Source: Quillaja saponaria (taxonomy: Eukaryota; Streptophyta; Magnoliopsida; Fabales; Quillajaceae). Taken from it: DNA of 64,000 bases. Positions 1-64,000 of the stretch are shown here, one piece after another. Numbering within the stretch: the stretch's first letter is position 1; every line of letters begins with the position of its first letter. Under the pieces are notes generated by a model that was not told the DNA's origin, searched no databases, and saw only the letters and a program-made list of their open reading frames with translations. The DNA lies in NCBI GenBank assembly GCA_029379385.1, contig CM055605.1, positions 2,081,001 to 2,145,000 of the forward strand, given 5' to 3'. A program made the translations under genes and the position numbers.

Positions 1-470
1 TAAATTGGGTGATGATATATCTTTTATTTCAGGTTGGACACTTCTCTGAATGGGAAATTTTTTTAATCCGGGAACACCCAACTCAAAATTTGGATGAAAT
101 TTTTGCTAACTAGACTTGGTCAAGTTTGGTGAAATTTTTGTCAAACCTGATCCACATACCCAGTTGCACACTCCTAATATACTGAACAAATTGTTTTATA
201 TGTTCTTTTTCACATGTAATATCATGAACGAATTAAAAAGTAAATTGTATTACATTAAAAGTTCATTTCTTAGATCTCAAATATTAAATTCATTTTTGTA
301 ATGAAATGGTTTATAAACATGGGGTTGAGAGAATTGTCAATCATATGCATTGGTGACATTTACATTCAATTATTGAGTTGTATTGTAGTAATTAACTAAA
401 TTTGAAGTGGTGGTGGCCACATGGTGTTATAAAATTAATTAGCGTGAGTAAGTGATAGTTGTATCGGGCC

Positions 471-505
471 ACACATGACACATGACACATGACACATGAC
501 ACATG
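471..505. repeat. Five perfect copies of a 7-bp tandem repeat (ACACATG)
   Basis: The unit ACACATG is repeated five times without interruption, then decays (AAGCATG). It is a simple minisatellite-like slippage tract, with no sign that it belongs to a gene. Confidence 0.9.
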
Positions 506-539
506 AAGCATGCATTCAATAGATTAAAGATGATTAGAT

Positions 540-614
540 TGACTTCACTATACACATGAAATTTACATTAATTTCAATGACTTCACTATGCGCATGAAAT
601 TACATTAATTTCAA
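540..614. repeat. Tandem duplication of a 37-38 bp unit
   Basis: Copy one is 540-577 and copy two is 578-614. Both begin TGACTTCACTAT and end ACATTAATTTCAA. They differ by a few substitutions and one base of length. A third partial copy (TGACTTCACA) starts at 615. This is a local tandem duplication. Confidence 0.85.
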
Positions 615-2440
615 TGACTTCACACACAAATATGAATGAATGTAAATCATGCCAAAATTTATTCAGATATATATATATATATAGTTGGTGTAATTGGTGA
701 AGAAAATTTTAAATATAGTCTACTGAAAAGGACTGTGTAATCACATTTTAGAGAGAGAGAGAGGTATTATGTATGCCTCTCAACTACTAGCTAGTGGACC
801 ATATCTTAGTGAAGAGAAAATATTAGAGTCAATGATTTTCATCTACTTGAGCAACTAATCCTTTATTAATCAATGACCAAAATAATCAACCACACTAATC
901 AATTTGTTTTGATCTCTTGAGTCAATGGAAGTTGATTTGTTCAATCTCTTTTGATCTCGAATCTTAACATTTGTTCAAAAATGAAAATTATAAACTTGAA
1001 TTTCGAAATCCTAATATATATATATATATCATAAAAATTCAAATCCAAACTTGAATTTGGAAATCCTAAAATAGCTATATATATATATATATATATATCA
1101 AAAAAATTCAAATCAAAAGCGGATTTTCAATTATTTCTACATAGTTAAAACTTGAATAAATTTAAACTCTATTTTTTATATATATAAAAAAATTTAAAAA
1201 AAACAATACAAAAAACAGCTTGTGTCACATACTTGTAATGTACACATAGTAGCCCTCCTTAACCAAAATCTTACTTGACACGCCCACTTATGTCTCTTTC
1301 TTTTCTTGTTGGGCTAGGCATTTTGGTTTGGTACACCGCACCACCCCCCCAACCCTAATACTACAACCTCTTTCACACAAGAACACTAGGAGACATAGAA
1401 AATAAATAATCCAATAATTAATATTTGCTTGAATTAAAGCCATTGGAATCTCTAATCACTCAAAACCTGCATTACTATTATTCTTCTTTATTTTTATTAT
1501 ATTTTTTGCAGACATGTAGTCTCAACGAGGGTGGCATAGAATGCTTTTAACGTGCAATACCACTTTGCTTTAATGCCATAATTTGTGTATATTCGTTGCC
1601 ATATTGTGTGTGGAAAGAGAATGGGAAACCAACTCCAAACGTTACCACCAACCTTTCTTGATTTTTTTATTTTTAACCGTCCAAAACGATGCAAATCTTT
1701 TATGTTAATAATTATTATTTAATATTTAATTTACTTATCAATCTTAATTTTAATTAGTCAAATAACTTAATGTGTTATAATTTTATTCACTGATATGATA
1801 TAGATTTATGCATTAAAGGATAAAAATTGTAGTTTTTTTTTTTTTAACAAAGGTTAATCTTGGTGTGCAATAAAAGCAAACATTGACATACAGGCAAGCA
1901 TGCACCACTATACTTCAAATTTTAGAGGACAATAAATAGGAAAAAATTTTGATTTTATAATTTATTGTAGTTTTAAGAGAGTTGGCCTGATAGTTAATAA
2001 TATGTGTTCTGTGCATGACTTTGTTTGAGCTGAAAAACGAAAGAGATGAATAATATTAGTTAAAATGAGTGTAAACTAATCAACACACTTAACTACTGCT
2101 AAACCAAAAGAAAAAATATATTGATATTTTAGCTAATTATTAACACACACCTAATATTAATTATAATAGAAAAAAATTCACAAAGGTTACATCTTGGGCA
2201 ATAAATATGGTTAATAAGCTTAAAAGTATGGTTATGATTGAAACGTAGAGCAAAGTGCATAGAATGGCGCGTGAAATTGAAGTTTTCTTGTTCGAAAGTT
2301 GGAAACGCAAGGAAGATTGAGGTGGCTGACTACTAATTCAGGTACGTAGTAACTTAACTGTTTGTTATGACGTATAGGGACGGCATTTTTTTTGTACCCC
2401 ACAAGAAGCAAATTACAACCAAATTTTGTTAACCCCTTTC

Positions 2441-2460
2441 ACTATATATATATATATAAA
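2441..2460 (+). promoter_or_regulatory. Probable TATA region of the ZAT5-like gene
   Basis: A long TATATATA run ending in TATAAA lies about 210-230 bp before the ATG at 2670. That leaves a leader of roughly 180 bases. A simple TA microsatellite could look the same, so the assignment rests on position. Confidence 0.4.
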
Positions 2461-2669
2461 TTTGCTCACTCTTTTTCTCAATCACTATTAGCCTTTTAGT
2501 CTTTTGGTCTTTTAGCCTTTGCATTGTTGAACTACTTTGTGTTCTACTTCTGCTTCTACTACTCTTCTCAATCAAATATTTTATAAATTTCACTTTTGTG
2601 CTTTTTATTTTTTCTTTCTAAGTTCAAATCTTTTGTTTGGGTGTGTCTGAAATTGGCTTGCAGAAATTG

Positions 2670-3596
2670 ATGGACATGGAAATCACAGAAGAATTTGTTG
2701 GGTCTTCTACTGAAAAAGACATGACCCAAATCGCTAAAGGCAAGCGCACCAAGCGGCAAAGGCCTTTTTCCCCTGACGGGATTGAAATTGCCACCACCAA
2801 TTACACCACCACCATGACTACTTCTACCTCATCAAGTGCTTCTGCCGGTGGCCGCGGCGGTGATTATGGGTCGTTTTCTTCTCCAACAATTTCTTATGAG
2901 AGTACTGAGGAAGAGGAAGACATGGCTAATTGTTTGATGCTTTTGGCTCAAGGTGATGGTCCAAAGCAATTTGATAATAATAAGGTACAAAAGTTTAGCA
3001 GCAGAAGATTTGCTGATATTGCCACCACTGTTACATCCACCAAAACTTGTTTCTATGTGTATGAGTGCAAAACATGTAACCGAACATTTCCTTCATTTCA
3101 AGCACTTGGTGGGCACAGGGCAAGTCACAAAAGACCGAAAACTGCGGCTGAGGAGAAAAAACCTCCAACACCACCGCCGCCGTCATCTACCAATATGGAT
3201 GGTTTGGAGGAATCTAGGAAAACCCAGATCAGATTTAGTCCTCAAATTTCAATTCAATTATTGGGTGGGAATAAAGTGTTGAATAGTAGTAACAAGGTGA
3301 AAATCCATGAGTGTTCAATATGTGGGTCGGAGTTTTCATCTGGTCAAGCCTTGGGTGGACATATGAGACGGCATAGAGCTGCAACAAGCACTGGTCATCA
3401 AATGGTGGGCATGAATATTGACACAAGTGCTCCTGCTACTGCCACCACCATGGAAATCAAGCCAAGGAATATTCTACAATTGGATCTTAATCTTCCAGCA
3501 CCGGAAGACGATCACCGGGATTCCAAATTCCAATTCAACCCAACAAAACAATCAATGGTCTTGTCTGCTCCGGCCTTGGTGGATTGCCATTATTAG
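2670..3596 (+). CDS. ZAT5-like two-finger C2H2 (Q-type) zinc-finger repressor
   Basis: Intronless gene, 308 residues from the ATG at 2670 (a second ATG follows two codons later). Visible parts, in order: a basic B-box/NLS-like motif (KGKRTKRQR) about 25 residues in; an acidic L-box-like stretch (EEEEDMANCLMLLAQG); a first finger YECKTCNRTF...QALGGHRASH; a second finger HECSICGSEF...QALGGHMRRH; and a C-terminal EAR repression motif LDLNLPAPED. Both fingers carry the plant-specific QALGGH core. The arrangement is that of the C1-2i subclass (ZAT5/ZAT14 group): nuclear factors that bind DNA and recruit TOPLESS-type corepressors, often in stress or wounding responses. The target genes here are unknown. 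No lesion was found. Confidence 0.9.
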   Translation: MDMEITEEFVGSSTEKDMTQIAKGKRTKRQRPFSPDGIEIATTNYTTTMTTSTSSSASAGGRGGDYGSFSSPTISYESTEEEEDMANCLMLLAQGDGPKQFDNNKVQKFSSRRFADIATTVTSTKTCFYVYECKTCNRTFPSFQALGGHRASHKRPKTAAEEKKPPTPPPPSSTNMDGLEESRKTQIRFSPQISIQLLGGNKVLNSSNKVKIHECSICGSEFSSGQALGGHMRRHRAATSTGHQMVGMNIDTSAPATATTMEIKPRNILQLDLNLPAPEDDHRDSKFQFNPTKQSMVLSAPALVDCHY

Positions 3597-4790
3597 AAGG
3601 AAAAAAGAAAGGAAATTATATATTGATCAATTAATTAATGTGAATTACTAGTGTTATTTTTCAATTATTCGTAATTATATATGAATTCTTTGAATTATTA
3701 ATCAAATTGAAACCTTTTGATGATCTACTTGTTGAAGTTTTGGAATACTTTGAGTAAGTAAGTGGTTAGTGTTCATGGTTGCCTTTCATTCACGAAAAGT
3801 GAGTGACGGGGCATCTTTTTTGTTTTTGTTTTTGGGTTTCTATCTTTCTCCTTTTTCAGTTATAGTTTTGTTCTTTTTTGAGTTGGAGAGCGATATTTTG
3901 TGTAACACTCAAGTGTGAGTGAGAAAGAGAAAGAGTGAACAATAACAATGGAAATGGCATGGCTAGGGTTTGGCAACACCATTACCACAATCAGTAGTAG
4001 TGGATTAGGTTCCTCGCCCCTTCAATTCCTTTGTGTGATTTTGTAAAAGCATGGTTATGGGTTGGCAATTCGATCCGTTGAGTTTACATAGATCTAATTA
4101 TATTGATCGGTAAATAAATACAAAAAATTATATTAAAAAAAATCTAAAAATTTAGATTAAATATCAAATTTTATCTACTTCAAACTGGATCATTTCCAGA
4201 CCTAAGTAAAAATACACCAATTCATATCATATCAACTTTAAATAAGATCATGACCTAATTACATTTGACGTCCAAAAGTTTCTTTTCTTTTAGTAAATTG
4301 AATATATCTCATCCTCTAATTTTTTTTATTGCAAATAAAGATAAATACTCCCTTTCTCCATCCCCATCTCCATCTCTCTCATATAAAGTACTATGCTCTG
4401 AGTCACTCACTTCCTGCTTACTTAGTCTCTCACACACAAACACAGTCTGTTTCATTTAATGACAAAGAAAGAATAATATTGGATGGCAAAGCTGAGTTGG
4501 TTAATGCTTTTGCCATATGTATCCACCTGTATATTTAATTAGTTTTAATTTTTTATTATTGACTATAGTTGCTTGTATTGTATGAATACTACTAATATAT
4601 CAATTTTCAGGTCCACCTCTCAGTTTTAGCTAGCTTAGCTTTAAGCCTAACAGTTCCACCTAATTAACCAACTATATTTCTTTTCTTACTGTGCAAGTGA
4701 TCACTAAAAAAACTGATTAATTCTGGCCCAAAACAAAACTAAGAAAAAGACTAATTAATTAATACATACCTTTGTTTTTATTTGTCTTTG
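3597..4790. other. Intergenic DNA with a promoter-like stretch
   Basis: 3' flank of the ZAT gene, then a pyrimidine-rich stretch at about 4345-4450 with CATATAAAG at 4380. It looks like a core promoter and leader, but no sustained reading frame follows: the ATG at 4459 hits a stop after five codons. It may belong with the orphan exon-like frame at 4795. Confidence 0.3.
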
Positions 4791-4794
4791 ACAG

Positions 4795-4951
4795 AAGTAA
4801 CTTTGGGATTGTCTATGATCGAGGTTTTCAGCCCAAGCAATTTTGATGCTCCCAAGGAAGATACTTCTTACTTCGACCACAAAACATTTGAGTTAGGAAT
4901 CAATTATGCTGTGGTTAACTATTTGGACCGCTCACCCACATGCTCTCTCAG
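4795..4951 (+). other. Orphan exon-like open frame, product unknown
   Basis: A roughly 52-codon open stretch lies between a good acceptor (TTTGACAG before 4795) and a possible donor (CAG|GTCTCAAC after 4951). The peptide (…GLSMIEVFSPSNFDAPKED…) matches no family I recognise. No neighbouring exon in a compatible phase was found on either side. It could be a relic exon, part of a short unrecognised gene, or chance. Confidence 0.2.
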
Positions 4952-4970
4952 GTCTCAACTCCTCTGCTAG

Positions 4971-6788
4971 AATTTGATATTGTGTAAAATTAATAAAGAT
5001 AACATATATTTTTATTTCTATGTCAATTAACCTTCGTTAGAATTAAATTTTATGTTTTTAATATGCAAAAAAGAGTGATTAGAATTAACATGAGATTTTT
5101 AAATTCAAATAGAATTTAAACTATAAAAATAAAATGAGATTCACATAAAGAAGAGATTATCATATTTTCAATACTACAATAGATCGAATATTGATTCGAT
5201 ATGAAATTAATATGATTTGCTTGTATTAAATTCCAAAATGACCGAACTCATCAAATTAAAAATCTAACACTATTAGATTGAATATTCGACTGATTAAATT
5301 ATCATCTCTAAATTAACTTTTATTTTACAAGCCAAGACTCAATGAGCCAACTGTCAACCTATGAACTAAGAAACTAATTATAAGATGATTAGAATTAAGT
5401 ATAAAAAAAGAAGATAAGAATAATCCTTATTATACTCATGGACACAAAAAAGAGATGGATATAATTAAATGTTGGAGAAAAAGAGAGGTAGAAGAGTTTT
5501 AAGTGACTTACACCAGTCACTTATATATCCAAAGTTAGTTATGTACACGTTTAGGTGAATTGCTGGTAAGCTAAGCATGTGGACACACACATTGCGTGAA
5601 GATGTCCAAATGCATTAATTAGATAAGAAAGCTCATTCAGAGACGATCTCTCATTCATTGACATTAGCACATGTATAACTTGCTTCAATGTCATGCACTA
5701 ACCTTCTAAACCTCTCATTATTCTCATCTATCAAACTATAATTAATATTCCATTTTATGCTTAAAAAAGTGATTACACACCACTATTCTAATCACATAGT
5801 GTTCCTTTGCTTGTTTTCTAAAAGACCCTTAAAAAAAAAAAAGACCCTACCCTAACTAGTTTATTGTAACAATATCAGGATTTAAGTTTTCACTAAAGAA
5901 TCCAATATTATTTTATTAAAATAAAAATATATAAGATGTTCTGCCAACAACTCATCTAATAAAAAAAGAGAAATACTTGTCTTTAGACATTGTACCAAAC
6001 AAATTGAATATTTTGTACATAGAACCCCTCATTCAAATTTACCTATCATGCACAACTATGCTGAAATGTTCCAAATGCCAAATTTTTAATGCATGGACAA
6101 TGAAGAAGAATACTAATTTGAGTCCTAATAATACTCGTCTAGAAACTTGACATGTGGACATGGTTTCATATCTGGAACTGGCATGGGCCTGCTGCTCTTT
6201 GGCAGTTGGTTGGCTACAATCTCTTGTATGTAATGTACAAGTGGCAATAAACACTAATCATGGTTTGGTAACACTTTGATAATGACAATCATGCTTCAAA
6301 GGAGTCTGTATACAGTGTGGCTTATTGTCTGTTCTATCTGTAAGTGCTCTATATTGGCATACTTAAACTTCAATGAACTGGATTTTGATTCCAAAATCTG
6401 CTTTGGTTAGAGATTGTGTATTTACCCAAAAATCTGCTTCCTTCGTAGTTAATTTGTTATGGAATTATGATAAAGCATCTGAGCAAAGTAGCTAGCAAGA
6501 AAAGAAAAAAAAAAAAAAACAATGAAATTTAGGCAAAAGTGTGACACAATGTAAGCTAAGAACATGCAATGTCATATCTATGCTCTGTAAAAGCAACAAG
6601 CATAACTTACAAGTGGTCGGGCTTCTCATTGGGCAGATGTTGTTCCCTAGTCCAATTTAATTAGGGTCCTACTCCTATTGAAGATATGTCACTTACTATT
6701 TGAGGGCCTTAGCCCCTACTATTAATCAACTAACTTTTCATATTTTATTATAAAATATATTGTCTTCAGTTAATACCTGCCACCAAAA
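4971..6788. other. Intergenic, no gene seen
   Basis: AT-rich sequence with poly(A) runs near 5830 and 6500. I see no exon, RNA gene or element that I can support. Confidence 0.5.
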
Positions 6789-6789
6789 T

Positions 6790-6862
6790 TTGCTGTGGTG
6801 TAGTGGTTATCACGTCAGTCATTGTACACTGAAGGTCTGCAGTTCTATCCTGGGCAGGCAAC
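6790..6862 (+). tRNA. Degenerate tRNA-Val-like sequence (pseudo-tRNA or SINE head)
   Basis: The D-arm region TGGTGTAGTGGTTATCACG is essentially that of eukaryotic tRNA-Val and forms a good A box. TCAGT...ACTGA can form the anticodon stem. The anticodon loop has eight bases instead of seven, the T arm is damaged (AGTTCTATCC in place of GGTTCGANNCC), and the acceptor ends pair poorly. It is therefore unlikely to be a working tRNA. Either a decayed tRNA-Val gene or the tRNA-derived head of a SINE would fit; no clear tail or target-site duplication was seen. Confidence 0.55.
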
Positions 6863-7571
6863 AATTTACAATAATTTTCCTTCTAAAGTGAAATTTTTAG
6901 TACACTAATAATCATGCATTTTACATTAAAAGTTAAAAAACTACATTTTGTGCCTCTCATAATTTCTCCAATTTCATATACCTTTTCTTTTCTTTACGAA
7001 GCTTCAAAATCAAGAAGAATAACACGACATAACAGTGAAAAAAAAAAATTATCAACTTAAATTGGAGAAACCAAGAATTACAATTATACAAACATGGTAT
7101 AAATAATGGAGAGCATAAAGGAAATGAAAGAGAAGTAGTTCCATGAACCACTACAATTTATAGGAAGGACCACCACGAGGGTACATAGATTAATTAGTAA
7201 ATCTCTACAGGTAAATATTAAATCCGTTGCTCTCCATCTGCAACTTTGAATCTGCTAACACTTCTACTCCACTTCCCGTGACAAAAAGCTTTTGTTTAAC
7301 TTGATGCAACACTTGCCATTGTGATCCATGATAACAATTTAAAGGAGTATATCTGAGTGTTTTAATGATATTTCCAACCAATTTTCCTGGAAACATTTAG
7401 GGAAAAAAGGGAGACAAGTCAAAATGAAGCACATAACAAGCAAGGGTTCAAGATTCTACCTTTCTGCAGTTTATGGGGATTCAATTACTTATATATAGAA
7501 GAGTTATCTTCCTTGAGAAGCTTACACAAAATTGTCCACTCAGAGCATGGGACTCAACAAAATGCTTGTCC
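6863..7571. other. Intergenic, no gene seen
   Basis: No supported gene. This lies immediately 3' of the L9 locus on the minus strand, so its right part probably includes the 3' untranslated region of that locus. Confidence 0.4.
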
Positions 7572-10256
7572 TCAGTTAGCATAAATATTCAAGCCTCATC
7601 TTAGCAGTAACTTCTGGGTGAAGCTTCAATTCCACAATATATTCTCCTGTTTCCTGGATTTCTGGAACAGAAACAATTCGCTTGTCCACCTCCCCAGAGA
7701 TCAATCAGACAGCGGATGAAGTAAATATGCAAGCAGTGGCACAAAAGAATTAAAAAAGACACAGAGGAGACGAGATTTCAGCTCCTCATATATGTGTGTG
7801 CTGCTAGCCTGCTACAGGTTTACAAGATTCAGACTCAATTTAAAATATCAAAAACAAAAACATAAAATTTACAACTTGCCTGAGAACTACGCTAACCAGT
7901 TGGGACCCTAATGAATCCACATAAAGTCCCAACAAATCAGCAGTACCATTAACTATTACTAGGTTTTGGATTGTCGCACTTATTTTATACTTAACACCGC
8001 TGTCAACTAACAGCAAATTACTGGGGATAAATTTTGCCATTTCTGAATTATAGAAAATTGTATCTACTATTGAATAAAAACATGAATGAAAACTTTGTAA
8101 TCAACGAGAAAAATGTAATCAGGTAATGCATATAATAGTTAGGTATAGATCTCTTGGTCAGTGGAGATGGTACCTTTGAAGCTGTGCCTTGACGATGTCA
8201 ACAATATCTTGTGCAGTAACCCTAGAAAACTGGCATGTCAGACATAAATTGCAAACAAAAATCTAACTGCTAAATCAAGCACTTTTAATTCATGTTCCAA
8301 AAATTTGCTTTCCTTTTCGTCCTTTGCGCTTAACCTTGAAAGCTCCAACAGTTTCAAAAATTAAAGCAAGCTGTTGTGCCTCTTCTTTTACCTGCACAAA
8401 GATGTAGTGAGCTAACAGCACATTGTCTCTACAGAATTTTACTCAACCGAATGAATCAATACAGTAACAATTTTACTACCAGAACGTTAAAGATTTAAAA
8501 GGTTGAAAAACATACCAATTTTTTCTGTGCTTCAATTCTTTCTCTAACATCGTCATTGCCCTGGGGTGTGAAGGGCACAAAGAAGGATCAAGCCAATGCA
8601 ACGAGAACTTGTCCCAAAGTTACAGAACATATACCAAAACTATATGTTTATTCCATGCAAGACCCTGTAGTCTGACTCTATGTTTCCAATACCTTTTTTT
8701 TTTTCTCTGTCTACTCTAGAATCTCAGCCTTTAAATTAACCTATGTCCATATATTTCCGGAAGCTTCTATGGTACAAAAAAGGACAGCCTACATCACTTG
8801 TACCAAAGATAGAGCACATGAGAAAACAAATTTCAGTTCAATAAAAAAAACATTGAGATCCTGATTATAGGTATAACATAAAAATGCTGACAGACAATTG
8901 ATTGTAAAGTGATGATTGTTTTCTTCCTCAACATTTTTAAGAAAGTGCTACGATAGGAAACTGATGTAGAAGAGAATTTCTGTGGAAATCTAAGATAAAC
9001 AGTGTTTTTTAAGTCTAGCACTGAGAGTCGTACTGTCATATGCTTCTGAGATGAATCATTTGGTGAAGTTTCTATAGTTTCTCAGCTATGCTAGTTATGT
9101 CATACAGGAAAAACTCAATTCACCGAAGCCCCATATAACAAAGTAAAAAATGCTTGCTGCAAGTATAACTGTTGTAAGTAAGAACTCTAAGCTCAGAGTC
9201 ATTCTTACATGTAAATCGTATAAAAACATGGCCAGCATATATTTAAACTGATGCCAAATAAAATCAAGTTTCCCAAGGTATGTCTTTCGTACAGGTAGAG
9301 TTCAGTTTAGAGTTTAGACAGCATTGCAATGATGCAACTTGAACCAATTCTGGTTAACTGCTTAAATAATAGCAGGCATTCTTGTTGCCCCAAAAACACC
9401 TCTGTGGTCCATCAAGCTTAGAAAACTTTCATAATTTTTTTTCTCAAGTTATCTTTTAGTACAATTATGATTGTAACATGTTTTGAACCATTCCTTTTAC
9501 TAATGCACCGGGCATTTGGCAGCCATTATTTGTTATGATGTTTCTAAGTGATTCCGTCTTCGTGTTTCATAGGATGAATTGTATATCGAATGATACTAAC
9601 TCCAGCAGAAACACCACAATGCAAATATAATCATTTTAACTCTATTGAATATTGGTATACCAGTAATGCAAATTCAACGGCATAGCGCCAGGAATTAAAA
9701 TTGAAAACATTGAAGACAATATATTGAAGGTCATTCAACAATTTAAGATGATCATATTATTTAATTATGCTTTACTTGATCAGTATCGGAGTGACGATCT
9801 GAGCCTTCCCCATCGGTAGCAGAAAATTTCTGTAATACCAAGCCTTCACATCGAGAAGTTGCCCTTTATTTCCCAGGTATGAAACGTCTTCTTTCAAAAT
9901 TACCTGACCTCACCAGTAGCAATAAATTTCAATATGGAGGACGACAACAACATTACCATGATACTACAGAAGTAACAGAACTAAGTATTTTTCAAATTTC
10001 TAAGCAATTTCCGAGTACCCAAACAGAGTTAAAGCAAACAATTAACGTTCGAAGTATACGGAAAACTATAAAATGCAGTCTACCAAAAATGTTACCTTTC
10101 TAGTTTTCTTTGCTTTCTTTTGAGCCAAAATCACCATGCCCGTGGTTCTGTCAGGTAATTTAGTGGCTTCGTTCAAATTTCCACCGAAGCTCTGCAAGGA
10201 CTGCAACAATGAAGAAGAACCCCATCGAAGGGTGACTACTGTAGAGGCTATTGCAT
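7572..10256 (-). pseudogene. RPL9: Plastid 50S ribosomal protein L9 (bL9c), disrupted
   Basis: Six exons can be laid out: 10256-10096, 9903-9776, 8560-8516, 8391-8294, 8221-8174, 7693-7572. Joined and read through the breaks they give about 200 residues in the order expected for nuclear-encoded plastid L9: transit-peptide-like start, QKKAKKTRK, VILKEDV...[74 protein letters not shown]. The product would sit at the L1 stalk of the chloroplast ribosome. Lesions seen: one base short after the ATG; one base short in the third exon (near 8540); the donor after 8294 reads AT instead of GT; the acceptor before 7693 reads GG instead of AG; one extra base at 7590 near the stop. Repairing the three indels restores 201 codons exactly. 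In Arabidopsis this gene is next to PAO, which lies 5 kb away here. Confidence 0.75.
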
Positions 10257-12012
10257 GATAGTACTATGGGCCGAAATATGGGATAAGCCCAATTTTTTTT
10301 CTGAGGCCCATTTTTTGAATTAAGTCCATAAACTTTATTTTTGGTCACAATTTTCTATTTTGGTATTTGTTGGAAAAGTAAAATAAAAAGAAAAATTAAT
10401 ATTTGATACATTGTGTCGGTATAACCTGAATGATTGTGTATAGATTTATACACTGACAATAATTAGGAAATAGGTTTTGCACAATATGAGATGAATGTTT
10501 TGATGGATGGAAAGGAGAAAATTCTAAAACAGTAATACTATGACAAAAATATCATTTTTGTCGAAGTTTGCAAGTGGATCTAATAAAAAATCACTTCCAT
10601 ATAAGTTCAATAAGAAAAAAGACAGGACTAATGAATTGAATTTTAAGATAATTCGACTTAATCTGAATTGAAATAGGTAAATTTTAGTTTGATATTCATA
10701 TGATTCTTTTAAAATTAAGTTTATTTTATTTAATTAAACATGCTTTTTGTATAATATAAATAATCTTAAAAGAAAATACTACGCTTGAACAAAGCTCGTC
10801 CAAGGGGTACCCTACCCTACAGCATAAGCAGATATGAAAGTGAGAGGATGAGCCAGAATGCAGCACGATGGCATGAGCCATGAAATCATCGTTGGTGTGG
10901 GGTTATGGCATTCCAACACGGCACAACGAACTTGATGGATTCTCAGGCAGATGACTGAAATGAAGGACTCATTTTATTTTCCTACATATATGTATGATAT
11001 ATACTACTCATTTGCATAATTGTATAATATAATTGCAACCATGCGCAAAGATAGAGTAGTTTAACACTAAAATTTCAACAATATTAAAGAAACCATGATA
11101 TAAATATATTTATATGTATGTTTCTTTTTAACAATACTAGGTTGGTTTTAGCAAAGCCAAAGGATTACTTTGCATTATCAGTTAATTTAAAAATGTTAGT
11201 TCAAGTTTTGGTTAGCTGGCTCCAGTTTGCAGCTTTGGTCTAAATGATCTTTTTAAAATAAGAGTTAAATTATAATTTGACCAAAAAGTCAATCTAATCT
11301 CTCTAATTTATAATATCAAAATATGTAGTCTTTGTCGTCATCAGACTTAAGTTAAAAGAGATAACGTGAGACGTAGGACATGGTTATTAACCACAATAAC
11401 CCGTATTTGTCATATCACCTTCCATTAAATTAAATTAAATTTGAAGAGAAGTGACGACAAGGACCGCATAGTATGATTTTTTAATCTATAGAATGACATT
11501 TTGATATTTTGACATTTTGAAATATAAGGATTAAATTTGAACTTTCAGTTAAATTATAAGAACTAAAAGTGTAATTTAACCTGAAATAAACTAATGGAAA
11601 GCAATTCATACAAGATAACACATAAGTATGGATTAACTATTTTAGATGTATGTGACTTTTTGGTACAGTAATGTATGTGACTTTGACAACCTCTCTCAAA
11701 TACTAGTTTTCTTCTTTTTGGAGTTTAGCATGCTGTCCAAATTTGAGAATGGTGATATACAAGGGAGGTTGTACTTGGGGGATGAATTTCAAGCTATCCC
11801 TCCAAAGTTGACTTACCAACATATATACTTCTATATCTCAAGGTACAATACTGTATATATGTTTATTTGCTTATAAACTTTGACATATAGGGGAGATTTC
11901 TTACATGCTTCCCTTTAAATTGAATTAACCACACCAAATCCATTAGATACAAAACCTTCTGTCTTTCCATGAATTGAGAAAGACTCCTTAAGCCGATAAC
12001 TCCTCAAAAAAA
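10257..12012. other. Intergenic, no gene seen
   Basis: AT-rich DNA holding the upstream flank of the L9 locus (left) and the promoter side of the STOP-like gene (right). No exon, RNA gene or element could be supported. Confidence 0.5.
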
Positions 12013-13134
12013 ATGATTTCAAAGGCAAGCACAAGTACTTCTTGTTTTCCAACAAATGTTTCTCAAGGGATGCAGATGTTTTCTTTGGCTGATAATCATC
12101 ATCATGAAGATGTGATTCCGGTTTCATCGTCTTTCGAAGCAAACCCTGCTGCCTCAAATTCACACTCTACCTCCCTCCTCTACAATCTCTCTGTTCTTAA
12201 AGACAAGTTTCATGAGGTGCAATCACTAGTCAATATTCTTGTGTACCCAGATCAAAGCCTATCTGAGTCAACTTCCATAGCTGCAGCTACCATCAATTCC
12301 TTAATCCAAGAGATCATAGTGACAGCAACTTCAATGATGTTCACTTGCCAGCAGATGACTCTGATTGGTATCTCTTCAGGTAATAATACTAATAGATTAC
12401 CAACTCAAATGAACTTTAGCCAAAATAGAGGGCAGACTTCATTTTCTAGTGATCAAAATCAAGCCCTTGATTGGTTTGATCAAAACTATAGCACTAATAA
12501 TAATTGCAGTAACGTTAAAGATGATGATAATGATCCAAATGCTGTAGTCAGTGAAACCAACAATAAGAATGAAGGGTTTGAAAGGGTTAGTTCATCAAAA
12601 GATTGTGATATCATTGAGTTGGATGCTGCGGATTTGTTGGCTAAGTACACACATTATTGCCAAGTTTGTGGGAAAGGGTTTAAGCGTGATGCGAATTTGA
12701 GGATGCATATGAGAGCTCATGGGGATGAGTACAAGACTAATGCTGCATTAAGCAACCCCGTGAAGTTTAACAGTAATAGTTTTGGAAGCTTATTTGGTGC
12801 TGGAAACAAAGAAGGTGGCAACTGTTTGATGAAGTCCCCAAAGAAATATTCATGTCCACATGAAGGGTGTAGGTGGAATAGAAAGCATGTAAATTTCCAG
12901 CCATTGAAGTCTATGATTTGTGTGAAGAATCATTACAGGAGAAGCCATTGTCCCAAGATGTATATATGCAAGAGGTGCAATCAGAAGCAGTTCTCTGTGC
13001 TGTCTGATTTAAGGACACATGAGAAGCACTGTGGGGATGTCAAATGGGTGTGCTCGTGTGGTACTACATTTTCCAGGAAAGATAAGCTACTGGGTCATGT
13101 TGCTTTGTTCGTTGGTCATAGCCCCAGCAACTAG
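12013..13134 (+). CDS. STOP1-like C2H2 zinc-finger transcription factor
   Basis: Intronless gene, 373 residues from the ATG at 12013. The N-terminal half is low-complexity and Asn/Ser-rich with a helical segment. The C-terminal half carries the four-finger block typical of SENSITIVE TO PROTON RHIZOTOXICITY proteins: [42 protein letters not shown] with a following [56 protein letters not shown]. Family members control acid-soil and aluminium tolerance genes, but the smaller STOP2-type paralogues vary in role. The protein stops six residues after that last block (GHSPSN), while STOP1 itself has a longer tail. One C fewer in the CCCC at about 13126 would read [12 protein letters not shown] and extend it by 25 codons, so a 1-nt insertion at the end is possible. 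The rest is clean. Confidence 0.88.
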
Positions 13135-14056
13135 TACCTTGTCCAATTCAGCAAAACTAGAACAACCAACGAGGGCTGCAAATATGCAATTAATAGGTGA
13201 TAAGCGATGAAGGTCATGTATACAGTTGATCAAAAACACCTACTCTTTATTATTTTTCTTGAGTTTTGTGACTTGTATAATAAGTTTTTATGTGTTTTTC
13301 TGACATATGTATTTAGGGCACTTGTTAATAATGTACAATAGTCAATAAATATAGTTATTATAAATTGAAATTCTCAAAAGATAATAATTTGTGAATTGAA
13401 TAGTACTGAAATCATAACCAATTACTACAATAAATACTATAAAATTTTCAAATATACAACCTTTACAAAAAATCAAACTTATATTTATAGAGAAGTCGAT
13501 TCAAAATAATTTATTTTGTGTACATAAACTATCTAACATAAGATGTGACTTCAATAAAATTCAGTCAATATTAAAAATATTTTTTGTCAATGGATCAAAT
13601 TTCTTGGACACATTGTCATCATGAGTGATTTGGTGGAATCCACTAGTTTACAAATAAAAAATGAGATTACCAAGTATTTTTATTTTTTTTCCCAAGCGAA
13701 TTAAGTGATGTTTAGGTTAATTTACACTCACTCGACTAATTTACTTCAATCAAGTTAAAAGCATATTATTTTCATAAATTTATAGAGATTTTAGTATCTA
13801 CAGTCTCCCCTAAAAATTTTGAACTTCGAAATTAAGAATTGGAACTTAATTCTCAAACCTTGAGGTGACTTCCCAATATTTATTCAAATGTTACATAAAT
13901 CTCTCGTATTTTTATTTTTATTTAGCTATAAGGTGTGTGTTCAACTAACTTACACGTAACACAATTAATTATATATCTGATTCAATCAAAGACAAATTAT
14001 TAATTAATAACAAAACTAAAAACATTTATAAAATTTTTATTCGAAATCCATGAGCT
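13135..14056. other. Intergenic, no gene seen
   Basis: 3' flank of the STOP-like gene, then AT-rich DNA up to the GC-richer H2B promoter that begins near 14050. Nothing further is recognisable. Confidence 0.5.
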
Positions 14057-14231
14057 ACGGAAATTGCAGCATGGATCGGGTTTAGTCCGATTCAATACGC
14101 GGACCCTCTTCACTTCCCCTCCAAAAAGAAATTGCGAAAATTCAATTTCAAAGACCCGCATCACCGCACAACCTAAATCAATCTTGTGCGTTCGTTCCAC
14201 CACGCCAGTGATCCGTATCTTATCCCATCGG

Positions 14232-14264
14232 CCAATCAAATCTTTCTACCTCTACCTATAAATA
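14232..14264 (+). promoter_or_regulatory. H2B core promoter: CCAAT box and TATA box
   Basis: CCAAT lies at 14232-14236 (in CGGCCAATCAAA) and TATAAATA at 14257-14264, about 70 bp before the ATG at 14334. Further upstream, ACGCGGAC near 14097 resembles the histone octamer CGCGGATC with a mismatch. This compact promoter fits an S-phase histone gene. Confidence 0.7.
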
Positions 14265-14333
14265 TGAAATACCTAAATCAGACTCTCTATCATTCAGCGC
14301 ATTGCAATCTTTCGTTTTTCTCGGGGCTTGACA

Positions 14334-14768
14334 ATGGTGAAGGGCATGAAGAAGCCGGCTGAGAAGAAACCCGCAGACGAGAAAGTGACAGCAGAGAAGT
14401 CTCCGGTAGCCGCCGAGAAGAAGCCTCGCGCCGAGAAGAAAATACCGAAGGAAGGGGCCATTGACAAGAAGAAGAAGAGGACGAAGAAGAACGTAGAGAC
14501 ATACAAGATCTACATCTTCAAGGTTCTGAAGCAGGTTCACCCTGATATTGGTATATCCAGCAAAGCTATGGGTATCATGAACAGTTTCATCAATGACATT
14601 TTTGAGAAGCTTGCTCAAGAATCTGCGAGGCTTGCTCGCTACAACAAAAAGCCGACGATTACCTCTCGGGAAATACAAACTGCAGTGAGACTAGTTCTTC
14701 CCGGTGAGCTTGCCAAGCATGCTGTTTCTGAAGGGACTAAGGCTGTTACCAAGTTTACTAGCTCCTAG
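14334..14768 (+). CDS. Histone H2B, canonical
   Basis: Intronless gene, 144 residues, from ATG 14334 ([13 protein letters not shown]). A Lys/Ala/Glu-rich N-terminal tail of about 50 residues contains the plant AEKKP repeats. The histone fold follows: [25 protein letters not shown], then the helix with [21 protein letters not shown], then the C-terminal helix [25 protein letters not shown]. It packages DNA in the nucleosome as the H2A partner; the lysine in the conserved AVTKFTSS end is the usual ubiquitination site. No lesion. A short TATA-to-ATG distance and the absence of introns are usual for replication-dependent plant H2B genes. Confidence 0.96.
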
Positions 14769-15033
14769 GTTTTATGTAATTATTTTCTGAAGTAACAATG
14801 TTTTAAACTAGCTTTGTTTTGTTTGATGTCGTTTTAATTTCTAGGTTTCATGTTGTAAATACTCGCAGCTGTTTTATGGTTCTGTAATTCTCCTTTTGAT
14901 TATTTGATATGAACCACTGGTTTACATTTTTTTGATTAAGATAAGATGATGGGCTTGTACAATTCCTGTACTATAAATTCTGTGCTTTAATGTATATTAT
15001 ATTATGTAAACGTATTATACATTGCTCAGTTCT

Positions 15034-18000
15034 CTAATCAATTTCAGCATGTACATAATCAACAAATACAAATTCTTTTTGGAGTTCATGCAAAGCATAG
15101 GCTAATCCAGCACTAACAAGTGCAAGTGCAGCCAATATAATCCGAAATTGTGTATCTGAAGGTATCCCTGTTGTAGCACAGAAAACAACTGCTGCTCCAA
15201 TCAAGAACTTCTGCAATGTCTGGAATAATGTATAGGCTCCTTTACATGATGAACACTTGAGGGTATGTTGCTCAAATCTATCCAGCATCTACACAAAATT
15301 TAATACTTGAGTATAAACATACAATGCAAATTTTGTTAATTGGTCTGGGAATGAAGTAGGGATGTTCAAGTATAAGGCTAAATTTACATACCTGGCGTTT
15401 TGATAGAATTGTTGATGGCACAGGTTGGTTGCTCGTGCCTGAACCAATCGGGTTGGCTGTCACCATGTTGCCTCAGCCAATTTCGAAATGCCAATACAAA
15501 GCGATCTGCCTGTGTTGGTGTGAAAGGTTATTTTTGTGTATTGCTTATTAACATCACCAGGTCCCTCCTTTGCCTTTGAAAGAAAGACTTTCTCCTGACC
15601 CTGAAGAACAATCATATCTCCATCGTATACCTTGTTTGAAGTCCAATGCTCATGCCATCTAGGAACCACCTGACAAAGCCACATGTTATTTATGAGGATA
15701 ACCAAGTCTTGTGGATATAAACACCCACACAAAATTTACTTGTCAATTCTAGCTCGGTCTGAGAACGAGTAATAATATTGCAGAGTTATGCATATAGCAA
15801 ATAGAGTAAACTGATAGATATTCCCATTTTAAATGAAAACATGTTGTCAAGAAAAAAGATCTCACTTGCCACCACGGCAGGTCCTGGCATCGTGAACTGG
15901 AAAAAGTTTCGAGCACTACAAACAATTGAACGGGTCTTCCCAGGTGCCATTGGGACGTTGAAAGAACATATCCATATTATCCATTTTTGATCACCAACTA
16001 ATGGAAGCTTTGTGTCTATCTCTATTCTGCAACAAAGCTAGCAAATCAGATTTGTTTCAAAAGCAATAACTGAAAGCTTTTTAGCAATGAAAAATAAAGC
16101 GAGAAAGCAGCGCTACACTTCTATAGCATGCAGAAGGAAATATTTTTCACAGAAATCTTGACATTTAAATAAAGAAAAAAAAAATCTTTGATTTCACCAG
16201 GTCTAGTGTTCAACATAATTTATTCCTAAGGAATACACGAGCACAGAATTCCTTTAATTACAAACTTTAAGTTGCCTGCTCAAGTTGCTGATGATTCTAT
16301 TGGCATTTTATCAGAGTTGCCTTGAGAGTTAAAGCCTCATCTTAACAAAAGATGGCATCTCAATTGATGGGCAAGAGATAGATCCACTTTGTCTGGCACT
16401 CCGGCAAGCCTAGGCTCAAATTGCCTTCACTGGCACCAACAAGCATGAAACTCAGAAAATGAATAAGGAAAAAAAATATAAGGATCCTATAAAATAGCAA
16501 CCTCCCTGCGTTTTGAGCTTTTGATATTCAACTTTTTCAGGAACCTTTTGATGTTAAGACATGCATACTCTTTTTACAGTTGTGTTCTAAAATGCCTTCG
16601 ACTTGAAATAATGACATAAAGCAGATGCAAAAGAGTCCCCAATCGAATGTGAAGAATTCAATGGCATCTGCTTCCATCACTATTAGAAGTTTAGAACTGA
16701 AGCTTGTATCAAAGTTGATCGGAAAGCAAAGTGAAAATTCACGTTGCTTTTACAGCTTATTAAGTAGTCACTTACTTATTTATATAATAACATGGTGCAA
16801 CAAACTTGGCACTGATCCGTGGGTTGCCATCATTAGCTCCAGCAAAGCCCCACGGACCACTAGACTCCAGCTTAAATGGCAAAGGCTTGGCTCTATCTCT
16901 CCTTCCTGTAACCTGTTGCATGATTTCCAACATAAGTATATGGAGATGAATTTTAAGTAACAAACCAAATAATTTCAGTACTCCGTATTATGCAATATAA
17001 CAAGAAATATATAGTAGCAAACAACATAGCCATCCCTGGAAAAACTTGTAAGTTCATGGTTCAATCAACCAGACAAACATGTCAAGTACATACAGAAAAA
17101 TCAGTCAGAGCAGAATAAAAAATATGAGAAGCACATAATGCAAGGTTAGCACAAGCAGATATGAGAAACATATTGACATTCGTCCTCCTAAGTAGCCAAA
17201 ATTAATGACCGTGTAAGAAAACTTAATCCATATACTCCCCAGAAGGACTTCTATGACTTCAAAATACCACTAATCCAAGAGCTTTCACAAGATATTAAAA
17301 TGGATTTCACAAGAGACACCACTAGAGCAAGAAAATCAGATAATCTCTCTCTTTGTTTCAAATCACATCGTAATAAACCTTATAGATAGTTTTTACATTA
17401 GATTAATCATATTGCTGATATTTTAGGCTATTAATATACATATCTTACAAATTTTCAATACTATACCAAATTATTATATAACAATTTGTTTCCCTCAGCA
17501 CCAATTTCTTATGTTTGTTCGACCGAAACGTGTTTCTCTTCCCATGAACAGCACAGACGAAAAATACTTGGCAAAACACACAACGACCAAGGCATATCAG
17601 ATTTAACATCTGCAGAAATTCAATAACCTATCCACTTATAACAGATTAAGCATTTAAAAGGTTAGAATATTATATACCTTGTGATGAGCAAAATCAATGT
17701 GAGAAGGGTCAGAGACATTTTCCATCAGAGTATCATAACCATAGAACAGATCACGCTGAATTGTTACTGATGAAAACTCGGGCTTTTCGAAGTCATCAGG
17801 CAACCTAAACATTTGAGCGAAACAACAACATTAAATAAAATATTCTCTACATGAAAATGTGGAATAGCTTATAGTAACATTCAATAAAGTATTTCTCTAC
17901 ATGAAACAGTAGAATAATAGTTTATAGTTTAAGTTTAAGTTAACCTCCCCCATTACGTTTTGCATCATCATCAGACATTATTATTTAGGTCAGCTTAATA

Positions 18001-18934
18001 TAAATAATAAATAAAAGACAAGCAAAATTTAATAATTCAGTTACATGGGAGGTTTGGTGGCGTTAGCTCTTTCCCAGCCATTCTCATCCGGCCAAACAAA
18101 GAGCAAACCCTGAGACACTTTTGTAGGGAACCTCGTGGCACACGCTCTTGGAGATTGAATAGCACGAGCTTCAGGACCATCAGGTGAAGCCTGAGGAATT
18201 TTAACACATGATCCACATCCATCAAAGGACCAGCCATGGTAGGAGCACTGCAAGTTTCCGTCTTCATCAATCCGTCCTTCCTGCAGAATTCACAGATTTT
18301 AAACAAGTAGGGAATGAAAGAAAGGACGCGAAATTCGGTCAAGCTAAGAACCAAACACCGGAAAAGCTTTTTCTTTTTTTCTCGGCATCCAAACATCGCA
18401 ATTAACTTCAATTTTTGGGGTTGGGCATAGGAGAGTAAAGGGAAAAAAGAAAAGAGGAGTGGAATAGAAGGTTACAGATAAGGGGGCGAGGCGGTGAGGA
18501 CATTTGTCATCAAAAGCAACCCATTCGGCTTTGGACTTGTCGTACCAGAGGACAATTTCTCGACCCAGAAGCTGAAATAGGGTAGGCAAACCAGGATCCA
18601 GATCTTCGATTAAAGAAACTGGGTACCAATGATCCCTCCAAGAAAACTTAGTAGACGAACTTTCGTCACCAAACTCATCCTCAATTTCGTCTTCTCCTAC
18701 TTCTGGTATTGACTTCTCGGGTTCAGAGGTCACCGGAGACGTTGGAGGGGCAGCAACTCGTGGAATTGAAAAGGAAAATTTCCTGGATCTACTTGGTTTA
18801 CTACTGAAATTGAAGTTCTGGGTATTACTGTTAGAAACAAAAGGAAGGGCCTTTGGAATTTTACTTCCCGATGCTGCTGGTGACGATGCAACAACTGTTG
18901 TTGCAAAAGAAGATGCAGAGTGTAGCAGTGCCAT
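15034..18934 (-). CDS. PAO: Pheophorbide a oxygenase (PAO/ACD1-like), frame broken by three indels
   Basis: Seven exons: 18934-18476, 18280-18045, 17804-17678, 16912-16776, 16026-15866, 15669-15392, 15288-15034; about 550 residues after correction. The product opens the porphyrin ring of pheophorbide a in chlorophyll breakdown, at the chloroplast envelope. Visible parts: Ser-rich transit peptide; FSWRDHWYPVSLIEDLDP; Rieske ligands CPHR and CSYHGW; mononuclear iron motif DPSHIDFAHHK; C-terminal CSSCKGAY and two hydrophobic segments. Exons 1-4 are clean. Between 15440 and 15880 the frame breaks three times against the conserved protein: an extra base at 15875 (PGPA-WWQ), an extra base at 15522 (ITF-TPTQADRF), and about five bases missing near 15440-15446 (DWF-GSGTSNQ). 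The net change is three bases. A GC-AG intron starting GCAAGT would bypass the first break only. It is either a decaying copy or a locally mis-assembled gene. Confidence 0.85.
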
Positions 18935-19914
18935 TATAGTTTAATAGAATCTATAATGGAAACTAGCAGGTGAAAATTTAGATTTAAGCTGTGAGAACTT
19001 TGCGTACAAGTCTCAAATTGTTGTTCTCCAGCCCTTTCCAGACAAACCACTGTTCAAGTCGAACAGTCATTCTCGGGTAATTTTAGGAGGGAACATGGAG
19101 ATGCAATTACAGAGAAGACCTTACCAATCTCTCCGGCAATGTGGTGTCACATGGTAATTGGCTCAACTTTTTATGGTGGTTGATAATACCCGACTTTGCT
19201 TTGATTGGTTCGGGAGAATTATTCACGTCCACAATTTTGAAGTGATTGAAGTTACAATTTTGGACTTTTTTTCTGGAAAATTTTATTTGGAGTTTGTAAA
19301 CAGGAATTTTGGCATCACTTTTTCTAGACAGTCTTTTTCTTTTGACCATATCTAGGCGTTCATATGGAGAAAACAGAATGAACAAATGAAATTCAGAATT
19401 CCGAACCGGGTATTGAATTTTGGCTACGAATTTGACTTCAACTAGTAAATCGCTAAGCAACAATGGAAATACAAAACTAACTAAAGACCATGCAATTATG
19501 TCCACTGCTCAATTAGGGAGACATGAGGAACTACAAATAGTAGCCTTTACCATCCAGAATAACAGAGATTCAAGATCAGTTGCCACAGTTGGCCAATAGG
19601 AAGTTTGGATCATATTTCACCTGCAACAATGTAGGAAATAATCTTTGGGAAAATGAGAGTCTATTTTCATACAAAAAAGATAGAAAAATCAGCATGTAAT
19701 TATCTCTCCCATACATAAGAGTAATCAATCAGTTATTGCACATGATCTCCCATAAGCCAACTGCTTCACTTTCAGAGATGATGCTACTCCTCAATTAACC
19801 ATGGCATTTCAAGAGACAACCTCGGTCCAGCATCACAAGACAATGATCAATCTGAAAGAAAAGCTCCAAAGCTCATAAAACAAATAACACAATTTTCAGG
19901 TTATCTCACTCCAT
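18935..19914. other. Intergenic between PAO promoter and small-protein gene, no gene seen
   Basis: It contains the 5' flank of PAO and the 3' flank of the next minus-strand gene. The open frames here lack codon structure and homology that I can recognise. Confidence 0.45.
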
Positions 19915-20211
19915 TCATTTCTTTGGGTAGCTTTGATGGTCAGGTCCAATATCTTGTGAGCCAGTGTTTATGTAAGGCCCTCGAAAAGTTGCCTGGGGTG
20001 GAAGTGGCCTAGATGGATCAATGACAGGTTGCTTTGATGACCTGGCTCAGACATATTGCAGCCTAAATTTTTGCAGATACAATAAGATGTAGTTCTCAAC
20101 AATGTCTATCAGAAAGTAATTAACTTACGCCATGTAAAAAGGATATGCCAAGCCTGCACCTGCAAAAGCTACTAAACCAGTAGCAACTATAATATTGCGA
20201 GCTCGAGTCAT
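19915..20211 (-). CDS. Conserved small single-membrane-span plant protein, function unknown
   Basis: Two coding exons, 20211-20129 and 20041-19915, give 69 residues. An N-terminal RARN is followed by one hydrophobic segment (IIVATGLVAFAGAGLAYPFYM, residues about 6-26), then a Pro-rich tail ending PPQATFRGPYINTGSQDIGP...YPKK. The TFRGPYINTG and DIGPD motifs recur in small plant proteins that I recall only as uncharacterised; a mitochondrial location is my guess. An in-frame ATG seven codons upstream (20232) could add a few residues; I chose 20211 because it gives the usual short arginine start. A likely 5' untranslated exon lies near 21560-21750 (donor at about 21556). No lesion. Confidence 0.7.
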
Positions 20212-22686
20212 ATAGAGAAACAAGAAAAACATAAATCTCCCCTGGTGAATGAAGAGCAATGTCACAGCCATTGTCAAATAAGGTTCAACTCTAGTGTATT
20301 TGCCGAAAACAAAACTTAAAAAGCAAAAAAAAAAAAAAGCTTCAGGTAAAGAGAGGAAACAATGACCAAACATCACGAATAAAAAGATTAAATTAAAGGT
20401 ATAGAGAAAGAACTAAGATGCCACTGGTATAGAGAACTAAGATCAAAGGTCATATTTAAAAACCAGTGCTTGTACCAAAAAACCAAAAAACGGATGGGAC
20501 ACACTAATGTTAGTTAAAGCAACAAAGCTAGATATTAAGTCAGAAAGTGTTCAGGGATAACCAAAACATACTATGGCCCAAAAAAAAAAAAAAAAAAAAA
20601 GGATAACCAAACATACTACTAATGAGATTTGTTGTATGACCTCTGTAGGCAGTTATCTTACAAGGCACTTTCATCTAGATTGCAGAGCATTACCAAGAAA
20701 GGTATGATGATGGATTAAACTTACATTTTGAAGCTACATTCATCATCACCCTCTTTGACTCACAAATACCTTTCTTGTTTCTCTCCTGATAATATGATCA
20801 ATGTGTATAGCACATATCCATACAGTAATTAATAAACAAAAACACACACACTGCTAGTGTCTCAATCTCTTCCACTAACAAGACACCATGCCTGACAGAT
20901 ACATGCTGCCCACAGCAATATAGAGGTTCCTGAAAATTGACCAGTTATAATAACTTACTAGTTTCTATTCTAAGCTGTACCTTTAAGCATATAACAGACC
21001 CACTCCACTCTAACACGGAATGAAAACAACAAAGATCGCAAAGCCAGTAATCTATTTAAGGACTTGTGATAAAACCAAAATGATGAAACTTACTAAACAA
21101 TAAACTAATTGCTTTCATCGTTGGTCAATTAATCACCAACACACAAGCTTGCCCAATGCAACTGTTTGATAATGCATATGAAGCCAACTTGGATACTAAT
21201 TCATTCACAATCATACTGTTTAAGTACTCCCTTCAATAACTTCTCTTTGCAATACAAACAAAGAAGAAACATAAAAAACAGAAAACAGTAACGATTACTA
21301 TAATGAACAGGAGTACCAACATATAATCAATCACAACCTTCCAAAGCATCATTGGAAACTTAAGAAAAAAAGGGGTACATCTGAAAACTGATTAGAATTT
21401 CATGTTTAAATCACATACCCACCAGCTACCAGAATGTAATTCAGAACTAACAGTCCTATATTCGAAACAAAGTAATGATTTTTAAATTCGGAATTGAGAA
21501 ACAAGGATATTGTGCTGAAGAGTATTCGTGGGATAGAAGGGGAAAATCTAATACCATCTTCAAAATCACGAGAAGCTTGATTGGTTAAGTGCCTGATTTT
21601 CAAATTTTGAATTGGTAAAATCTGAGGCACTGAAATCAAGTCGACCGCCGACTGGTTCAGTTTGCAGAGTTGCCGGAGGAAACCCCGAGTTGATGAGGAT
21701 TCTGCAACTGGATCCGAAGCTTTGATATTTGAGAACAATATTTGGACCTAACAACCTCGGAAGAAAACATCAGACCAAGAAAATGGATCGAAAGAATTGA
21801 GCCAGCACGGGTACACATAGAAACCAAAACTTTTCACATCAATATGTTACTGAAACCCACTTAGTTTTCTTGTCTTACCAACCAAATTCAGAAAGGGAAG
21901 AATGGGATTAGGGATGATTTGCAATTTGTTCTGATTAGGTGTAAGAATTAAAATATCGTTTAGACGTATTGTGTCGGATCAGTCTAAAAACTAAAAAGTA
22001 TATGGTATATAGCACTACTCATATTCACTTTACCATGTTCTATAGTGATGATCAAGTAACATACCACTAGTTAGCTCTTGTTTACTGAAATACAAATTTA
22101 TCTAAGACTTAATTTGGGAAGTGTTTCCTAACTCATTGCCTAAATATAGACCACATAGTGACTAGAAGACAAAAAAAACTAATCGAAAAAACAAAATGCT
22201 TTTTGACTGAGTGTTGATTTAAATAACAGAAGAAGCTATCCTAATTCTGTGTTTCCTAACATCAGAGAATCCACAACAACGGATTCAAATCCTTGGTTGT
22301 TTATACAGCATCTCCTACCTTCTGTGTGAGGGAGAAAGGAAAAAAGAAATAGAATTAAATACACAGGAAAGGATCCAATTCCTACAACCACACAACCAAA
22401 ACAAACAAAAAAACACAATAGTTGAATACGGCCAGTGATTCTTCATCCAACCAACCAAACACACACCAGAGATAAACCAACACATTTTATCAAATAGAAA
22501 CTATATCGAGTTTTCTCACAATCAGTTTACATTGAGAAACAGAAACTGATAATGAAATTCCTCCAAATAGGAGAATTACATAACACAACTAAGTCCAGAA
22601 TATCCACTAGATGATAAGACCTGAAAAGTACTTTGTATTTCACTTCCAAGAGACTAGGAAGTTAGGAAGTTCATCAAGCAAATTGA
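20212..22686. other. Leader intron of the small-protein gene and intergenic DNA
   Basis: Probably the 5' leader exon (about 21560-21750) and a roughly 1.3-kb leader intron of the small membrane-protein gene, then its promoter and the 3' flank of CKS1. It includes the poly(A) insertion described at 20556-20618. No other gene seen. Confidence 0.4.
20556..20618. repeat. Poly(A)20 tract flanked by an 18-19 bp direct repeat
   Basis: GGATAACCAAAACATACTA (20556-20574) and GGATAACCAAACATACTA (20601-20618) flank TGGCCC plus twenty A residues. Direct repeat plus A-tail is the footprint of target-primed retroposition, here with almost no body left. It could also be slippage next to a duplication. Confidence 0.55.
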
Positions 22687-23703
22687 TCACTTAACAAGAA
22701 TGTTTTGCTGGGCCTGGTTCTCCTGCTGCTGCTGATAGTTCAGAGGCCTCCTAAAAAGCATGATGTGTGGTTCAGGGCGATGAATTGCATAATGAACCCA
22801 ACCGCGGCTCTGCTGTACCCCAATTGCTCGCCATTCATTCTAAATTAAGATAACAAATATAAGACAGATTAAATTCTTAAATCTTAGAGATGAGCATAAA
22901 ATTTGCCAGCATTTAAATACAAATATACAACTCATGCAAAAGATTGACATTCCCATCTATATAAGGGGTTCAATATTTTGAAACTTCAACAACAAAATTA
23001 TGCCCTTTCCTCAGCAGAATCAGCACAAACCCACATATATCCACCATGAATTCACCCATAAGAACTAAATCTCCTCAGACCCAATGCTTCAAAATCAACA
23101 AAACTATAAACAACACCTATCCAACACATCCTCATCATACAAGTATGTTCAAGTTAATGCAGTTACTCAAAATTCAATACCAATTACCAAGGAAGCCAGA
23201 AGCAGACATCATAAACCACTTTGTTTAAATGAAATTCTTACCCAATATACTAATACATTGACTTTCAAACTCACAAATTTATATGTTGCATCACTCCTTT
23301 AGTTTCTACAAGCTAGACGGTATGGTTCCATCAACTAAACCATTATACCACAGGATCCAAACTTACCAGATAACACATATTTATGAATAAATTATTACAT
23401 ACACAAAACCCAGTTCATTTCCCAGGTTCACATAAAAAATTCAATGACATATATCTTCATATAAATCAAAGTATCAAAGTATAATCTGAAAAAGTCCAAT
23501 TAACATACTTCAGAGAGAAGCCGATTCTTAGGAAGCAGTTTGGCTACATCAGGAGGCAGAACCACATGCCTGCAACAGAGAATTTGTAACTGTAACTTAA
23601 TCCCAGAAAAAGAAAACGGGTTAGCCTATAATCGAAGAAAATGCCGATACCTATACTCATAAGTGTCATCGTTATACTTCTCGGAGTACTGGATCTGACC
23701 CAT
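22687..23703 (-). CDS. CKS1: Cyclin-dependent kinase regulatory subunit CKS1
   Basis: Three exons, 23703-23651, 23569-23509 and 22839-22687, give exactly 88 residues. It starts [13 protein letters not shown] and continues [59 protein letters not shown], with a Gln-rich tail. These are the diagnostic CKS anion-pocket and HXPEPH beta-hinge sequences. The protein binds CDKs and tunes their substrate choice in the cell cycle. Length, splice sites and frame are all normal. Downstream on the same strand lies the 69-residue protein gene, and upstream the PHD/GNAT gene, the same CKS-PHD neighbourhood I recall in Arabidopsis (At2g27960-At2g27980). Confidence 0.97.
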
Positions 23704-24751
23704 ATAAACCTCCGGGATCCTTCTTCAACAAAATCACTTTAGGGTTTACAAAATCCTCAGGTTAATCGAAGACGAACAATTTCCGGCAACAAAAAATGAA
23801 ACGAATCGAAATATCAAAATTGAAATAAGTTGATTTTCATAGAATTCATCTAATAGAAAACTGAGTAGAACGTATTACCTCAGGCAGTGTGAGTGCGACT
23901 GTGCGAGAGAGAGCGGAGACGTGGGGTTGAAGGAGGAAACGATGACTGAATTTATTGGGTGGGAAAGAATGGAAAAATTAGGAAGCTTTTCGGCAGGGGT
24001 ATATTTGTAAATGCAAACAATAAATATAACACACTTTTCGAATTTCAAATTTTGAAAACTTCCCGCTTATGTTAGAAGGACATTTTTACAGAAAATCGGT
24101 TCAGGCCTAGGTTGCTGCCCCCTTAGGAAACTCATCAATTCTTCATATTTTGTTGATTTCATTCTCAAAAGTTGGCAGAGTTCAAGCCTTCAAGGAAACC
24201 ATATTCTGTGAAATCTAGTCCATTCGCAGTGTCGATTTCAGGCTAATGTACCTTTCCCGTGACTAACATATAAGATAAGAAAGAAGAGTGATCCTAAAAA
24301 CTTGGGAGAACCATGACGCCCAAGTTCAGGATTTGTTTGTTCGTACAATCTAGTATTATCATGCAATTTCTCGAGTAAATTGAAAAACAAAATGCAGTGA
24401 TCATTCAGTGTACTAGACACATAGGGAAGACAAACAACAGGGCTTGATTCTTGTTTCTTCAATTCGCATCAAAATTTGTGTATATACTAAGCAAGAGACA
24501 AAAGAATTCCACAAAATATCAATTTAGCATATCAATATTTTGCAAGTTCCTCCAAAAAAACCTCCCTAGTTTTCTATAGCTATAAACCTAATCGCTCCTT
24601 CCATTTTCTGTGTGATACAAAAAGAATATACCAACTACTACATTACAGGTGTAATCTACTTCCTGTACACCGAGACAAAAAGATCATGTACACTGATGAC
24701 GAATGCTCTTTGCACCTTCTAACAAACAAAAACTCAGCACTCGTATGTTTT
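23704..24751. other. CKS1 promoter region and 3' flank of the PHD gene
   Basis: CKS1 leader and promoter (a possible leader exon ends near 23720, with another acceptor/donor pair near 23880), then the 3' untranslated region of the PHD/GNAT gene. No separate gene seen. Confidence 0.4.
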
Positions 24752-27700
24752 TTAGTCTACAGATTGTTCAGGAACAGACTTCCACAGCACTGGTGTCTCT
24801 TGGAAGACCATCATCTGGTAATGTTTCTTATACTTGTTTAGCTGCAACAAAAAAGAAAAAACGTTAATCTATTATTCAATAAATCAATCAAAGAAAATCT
24901 TCGGAAAATCTGCATACCTGATCTTGGTTCAGCTTCTGGAAACCAAATTTATTGGTCCATATTGACTCTGCTTCCTCAGCAGCAGGTAGGACAAGATGTC
25001 TCACATTTAAAGAGCCAAGCAGCTTCTCGATGCAAGAAAATAATGCCTGGAAGTAACCCTTGAGGAAAAAAAAAATAACTCTTAATTAAATCAAAGCTAA
25101 AATTAGAATGTTTCATAATATAATGATCAGGAGAAGGGGCTTTTATTGCCAAGTAGAAAACAAACCTGCCCTTGGCAATCTGTATCAGTTGCTACCAAAG
25201 GAAGCTCAGCCACTTCTGGCCCAAAAATACGAAACATTCCAGCTGACACGACCAATTTACTACAGAACAGGCAATAAACAAAAGATTTAGGTCTTCGTTC
25301 AACAAACTAGACAAGGAAACACATCCCAACAACACCCTTACTTGACAGTTAGTACAGCACAGTACATTCCACCAAATTCCTGACCCCTGATGCTCCTCCT
25401 GTGGAAAACCAACAAAAAACTCAGTAGCAAGCCAGCAAGGTCCAATGAATAAGATCACCACAAATAAAATAATGCTGCTTACCCATAAAGCATCGATGGA
25501 ATGAAGTCACGTCCAGAGGCTGAATCAATGATAGGATCAAAACAACTCTACAAAACAGATCATTCGATTATTATTTAGATAGTAATTTACCCAAATTTAT
25601 GACCAAACAGACAGCAAAAATCATTCTTAACAATAACTACAAATTAAGTACTCAAACGGAAATCAGCAAAATTGTAAAAGTAGAAGCCACGTTTACTCAC
25701 ATGGAAGATGGAAACAGCCTTTGAAAGCAACTGCCTAGTATTATCACAATTAGACAACTTCCAATTAAGAACCCTCCACTTTATATCAAGACTAGCCCCA
25801 CTCTCCAGTCCTTTCTCTTCATGTTTCTTTTTTATAATGTTCAGGAGAGAGACTGGAAGCTTTTCTTCTCCATGAGCCACCAAATTTAGCAAAGCAGAAT
25901 GAATATGGGTGCAATTTGTGGAACAGAACCAGTTCCCTTGAGGTAATTCCTGGTGAATAACTATAATCAATGACTATGCATATGATATTGGGAAAAATAG
26001 CCAAGAAAACTGTAACTATATACCATAAGAAAATAAGGAATTTCTAGCACCTTTAGGTTCTGAATATTATGATCTTTCAAGCAGCCAACATGATATTCTC
26101 TTTCACACTGGGAGAGAAAAAAACATCAATGTAAAGCCAAAATCCACCTAAAATAATGGTTGAAACGAGAATACATAAACCGAAATATGCAATACCTGAT
26201 CACAGATTAGCACTGTACGAGGACCAAAATTTTTACTGAAACCATGGCCACTGCAAACACAGATAGGGAAGATATAGAACATTGAGTCAATGGTTGTGAA
26301 GAGAACATAAAAACACAAAAATGAAACTGACAAAAAGAACACTTATCGCACAACCTGCATAATGCACATCCGCCATGGTCAACCTTTTGAATTTTGACAA
26401 TACGAATGCATCTCTGATTTATCTGCTCCAAGGGATCAACCCCAGCAATCCTTCCAGCAGCTAGAGCATTGGCATTATTCTCCAAAGATCTGTCTCTCTG
26501 GAAGACATTCTGGCAGTATCTACAGTACCAAGTGCCACTTGGTATGCATGGTAGAGGAACACAGTCTGCAATTAGCCAAACAAAGACTATCATCACACGC
26601 TACTACTATTCTTCCAAAACAAATCGCTGAAAAAGCAATTCATAAGGAATATGGCATTTTAAATTATCTCAACACAATCTAAAAAAGTTAAGGTGTAGCT
26701 GACTGATTATATATGAAATGGAAATTCCAAAAAGGTGATGGGTACAACTCCATTATTTGTTCAATGGCACAACAACCATGATGTTCCTTGTGTGGTTAAA
26801 AGAAAATAACCAGTAAAACCTGAAAAAAAGTTTCAGTTGTGCATAAATCTGATTGCATTTTGCAATGATAATGCATTACAGGTAGGAGGGAGCGAGGAGT
26901 ATGAACATATATCATATATGCCTATAAAACGAGCTACCCAATAAAGAAAATCCAGAGAAGAATAGAAGTATTAGATTCATCAGTACAATTCAGAAGTTAT
27001 GCATAATGAATACCAATAAGGCCTGAAAATGAACAATACATTAAAAGACCTCAAATATCAGCTAATGCACAAGAGCTTTTTTCAGCCGAACATACTAGAA
27101 AGGTTCAAACAATTAAAACAGATTTCGGTAGAACTTCAAAAAATGAATATATAAGATACTCACCCAAGTGAAAAGCCCTTGGGCAACCATCACAACACAG
27201 AAGATCCCCTCCATCTTGACATATGCTGCAGAGGTCATCATTCTCGTGGGAAGAAAACTTCCGACCTCTTGATAAAGATATAGACAACTCATGGAGAGAA
27301 ACTCCATTAGATGTGTAAATATGTAGGTAACTGCAGCACAAGAGTAAATCAATTAATTTAACGCAAAAGAAGGTTCCAAATGCCAGAACATCATACAAGA
27401 GTTAACAGGAAATTCAACCCCCCATTTTCCCAAATAATGAAATAGAAACTCACGGCTTTCGTCGGGATGCCCAACCTGCATGAGCTTCAAACTGTGAGGG
27501 GCTGACCTGGTCATCAAATATATAACAATTCAACGTCTAGCCAAATAATATGTATAATATACGTTACAAGAAAAAAGAAAGTACCTCAGAATTGCAGCAG
27601 GTACAAAAGATTCCAACTCCTTTTTTATAACCAACCAACAATTTCTGTCACACCAATATAAACACAATAAGAAAAGGTGAAAGCAATGAAAATAAGCAAT

Positions 27701-30443
27701 ATAATAGCAAAAATTCTCCAAGAAAACCTGTCCACGAGCATAGTAAGCTACTTCAGTTCCATCTGGTAACACATCTTCCTCAAAAACTAACTTATGCAAC
27801 CGTAGATCCCTGTCAAAAGAAATGTATGCAAATGAAAGGGTAAGATTTCAGGTCGAATGTAATTTTGATTATCATATAATCAACAGTGGACAAAATAAAA
27901 TGCAACTAAATGGAAGATAACAGATTTGCATAATAAAACACTTACTTCCTAGTTAGTCTTCCCTTACTCTTACCCTGTGATGAGCTACCCTTCAACACAT
28001 TCGAAGGCAACTTTGGAGCCACCGCTGAATTTGGTGATCTAATATAGACAGCATCCATCAGAATTACAATAAAAGAGAAACACGGAATTTAGAGAGAAGG
28101 CCCATTAACTTGCATATTGCCTAAACATCATGTAACCAAGTAAGTGTCTGTAACAGGTTACCAGTATAAAATATTGAATATATATGTATAATCAAGAAGT
28201 CTTCAGAAACCCCATAAATATTTATACAAAAACATCATTATATTTTACATACAAGTGGCAGTAATGCAAATGGCAGGAAGGAAATGATTTGGTACAATAT
28301 GAACAACATATACAAGTTACATTCTATTCTTTTAACACCATACCTACTTTATGGTGCATATAAAAGTCAAAATTAGTTCAGATCGCAAGTTTACAATCAT
28401 TAAGTAGAAGACAGAAAATATACTCAGTATGGCATTCAATAGCATTTCAAAGCTTTACCAAATACTTAATTCTGGGAGCTTGATTTTACATATGGTTTGA
28501 ATGTTTTGCATCTAATGTACATGCTTTATGAATTTGCCAACACCATGTGTATTAGCATGTGCCATTTCATTAATTACAAACTTCAACTTCATGAATTTGC
28601 CTCCTAACAGTAGGATAGTTAAATTGTTTATTACAAATTATGATGTCTTAAGATTCATTTACTATGAGAATGATTTTTGATGAACGTTCACATGCCAAAA
28701 TCAAAAAATGAGGTACCAATTATTTTATAACTATACAAACACACATGGTAGTAACAAAAACAAATTCCAAAAAAATAAAATGAAAATAAGAAATTGTAGT
28801 AAAACATCAATCACAAATCATACCTTGTGCTATCACGAGTCTGAATAGGTCTAGGCTGAGACTCTGTTAAATCAATGCACGAATTACATAGTAGCACTGA
28901 TGAACCATTACCAGATTCAGTAATAGGCCCTAGTAAATCCATCAACATTCAATTTATACACTGTCAGGAAAAACCGTTCATGCATATGAACATTACAAAA
29001 TATCAAAAGTATGCAAAAGGAACCTTTGCAATTCAGACAGATGGCAGATTTCTTCATAGAAGAGCAACCAATGGCATTTCGGATAGCTTCCTCCAATATG
29101 TGCAATGGAGCAGTTAAACACAAATTCATGACATCACGGAGGGTGTTCCCATTCTCAAGGTATATATATTCGGGTGGACGTTTATTTGAACTTCCAGCAT
29201 GAAGCTCAAACACAGTGGGTGTGACAACCTGCATGTACAGTTAGGAAAAGCAACCAATAAGCAATTTATGTTTCACGTGAACAATTATGGGGTATGGAGA
29301 AGATGATAATTCAGAAATACATCTTGTAAACTACACTCACTTCGACTCCTCCACACATATCACAATAGCATTCTATCCCAGAGCCTCTAACCACTCCTTG
29401 GAGGCCTGTTTCCCCAGGCAGACGAACCTACAATTGGATGCATCATAATGATACTTCAAACAAAAGTTCAAATACTTCAGTGCAGATGGTATGTAAAAGG
29501 AATGCTATATAATACCTTCAAGCCCCGGACATACTTCACCCGTAGTCCCTCGAGAATACCACTGGCTAGAAGGTCTTTAAGCTTGGTAGGAAACGCCCTT
29601 AACATACTTTCTGAAATTTTCACGTCAGGGGGCGAGGTACTTAACTGGCTAGCCTCGCTATCAGGTTTAACACCATCCCCGTTTTTAACTGCTTTGACAC
29701 AAGTCTCTTCAACCTTGGGCGTCTCCACTTTTGGGGTCAATGTCGACCTAGTAAACCTGCCTAAGTGGCTTCTCGTATAATGAAGCCTCCACTTTAATTG
29801 AAACTGAGGATGTTCCACTAGTTCCTTCCTCCGCTGGAAGAGCTGTCTCTCCCTTCACATTCTTTAAATTCTCGTTAGTTAAGGACTTTTCAGAATCATT
29901 CTTATTTGCTTCTTCCTCCTTAGGCCTGTCTTCGCAAATGGGTTGCGCCATTTCATCCATTAATATCTCCCCCCTTGAAGAATCTACAATATTACTACAC
30001 TTGGGCTCATCATCGCTCACATTTCCCGCCACATCACTCTTCAGTTCCTCTTCACAAACAGGCATAATAGTCTCACCCTCATATTCCCTCTTCACCATTG
30101 ATTCTCCCACATGGTTTCTGGGCTCATCATCGCTAATAATATCCACTACATCACTTTTGGCCTCCTCTTCACTCATGACATCACCCATGCCGTCCGTAAT
30201 CCTCACCTCTTGGCCCTTCACCGCCACGTTAGCATCGTTCTTGGTCTTTTCCATACTCGAACTCTTCAGCCTCTTATTACCAGGACTCTCTGAAACCCCA
30301 TTCCGATTTTTGCTAGCCCGTGTCCGACCCAAAGACCCACAGATCTCAGATTGAACCTTCAAGGCGAATGCAAACTCGCGCTTCAGACCCGTCCTGACCC
30401 GAGATAAAACCACAAACTTCTCCGAATCCTTACCATTCGCCAT
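24752..30443 (-). CDS. IDM1-like PHD-finger / acetyltransferase-fold chromatin protein, one apparent 1-nt insertion
   Basis: Eighteen exons: 30443-29516, 29427-29341, 29228-29024, 28929-28824, 28038-27946, 27809-27728, 27644-27585, 27506-27454, 27330-27164, 26565-26355, 26250-26196, 26107-26051, 25949-25701, 25547-25483, 25398-25342, 25259-25166, 25058-24918, 24841-24752; 932 residues after removing one base. Order of parts: acidic N-terminal region; two CxxC-containing TIFY-binding-type domains (VKYVRGLK...[10 protein letters not shown], then [16 protein letters not shown]); a C4HC3 PHD finger ([21 protein letters not shown]); a second CxxC-rich part; and a C-terminal GNAT-like domain ([11 protein letters not shown]...[13 protein letters not shown]). 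It resembles At2g27980/IDM1 relatives, nuclear readers or acetyltransferase-fold coregulators. All splice phases agree. Near 29759 an extra base separates EKPLR from [12 protein letters not shown]; as written a stop follows four codons later. Confidence 0.88.
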
Positions 30444-32040
30444 AGATTCAAGCTATACAGGCGTTGATTCGCTAGGGTTAAGATATAAATTGCAGAGGTC
30501 ACAAATCATAAAAAAACGAAATTGTATGCAAGCATATGCACGTGTGGCTGTGATTAATTGAAATATACCTGAATCCCAAATCAAAAAAAATATTGAATCT
30601 TGTTGAAGGCTACAATTTCAAAGGGGGTTAGAAATTAGGGTTTGTGAAGGAGTCGGAGGATTGAGATTTTGGTTGGAGATTGGAAAGATAGGGGCCACGA
30701 CATACTGTGTAGGTCGGTTTCCTTGAAGAAGGCAAAAAGAGAGAGAAGCGTATAATTTTCTGTAATACCTAAACTAGCCCTGCCATGGCGATCCGTTGCC
30801 CTTTACCAAAAATCCATTTCAGTTTCTTCCTAGCCCTCTTATTTTTTGTATTTATATTTTGTACCATCATCTTATCTTAATTGTACTCTCGTCGCATAGA
30901 AAATATTTTGTGCAAAGTAAAACCAAGAAAATTCAAGTAGAAATTAAAAAAAAAATTATTTTCATATAAAATAGATAATCATAATGATGAAAAAGATGCA
31001 TTCATACTGAAAAAAATAAAATTATGTTTTAATTATACTTAGTTTTTGTCAATTGACAATTGCTCTTTCATATCAATAAATAATTTATACTATGTTTTGA
31101 AAAATGATAAAACTTTGCTTATATTCTATTTAGCAATGAACTTCCATCAGTGATAGAATTAAATTAAATTAAATAAAAATGAGAGTTATAATTTAAATTA
31201 GACTGTTATATAATTGATCATATCACTTGTTTTATTCTGATTAAATTTGTATAATTCGATATTATTAATTTTCATATAAAATAAATAATTATAATAGATG
31301 ACAAAGATATATTCATAAATAAAAAGTTATGTTCTAAATTATATTTTATTTTTGTCAATTAAATTACTCTTTTAGATTAATAATTAATTAATACTACATT
31401 TAAAAAAATAAGAAAACTTTATGCTAAATTAAATAAAAATTGTATTCAAGAAAATGACAAAATGTCTCATTCTAAAAAAAAAACTCCAAAATAAGATATT
31501 ATCCTTATACAAACTCTTTATCTAAATCTTAAAAAAACAATTCAAAGAAGACCTAAAAGTATGAAAACCCACCTTAGTAAAAAGTCAAACTACTTTGTTG
31601 GCATATTATGTCGAACTCTACATTATATTTACCATATAAAATATGATAATATGTTATAACAATACTAATTATGTATCTAATTTATTTATTTTATCAATAT
31701 AATCGAATAGAGATAATTTATGTTTGAATTAAAGAATTCATAAAATTTTATTCTTAATTCTCACAGAATCCTTAAGATATTTAACATATAAAGTCAAATA
31801 ACAAAACATAGTTTTGAAAATTTTTAATCTCTTATTTATAGAGAATAAATCTTGTCTAATTGATTGCTAACAAAAAAAATGTTTGTATCATTTCATTATA
31901 ACATCCTAGTAAAAGGGCATATCTGCAAAAACGTATCTACTCTAGACTACCAAAAATATAAAAAGGGTAATTATGTCACAAAATTATCTGTTAGCTCATT
32001 TTATTTTATAGGATAGAGGATATCGAGAAATTATTTTTTG
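30444..32040. other. PHD-gene leader and AT-rich intergenic DNA
   Basis: Leader of the PHD/GNAT gene with a probable leader intron (donor near 30567), then about 1.2 kb of AT-rich sequence. There are near-repeated segments around 30930-31100 and 31255-31400 (both run TTTTCATATAAAATA...ATTATGTT). No gene seen. Confidence 0.4.
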
Positions 32041-32170
32041 AAACCCCGCGAAATTTCACGGCTCAGCCAATCGACGCGGAACACCAGTGGCCAATCAAAA
32101 CGGCTACGGTCGACCCCATGTTGTATAAGATTCTGCTGAGCTACACGGTGTTTGGCGCGTGATTACCACT
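32041..32170. promoter_or_regulatory. Orphan promoter-like island: two CCAAT boxes and an E2F site
   Basis: CCAAT occurs at 32067-32071 and 32091-32095, a TATAAG at about 32124, and TTTGGCGCG (E2F consensus) at 32151-32159. The island is clearly richer in CG than its surroundings. No gene with a matching start lies next to it: the PHD gene begins 1.6 kb to the left and the IPS1-like RNA ends 0.8 kb to the right. It may be a distal or relic promoter (such combinations are common at S-phase genes). Confidence 0.35.
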
Positions 32171-33230
32171 TTCTTGTACTAGTCAAACGTTTGCACGGGT
32201 TATAACTTTCCAAATTCCTGATACGACCTACACAATAGTACGAAGCGTGAGCGAATATATTTGTTGGGTGCCCAAAAAAATTGTTTTCTTTTCAATTGTT
32301 TTTGAGGTTATACTTAAAGAGAATTGAACAATGTTTGTTTAAACATATATCTGATTGGTTCTTTTAAATTTATGTGCTGGCGGGAACGGATTTGGTTGTG
32401 CCACGTGGGAATTACCCAATTCCCTATTCTATTTTCTGAAAGAAAATAAAGAATAATACTTCCAAGTAATATTAATTAATAACCCTGTTATTCAAATTCA
32501 AATTAAACAATAAAATGGACATTGACTCCGTAATTTGTTTGAAATATGAGTTTTAGCCAGTCTTGTCTTGTCTTTTTTTATTTTTTTCTTAAGTATTTTT
32601 GAGTAAAACTTGAATTTAAGAATAATTGGGTGGAACTCGATAAAACTTTTCGGTATAAATTGTCTTTTTTATTTCTAAAATCTACATAATTCACTTCAGA
32701 AATTGCTCAAATAGAATATGGTGCACAGGTGCAGAACAGCTAATGTAGTAAAGCATTACAGCCGTGCCTTCACTTTCAAGTGTATAGAATTTTGGGTAGC
32801 CCTTGTTTTCGGCTATGTGCTGCTAAAAGTCCTGCACAGTTGGTGAGTTGGGTGCAGGGGTGTCATTTGGAAGGAGTTCTGAAACTGGGTTAGCTTTGTC
32901 AAAAAATTCTGCCGTGTGTCTACCATGCACCCTTGCTTCCATATTTTGTTTTTCAATCTGATGATGGTACCTCAAATTTATTAGAATACAAAAAAGTTCT
33001 TAATTTGCTTAATTCCCTCGTTACATCTGAAATTACAACCCCAAAAAGATATCAACCAAATACATAGTGGTCATGACTCTTTAAGCTAGCAAACCTTCAA
33101 CAACCTTTAGTAAAATACACTGCCTTTATAGAAGGTTGCATACAGACCAAGTCACAAAACAGACCAACACTAATCTATATATCAAATATCTAATGCTGAT
33201 GAAGAAACATTTAACTAAATATAAGGTACA

Positions 33231-33255
33231 TGCCAAAGGATTTGAAATTGCCCTG
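33231..33255 (-). promoter_or_regulatory. miR399 target-mimic site A (25 nt, 4-nt larger centre)
   Basis: Read on the minus strand: CAGGGCAA, seven central bases, then TCCTTTGGCA. The ten 3' bases pair perfectly with miR399 positions 1-10, and the eight 5' bases with positions 14-21. The centre is one base longer than in the usual 24-nt plant mimic. Confidence 0.8.
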
Positions 33256-33288
33256 TTTGAGAAACAGAACTTTGAGTAAACTGGTAAA

Positions 33289-33312
33289 TGCCAAAGGATT
33301 TATGCTGCCCTG
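33289..33312 (-). promoter_or_regulatory. miR399 target-mimic site B (24 nt, canonical length)
   Basis: Read on the minus strand: CAGGGCAG, six central bases, then TCCTTTGGCA. There is perfect pairing to miR399 positions 1-10, with one G:U at position 14, and a 3-nt excess in the centre as in IPS1. The flanks GAGAAACAGAA...TTTG are shared with site A, so the two arose by local tandem duplication. Confidence 0.8.
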
Positions 33313-33572
33313 TGGGGGAGAAACAGAATTTGTAATAATCAAAACCCATCTCTCCCAATTAAGAAACAAAATGAATAACCTTGTGCTTCAGGCTTCAGCC
33401 ACCTCCCACCTGTACAGACCAACCCACCAAGCCATAGATAACAAAATTTGATCAGTCTCATATGGTGGTAGGGGTGCTCAAGAACTGACTGACCAGCAGC
33501 TTGATGTAAGTAATTAACTCATGGAGGATTTGCTTTGTGAGAGATACAATATTTTGTGTGAACTGTGAAGTG

Positions 33573-33655
33573 CTTTATAAAGGAAAGGGCTTTAAAAAAA
33601 GGAGAGGTTCCTTCTCCAAAGGGTTTGTAATGCGCGCATCTTCCAAAGGATATGC
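33573..33655 (-). promoter_or_regulatory. Promoter of the IPS1-like RNA: TATA box and P1BS (PHR1-binding) site
   Basis: CTTTATAAAG at 33573-33582 is a TATA box readable on the minus strand. GGATATGC at 33648-33655 matches the P1BS consensus GNATATNC bound by PHR1-type factors and lies about 65 bp upstream of it. The combination predicts induction by phosphate starvation. Confidence 0.65.
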
Positions 33656-33699
33656 GGTGACCAACTCCATTGCTCCACATATTTTCTGACCATGACCAC

Positions 33700-35255
33700 A
33701 CAATGACACATCTTTCTGCTGTACTTGTTAGTATTTTAGTTATTTCCCCAAACCTTTTGCCTTTCCTTAATTACTTACCAGCACTAGTCATATAATTCTT
33801 TTTTCTTTTTCTCTTTTTTTTTTTGGAGTGAGAAACAGAGGCAAAGAGCTGAAAATAAAAGACTAAACTGGGATCATTCCGAGTATAGAAAACATCTCGA
33901 AAATCATTACAAACTAAACTAAATGGGTCTAAGAAACCCATTAGGGACTAAGACCAATCTCATACTGTAGCAATACATTTACTATTCATATAGAAAAATG
34001 AAAGAAAAGGTGGCTTATATGAATATGGATAGATGGGGTGGAGAATTTGACATGTGCAAGTCACAAAATGAGGAATGGGTAAGGCTTTAGTCAGGCACTA
34101 AAGAGAGAATCTTTTGCAAAGGCATATACCTAAATTCTAACCATTCTGTGCTTTTGAAAAATTTGCACTTGGTAATCTTACTCGAACCACAGCTAATGCT
34201 AAGGAGCCTAGGAGTTCAACCTATGCGTAAGTTCCTACACAGAAGCTATTCCTCCACCTATGTTAATGAAAATGACATTTGAAACTTGAAAGGGTTGGGT
34301 TTGGAATAACTTGGAGATAAAGAAAGAATCAAAGAAACATAAAGAAAAAAGCTATTAATTACATAATTGAGTGATTAAATGGGCAACGTTCTGTCTATGA
34401 GTTAATGGCCAAAGTTTGAAATTTTAAAAAGCACTTTGTTTATTTAACAAGTATAACAAAGAAAATGTGGGTGACTATAGTTATATAATTTTCAGTGCAC
34501 TCACTGGATTTTATTTTTGGCCAAAAACACAATAGGTAGTGGCTTTCGTATTCCTTGCTGACAAAGCAAAGAACCCGTTAGAAACAAATTATATATTTCA
34601 AAAATAATTTTGCATTTGAAAGTGACTAAATACATTCAAGTTTCTGTCAAGACCAGGATGGAATCAAATTGATATATACTCTGTGTCTGTGGTGTGGTGG
34701 CATATTCCATTCTCGCTCCAGTAAAAAATTGCATTTACTAAATGAATTGAGCTTGGATTTAGGATGAACAATTAATTACTAAACATAGAGTTTAGTCCGG
34801 GTGCTGATGAAACCTTTCGTTCAGAAAAGTGTTTTGTGTCTGAGTTTCTCATTTTTCAATTCCTTTATTGTAGTTATAGTCTCATCGTTTGTATTAAAAA
34901 TTAAAAATTTGTTCACCAGAAGAAAGAAACGAAGAGGGCCGACGCACCGCTTTGTGACTTGTGCCTAGGCTTTGCCAGAACACAGCATCTTAGCCTTGCA
35001 CCTTTAACAACTATGAATGAATCAATGTAACATTCAAGTCTGAAGAAAAGAACAATCTCAAAACATGAATCCATTAGATGTCTTGAGTTTCAGACAAGAA
35101 ATCCCAAAAGAGAAAAGTGTCCTGATTAAAAAAGAACCCATGTAGAGGCCAAATGCTTATCTTATATTAGCTTACCTCAAGTCCCCAACAGATTAACTCC
35201 ATTGCTTACCCATTTTGAAGTTCCAAAATTCAGTACAAAAAATTAGCCATTTGAA
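33700..35255. other. Intergenic, no gene seen
   Basis: Upstream flank of the IPS1-like RNA and promoter side of the NHL gene. AT-rich, with a poly(T) near 33810. No other feature supported. Confidence 0.45.
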
Positions 35256-35868
35256 ATGGCTAATCCTCCTTCACAACCACAGCATCCACAAGCAGTCAGG
35301 CCAAGACACTCAAACCTACTTCGCTGTTTTGCTATAATCGTTCTAGCTGTGATTATCCTAGTGGGTATAGCAGTGCTCATCATCTGGCTAGTGGTCAAAC
35401 CCAAACACCTTGATTACACTATTGAAGATGCCTCAATCCAAAATTTCAACTTGACCAATGCCAATCACCTCTATGCCAATTTTTATTTTGCCATAAGAGC
35501 ACATAACCCCAATTCCAGAGTCTCTGTCTATTATGACAAAGTGGAAGTGTTTGTGGAATATGAGGATCAAACACTAGCAACTAGTGCAGTCCCACGACTT
35601 CAAACAGCCTCATAAGAATGTGACCAGGTTGGAGGTGAAGCTCGATGCTCAATCTGTAAACTTATATGGGTCAGTGCCTAAAGATTTAAGGCGCGAGAAA
35701 TCATCTGGTGGAATTGAATTGGATGTTTGGGTTAAGGCAAAGATAAGGTTCAAAGTGGGAGTGTGGAAGTCACGTCACCGTGTTATGAGGATCTACTGTT
35801 CCCCTGTGTTGGTGCATTTCTCTAAGTCCAAGGGTTTTGATAGAACCTACTGTGATGTTGAACTTTGA
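35256..35868 (+). CDS. NDR1/HIN1-like (LEA-2 / NHL) membrane protein, one apparent 1-nt insertion
   Basis: Intronless; 203 residues if one base is removed. A short Pro/Gln-rich cytoplasmic start (MANPPSQPQHPQ), one strong membrane segment at about residues 25-48 (FAIIVLAVIILVGIAVLIIW), then an extracytosolic LEA-2 domain with IQNFNLT, the NPN motif (IRAHNPNSRVSVYYD) and a C-terminal CSPVLVHF...DRTYCDVEL. NHL proteins sit in the plasma membrane, and several act in defence or abscission. At 35595 an extra C breaks the frame between TLATSAVP and DFKQPHKNVTRLEV; read as written, the protein ends at 35615 after 119 residues and loses most of the LEA-2 domain. Codon pattern and family motifs on both sides argue that the two halves are one gene. 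Confidence 0.82.
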
Positions 35869-38240
35869 TTAATAGAATATTACAATGCTATCATTATTAA
35901 TTGTTATGTTCTTGGTTTTATCCCCTGTTTTCTTGTGTGTGTTTTTCATTGCTATGTATTTGACTGGGAGTTCAATGCCCTATTTGTTATTTTTTTGTTT
36001 GTTGTGTGAGTATTTATATCAACAAATCAGAGATTGAAATTCAGTTTGTATTAACGGTAAAACATATCAAGGTCTTCTTTAAGTTGAAAGAATAATTAAT
36101 TTTTCGTATGTAATCTTACACATGTTATCCTATATTTTAACTAAAATTTAAGAGGGACCTTGCACGAAACAAAATACTTGGTGCAACCCTTCATTTATGC
36201 TTATTATGTTTTGAAACTGTATAGCGCAAATTCCATACTATATATTGTCAAAACCATGCTATATGTAAACTAAACATAGACTTTTTATTCTGTCAGCTTA
36301 AGGGATATCTAAAAGGTGAGGCAAAAGCTGTTGTTACCCAGCAAAGATGGTTTTGCTAGTGTTTATCTAGTTATAGAGGTTTGGCCCCAAGACAGGGCCA
36401 ATGTCTACATTAAGATAACCCAGCAAAGATGTGAAATTTGGCATGTTATTTGAGCCCTTTAAGAGCAAAAGAAACTATATATAATTGCTCACCCTATGTG
36501 TGCTATGACCCTCCAATTGGACCTTTGTTTATTGGAGTCTTGTTGAGGAAAACAGAAAGAGTCTTTCATCAAGGATAGGAAAAAGGATGGCACTGAAAGA
36601 CTTATAACCTAACATATTTAATACACCACTTTTCTATCTATATCCTAATGCCAAGTTTTCTTCTTTTATGGTTCCTAATGCCATTGTCTATCAGACTATC
36701 ACTTATTGGACTGTGGTAGTTATGTTTGTAATTGGGTTAATAAGACCATGATTTGCACACACCAGGACCATGCATGCAATAAGTTTGTGAAAATGCCATT
36801 AAGAATAAGGACAACCAGTAGCTTAGCTGTGTGGAAAAGAAAGGCTGATGTTTTAAGGGGACATGGTGTGAGATATTTTATATCAACCATGATATGTACT
36901 TGCTTTGCCTTGTGCTTGTCTTTCTATGGACTTGACATTGCCAGTTTCTTGAAAGTTCTGGTTGATGTTGATTAATAGTAGCTAGTGGTTAGTGGGTAGT
37001 GGGCAGCTGCATAATATGGAGGGACACCCCTACACGTATGTGGATCAATGTTTCTGACAAAATTAGTTCTTAATTTAATTGGGTCTTCTACTAACCAACA
37101 AACAATATATTGCAAAGCACATTAAAGTATTAAACCAGCTGCATCGACATTGTGGGCAGTTGTTTATGTAAATTCATTTTTTGAGCCTAATCTATTTGTG
37201 CCTTAAGAGAATGGGTTATGGGATAATGTCCGTCACAATAACCTATGTTTAAATCATGAAAAACAGTAAATTGATAATACATCTTATCAGTTGAATTATT
37301 AAATTATTGCCAATTAAGTGATTTAATATAAATTTCACTTTTTGTGTTTTTAGGAGAATGAGATAATAGATAATATTCATGAAAAGTGCGCAATGATTCA
37401 AATTTTAATGAATAGTAAATTAATAATATGATTTACTAATAAATTAATAATTGATTGACTTTTATCATTAGATTTAAGTGACTTTAGATAGACAAATTCA
37501 TGAATAGAATTAATTTTTCATTAAAAAAAAATTAAGGAAAGGGATTAGATATACTTCTTCCAACAAATACTAGTTTATCTATATTAATATTTCAGATATC
37601 TATTCATAAATTTCATTAGTGTTAAGATACACCAAACTAATAGGGGGTTCAATGCCTTGGGTCCACAAATATGTCATTTGGTGGAGGGTAGAAGATGTGT
37701 CTTTTGCGAAGTTATGATTATGATGACTATACTTTAATATGTTGCCAAGCAACAAACCCTAGTTAAATGCATGGTGTGTTTACTTACAAAAAGAGCTTTA
37801 ATTAGCACTAATTGTTTAATTGCTTATAAGTACAACTTTATTTTATAATATTTAAATTCATTAAGTTGCTTTTACTTTTTGGTTACATTTTTAGGTGTCA
37901 TGAAAAGTGAAGTTGCTATAGCGTATAAGCTTTGATGATATCTAGATAATACAGGCAATCATGATGCTAGTACATGATAATTGATTTTCATATTTATTTA
38001 AGAAATGACATTAACAAGTTTGATCAAATTTATAATTTATTACTTTTTTTTCCTTAAAATAAGTTAACAATGGACTTATAGGTACAAAATTTAGGACACA
38101 GCTAGTTGGTGTAAATAAGGATTTGTTATAGGTGAGTCGGTATTAAACTCGTGAAAGAAATTCAAATTCGGTACAAAACTAGATGCTAGGAGTCAATTCC
38201 AAACGACATTGCAACTAGCCGAAAGTTACATATATAGATA
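35869..38240. other. Intergenic, no gene seen
   Basis: 3' flank of the NHL gene, then AT-rich DNA. An open frame near 36706-36975 has no recognisable motif. The right edge contains ACGGCGTCGTTT (38244-38255), an element often seen in plant promoters, before the leader of the RING gene. Confidence 0.45.
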
Positions 38241-39435
38241 GATACGGCGTCGTTTGTGTTTTTCTCAGCTTCTCACACACTTACTGTTAAAATTAAGATT
38301 TAGAACTTTTCGTAATTTGGCCGGAAGAAAATGACGCCCTCCACGTGTCATCACCTAATCGTTTCTTGGAAATCCCTTTGACGTTACTGTTACGGCAACG
38401 TTTTAGCGACAGCCATAGAAACGAAATCGATGACTTGTCCTCATTTATTAGATTTGTAAATAGCCGCTCTTCCCTCTCTATCTATCTCCCTCCCTCCATC
38501 TCTCTCTACCGGTCTCTTTCTCTCTCTAAAAAATTATTTTAGGGTTACGTTTCCTTTACTTCAAAATCTAAAGCAGGACTTTACTGGTACGTTTTTGAAA
38601 TTTGCATTGTATATTTTAAATGGTGCATTGCAGGTTCTTTTGTTGATTCATTCTGATTTTGATTTGTTTCTTTTTTTTTTTTTTTTTTTGAGTAATTTGA
38701 ATAATTCCTTTTTTGGATTGAATTTCTGTATGTTTTTGTATTCCTTTTGGTGGGTTGCTGAGAAAGGTGAGAGAAATGGTGAGAAATCAATTTTCGAATT
38801 TGTTGTTATGGGGAATAGGAATTGAAGGACGCATTGGTCAGTCTAATGAGGTGAATTTGTGTATTAGGCTCAGTTTGTTAGAGCATATTGAATTTGAGGT
38901 TCCAAAATATGAAAACCCCAGATTTAATATCTTGATACATGTGCAGAAAGATAGAGTATTAAGATATTAAGAGAAGATAATCGCATTGGTTTTGGCGTTT
39001 TTTGGATTTTAATTTGAAGTTAAATTGGTGAATCTGTCAAGGTATACAAACTTCCTGCCCTAACATTAATTGTTTCAGGCTTGTCACTTGAATTCACAAT
39101 AAAAATGTTGACGTAATTGTACTTTTCCATTTTATTTGACGCAGGAACGTGTATAATTGGCAATCACAGCTGTGACTACTTCTGGGTGGGATTTGGATGA
39201 AGGCTTTATGTTGGGCCTGTTCCATGTTTGTTATTCAGTTTCTTATTGTGGCTAGTATTGAATGTTAGGGATGATGGCAGCGACAATTGTAAAGGCAATG
39301 AATTTGATGCAGATGATGTTATCTGTTTGACTTTTTATAAACGGGATCATCGGATTGTGTTCCTGTAAACAAGTGCACTTTTTTTTTATGCATTTGGAGC
39401 AGATGGATTGAAAAACTAGTTTGTTTGATTGGGAA

Positions 39436-42400
39436 ATGGCTATTGCTGGTTTACACAATGTCTCTGTGCTGGAATCTCCTTTCCTTAGGGATTCTCATTC
39501 CCAAGCATCAAGGCGACGAGGTAATGGAGGGAGGGGAAGCACCCGGGCAGCTTCACTCTTGCAAATGTGGCGAGAGATTGAGGATGAGCATGTGGTGAAT
39601 CAAGCCCAGGAAAGATCTAGTGAAGGATGTCCTCATCCAAGGAGTAACGGGTTAGTGGTTGGCCTCTTACAGGCAGATGTCCCCAGTGACCATGAGATTG
39701 AACGTGGGATTGCTCTGGAAGATTTAGTTCTGTGTGAAAATGAGTGTGAAACATGGTCCCAGATCCAAAATGGATCACTGGATGAACAGGGGGATTCAAA
39801 CAATAATAGTTGTGAGAGCTCTTCTGATTTTGGGGAAGTTGAAAGGGAAAGAGTGAGACAAATTTTTAGGGAATGGAGGAACAGTAGTTTGAGGGATCGC
39901 GTGTCTCATATTTCCCAGATGAATAACAGTTCAAGGGCTGAGTGGCTTGGTGAAACTGAGCAGGAGAGGGTGAGAATCACAAGGGAGTGGATGCAAATGA
40001 ATAGCCAGCAGAGAGGTGCTTGTTGCGATAATACAGAAGAACAATCAGGTGGAATTGGTAGTCATATTGCTCAAGTTCGTGATAGATTGGTCGCTAACCA
40101 GAGTGAAGGCCCAACAGAGCATATCAGGAGGGGCATTTGGAGATTATGTGGCAGGCAGGCTCTGCTTGATATGCTTAAGAAGGCTGAGAGGGAAAGGCAA
40201 AGAGAGCTTGAAGACTTGTTGGAGCATCGGGCTGTATCACATTTTGCTCATCGCAACCGAATTCAGGTTTGTTGTTAATAAATTACTTTTTTAGTTTTTT
40301 TATATTTCCGGCTCCTTTGCTTTCTATGATGTTTCTGTTTAGGTGTAAGACACTGGAACTGTGCTCTCTTATGTTGGTATTAAAGATGCAAGTGTTCATC
40401 TGGATTGTATCTGTCTCATTAAGAAGATAAAGTTTTCTCTTCCAACTGCAGGCATTACTTAGAGGGCGGTTCTTGCGAAATGATAGATTGATTGAAAATA
40501 AGAAACCCACTTCTGTGGCGGAAAGTGAATTAGGTTTACTGAGGCAAAGACAGACAGTTTCTGGTCTAAGGTGTGTGGTTCTTTCTGCCATTGTGTCACA
40601 AAAAAGCTCAATCTTTTAGCTTAACACGACCCCTTATGCAGTTAAATTTTCTACTCATTATTGTATTTATTCCATTTTCTTGGTTTTCTCTTATCTGGTT
40701 TATTGTTGAGATTCCTTCAGAAGGAAAGCAATAAGAGTTTGCAGCATATTGTGCATGCTGTCATGTTAGTGTGTGGAGCCATTTGCTTTGTATTTGGTTG
40801 ATTTTATCTTCTTATTAGTTTTTATTGAAATCATGATGGTTAGCATTTTAGTTGAAAGAGAAAATAAATACCCGTATTTGATTCTTTCAATGGACTGTGG
40901 ATGCAATTTTTACTTTTCTTCTGGCCAAAAGTAGGAAGGTACACCGACAAATAATGAAAATCTTAATGTGAAGTTTCTTGACCTGGAAAATGGTGTAGCT
41001 GAGTAATTTTTGACAGATGTAGACATGTAGTTGCATTGAGTCTCAATATGGAATTAATGACATATTTTGGCATCTCGTGTCCATGATATTTAAGAGCATA
41101 TAAGATACACAACCAACAAATGGCCATGCACTGATTATACGCAAACACAATGATATAATCCATGGACATGTTACCTTTTTCTTCATCTTTAAACAGATAA
41201 TTGATGGAAATTTTTTTATCAGTTGCATGGATGTGGGTTTTATCTCTTGATATTTGCTTCGGTAAATTTTGTAGTTAAATGGCTGGGCCTGAAGTTCAAG
41301 GCCTGGGACTACCTAGTACTCAGTTCTTTCAGGTGGGATTGTGTAGCTGGGTTTTATCAAATACTTAATAACAGGGGAATGGTGATTCCTCGTTATCTGA
41401 GAGTGTTTAATGGGATTCATTAGTTACTACTTGCATTGAAAGTGTACAATCTGTTCATTATTTTGCTGTCTAATGTGTGGTACAGTCTTGACGATTTGTG
41501 AAAATGCAGCTAAGTAATTTGACGTCTGCTTCTTGCTTTATGTAAGAAAATGACATATTTATGTTTTGTCTTACGTTATTTTATGACAATATTGTATATT
41601 TATATTTTTGGCTGATGATGTTAACTTGTGTTTATATAGGGAAGGGTTTTTCTCTAAATTGGACAATCCTGCTTGTGGTCAAGTAAGCAGCAATCACTGT
41701 GATACCTCGTCTTACACTGACATTGGTGCTAATGGAAATGAGGAAACCGAAATGGACAATTCACAGATGGTCCAGAATGTGTATCCTGAACTTTCCAAGC
41801 CTAATAATGAAGAAAGTCAAAGGCTTGGGGCAGATGGTGGGGAATGGTTACAAGGAACCACTAGTGAGAATATGGCCTGCCTAGATTCTACTGCTCATGT
41901 AGAAGGGATGCAGCAACATGTTCCCGACAATGAGTTCAGAGTTGGGCAGTCTTCCTCCACTGTTGAACTAATTGAAAGAATGGAATGTACTGAACAAAAT
42001 GCAGATACAACATCACAGGAAGCTACTGATGATGGAATCATGGAACAAACTTTGCTACTTGAAACTAGAGAACATGCTATTATGCAAGAGTCTAGTGAGG
42101 TACTTACTGAGCATTCCGAGCCAAATACTGAAAATAGTGATGGAAATGGGCTGTCAAATCAAACAGATGGTATAGAAGGCCATGGATTTGACAATATATA
42201 TTGGCGAGAATCTGATGTACAAGAGTTTCAGGAAGAAGTTCTTGAAAATGAAGAAAGTGAGTGGCAACAGACTACTGTTGAACTTAGTGAACGGAGCGAC
42301 GGTACTACGGAGGATTTGGATGGACAGCAGGCTAGTGCTCGGAATGAGTGGCCTCAACAGATACTGGGAATTGAAGGTACAGAAAACTCTCATCTCCAAG

Positions 42401-44011
42401 AAGTCCCTGAAGTGTGGAATGAAGATAGTGGTTTTCAAGAGGCTGTACACACTTGGTTAGGGGGAAGTTCCAATCATGAAGTTGCTTCAGTTGGAGGGGA
42501 TGGTGGATTTTATTTTCCTGATGATGACAATGTGTATAGTGTTGAACTGCGAGAACTAATAAATAGGTACGGTTCCTGGTACGAGGCGATTCTTGTATTT
42601 CTCCTGTTTGGATAATCAAATTTGACATAAACGGCCTTGTTAATTATGCAGGAGAAGTGTTTCCAACCTTCTTCATAGTGGTTTCCGTGATAGTCTCAAC
42701 CAGTTGATACAATCATATGTTGAAAGACAAAGTCATGCTCATGTTGACTGGGAGGTGAGTGGAACAACCCCTTCTTCTCCATCAGCAGAACAAGACCTGG
42801 AGCAGGAGAATAGAGATCAGATTGTTGGGCAGGATGCTGCATCTGAGATTGATCTACCTTCACTACCAACACCACCTTCTCAGCATCTTTGGGACCAGCA
42901 GTCGCAGAATGACCATTGGCCACAAAATGATATGAATAATCAGCGGATGGGAATTGTACGTCCATTTTCTTTGATAATTCTCACGACTTGATTTTATGTT
43001 ATGACGTATGCCTTGAATTGAAGATTCATCCTTTCAGAATCCTGTTTTCCTCCAAGCTTTCTTAACTAGTTGCAAGGGTTAGTTTTCCACAATCATATGT
43101 AGCACAAAACTAGTTCGTCGCAACTTTCAGATCTGACTGCACTATCCGGCTAATTAAGTTGAAAAGGAACCTGCTTACAATTTGTGCATGTGACCTGACA
43201 ATATACATGAAGTGTCAAGCTATCAAGAAACCTTTGTTCTCCTAGTTATTTGGCTGGCTAAAAATAACTGTCTTTTTAATTGTCACTGTGGCTTGGAATA
43301 TTCCTACTTTATTCAGTTTACTTTCAAGTGTTATTGGGCTCTAATTGTCTGACTTATACAGGAATGGGAGATCATCAATGACTTGAGGATTGACATGGCT
43401 AGGCTACAGCAGAGGATGAATAATATGCAGAGGATGCTAGAGGCCTGCATGGATATGCAACTTGAGTTGCAGCGCTCAATTAGACAAGAAGTTTCTGCGG
43501 CCCTGAATCACTCACCTGGTTCATCAGGTTTGTCCACAATACTCGTGCAATTATATGATTTGATTTTACCCTTTTTAATGCTTATCCTGTCTCCTGTCAT
43601 TCAATATCTCCTGTTATCTTGTCAAGTGATAGAAGAAGTTATTTTTGAAAACTACATTTACTTTTAGTATAGCTTATTATAAAGATTGAATTTCTTTGAT
43701 CACAGAAGTGGGCGACCTTGATTTGCCAGATGACAAATCTAAATGGGAACATGTGAGGAAAGGAATTTGCTGTATATGTCGGGACAATGTTATTGATTCT
43801 TTATTGTACAGGTAAATTTTCAGTAAATTTATGGCACTAATAGTCAGATGATGCAAACTTTTGTTGCTGATACTGTCTTTTTTTATCTTGCAGGTGTGGG
43901 CACATGTGCACATGTTCAAAATGTGCAACTGAATTGTTCCAAAGTAGAAGAAAGTGTCCTATGTGCCGTGCACCAGTAGTTGAGGTGATACGTGCTTATT
44001 CCATAAACTAA
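39436..44011 (+). CDS. Large RING-finger protein (At2g27950-like E3 ligase candidate)
   Basis: Seven coding exons, 39436-40266, 40452-40570, 41640-42566, 42652-42955, 43362-43527, 43706-43811, 43894-44011, give 856 residues in one clean frame. The pyrimidine-rich leader begins near 38460, with untranslated sequence up to 39435. The N-terminal third has repeated charged motifs ([40 protein letters not shown]) that look helical. The middle is acidic and Glu/Ser-rich. A conserved helix [20 protein letters not shown] and a coiled-coil-like [20 protein letters not shown] precede a C-terminal C3HC4 RING: CCICRDN...[17 protein letters not shown]...CPMCRAPV, ending EVIRAYSIN. Such terminal RINGs usually act as ubiquitin ligases; the substrate is unknown. 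No lesion in 2.57 kb. Confidence 0.93.
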
Positions 44012-44054
44012 AATTGATCTGATATTTTCCATAAACTAAAATTGATCTGATATT
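43999..44054. repeat. Perfect 28-bp tandem duplication across the RING stop codon
   Basis: The 28-bp unit starting TTCCATAAACTAAAATTGAT is present twice without a mismatch (43999-44026 and 44027-44054). It covers the last codons and the TAA of the RING gene. Identity suggests a recent slip; the second copy lies in the 3' untranslated region. Confidence 0.95.
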
Positions 44055-44376
44055 TTAAGGTCAGTAGTTTGGAATATTGACAAATTATAGGATACCCAAA
44101 AGTTCTTACTCCTGGATTTCTCCAGGTATTTATTTATTTATTTATTTTAATTTCATCTGGTTCTTTTCCCTTGTTGTCCATATTTACTAGCCGAGTGTAT
44201 GATGGACATAAACTTGTGTGAAATTTAACTTGCCAGATATTATTTTCCTGATTGCATTGTGTATTTGAATTCATCTTCTTTAGAAAAGAAAAAAAAACAA
44301 AAAGAATAAAATGTCAATTAATTAGTAACTGCTTATGTACACGTGTTTACACTTTACATATGACACCCCCTACGTG

Positions 44377-45190
44377 TCAAAAACTCAATACTCTACGCAT
44401 CATTACTTGGTCTCCGAAGCTGGAGCTACTATTACTAGTGCTCCAGCTCTTCCTTACGCCTGTCGTCCGCTCGTGCGGTTCACGTGAACACGTGTCCAGA
44501 ATCTCCACCGTTGTTCTACTAACTCGGTCGTTCACACCGTGATCATATCTCGGCTGTATCACACCCAAACCTCCATCCCATTTCACTTCAGAGAGTCGAG
44601 TCGACCGGCAAACCGGGCAAGTCAAGTGCGAAAACAGCCACGTGTCAATGCATTCAGGGTGAAACACGTGCTTGCAGTAGGGGATCATCTTGACGGCTTC
44701 CGCTTCTTCAAATTCGCTGAGACAAATAGCGCAATCCACCCGGTGCTTCGTGTCCTCATGGTGTTCATAGACCGGCAGAGAATGTATAGTATCTGGGTCG
44801 AGACCTCTGTGTGAGGCTGTTGAACTAGATCGATGATATTCTGAGAAAGAGGAGCGTTGGCGACGGCGACGGCGACGGCGACGGCGGGAGGACATGGCAA
44901 CGGAGGAGTTTTCGGCGAATTGACAGATGTAGACGGAGAAGAAGCCTAAGAAAGAGAGAGCTGTGAGGATGACGAGGATGGTGTAGGCAATGTTGGAATC
45001 GAAAGGGGGGCTTGGTTGTAATATCAAGGACCTTTTGAATGCTGCTGTTGCTGAAGTTGAAGAATTAATTGAAGCTTCCGGTGAAGATGAATTGGTAGTT
45101 ATAATGGGTTCCTGAGGAGGTAGGGGGTATCTGGTGGATTCCGGTGCATCGTCGTTCAATAGGAGCAGTCCTGCGGTTGTGGGGTTCCAT
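44377..45190 (-). CDS. ATL57-like RING-H2 membrane E3 ligase, one apparent 1-nt insertion
   Basis: Intronless; 270 residues if one base is removed. The first ATG after the TATA box is at 45190 (MEPHNR). The main frame, which contains every ATL feature, has no upstream ATG. Dropping one base at about 45169 joins MEPHNRR to LLLLNDDAPESTRYP, resembling the Arabidopsis ATL57 start. Parts: Pro/Ser-rich start; membrane segment IAYTILVILTALSFLGFFSVYI; poly-Arg stretch encoded by GGC-GAC-type repeats; GLD motif (GLDPDTIHSLPVY); RING-H2 CAICLSEF...CKHVFHPECIDTWL...CPVCR. ATL proteins are ubiquitin ligases anchored in membranes. It lies tail-to-tail with the large RING gene. Confidence 0.85.
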
Positions 45191-45798
45191 TTAAGCACCG
45201 ACGGGAGGTTGAAGCTTAAAGAGGTGGTAGTGGGTATCTGGTGGAAGAAGGAATGGTGGGTTTTGTTTATTTATAAATAAGCGAACGAAGGTTTCTGCAC
45301 GGTGAGGTGGGGACCGAACTGTAATTGTGTGGGACCCATATCAATCGAGTCTTAGTGAATCTGGAGTTTACAGGAATGCTTTAGTCGTCGTCAGATGTTC
45401 AGAGCTATTCGCCAGGATATCTATCGTTGAATAGGTACAGATTCTTCTCTGGCTTGATCCAAATTCATTGGCCGGGCGGTCTTGCTTCAGAGTTTGGAGA
45501 GCACATTACATAAGTAAGGACTTCAACTAATTATTTTTTGCCATATTTTACGGTAATTAGCATATTAGCTTGCAAAATAAAAATACCAATATTTTACAAG
45601 TGATCAATTTGTATCATTGCACCACGAATAAATACAAAAAAACGCTATCTAGCAACTTCCATTGATTTGAGCAGACTAGTAGATTAGTTACACATGTATA
45701 TACACACACACAATATACACAGACAGAGACAGGTATATGAATATGACATAATTGGTACTAGAAGCAACAAAAGCAGACATCATGCAATTCCTTTCATT
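45191..45798. other. ATL57 promoter and 3' flank of the H2B.8-like gene
   Basis: TTTATAAATAA at 45270-45280 serves as a TATA box for the ATL57-like gene on the minus strand. The rest is AT-rich, with the H2B.8-like 3' flank on the right. No further gene seen. Confidence 0.5.
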
Positions 45799-46433
45799 CT
45801 AGTGTTGTTTGGACATATAGGTAGTGACAGCCTTTGTTCCCTCAGCAATTGCATGTCTCCCAAGCTCTCCAGGTAAGACCAACCTCACAGCCCCTTGAAT
45901 CTCTCTAGCCGATATCGTCAACCGCCTGGTGTAATTGGAAAGCCTTGCAGCCTCATTTGCTAGTCTCTCAAACATGTCACTCATCAAATTGTTGATTATA
46001 GTCATTGCCTTTGATGAAATTCCCATTTCTGGATGCACTTGCTTCAATACCTTATACACATACCTCTTATACCCTCCTTCACCACCAAACTCTAATTTTC
46101 TCTTCCCTCTCTTCCTCTTCTTCTTCTCACTCTGATCACCCACTTTTTCATCCACTTGTTTGGTTTGTCCCTTCTCCTTTCCCTTTCCTGGTTCAGATTC
46201 TGGGGCTTTGCCATTTTCGGCATTTTTTTTGTCTTCCTCTGTTTTCTCTTCAACAGGAATGCTCCTCATAACCTCTTCTGGTAAAGGAAGCACTTGTTCT
46301 GCTTCTTGCTGTTGGTTAGTGTCTTTGTTTTGTTGGGTTGGTCTTTTGCTGCTGCTGCTTCTTCCAACAACTGTAACTCGTACTGTTTCTTGGTGGTCTT
46401 GACCACCATTTTTTGTGAGCGTTTTGGAGCCAT
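45799..46433 (-). CDS. Divergent histone H2B with long charged tail (H2B.8-like), one apparent 1-nt deletion
   Basis: Intronless; 211 residues if one base is restored. ATG at 46433 ([15 protein letters not shown]). The frame then shifts to [17 protein letters not shown] and a long Glu/Lys-rich tail ([20 protein letters not shown]...[11 protein letters not shown]). The histone fold follows: [60 protein letters not shown]. An extended disordered tail and a divergent fold are the marks of the H2B.8 class, which in Arabidopsis compacts sperm and seed chromatin through phase separation. Without the missing base (near 46387) translation from the ATG stops in the tail; an internal start would still give the histone fold. 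A minus-strand TATA (46487-46496) lies about 60 bp upstream of the ATG. Confidence 0.83.
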
Positions 46434-47632
46434 CTTTTATTTTTTTGGATTGAATGATAAGCTGAAAATGGATAATGGGTGGTTGGTTATATATTATATG
46501 GTAACTGTAAAAATTTTGAGGGGATTATTAGAGACTGACGTGTGTGATGACAGGTGTTGAATGTAAAGGAGCTAAACAGCTACGTGGGGTGGTAAAAGTG
46601 GAAGGTGAGAATAATTGAAAAGAGGTTTCTGGAGGGAATTGGGGATGTGTCTAAGCCCATTTTGTATTTGGACTTTGTAGCCCAATTATTTCCAAGGCCC
46701 ATTTTAACTGAAAACTACGGAAGGACCGAAGTGCCCAGACCAAATTATTGTTCACTCGGTATGGCCTTGGCCTGGGCCTGGGCCTGGAGTAAATTTTTTT
46801 ATATATTTATTAAAATTCTGTCAAATTTTGTCTTGGGTTTATAAAAACAAGTTGGAAATCTCCTTCTCTCTCTGGAGATAACTTAATTATTAGGTTTTAT
46901 GTTTGTGCGTTGCCTTTTTCTTTTGTCATGTCATGGCCTTCTTTTGATTCACCTCTTGTCTGTATATAAACTTTAGACGTAAGAATAATTTTTCAAATAA
47001 CATTTATTTTAATTTTTTTAATTAAAGATGACATGAAGTTCTATTATGAAATAGGAGATAATTTTTGAATTAAAATTAAATAATTTAACTTAATTTAACA
47101 TAATGTCGTCTCTATATCTCAAAATATTTTCAATATCTACAATTATCGATGTATTATGTACAAAGCAAGACAAGTAAAGCAACATGAATAATACTAAATT
47201 TGCCCAAAATTGTTTTGAAGAAATATTAAAGAAATTTCCAAAGATTTCACTTACTAGCATTACATGTTCATGCACGCTTCATAACCCAAATGAAATCAAG
47301 CAAGAAAAGAAGAAAACTGAAGCTGTTTCTTCCTTCCTTCCTTTATATATAAAAACCATTCATGTGTCTATGAAGAACATTTGCACACACCTATATAGCT
47401 TATATGTTTGAAATTGATGTTAAACAAATTAATTTATTGGATCTCAATTCCCAAAGTCATATCCCACCTCCTGAAGTAATTAACCTATATAATTTAACCC
47501 TAGCTAACCTTTTGTTTAATTGGTAAGACAGCAAACCCTTTTTGTTTAGCCACATGGGAATTGTGAGGAATGAGCTGGAAATAATTGATATTGTGCATGT
47601 ACAAGTCTTAACTAGCAAATCATCAAGACTCT
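46434..47632. other. Intergenic, no gene seen
   Basis: H2B.8-like promoter at the left edge, then AT-rich DNA and the 3' flank of the PLATZ gene. A GGCCTGGGCCTGGGCCTGG tract occurs near 46769. No gene supported. Confidence 0.45.
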
Positions 47633-48491
47633 TTAGGGGCCAAAAGGTGCCCTATGAGGTACACCTTTTCTTCTCCTTGAATTAGAATAAGACTGTGAGG
47701 ATGCAGATGTTTGACATGGCGTGTTTTGGTAAACTTGTTTTTTAATTATTCCTTCACGTAATTCTTCATCATCATCTTCTTCTTCTTCTATTTCTTCTAC
47801 TTGTTTTGTTGGCAATCTTCTTAGCATTCCTTTCCTTCTTCCCACTTCTTCTTCTTCGTCTTTCTTCGCGCTTAAGACAAAGCTCCCATTTCCATTCTTC
47901 TTTATTTCTGCAACCTAAGTTTAAAATACAAACAACCAATTTAATTATATAAATCAAAAACAAAACGAAAAAGAAAGAAAATGTAATCAAATTCATGAAG
48001 ATCACCAACCTTGCATCCTAATGAACAGAAACGAAGAGGGTCCAAGAGACTTCTTCCACAGGTTTCACACAAATGAGAAGTGGTTTTACCACCAGAAGGA
48101 TTAGTTTTAGGCTGAGGTCTCTCATTTAGAAAAACAACTCTAGCACTGTTAATCACATATGTCTGAACTCCAGTCATATCCAAAACTTTCTGAATCTCTG
48201 TCACCCTCACAACATCATGATAAGATGACCTTCTAATCTGCATATTTTACACAAAGATTGAATTTTAGGCACCAAAATTACAGAATTAAATAGAAAAATT
48301 AATTAATGAATACCCACTTGAATTACTTGGTGATCTTTGTGACATGATGATCTGCAATAAAAGCAGAAAGCAATTCCTTTGCAATCCAGACAATACATGT
48401 TGCATTCGTTTCTGGGAATATTGAAATGTGTTTGGCACATCGAGAAAAATGGTGTTGATAATAAGGATTCCAACCACGGTGGCACCAACAT
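47633..48491 (-). CDS. PLATZ zinc-binding transcription factor
   Basis: Three exons, 48491-48318, 48237-48010 and 47914-47633, give 227 residues from [12 protein letters not shown] leader exon further upstream (intron acceptor just before the ATG) could move the start. Diagnostic parts: [16 protein letters not shown], then [17 protein letters not shown] and [60 protein letters not shown]. The tail is rich in Arg and Glu ([16 protein letters not shown]). PLATZ proteins bind A/T-rich DNA and mostly repress transcription. Frame and splice sites are clean. It lies between the ATL57-like gene and SCPL51, as in Arabidopsis from memory (At2g27930). Confidence 0.94.
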
Positions 48492-51266
48492 TGGTTCCTG
48501 TAATAAAATTTTAAGGACAGCCCATAAATTATTGAAAGAAGAAGAATAATGGGTATGCAATAAAAACATAAATAAAAAAGTAGATTACCATAATTATAAA
48601 GGTTGATTACAATGGAGACTGGTTGAATCCAAAGAGAAGAGAGAGGGTTTGGGGTGGAGAATTTGAAAACTCTGAGGAAGGAGAAAGAGTAACATGAGAC
48701 TCATCAGCAAAACAATGAATTTAAGTAAAGGACAAAAGGGGTTTTTATATTTATAAATAAACAAGGTGCATGTGTTGACGGTTCGGATTAGATGGGATGG
48801 TAGTTTTGGATCGTTAGATCGGACAAGGAAATATAGGGTATGTTTGGGGGTTACACTACACTATTACAATTTACACACCCTTTAACCTTCTTTAGGTTAC
48901 GTTTCTTTTGCAGCTGGCTAATTAGGAATAGCAAGTTAGCAACCATGTCCAAGTGTGATTAATTTCCCACTTATATTAATTTATTATGGGCTTCAATTAA
49001 TTATCTTAAATATATACATCGGTGTAATGTAATGTTTATAAAAAATTTGACCTTATAAATTTTTTAAGAAAATGTGAAAGCATCAAATTATGTAACTTTG
49101 TATATAAATATTGAATGTTTTGTGGGACTAAGTATTTTCTTTTTCTTTTTAAACAATAAAAGTAATTTGACATGAAGACAACATTAATAGTGACAGATTT
49201 TATGGATATGAAATATATCCAAATGATAAAAGAGATTTATATAGAATCTTCTTTTAAAAGTTGAATATCTATGCACAAATGCACTTTGGGATCAAGATGA
49301 CAATTTCAATCCACTTGTCTTGTTCCGTCCCACTGGGGAGAAAATATTTTTTTATGGTAGAGACATAAGTGCAGGTAAAGATATATTTTATTTCACCTCG
49401 GGTACGTGACAGATAAAAATTTTAGTCAAAGTTTGGCTGGTATTTGTTCTACCCCACACTCTTATTACAAATTTTTTTATTATATAGATTTACAAAAATA
49501 AATAAATAGAATAATTGGTTCTTAGACTTGATTAAGTTATGCTATCCACAATAAGTATGCAATAGATTTAAATAAAAGCTAATAGAAGCTTGATAGGGTA
49601 CAAGCTTGGCGAAAATGTTTTGCTTATTTTATTTTATTTTATTTAATTTTTTTTTTTTTGGGTAACAAATGGGAAAAAAAAAAAAAAAAATCATTTATGA
49701 ACTAGGGAATCTGAATCGAATAAGGTAGAATTGAGCCCAAAATTGTTTGGAAAATGTGAAGCCCAAATCCCTGTCATGGAGAAGAAGGAAGTCCAACTAG
49801 ACTCTATCTTTCTTTCTTCCTCTTATGTTACTCGGCCTAAATAAAAAGCCCAATTGGCCCATATCTTACTGACAGCTTAATTAATAAAGAAAAGAAAAAA
49901 AAGTTAATCTTTGATGAATTAATTATTATTTGACACACTGCTAGTAATTAGGAATAATGATTACTATTAATTATACATAGTACTTGTCTTATTCATTAAT
50001 AATATTTAAATTTATACAATGACAGTATTAGTTATTTAATAAATAAAACAAATAATCTTGTATTTTTTAAAAATGAACTGCCTTCCACTTTGTAATTTTA
50101 TTTAAATTTTCATAAAATTAAAAAGGATTAAACTAATTTACTCTTTAAAAAAATATATATATATATGATTAGCACATTTGATTAACTAAGATCATAAGTC
50201 TTAATGGTGCTAATAGAGACATATTTAGGTCTAAAAGTCATAATCACAAAAGAAATGACATGAAAAATATAGTATTTTTTATATAGATAAAACAAATGCT
50301 TCAAGTTTTAATCACTCACCACCTAAATAACATTGGCTTTTGTTGCTGTAGAGTCTATTTGAATTAGAGAAGAGACTTAAATTATAGTCTTTGCCCCCCA
50401 CTTTAATTTATTTAATTGTATTTGAGTTGTTTAAAATTTAAGATTTGTGATCGTAGTATGAAAAACATATTTAGGTACAAATTAAAAGGTCATTGGACCA
50501 ACAATCAAATTTATAGAAAAAATTTGACCTTTGAGAATGGGACAAAGAAGGAAATAAAAGAGATGATGAAGGATTAGAAAAAGAAGAAAGAAAAAAGAGT
50601 GGACCTATGCCGTGTAATGCTTAAGACGCAAGTCGCGATACCCATGGATCCCAGGATGCGTGCCAACCAGGCTCTTAGCTGCCCTATTGAAAATGTTCAA
50701 TGTTTTCACATTTACACTTTCATGTGGTTCTACAATATTCCAACATTCAAACCTTATTTTTTTTTTTTTGTTAAAAATAATTTATTGCAAACTAAACCGT
50801 GTTAGTACAATAAAAACCTGAGGAATACAATCGGGTAACAAATCTTGTTATAATCCAACATAAAAACTGTAGAAACAAAACCACTGAGAGAATTTTTGAC
50901 CCTGCTAATCCTCCAAGGCAAGTGTTTGACAAATGAAATTTTCTGACACAAAAGAAAGACAACATTTATTCATTTTCTTAGTGGAGCACAGAGCATATGA
51001 AAAACAGTTTTAAATATTATAAAAATACTGTCCTAGAAAATACCTAAAAGTTGTTGTACACATTGTAGCACTTTTAAACTTCATAGTGCTATCTTTTCTA
51101 TCCAAGACCCACCAAGCATTTTGACCAGAAACCCACTATGTAAAACATCTAAATCTCATTTTTCATCAAAAAATCCGAAAAATTCTAAACCCTCTTGGTT
51201 ATTCTATAATTTGAATTTTTGAGAGAGGAAACTTCTGTTTGCAAACCTCTTCTTCCTTTCTATTGA
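48492..51266. other. Long AT-rich intergenic region
   Basis: PLATZ leader and promoter (to about 48700), then 2.5 kb of AT-rich DNA with poly(A)/poly(T) runs near 49650-49690 and 50757-50772. A short GC-richer patch at 50600-50690 stands out but encodes nothing recognisable. No gene seen. Confidence 0.45.
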
Positions 51267-54200
51267 ATGGAAAACTACTCTGTTCTAGTTGTTTCTGTTC
51301 TGCTCTTTGTTCAACTTTTTCATGGAGTAACAGCTCGTACTTTGAACAAACAAGATGGATCAGAGGACTGGGGATACGTTGAAATCAGACCCAGTAAGCC
51401 AATTTCATCATCATTCTACAAGTTTCAATATTTTTGATGCCTCAAAACAGAGTTTTCATGAAAATATTTTCATCTTGCAGTATTATAGATGCTTCAAAAT
51501 AGCATTAAAAAATCGATTCTTTTTTCATGTATTCCTTTGGATTGTGTTACACAGAAGCACACTTGTTCTGGTGGCTGTACAGAAGTCCTTACAGAGTGGA
51601 GGATCCATCCAAGCCATGGCCAATTGTTCTTTGGTTGCAGGGTGGACCTGTGAGTGTTACCAATTTTGTTTAGAATCTGAAACCCAGAATTCTGTATCTC
51701 CTAATTTGTGTATTTTTCTATAAAAACAGGGTGGTTCTGGAGTTGGGATTGGGAATTTTGTAGAGATTGGGCCTCTGGACTCCAATTTGAAGCCGCGAAA
51801 TTCGACATGGTTGCTTAAAGCAGACCTCTTGTTTGTGGTAAATCAGCCATAGCATGGACAAAAAAACTTGAAATGATTGTATTCTTTTGGGTTCATAAAT
51901 AATTTAAGCTACTCTTTTTGGTAATCATATAGGATAATCCAGTAGGAACAGGGTATAGTTTTGCAGAGGATACAAATCTGTTTGTGAAAACAGATGAGGA
52001 GGCTGCTGCTGATTTGACTACATTATTGGTAGATTTATTCAATAAGGATGAGAATCTTCAAAAGAATCCTCTGTATATTGTGGCAGAGTCTTATGGTGGA
52101 AAGTTTGCTGTAACTTTTGGATTATCAGCTCTGAAAGCCATTGAAGAAGGGAGGTTGAAGCTCAAACTTGGAGGTAATTGCTTGTTGAAACTTTAGTATT
52201 TTGATTAGAAAATTAAATTATGAATTTTCATATGATTATGTTTGTAGGAGTAGCATTAGGGGACAGTTGGATCTCCCCTGAAGACTATGTGGTTAGTATG
52301 ATTATGAAGTTGAATTGTAAATTATGGATTTTCACATTTTTAGTTTTTATAAGTTCTTCTTATAACTTGGATATGAAATTTGCAGTTCTCATGGGGTCCT
52401 CTTCTCAAAGACCTATCAAGGCTAGACTATAATGGGCTGCAAAAATCAAACAGGTCTTTCTACATGTATATAGATATTTGCATATGCTAAATATGAAAGA
52501 TATTGACGATTTATGTGTTAATAGATGTCTAACTTGTGTCGATTTATCAATAATCTCATGATGATATATTTTCATGTAGTTTTATAGTAAGCCAATAGTA
52601 ATACATTATAACAAAGAGATCTTGATAATAAAACAATTGAGAGACTGACAATATAGAGATATGATACAACAAATAGTCGGATAATATATGATATTTTACA
52701 TGTAAATATACAAATTATTAAAATATTTGATGATTTACTTTTAGATAAATATTTTCGCCGATACAATAATAATATGATAACTTTTATTTAACAGCTTAGC
52801 TCAGAAAATTAGGCAGCAACTTCTGGATGGTGAATTTGTTGAAGCCACTGATAGTTGGAGTGCACTTGAGTCAGTAATTAGCTCCAGCAGCAACAATGTG
52901 GTAAATTTGACTTTCGTCCATCACATTTTTCCACCCTAATTTTTTCTAAACATATAACTAAATATTTTAATTTATATACTAGTCATTATTTTGTTTTTGA
53001 AAATTTCCAGGATTTTTACAATTTTCTTTCAGAAAATTCCGGAGGCAACTCAATCACATCAATGGATTTAGGGCAATCCAAAGTAATTTCAGTGCAACGA
53101 TACTCAAGATATTTGAGTTCGTTAAGACCTACTCCTGGTGGTAATGGTGGTCTTGGTAGCTTGTTAAATGGTGTCATTAAGAAAAAATTAAAAATTATTC
53201 CGGATAATGTCACGTAAGTATATCTTTTTTATAAACATTCAAAAAAATAAAAAAATTTCGGTTATGATTACATTGTTAATTGTCTTTATTTTGTGTTGAC
53301 AGATGGGGAGGGCAGTCCCAGTTTGTTTCCAAAAATCTTGAAGGTGATTTTATGAAGCCAAGGATTAATGAGGTAAAAATGAAGGTTTAACTAAACCTAA
53401 AAATTAATTATTTTTATTTTTTTAGGTTTAGAATATGGTTACTATGTACGTCAATGATTTTAGTAATGCATCGAATCGATACGAATAGAGAAAAATAAAT
53501 CATGTAACTGACTCGATTAGTTAAGATTTGAAACTTAATTATTATTATTTTGTTTATAGGTGGATGAGCTTCTAGCTAAAGGAGTCAATGTAACTGTATA
53601 TAATGGGCAGGTAAAAGTCTTTTTCATGTTTCAATAATTTTTACTGGTTGTGGTTTAATATCTGATAATTAGTTAATAATCTGTCTGGTTAACTATATTG
53701 TAGGTTGATCTCATTTGTGCAACCAAAGGGACTGAAGCTTGGGTTGAGAAGCTCAAGTATAATTCTCTCTCTCTCTCGGTGAATGAAAATTATAGGGAAG
53801 AAAAAGAAGAAATTTATGGAAAGAAACAAAATCTATATGCTTCAGTGTTTTTTTATTTTTTACTTACTTATTCTAAGTTTCTAACCCTTGTCCTCTTTTT
53901 TTAGATGGGAAGGGCTTCAGAGTTTTTTAACAAAGGACAGAACTCCTTTGTACTGTGGAAGTGATAAAACTACCCAAGGTTTCTATAAGGCCTATAAGAA
54001 CCTACACTTCTATTGGATTCTTGGAGCTGGTCATTTTGTAAGTCAATGTATAATCTAAACTTTTTTTTAAGTTAGACATTACCATCAATTTTGCTGAAAA
54101 TTAGTCCTGACAATTTATTAATGAAGGTAATATAGTGTCAGAATCTGAATTATGCAAGAATTTTTGTTGTGGATGATATAGATTTCAGATTCTCTTGTCT

Positions 54201-54347
54201 TCTAAGAAAGTCATTGATATTTTTTTGTGCATTTTTAATAAATTTTTGTTTGGTGCTGCTTTAAATATACAGGTACCAGTAGATCAGCCCTGCATAGCAT
54301 TAAACATGGTGGGGGCAATCACACAGTCACCAGCTACTTCTACATGA
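51267..54347 (+). CDS. SCPL51: Serine carboxypeptidase-like 51 (SCPL51 type)
   Basis: Thirteen exons: 51267-51393, 51555-51649, 51730-51837, 51933-52173, 52248-52291, 52386-52453, 52795-52900, 53011-53213, 53303-53372, 53560-53610, 53704-53756, 53905-54037, 54273-54347. They give exactly 457 residues. An N-terminal signal peptide (VLVVSVLLFVQLFHGVTA) precedes the mature S10 peptidase fold: HLFWWLY, LWLQGGPGGSGVGIGNF, the nucleophile in VAESYGGK (Ser about 163), Asp in NGQVDLIC (about 373), His in GAGHFVP (about 432). The catalytic triad is complete, so this should be an active secreted or vacuolar serine carboxypeptidase or acyltransferase; the substrate is unknown. No lesion. From memory the Arabidopsis counterpart is At2g27920 (461 residues). 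Confidence 0.95.
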
Positions 54348-55025
54348 GAAAAAGAAAACTGTTTCTAGTTTCTACACAACCAAACAAACAATATGTCAAT
54401 TCAAATATTTCAATTAGTCCACTAGACTCAAATATTTCAAAGTTTTCCAATAGACTTTCATTAATCATGCTGTAGTTTGAAGAGCACCCATTGGAGTACT
54501 AAATCAGTATTCCATCCCTTTAGTTTACTCCCTGGTGTTGAATTGGAAAAGAGACAAAGTATTAACTTGATGTGCAACTCCTCCCTCTGGTTAACTTGAG
54601 ATCATGAAGTCATACTTGCTTCTTCTTTTTTGACATATAATGTGATCCAAAGAAAACATTTGAGGCTCCTCTGAAAGGAATTATTGTATATAACTTTGAC
54701 ACCAGAAGATATACAACCTCAACGTTACTTATAATTAACAGCTTAAATAAGATACATACTTTAAAGTTCATTTGCATGAATGAACCTGAACCCAAAATGA
54801 GAAAGGATCTCCCCATACATAATACTGACACAATTTCAGTCCCGATTGCTAAGAATTCTGATATGCTTTATGACCTGCCGAAGTAGCACTTGGAGAATGA
54901 GGTACATTTTTGTATTAACCTGTTTAACGGTAAGTCCGATTGGTTTATAAGATAGAACAAAATAAGACAAGAACATGAGAACATATTCATATTCTTTTAT
55001 GTAAAGTAGCTACTAACAATGTGCA
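54348..55025. other. 3' flanks of SCPL51 and the VPS50 relic, no gene seen
   Basis: Convergent gene ends meet here. I see no exon. Confidence 0.45.
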
Positions 55026-58000
55026 TTAGATGGGTTTAATGTTCTCTTTATATACCCCACATCCAAATACTTCAGAAGGAACGAGTGAGAGGTAAGATTG
55101 ATTTCTGCACTTCGCCTGGTAAACAAAATCAACAGCACCTTTCAATTTTTCTATATCCAACCTGGTTTTTCTCTCCACCTTTCATGAAAGGACGAGTGAT
55201 TCCAACAATCTGACTTTCTGATTCTGCAAACAAATATAGATCCTTTAAAATTCATAAACATTTAAAGCATTCAAAGTTTATGTTAAAGTATTAAAAAATA
55301 GCATAAATGAATGGATTGTTCTTACCGGTTTTCAATTGTTCCCATAACGCAATATCTGTTTGTTGTAGTTATAAGCCTGGTTTAAGAGTGAAGGCACAAA
55401 GGTCCATGTAAGTGCCGAAAAATGACAATTGCAGTCAGCAAAGTTTCAAAGGTCAAGCTGCAACATGACTTTATTTGCAGAATAAAAAATGTTACTTATT
55501 CTTACCTTAATGAAAGTCTCAACCATTTGTAACTTAGGCTTCACGTTTATTGACACAAAATGTTGCAGCCCATTGATCAAAACGTACAGAGACAGTAAAG
55601 TCACAAAAGATGGAGGGAGAGGGTCTATAAGGAATTACAAACGAGCAGGCAGAGCAGTCACAAGATGGTAAAAATTTGAATTTACTGAGAATTTAGGGCT
55701 TCTAAGATTTGATTACTATTCTGATCTGGAAGCTGGATTATGCTTCTCAAAGTTCAATCTTAGAAGGATTAAGTCATATGTATAAAAAGAGAATACATAA
55801 GTATAAAAAGTCAATAATGTATTTGGTAGAAAAGAACCTGAAGGTCCAATGACATGAGGGCTCGTCCTTCATCAGTGCACTTCTTCACTCGTGAAAGACA
55901 TTTAATTCAGAGTTTCAGCCACAACTTCAAGCCCATATTCTAATAGTAAGTCTTGAAGCTACATATAAAGAAACAGAATTAGTAATTTTGCCACGAACAT
56001 CATTGAAACTACAGCTTGCTTCTCTCCTTTTATCTCCCTATTTAACAATCCACAGCCAAGTTATAAACACGTTGCGAGATGCAATTAGCATCACCTGCAC
56101 TCAAAATGGTGGGATTCTTGATGTGAGCCAAGGATGAAGCTAGCATTTGCCTTGTTCTATAGATATCAACCATGATATGAGCACACATACTACGTGCTTG
56201 TGTGACCAAACTGCAGAAATTAAGATCCCATCCCCTTACCATCTCAGTTATGCACACTTCATGAAACACAATAAAAATAATAGAGGAAACTATAGATTTC
56301 CATAATTCCTAATGAAATCGCAGTGAGCAATACCTCTTTGCGAATTCCTCCATGAGCAAGCCTCGTTTTATAGTGCTTGAATTCTCCCAACAACAAATCG
56401 ACATACCTGATACAATCAGTCAGAACACCAGTCAAGTGGTAGCTGTAAATGCACAGAAAAAGAAAAAAAAATACTATAATTACGGAGATGCACATATACA
56501 AAATATAAAATTTGGAAACATATTAATCAACAGAATTAACAAAATCTGGAGTTACATTCACTGTGTAGAAAGATGACCAATGCCCCAATCCTTTCAGATG
56601 GTCGCATGCCAACATCAACAGAAAATTATGTTAAGTAGTGACAACTGGTGAAAGATTTTCAAAAGCGAATGACAAAGGAAATAAAAAAAAAAATTCAATT
56701 TAGACAGAGATATAGAGCCTGCAGAGCAACATTTAAGTACGCACAATGTGAGACCTGTAAAACTATGGACAGAAAAGGAAAAAGAAAATGAGAAATAGCA
56801 GAAGAAAATGTCCAAATAACCCAAAATCCACACCAACAGATGTTATAAGCACTTATCTTGATTTTTAAGAAAATGAATCATTCAAGATAGTATTAAATGA
56901 AAATCAGCAATTATCTGCATTCAGCGTATGTATTAATGCTCTATATATGTGATTAATAAGATAACAAACACAAGAAAATTAAATTTACAACTTTGAAAAA
57001 GATCCAAGGAAACAAACCCATTATGCTCTAGGCCCAGATCTTTTAGCTCCCACTTAGCATTAGCAATTCGATCGACATACCTGTAAACAGTAGCCATTCA
57101 TAATTGAATCACAACTAAAACAAACAAAAATGGGCTACATCAAAGGTATAATTCAGAAGTTTTCTGTTATACCAAAAAAAAGGTAATAATCCAGAAAAGT
57201 TCTACCAAACAGAAGGAGCCAACATTAGAAATATTGCTGAAATTTCTTTTTAGTACACAATAGACTATAACCACACAAGAGCCAAAAGTAGAGGCCAGGG
57301 AGCTGTTACAAACACAAGCATCGAAAAGGGAGATATTTGATATTTAATAATTTAAATGAGCTCATAGCACATTCAATTTCCATGCACAATTTTTTTGGCA
57401 TCTTTCATAACTCATCATAATTAAGCACTAAACTGGCATAAATAAAATGATATATTTCGATGCAGCACAGCTGATCAACAGATGATTGTTTTCAATAACT
57501 CATCCTCTAGGATACAAAATTTTCATAACTAGGTTAGTCTCTTTCTGAATTATTAAGAACAAACTGCCTTTCCAAGTTCAAGTTCTATCAAGGGTTTTTC
57601 TACTATAACAATGGATGGCCATAAGGCTTTATGAAGTCATTTTCCAATGAATGCATTCATGAGGCCTTGTAAGAAGATATTGAACCTAGGAAACAGAACT
57701 GCAGATAATGGGGCACAAACTTATGTGAAGATTTTATTTTTTCATTTTCGTACAATTTCAATATATATATATATATATAATGATAATAATAACAACAATA
57801 ATTGCTGCTTTTGAACTTTTCTGGTAGGGAATGTTCTAGGTAAGCATAAGAGTATAGTCTTGCACCGCCAAAGAAGTATGCTTCACTATTATTCCAACGT
57901 CAATTTCAGATTTTCATGAACCTGTTGATTAGCCCAACTTTTCCAGTTGAAAGAAACTTTTTATGTAAGCAAAAGACCTCTATGACTATATAAGTACTGT

Positions 58001-58364
58001 TCATCACTTCTGTTGTACATATAATTGCCATTTGATTTAACAAGTGATGACACTACAAATACATTTTGACCCCTTACCTGAAGAAGCATCTTGGGATTGT
58101 AGTTGCAGTTTTGCACCCTCAGAATATAAAACAAATTTGTGCTCTTAATATCTCAATAGCCAAAAATTTCAAAGCAGAACAAGTTTTGTTGGTGATCAAC
58201 TTTTGATGCAGACAATTGATGGTGCTATTAATGAGGAAAATGTTGCAGGCTTGATATATTCAAGGACTATACCATAAGCTTTATTTATATTAGAATACTA
58301 ACATGTGACTACCACATCCAAACAATGTGGGACTTAACTCTCAATACATATACTTTAACAGATG

Positions 58365-58503
58365 GTAATCCAATAAACTAACATACATCTATTTAGTTTG
58401 TCTGCATAGCAGAAAATATAATAGTAAAGTCAAGTAATCCAATAAACTAAACATACATATATTCAGTTTGTCTGCAAAGCAGAAAATATAATAGTAAAGT
58501 CAA
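58365..58503. repeat. Tandem duplication of a 69-70 bp unit in a VPS50 intron
   Basis: Copies at 58365-58433 and 58434-58503 both start GTAATCCAATAAACTAA and end AATATAATAGTAAAGTCA, with a few substitutions. This is a local duplication in an intron. Confidence 0.85.
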
Positions 58504-58799
58504 TTATATTGCTTCTGTTGACACTCACCCGTTAACATGCAGAAGTTGTCTCACTGTTGTCCTATGAATGTGCTCGGTAAGATCTGGCACAGCATCCACC
58601 TACAAATCCTCATAGATTAAAGATCATTTAATTTTAATAAATTTCCTCAAATTAATATAAGATGTCAGAAAAATCGAAACCAGACAAGCCAAACTTGGTC
58701 ATCCACAGGGCTATGTCAAATATGCCTCTAGATAAAGGAGAGACAACAGGGAATGATGTTTTGCAATCAAGCAGACAGCAATGATTTAGGCACAAATAT

Positions 58800-59280
58800 G
58801 TGACAGAAAATAAGCATATTTTTATTCATTGTCCATTGGTTTGGACTTTTTGGTGTAGAAGTTTTTATATTTTCAGCATCTCCTGTGTATACCCAAGTTC
58901 ACTGCATGATCTTTTGGTGACTCGCTACCTAAGCTCTCTGGGAAATAAGGATGTAAATTGTTTATGGAATTGTGCTTTATTTACGGTGATTTGGAAGCGT
59001 GGTTAGAACGTAATACACGAATTTTTCGGAATTTTGTCTACCATGGTCTCTGGGATAAAATTATTTTTCATGCTTGTATTTGGTGCTCTGCTTAGAGAGC
59101 ATTTTAGGGTATTTTTCAGTTGTTATGCAGCGAGATTGGCAAGCGCTTCTGCATTAGACTCTCCTTTTTCTAGTTTTATTTATGTTTACGAGGACTTATT
59201 GTCCTCCTCCATGTACTTATTTTCTCACTTAATCATATTTCTTTCTCACTCAACAAAGCCTTCAATCCCAAATTAATTGG
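58800..59280 (+). mobile_element. Remnant of a LINE-type reverse transcriptase C-terminal (zf-RVT) region
   Basis: The frame from 58800 reads TENKHIFIHCPLVWTFWCRS...PSSLHDLLV...NCLWNCALFTVIWKRG. It has the HCP/W..WC spacing and the LW.CALF..IW end of zinc-binding RT tails in plant non-LTR elements. After a stop the theme continues in other frames: IHEFFGIL in the same frame, then a segment near 59030 that in the conserved tail would read like YHGLWDKI. It sits antisense inside a VPS50 intron. Boundaries are not defined; an AATAAA lies near 59577. Confidence 0.5.
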
Positions 59281-62200
59281 AATTGGCAGAATGAATATTT
59301 TTTTCTCTATCGATGGAAAAAAAACTTAAGAGAAAACAGGGTTTAGTCAAACTAATGTTGGATAGACTCAGGAGGCCTGCCAACTTGGATTTTGTGATTG
59401 GTTTTAGGTTTCAAAGTTATGATCCTAGGAATTTGGGTTAAGGATTAGGCCTAATTGTGGGTTAGTGTTTGAATTCATTCAAGTTGTTGGCCTAGCCCAA
59501 GGACAGTCTGAAAGGGCCCTTGGGGATTGTACTTTTGTTCTCTCTTTTTTTAGTGTGGGGGGTGGGGGGAAATCTGAATAAAACTTCCAAATTTCCCAGT
59601 CAAATGGCCGGTGTCAACAATTGGAACTCAAGCTCTAGAATTTGACACTATTCAATTTTTTTCAGCCTTTTGTAAGATAATATATGCAAGTTCAGATGTA
59701 CATATTGTCTTTCTGTATGCATAGGTATTTATAAATACACTCTAAAGCATAAGTTTTGATGACAAAGTCACATACCAGTTGTGTATGGAAATCCTCAACT
59801 GCAGTTGTGTTACTTTTCAAGAGCATTGATTGGAGATGGGCCTTTGATCTATGTAATATTCGAGCAACAAGAGAAACAGTGTCAGCACCCACACATCTTT
59901 CCTGCAACAAAGTATTTGTGTAATATATAAGCAGCATATACCTCACACAGATTCATTCTTAATTTGAGACCAAAACTTAAAAAATCAACGGACTTCATTG
60001 TCACCAAAGACTCGATATAATTAACTACTTCAAAGAAATCATCTTTGAAACAAGTAACCATTGTATTTTGTCATGATTTATCTTTTCCTACCATGTGACA
60101 AAGCCAGGAAAAGTTAACAGACAGGCACAGAAGAAAGAGCCAAATGCCCAGCAAAAGGGCCACGGGATGATGAGATAATTTTCAACAGGAAGAATTATGT
60201 TCATTATTAAATTAAAACTGAAGCATGCCTAGCAACAGCACCTAAGGACTAATTCTGCAAGGTATATGTGCTGAACTCAATTTCATACAATATTGTTTTT
60301 CTACGAAAGATTGAAAAAACTTATTCCCAATTGGCATCTAGATGGAATTCTCTACATTTAGACAGACCAAAAAGTCAATTACAAATTTAGAGCTTTCTCG
60401 TGCACTTGATATACAATGCAGAAGAATAAGTGTAAGGTGTATGACCGTTTTATTCATGCACGTTTCTTTAGGCAAGGTCACAAGAATACCTTGAGACCCA
60501 AAGATGTCCCTGGAAAGTGACCAAAATTTGTGTTTAGAGGGCTTGTAGGTGTGACATCTGTATATGTAAATGATGCACTCAAAGCTGCGGGTGAAGTGGA
60601 CTGAGGCTTTATCCACTGATTGCAATCTTGAGTTATTCTGGATAAGGCTTTCCGCAGCCGATCTGAATGTCATAATAAGATATTACCTTTAAGTAGAAAA
60701 CAGCTCAAAAGGAAAGTAGTATTATCTGAGATAGCGAAGTTTGAGCAATACGCTCTATGAAGATGACAAGTTGATGGGAAATAATGAACGAGCCAATAAA
60801 AAGGATAAATAACAGAGTGAGTCAGTTAAGATGATAGCAACATCACTTACAATTAAGAGAGTCAGCAGACCCTTTTCCGCTCAAATTAGTGTGTTGCTGA
60901 CCAAATGTTTCATAAATAAAATTAAAAAAAACCTCAAACAACTGGCATATTCCTTGAAACAATATACTGAATCAGGAAAAACAATTTAGAAATAAATGAT
61001 AAGAGACATTAAGCTTGTATATGTTATCTCAATTCTCAACCAATAAAGCAAATGAGGGAAAGAAGTGCCAATATCAGAGGGGAAAGAGGAACATACCTTA
61101 AAGAACTCAACATTGACTATTTCTAATATCTGCATAAGCCTAGCATATTTATCCACAGACCTAACATGTAAACATAAAAACAGCTCAATACACCCAATAT
61201 GAAATAATACAATCTTGAATATGTGAGAGTATAATTTTTTTCAAATATTAGGTAGAAAGTATTTCACCTCAAAAGACTTATTGAAGATCCTGTTTGTGCT
61301 GTAATCTCTTCGCCATTCCAATTCGCATATTGTCCTCTTGATTGACTGGGTTTTGAAATTCAGCTTGGGAGTTGACTGTCTTCATCGATAAAGTCTGCAA
61401 GAAGATCTTCATTTTCATCTTCCAAAACAGAATCAGTGCCATTTGTTTTATTTGAATTGCTCTTTCTAGGCGAGACCTCATCACCATGAAAATTGTCGCT
61501 TATATTTCCATCAACTTCGCCACAGATTGTCCCATTAGGTTGGGAGTAACTATGACCTTCTTTCGAAGTAAATACATTTTGCAAAAATGGGTTTCCACTG
61601 TGAAGCCAATCAGAGAATCCAATCTTCTTGATACTTGTATGGACTGAGTCTGTAGATTTATCTGAATGATTCACCCTGGAAATAGTTGAGCTACCATCTG
61701 ATGAAACAATCAATGGCGTGCCATCACCAATAAGCCCAGCAAAACTTATAAACTGTACTGTATCTGGTGGTAATATAAACCAAGTTTCCTTCTCCAAAAC
61801 CATTTTTAATGCCTGTAAGAGAAAGCAACCAACAAAGATGACTGAATTAAAGCTGCATAGTGTTTGTGTTGAGTGCAATATCAAGCATAAAACTTGTGTA
61901 GAAGTAAACCATGAATTAGCAAAATACTAGCTAAACTAATCACCACCATAGGCCCAGAGTAGAGTACTCAAAAGACAAAAAATATCTCAGCTCAAGAATT
62001 AAAAGATACATGCGCATTGATGGGACCAAGGCTATTGGGCATACATATGGTTTCATCAAAATCAATGATAATGGTTTCAAGACCATCCGAAGATACTACA
62101 TTTTCCAATAAACAAATCAGAGTTTTCATAACCACGAAGCTTTTTCCATTCTTAGTACAATCATCGTTCCACATAAACCTCTCATTAACATCATGTGATA

Positions 62201-64000
62201 TCAACAAGCAATCAATAGCAAGAACCTTAAGGTCAACTTACATGTACATTTTGTCGATGAATAGCTACAAAATAGTTTTCACAAACGACCTTCAGCTTCT
62301 GCCTGAACTCAATGGCTTCAGTTCCACAAAAGGCTTCCCCAGCCAAAATGAAGACATTTAGATCTTCATAATTTTTCAGGAATTGGTGAATGCTTGAGGA
62401 ACAAACTGCAGGAGATGAAAGCAATACCGATACACAACTAGTAGTGAGTGATTCTTGCGTCCTCTCTGAAGGGTTTGTGAAACAAAAGCTGTAGCTTCTT
62501 TCTGCAGCTGATACCAGGGGGATTCACTGCTTGATCCTGCACTGTCTTCTCTTTTAGCCTCATCAACTGGATATGGGCAATCTGTACATTGTGAAACAGT
62601 AGTTTTGGTTGTTTCAACCAATGAACTGGTGGTTGTAGGTACCCAACAAGGAGATGAACTAGATATTTTGTCCCTAGAATCGGAGGAAGAGGCAATGCAG
62701 GTTCCTGCATCTGAATTAACTTGCCGAACCTCATGCGAATTATAGGAAATATCATCATTGCACTTCATATTTAGAGCTTGGGCCACTGAATCCTGAAATA
62801 AGATCCCTACCAATTATTTAGATTAAATTGCAGAGGCACTTCAACAACCAACTATAGATTCTATACTCATGCTCTTAATTAACACAAATAGCTAAGCATC
62901 AAAAAATTTAATGCAGTTGCATACTGAATGGTGATAAGAAAACCCTTTTACTGAAAGCACAGAACTCAACTCAAGAAAATGGAAATTAAGGTTTTCATTG
63001 AATTACTTGTTGTTAGTCAAATCCTTTTCTCAAGAGAAAATAAAATTCCAGAAGTGTTTCATTACAGCATTTAATAAAAATACAACAATGGTGTTTAACA
63101 TTCTTTGTTCAGCAACATAGGATTGGATGGGATCTCTATCTTTCTTCATTTCTCTTAGAATGAGTTTCCGTTGTAGGCTTAAGCTTTTGTATATTACTAG
63201 AATAAGTCTCTTTTCATAATTAATTAGGAAAATATTCAACTCTAGTGAGAAAAAGATGTATGGTGGAAGATTTAAAAGTAGTAATACATATGAAGAGTCT
63301 AACCAACATACCCAATCAGGGTTTATAACTTTACATATAGATGTCCAAGGTCAATAAAATATATTGCTTCGTGTTTTCATGTTGCATTTGAAGAACAAAA
63401 CAATAACAATTTAAATATGGGTTCATTATAGTTTATTAGGAAGATGAGAGCACTATCAGGTCTAAAAACTATTGTGGTTAACTAGCCAAAAGCATGCACC
63501 CAGTGACCTACTTTTAGATGCTAATGAAATAATTTATAATTACAAGCAACAAAATATACATACATATATATAGATTCCATATGAATACAAACAAACAACC
63601 GGAAGAACCAAAATTTTTACCTTGTTATCTAGCTGAAATCCCATAATATTGTGGTATGAACACATTAGCTTAAATAGGACAGCTAGTGTTCGCAATAAGC
63701 ACTGCCTAAAGCTAGATTCTGATATCTGAAGGCATAGATCACTGTAAGTGAGCCTGGCAGTAAAGCACAACATATTAAGAAGCTAATTAAAAGTAGAGGC
63801 ACTGTGACTTCTTGATCAAAGGCTATTGAATTCTAAAAAGGAAAAATAGCTACCTGCTATTTTGCGTGAGTACATCCTCTTCCTGCATGAGATCAATTTC
63901 CTTATTAAAAATGGTATAAAACAAGACAGTGAGAAAAATATGAACTTTGAACTTAAAAAGACCAAATAAGTTATTCATGAATATTCATATGAAGATTGCA

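Follow-up and report, generated by a model that had tools for sequence, protein, structure and literature searches.

The window analysed here, that is, the whole 64-kb stretch at positions 2081001-2145000 of contig C1 of the assembly (G000), carries on its minus strand two copies of a two-part sequence in which CAGGGCA is followed at a short distance by TCCTTTGGCA. The two parts lie at 33312-33306 and 33298-33289 in the first copy (site 1) and at 33255-33249 and 33240-33231 in the second (site 2), with gaps of 7 and 8 bases, respectively, after CAGGGCA. These are the same elements that the preliminary description of this DNA had given, on the same strand, as two copies of CAGGGCA(A/G) followed by 6 or 7 bases. 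The sites, together with the gene signals that surround them, are listed in Table 1.

Table 1. Features of the putative miR399 decoy locus, in coordinates of the window
Feature	Position	Strand	Basis or remark
miR399 decoy site 1 (candidate), 24 nt	33289..33312	(-)	PvmiR399b pairing and duplex energy
miR399 decoy site 2 (candidate), 25 nt	33231..33255	(-)	PvmiR399b pairing and duplex energy
Spacer between sites, 33 nt	33256..33288	(-)	Length from coordinates
Two tandem units carrying the sites, offset 57-58 nt (TTCTGTTTCT...CAGGGCA...TCCTTTGGCAT.TACC)	33225..33336	(-)	Unit-to-unit alignment
Predicted non-coding transcript, ~590 nt	32956..33545	(-)	Start ~30 nt below TATA box, end ~21 nt past AATAAA; both inferred
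TATA box TATAAA	33574..33579	(-)	Sequence letters
Poly(A) signal AATAAA	32977..32982	(-)	Sequence letters
P1BS-type element GCATATCC (consensus GNATATNC)	33648..33655	(-)	110 nt above predicted start
Second P1BS-type element GTATATGC	34122..34129	(-)	584 nt above predicted start

Beside the putative decoy gene lies a LEA_2 gene (At1g08160-like; 35256-35865, plus strand), which encodes, letter for letter, residues 1-98 and the 79 C-terminal residues of a 177-residue Quillaja saponaria protein (P0001). The assignment of the DNA to Quillaja is drawn from this one protein. The reading frame of this gene is broken near 35591-35599, where a tblastn alignment of the paralogous protein P0002 shifts frame, and the P0001 model skips the stretch; the break may reflect a pseudogene or an assembly error. 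Farther away in the window are two core-histone genes (Pfam Histone; 14334-14765, plus strand, and 45799-46428, minus strand), about 31 kb apart, which on visual inspection are of H2B type; the N-terminal part of the second is long and charged. Also present are genes for a STOP2-like C2H2 zinc-finger protein (12013-13131, plus strand), whose family is associated with tolerance of acid soils and aluminium, for a second C2H2 zinc-finger protein (2670-3596, plus strand) and for a PLATZ transcription factor (47941-48246, minus strand), as well as an exon of a PHD-type gene that encodes a TDBD (Tify-binding) domain (28917-29240, minus strand).

We compared the occurrence of the site elements in the window with chance expectation. 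The seed half TCCTTTGGCA, with one mismatch or none, has 7 matches in the window against 5.2 expected, a number that was reached in 29 of 100 shuffles; two of these 7 are exact. The two-arm pattern GGGCA-N(4-12)-TCCTTTGG occurs on the two strands of the window at 2 places, both of them in the decoy locus, against an expectation of 0.02, and a count of two was reached in none of 100 window shuffles. Since the seed half alone is not above chance, it is the two-arm architecture and its doubling that carry the evidential weight. A pattern of the mature miR399 type had a single match in the window (0.36 expected), with 3 mismatches, and this match fell on the decoy site itself.

Pairing of the two sites was scored with the common bean miRNAs miR399a, b and e, the sequences of which are printed in PMC3645745. 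With PvmiR399b, both duplexes have their bulge after miRNA position 10 and contain 2 wobbles; the bulge is of 3 nt (AAA) at site 1, where there is 1 mismatch, and of 4 nt (CAAA) at site 2, where there is none. With a miR399b-type miRNA, positions 1-10 and 15-21 are free of mismatches at both sites. Both sites with PvmiR399b thus show the motif of the IPS1 class, about 23 nt in length, in which the two ends of miR399 are paired and an insertion lies opposite positions 10/11. Mismatches at sites 1 and 2 numbered 2 and 1 for PvmiR399a, and 3 and 2 for PvmiR399e; with these 2 miRNAs the scorer placed the bulge of site 1 after position 13 rather than 10. Duplex energies were -32.8 kcal/mol for site 1 and -32.9 kcal/mol for site 2, and the net energies remaining after the opening of local structure (33150-33400) were -19.8 and -20.9 kcal/mol. 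When both strands of the window were scanned with one miR399 in sliding 35-nt segments (step 5), the 7 best segments all lay on the two sites (-32.9 to -27.4 kcal/mol), and the next place scored -26.5 kcal/mol.

The preliminary description had made its reading depend on pairing with miR399 at positions 1-10 and 14-21. With miR399 sequences from other plants, the first part of this expectation held throughout: positions 1-10 paired at both sites with each of the three bean miRNAs (6 of 6 combinations) and with each of five Arabidopsis miR399 (10 of 10). The second part held for some members of the family and not for others: the 3' half (15-21) is free of mismatches with miRNAs ending in ...UGCCCUG (bean a and b), has 1 mismatch with bean e, and is paired over a smaller number of bases with the three Arabidopsis miR399 that have other endings. 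A Quillaja miR399 ending in ...UUGCCCUG would support the target-mimic reading. The rules for endogenous target mimics (eTM) as worded in PMC5148581 call for perfect pairing at positions 2-8, three unpaired bases within positions 9-12 and at most 3 mismatches elsewhere. Paired with PvmiR399b, site 1 agrees with these rules; the three bean miRNAs give 0-2 mismatches at site 2, the 4-nt bulge of which is one base over the strict rule. In the experiments of PMC3121747, decoy activity was highest with bulges of 1-4 nt, and the bulge of site 2 falls inside that range.

Complementarity of both arms to miR399 is also what would be seen at ordinary cleavable target sites, such as those of PHO2 (UBC24) leaders, and the presence of more than one site has its parallel there as well: several miR399-complementary sites are described in a row in these leaders, five in common bean (PMC3645745) and six in barley (PMC4919326). 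PHO2 leader sites guide slicing, however, whereas each of the Quillaja sites has an insertion of 3 or 4 nt at the slicing position, and among 20 window frames (chosen pieces) that were scanned with Pfam none was a ubiquitin-conjugating enzyme. We therefore regard cleavable sites as a very improbable explanation, and decoy sites as the better one.

The TATAAA sequence leads one to expect a start near 33545, and between this start and the AATAAA signal and its downstream margin lies a predicted RNA of ~590 nt, a length that fits with the statement in PMC6508833 that IPS1 homologs are "consistently over 500 nt". On the transcript strand the longest ATG-to-stop frames are of 40 and 44 codons. The TATA box, the AATAAA and the lack of a long reading frame, all of which had been pointed out in the preliminary description, are thus borne out, and to them can be added a promoter signal that was absent from it, the P1BS-type element GCATATCC. 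The consensus GNATATNC is given as the PHR1 site, P1BS, in PMC3645745, and such elements are common to the Quillaja locus and the Arabidopsis IPS1 promoter, which is said in PMC4919326 to have two of them. P1BS is not enriched across the 64-kb window (19 occurrences, 14.8 expected); because the motif is common there, its position near the start is supportive rather than proof, and weak when taken alone. No long frame, a length (here predicted) of about 500 nt or more and a P1BS in the promoter, which are characteristics of the IPS1 class, are all found at the locus. Rfam, at its gathering threshold, gave no match in the window, which speaks neither for nor against this assignment. By their letters, a splice-like CAG/GTGGGA on the 5' side and a pyrimidine run with CAG/GG on the 3' side would bound a 100-nt intron at 33409-33310 (minus strand), just before site 1; site 1 would survive with or without removal of this candidate intron, because the joined ends would recreate CAGGGCA.

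Alignment of the two tandem units with each other showed that they share TTCTGTTTCT upstream and T.TACC downstream of the sites. All 17 of 17 arm bases are identical between the units, and the loop and flank letters and lengths differ. This is the pattern that would be expected from selection for pairing with a free centre, but we consider it weak, since few bases enter into this single comparison and the search had itself been made with the arms. The spacer sequence GUUCUGUUU can pair with AAACAGGGC, running into the 5' arm of site 2, in a predicted 9-bp hairpin with a CUC loop; the paired letters of this hairpin are not the same in the second genomic copy described below. A reading of the locus as a structured RNA was considered and found to be unsupported, the folding z-score being -0.28 with 36 of 100 shuffles folding as well. 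Nor are the two sites specially open, as their mean unpaired values were 0.33 and 0.40 against 0.39 overall.

With a 601-base query, the same genome (351.8-Mb assembly, 213 contigs) gave 2 DNA matches, the locus itself and a second copy on contig C4 (15313202-15312857; L003). Homology with the C4 copy spans only 33304-32956 of the window, from a point within site 1 to 21 nt beyond the AATAAA. The C4 copy is without promoter and 5' half. Within the aligned region the copies differ at 32 of 326 ungapped columns, and in addition by indels. At site 1, the C4 copy has kept 10 of 10 seed bases and lacks the 5' arm, and at site 2 it is whole except for one C-to-U change, which leaves a G:U pair. Slower evolution of the arms was not seen in the comparison of C1 with C4 (1 of 27 arm bases changed, against 31 of 299 other bases; Fisher p = 0.50). 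Because both seeds are present on both contigs, the doubling of the site predates the C4 copy, and the tandem pair, being older than that copy, is not an assembly artefact of the C1 locus.

When 88 kb of C4 surrounding the copy (L003-L011) were compared with the window by blastn (E 1e-8), 32956-33304 was the sole match, and for this reason the copy looks like a dispersed fragment and not a syntenic duplicate. A whole-genome-duplication partner at C4 is likewise unsupported, in that tblastn with the LEA proteins P0001 and P0002 found no LEA gene there. Truncation at the 5' side together with a stop at the expected poly(A) site fits a retrocopy, and the coincidence of the C4 end with the predicted poly(A) site hints at an origin from RNA. 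Of the other marks of retrocopies, neither an A-run nor a convincing target-site duplication was found at C4; one 7-mer is shared, which by our estimate is near chance.

The end of the C4 homology bears also on the possibility that the sites belong to a 5' untranslated exon of the downstream PHD-finger gene, and would act in cis in the leader of its mRNA. This gene is on the same strand, with its first long frame from about 30440 down, some 2.5 kb downstream (its Pfam PHD score of 21.8 bits is under the cut-off of 24, and that of the Tify-binding TDBD domain, 46.9, over the cut-off of 23.6). However, both the AATAAA and the breaking off of the C4 homology 21 nt beyond it suggest that transcription terminates there, and we think it most unlikely that the sites are part of such a leader. 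A silent relic of an IPS1 gene, in which the sites have remained and transcription or its control by phosphate has gone, deserves slightly more weight and is still improbable. Broken copies do exist in this genome, as is demonstrated by the C4 copy, from which the 5' arm of site 1 is missing along with the promoter and the 5' half; at the C1 locus, by contrast, the full set of TATA box, P1BS, two sites and AATAAA is in place, and the agreement of arm bases between the tandem units, weak as it is, also argues against decay.

In the aggregate, these observations support, at the level of sequence, the claim of the preliminary description that the locus is a target-mimic RNA gene of the IPS1/At4 type for miR399: pairing, place of the bulge, predicted length, lack of a long frame and P1BS all agree with it. 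We conclude that the plant, very probably Quillaja saponaria, has here, with a probability of roughly 0.9, a miR399 decoy gene belonging to the IPS1/At4/Mt4 (TPSI) class. Like IPS1, At4, Mt4/PDIL1 of Medicago, TPSI1 of tomato, Pv4 of bean and HvIPS1 of barley, it would specify a non-coding RNA of >500 nt (predicted here), and like the members of this class as described in PMC6508833, PMC3121747, PMC3645745 and PMC4919326 it pairs with both ends of miR399 around a bulge after position 10; the same descriptions note little conservation in the class outside of the miR399 site.

According to PMC3645745 and PMC3121747, PHR1 induces miR399 and the decoy together in phosphate shortage; PHO2 mRNA is cut by miR399, and the decoy binds miR399 uncut. 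The anatomy of the Quillaja locus fits every sequence-level step of this family mechanism. In phosphate shortage, PHR1-like factors at the P1BS would switch on the polyadenylated non-coding RNA of about 590 nt; each site would pair with both ends of miR399, and its 3- or 4-nt bulge opposite positions 10/11 would block slicing. miR399 would then be held by the decoy, or lost, and PHO2 mRNA would be spared. One RNA with two sites could hold two miR399-AGO1 complexes.

The function of the IPS1 family is known, and the natural tandem pair of sites appears to be the less ordinary part of the present locus. In contrast to the two sites, 33 nt apart, in Quillaja, a single site is described for IPS1 (PMC3121747), HvIPS1 (PMC4919326) and Pv4 (PMC3645745), these relatives being compared by description; also, the bulge of site 2 is 4 nt, as opposed to 3 in the IPS1 relatives. 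No two-site IPS1 is reported in the passages of open-access papers that were consulted, an absence that is weak at this limited coverage. A parallel to the pair is the artificial construct described in PMC9918958 as the short tandem target mimic (STTM), with two bulged decoy sites in tandem and a spacer between them. The Quillaja arrangement resembles STTM in its tandem bulged sites and spacer, and differs from it in being natural and in lying within an RNA of ~590 nt. According to the same source, the spacer of STTM has to be structured and no shorter than 48 nt, and one of 31 nt was weaker; the Quillaja spacer, at 33 nt, falls short of the former and is close to the latter. We suggest tentatively, and at somewhat less than even odds, that the natural two-site decoy loads two miR399-AGO1 complexes and titrates or destroys miR399 more strongly than single-site IPS1, as a natural counterpart of STTM.

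The locus adds to the known miR399 decoys one from a Fabales tree that stands outside the legumes proper. It is a gene of a sort that is invisible to protein-based annotation. If both sites work, the locus would be a natural instance of the tandem decoy that biotechnologists have had to construct, and would allow a direct comparison of one site with two in a native RNA.
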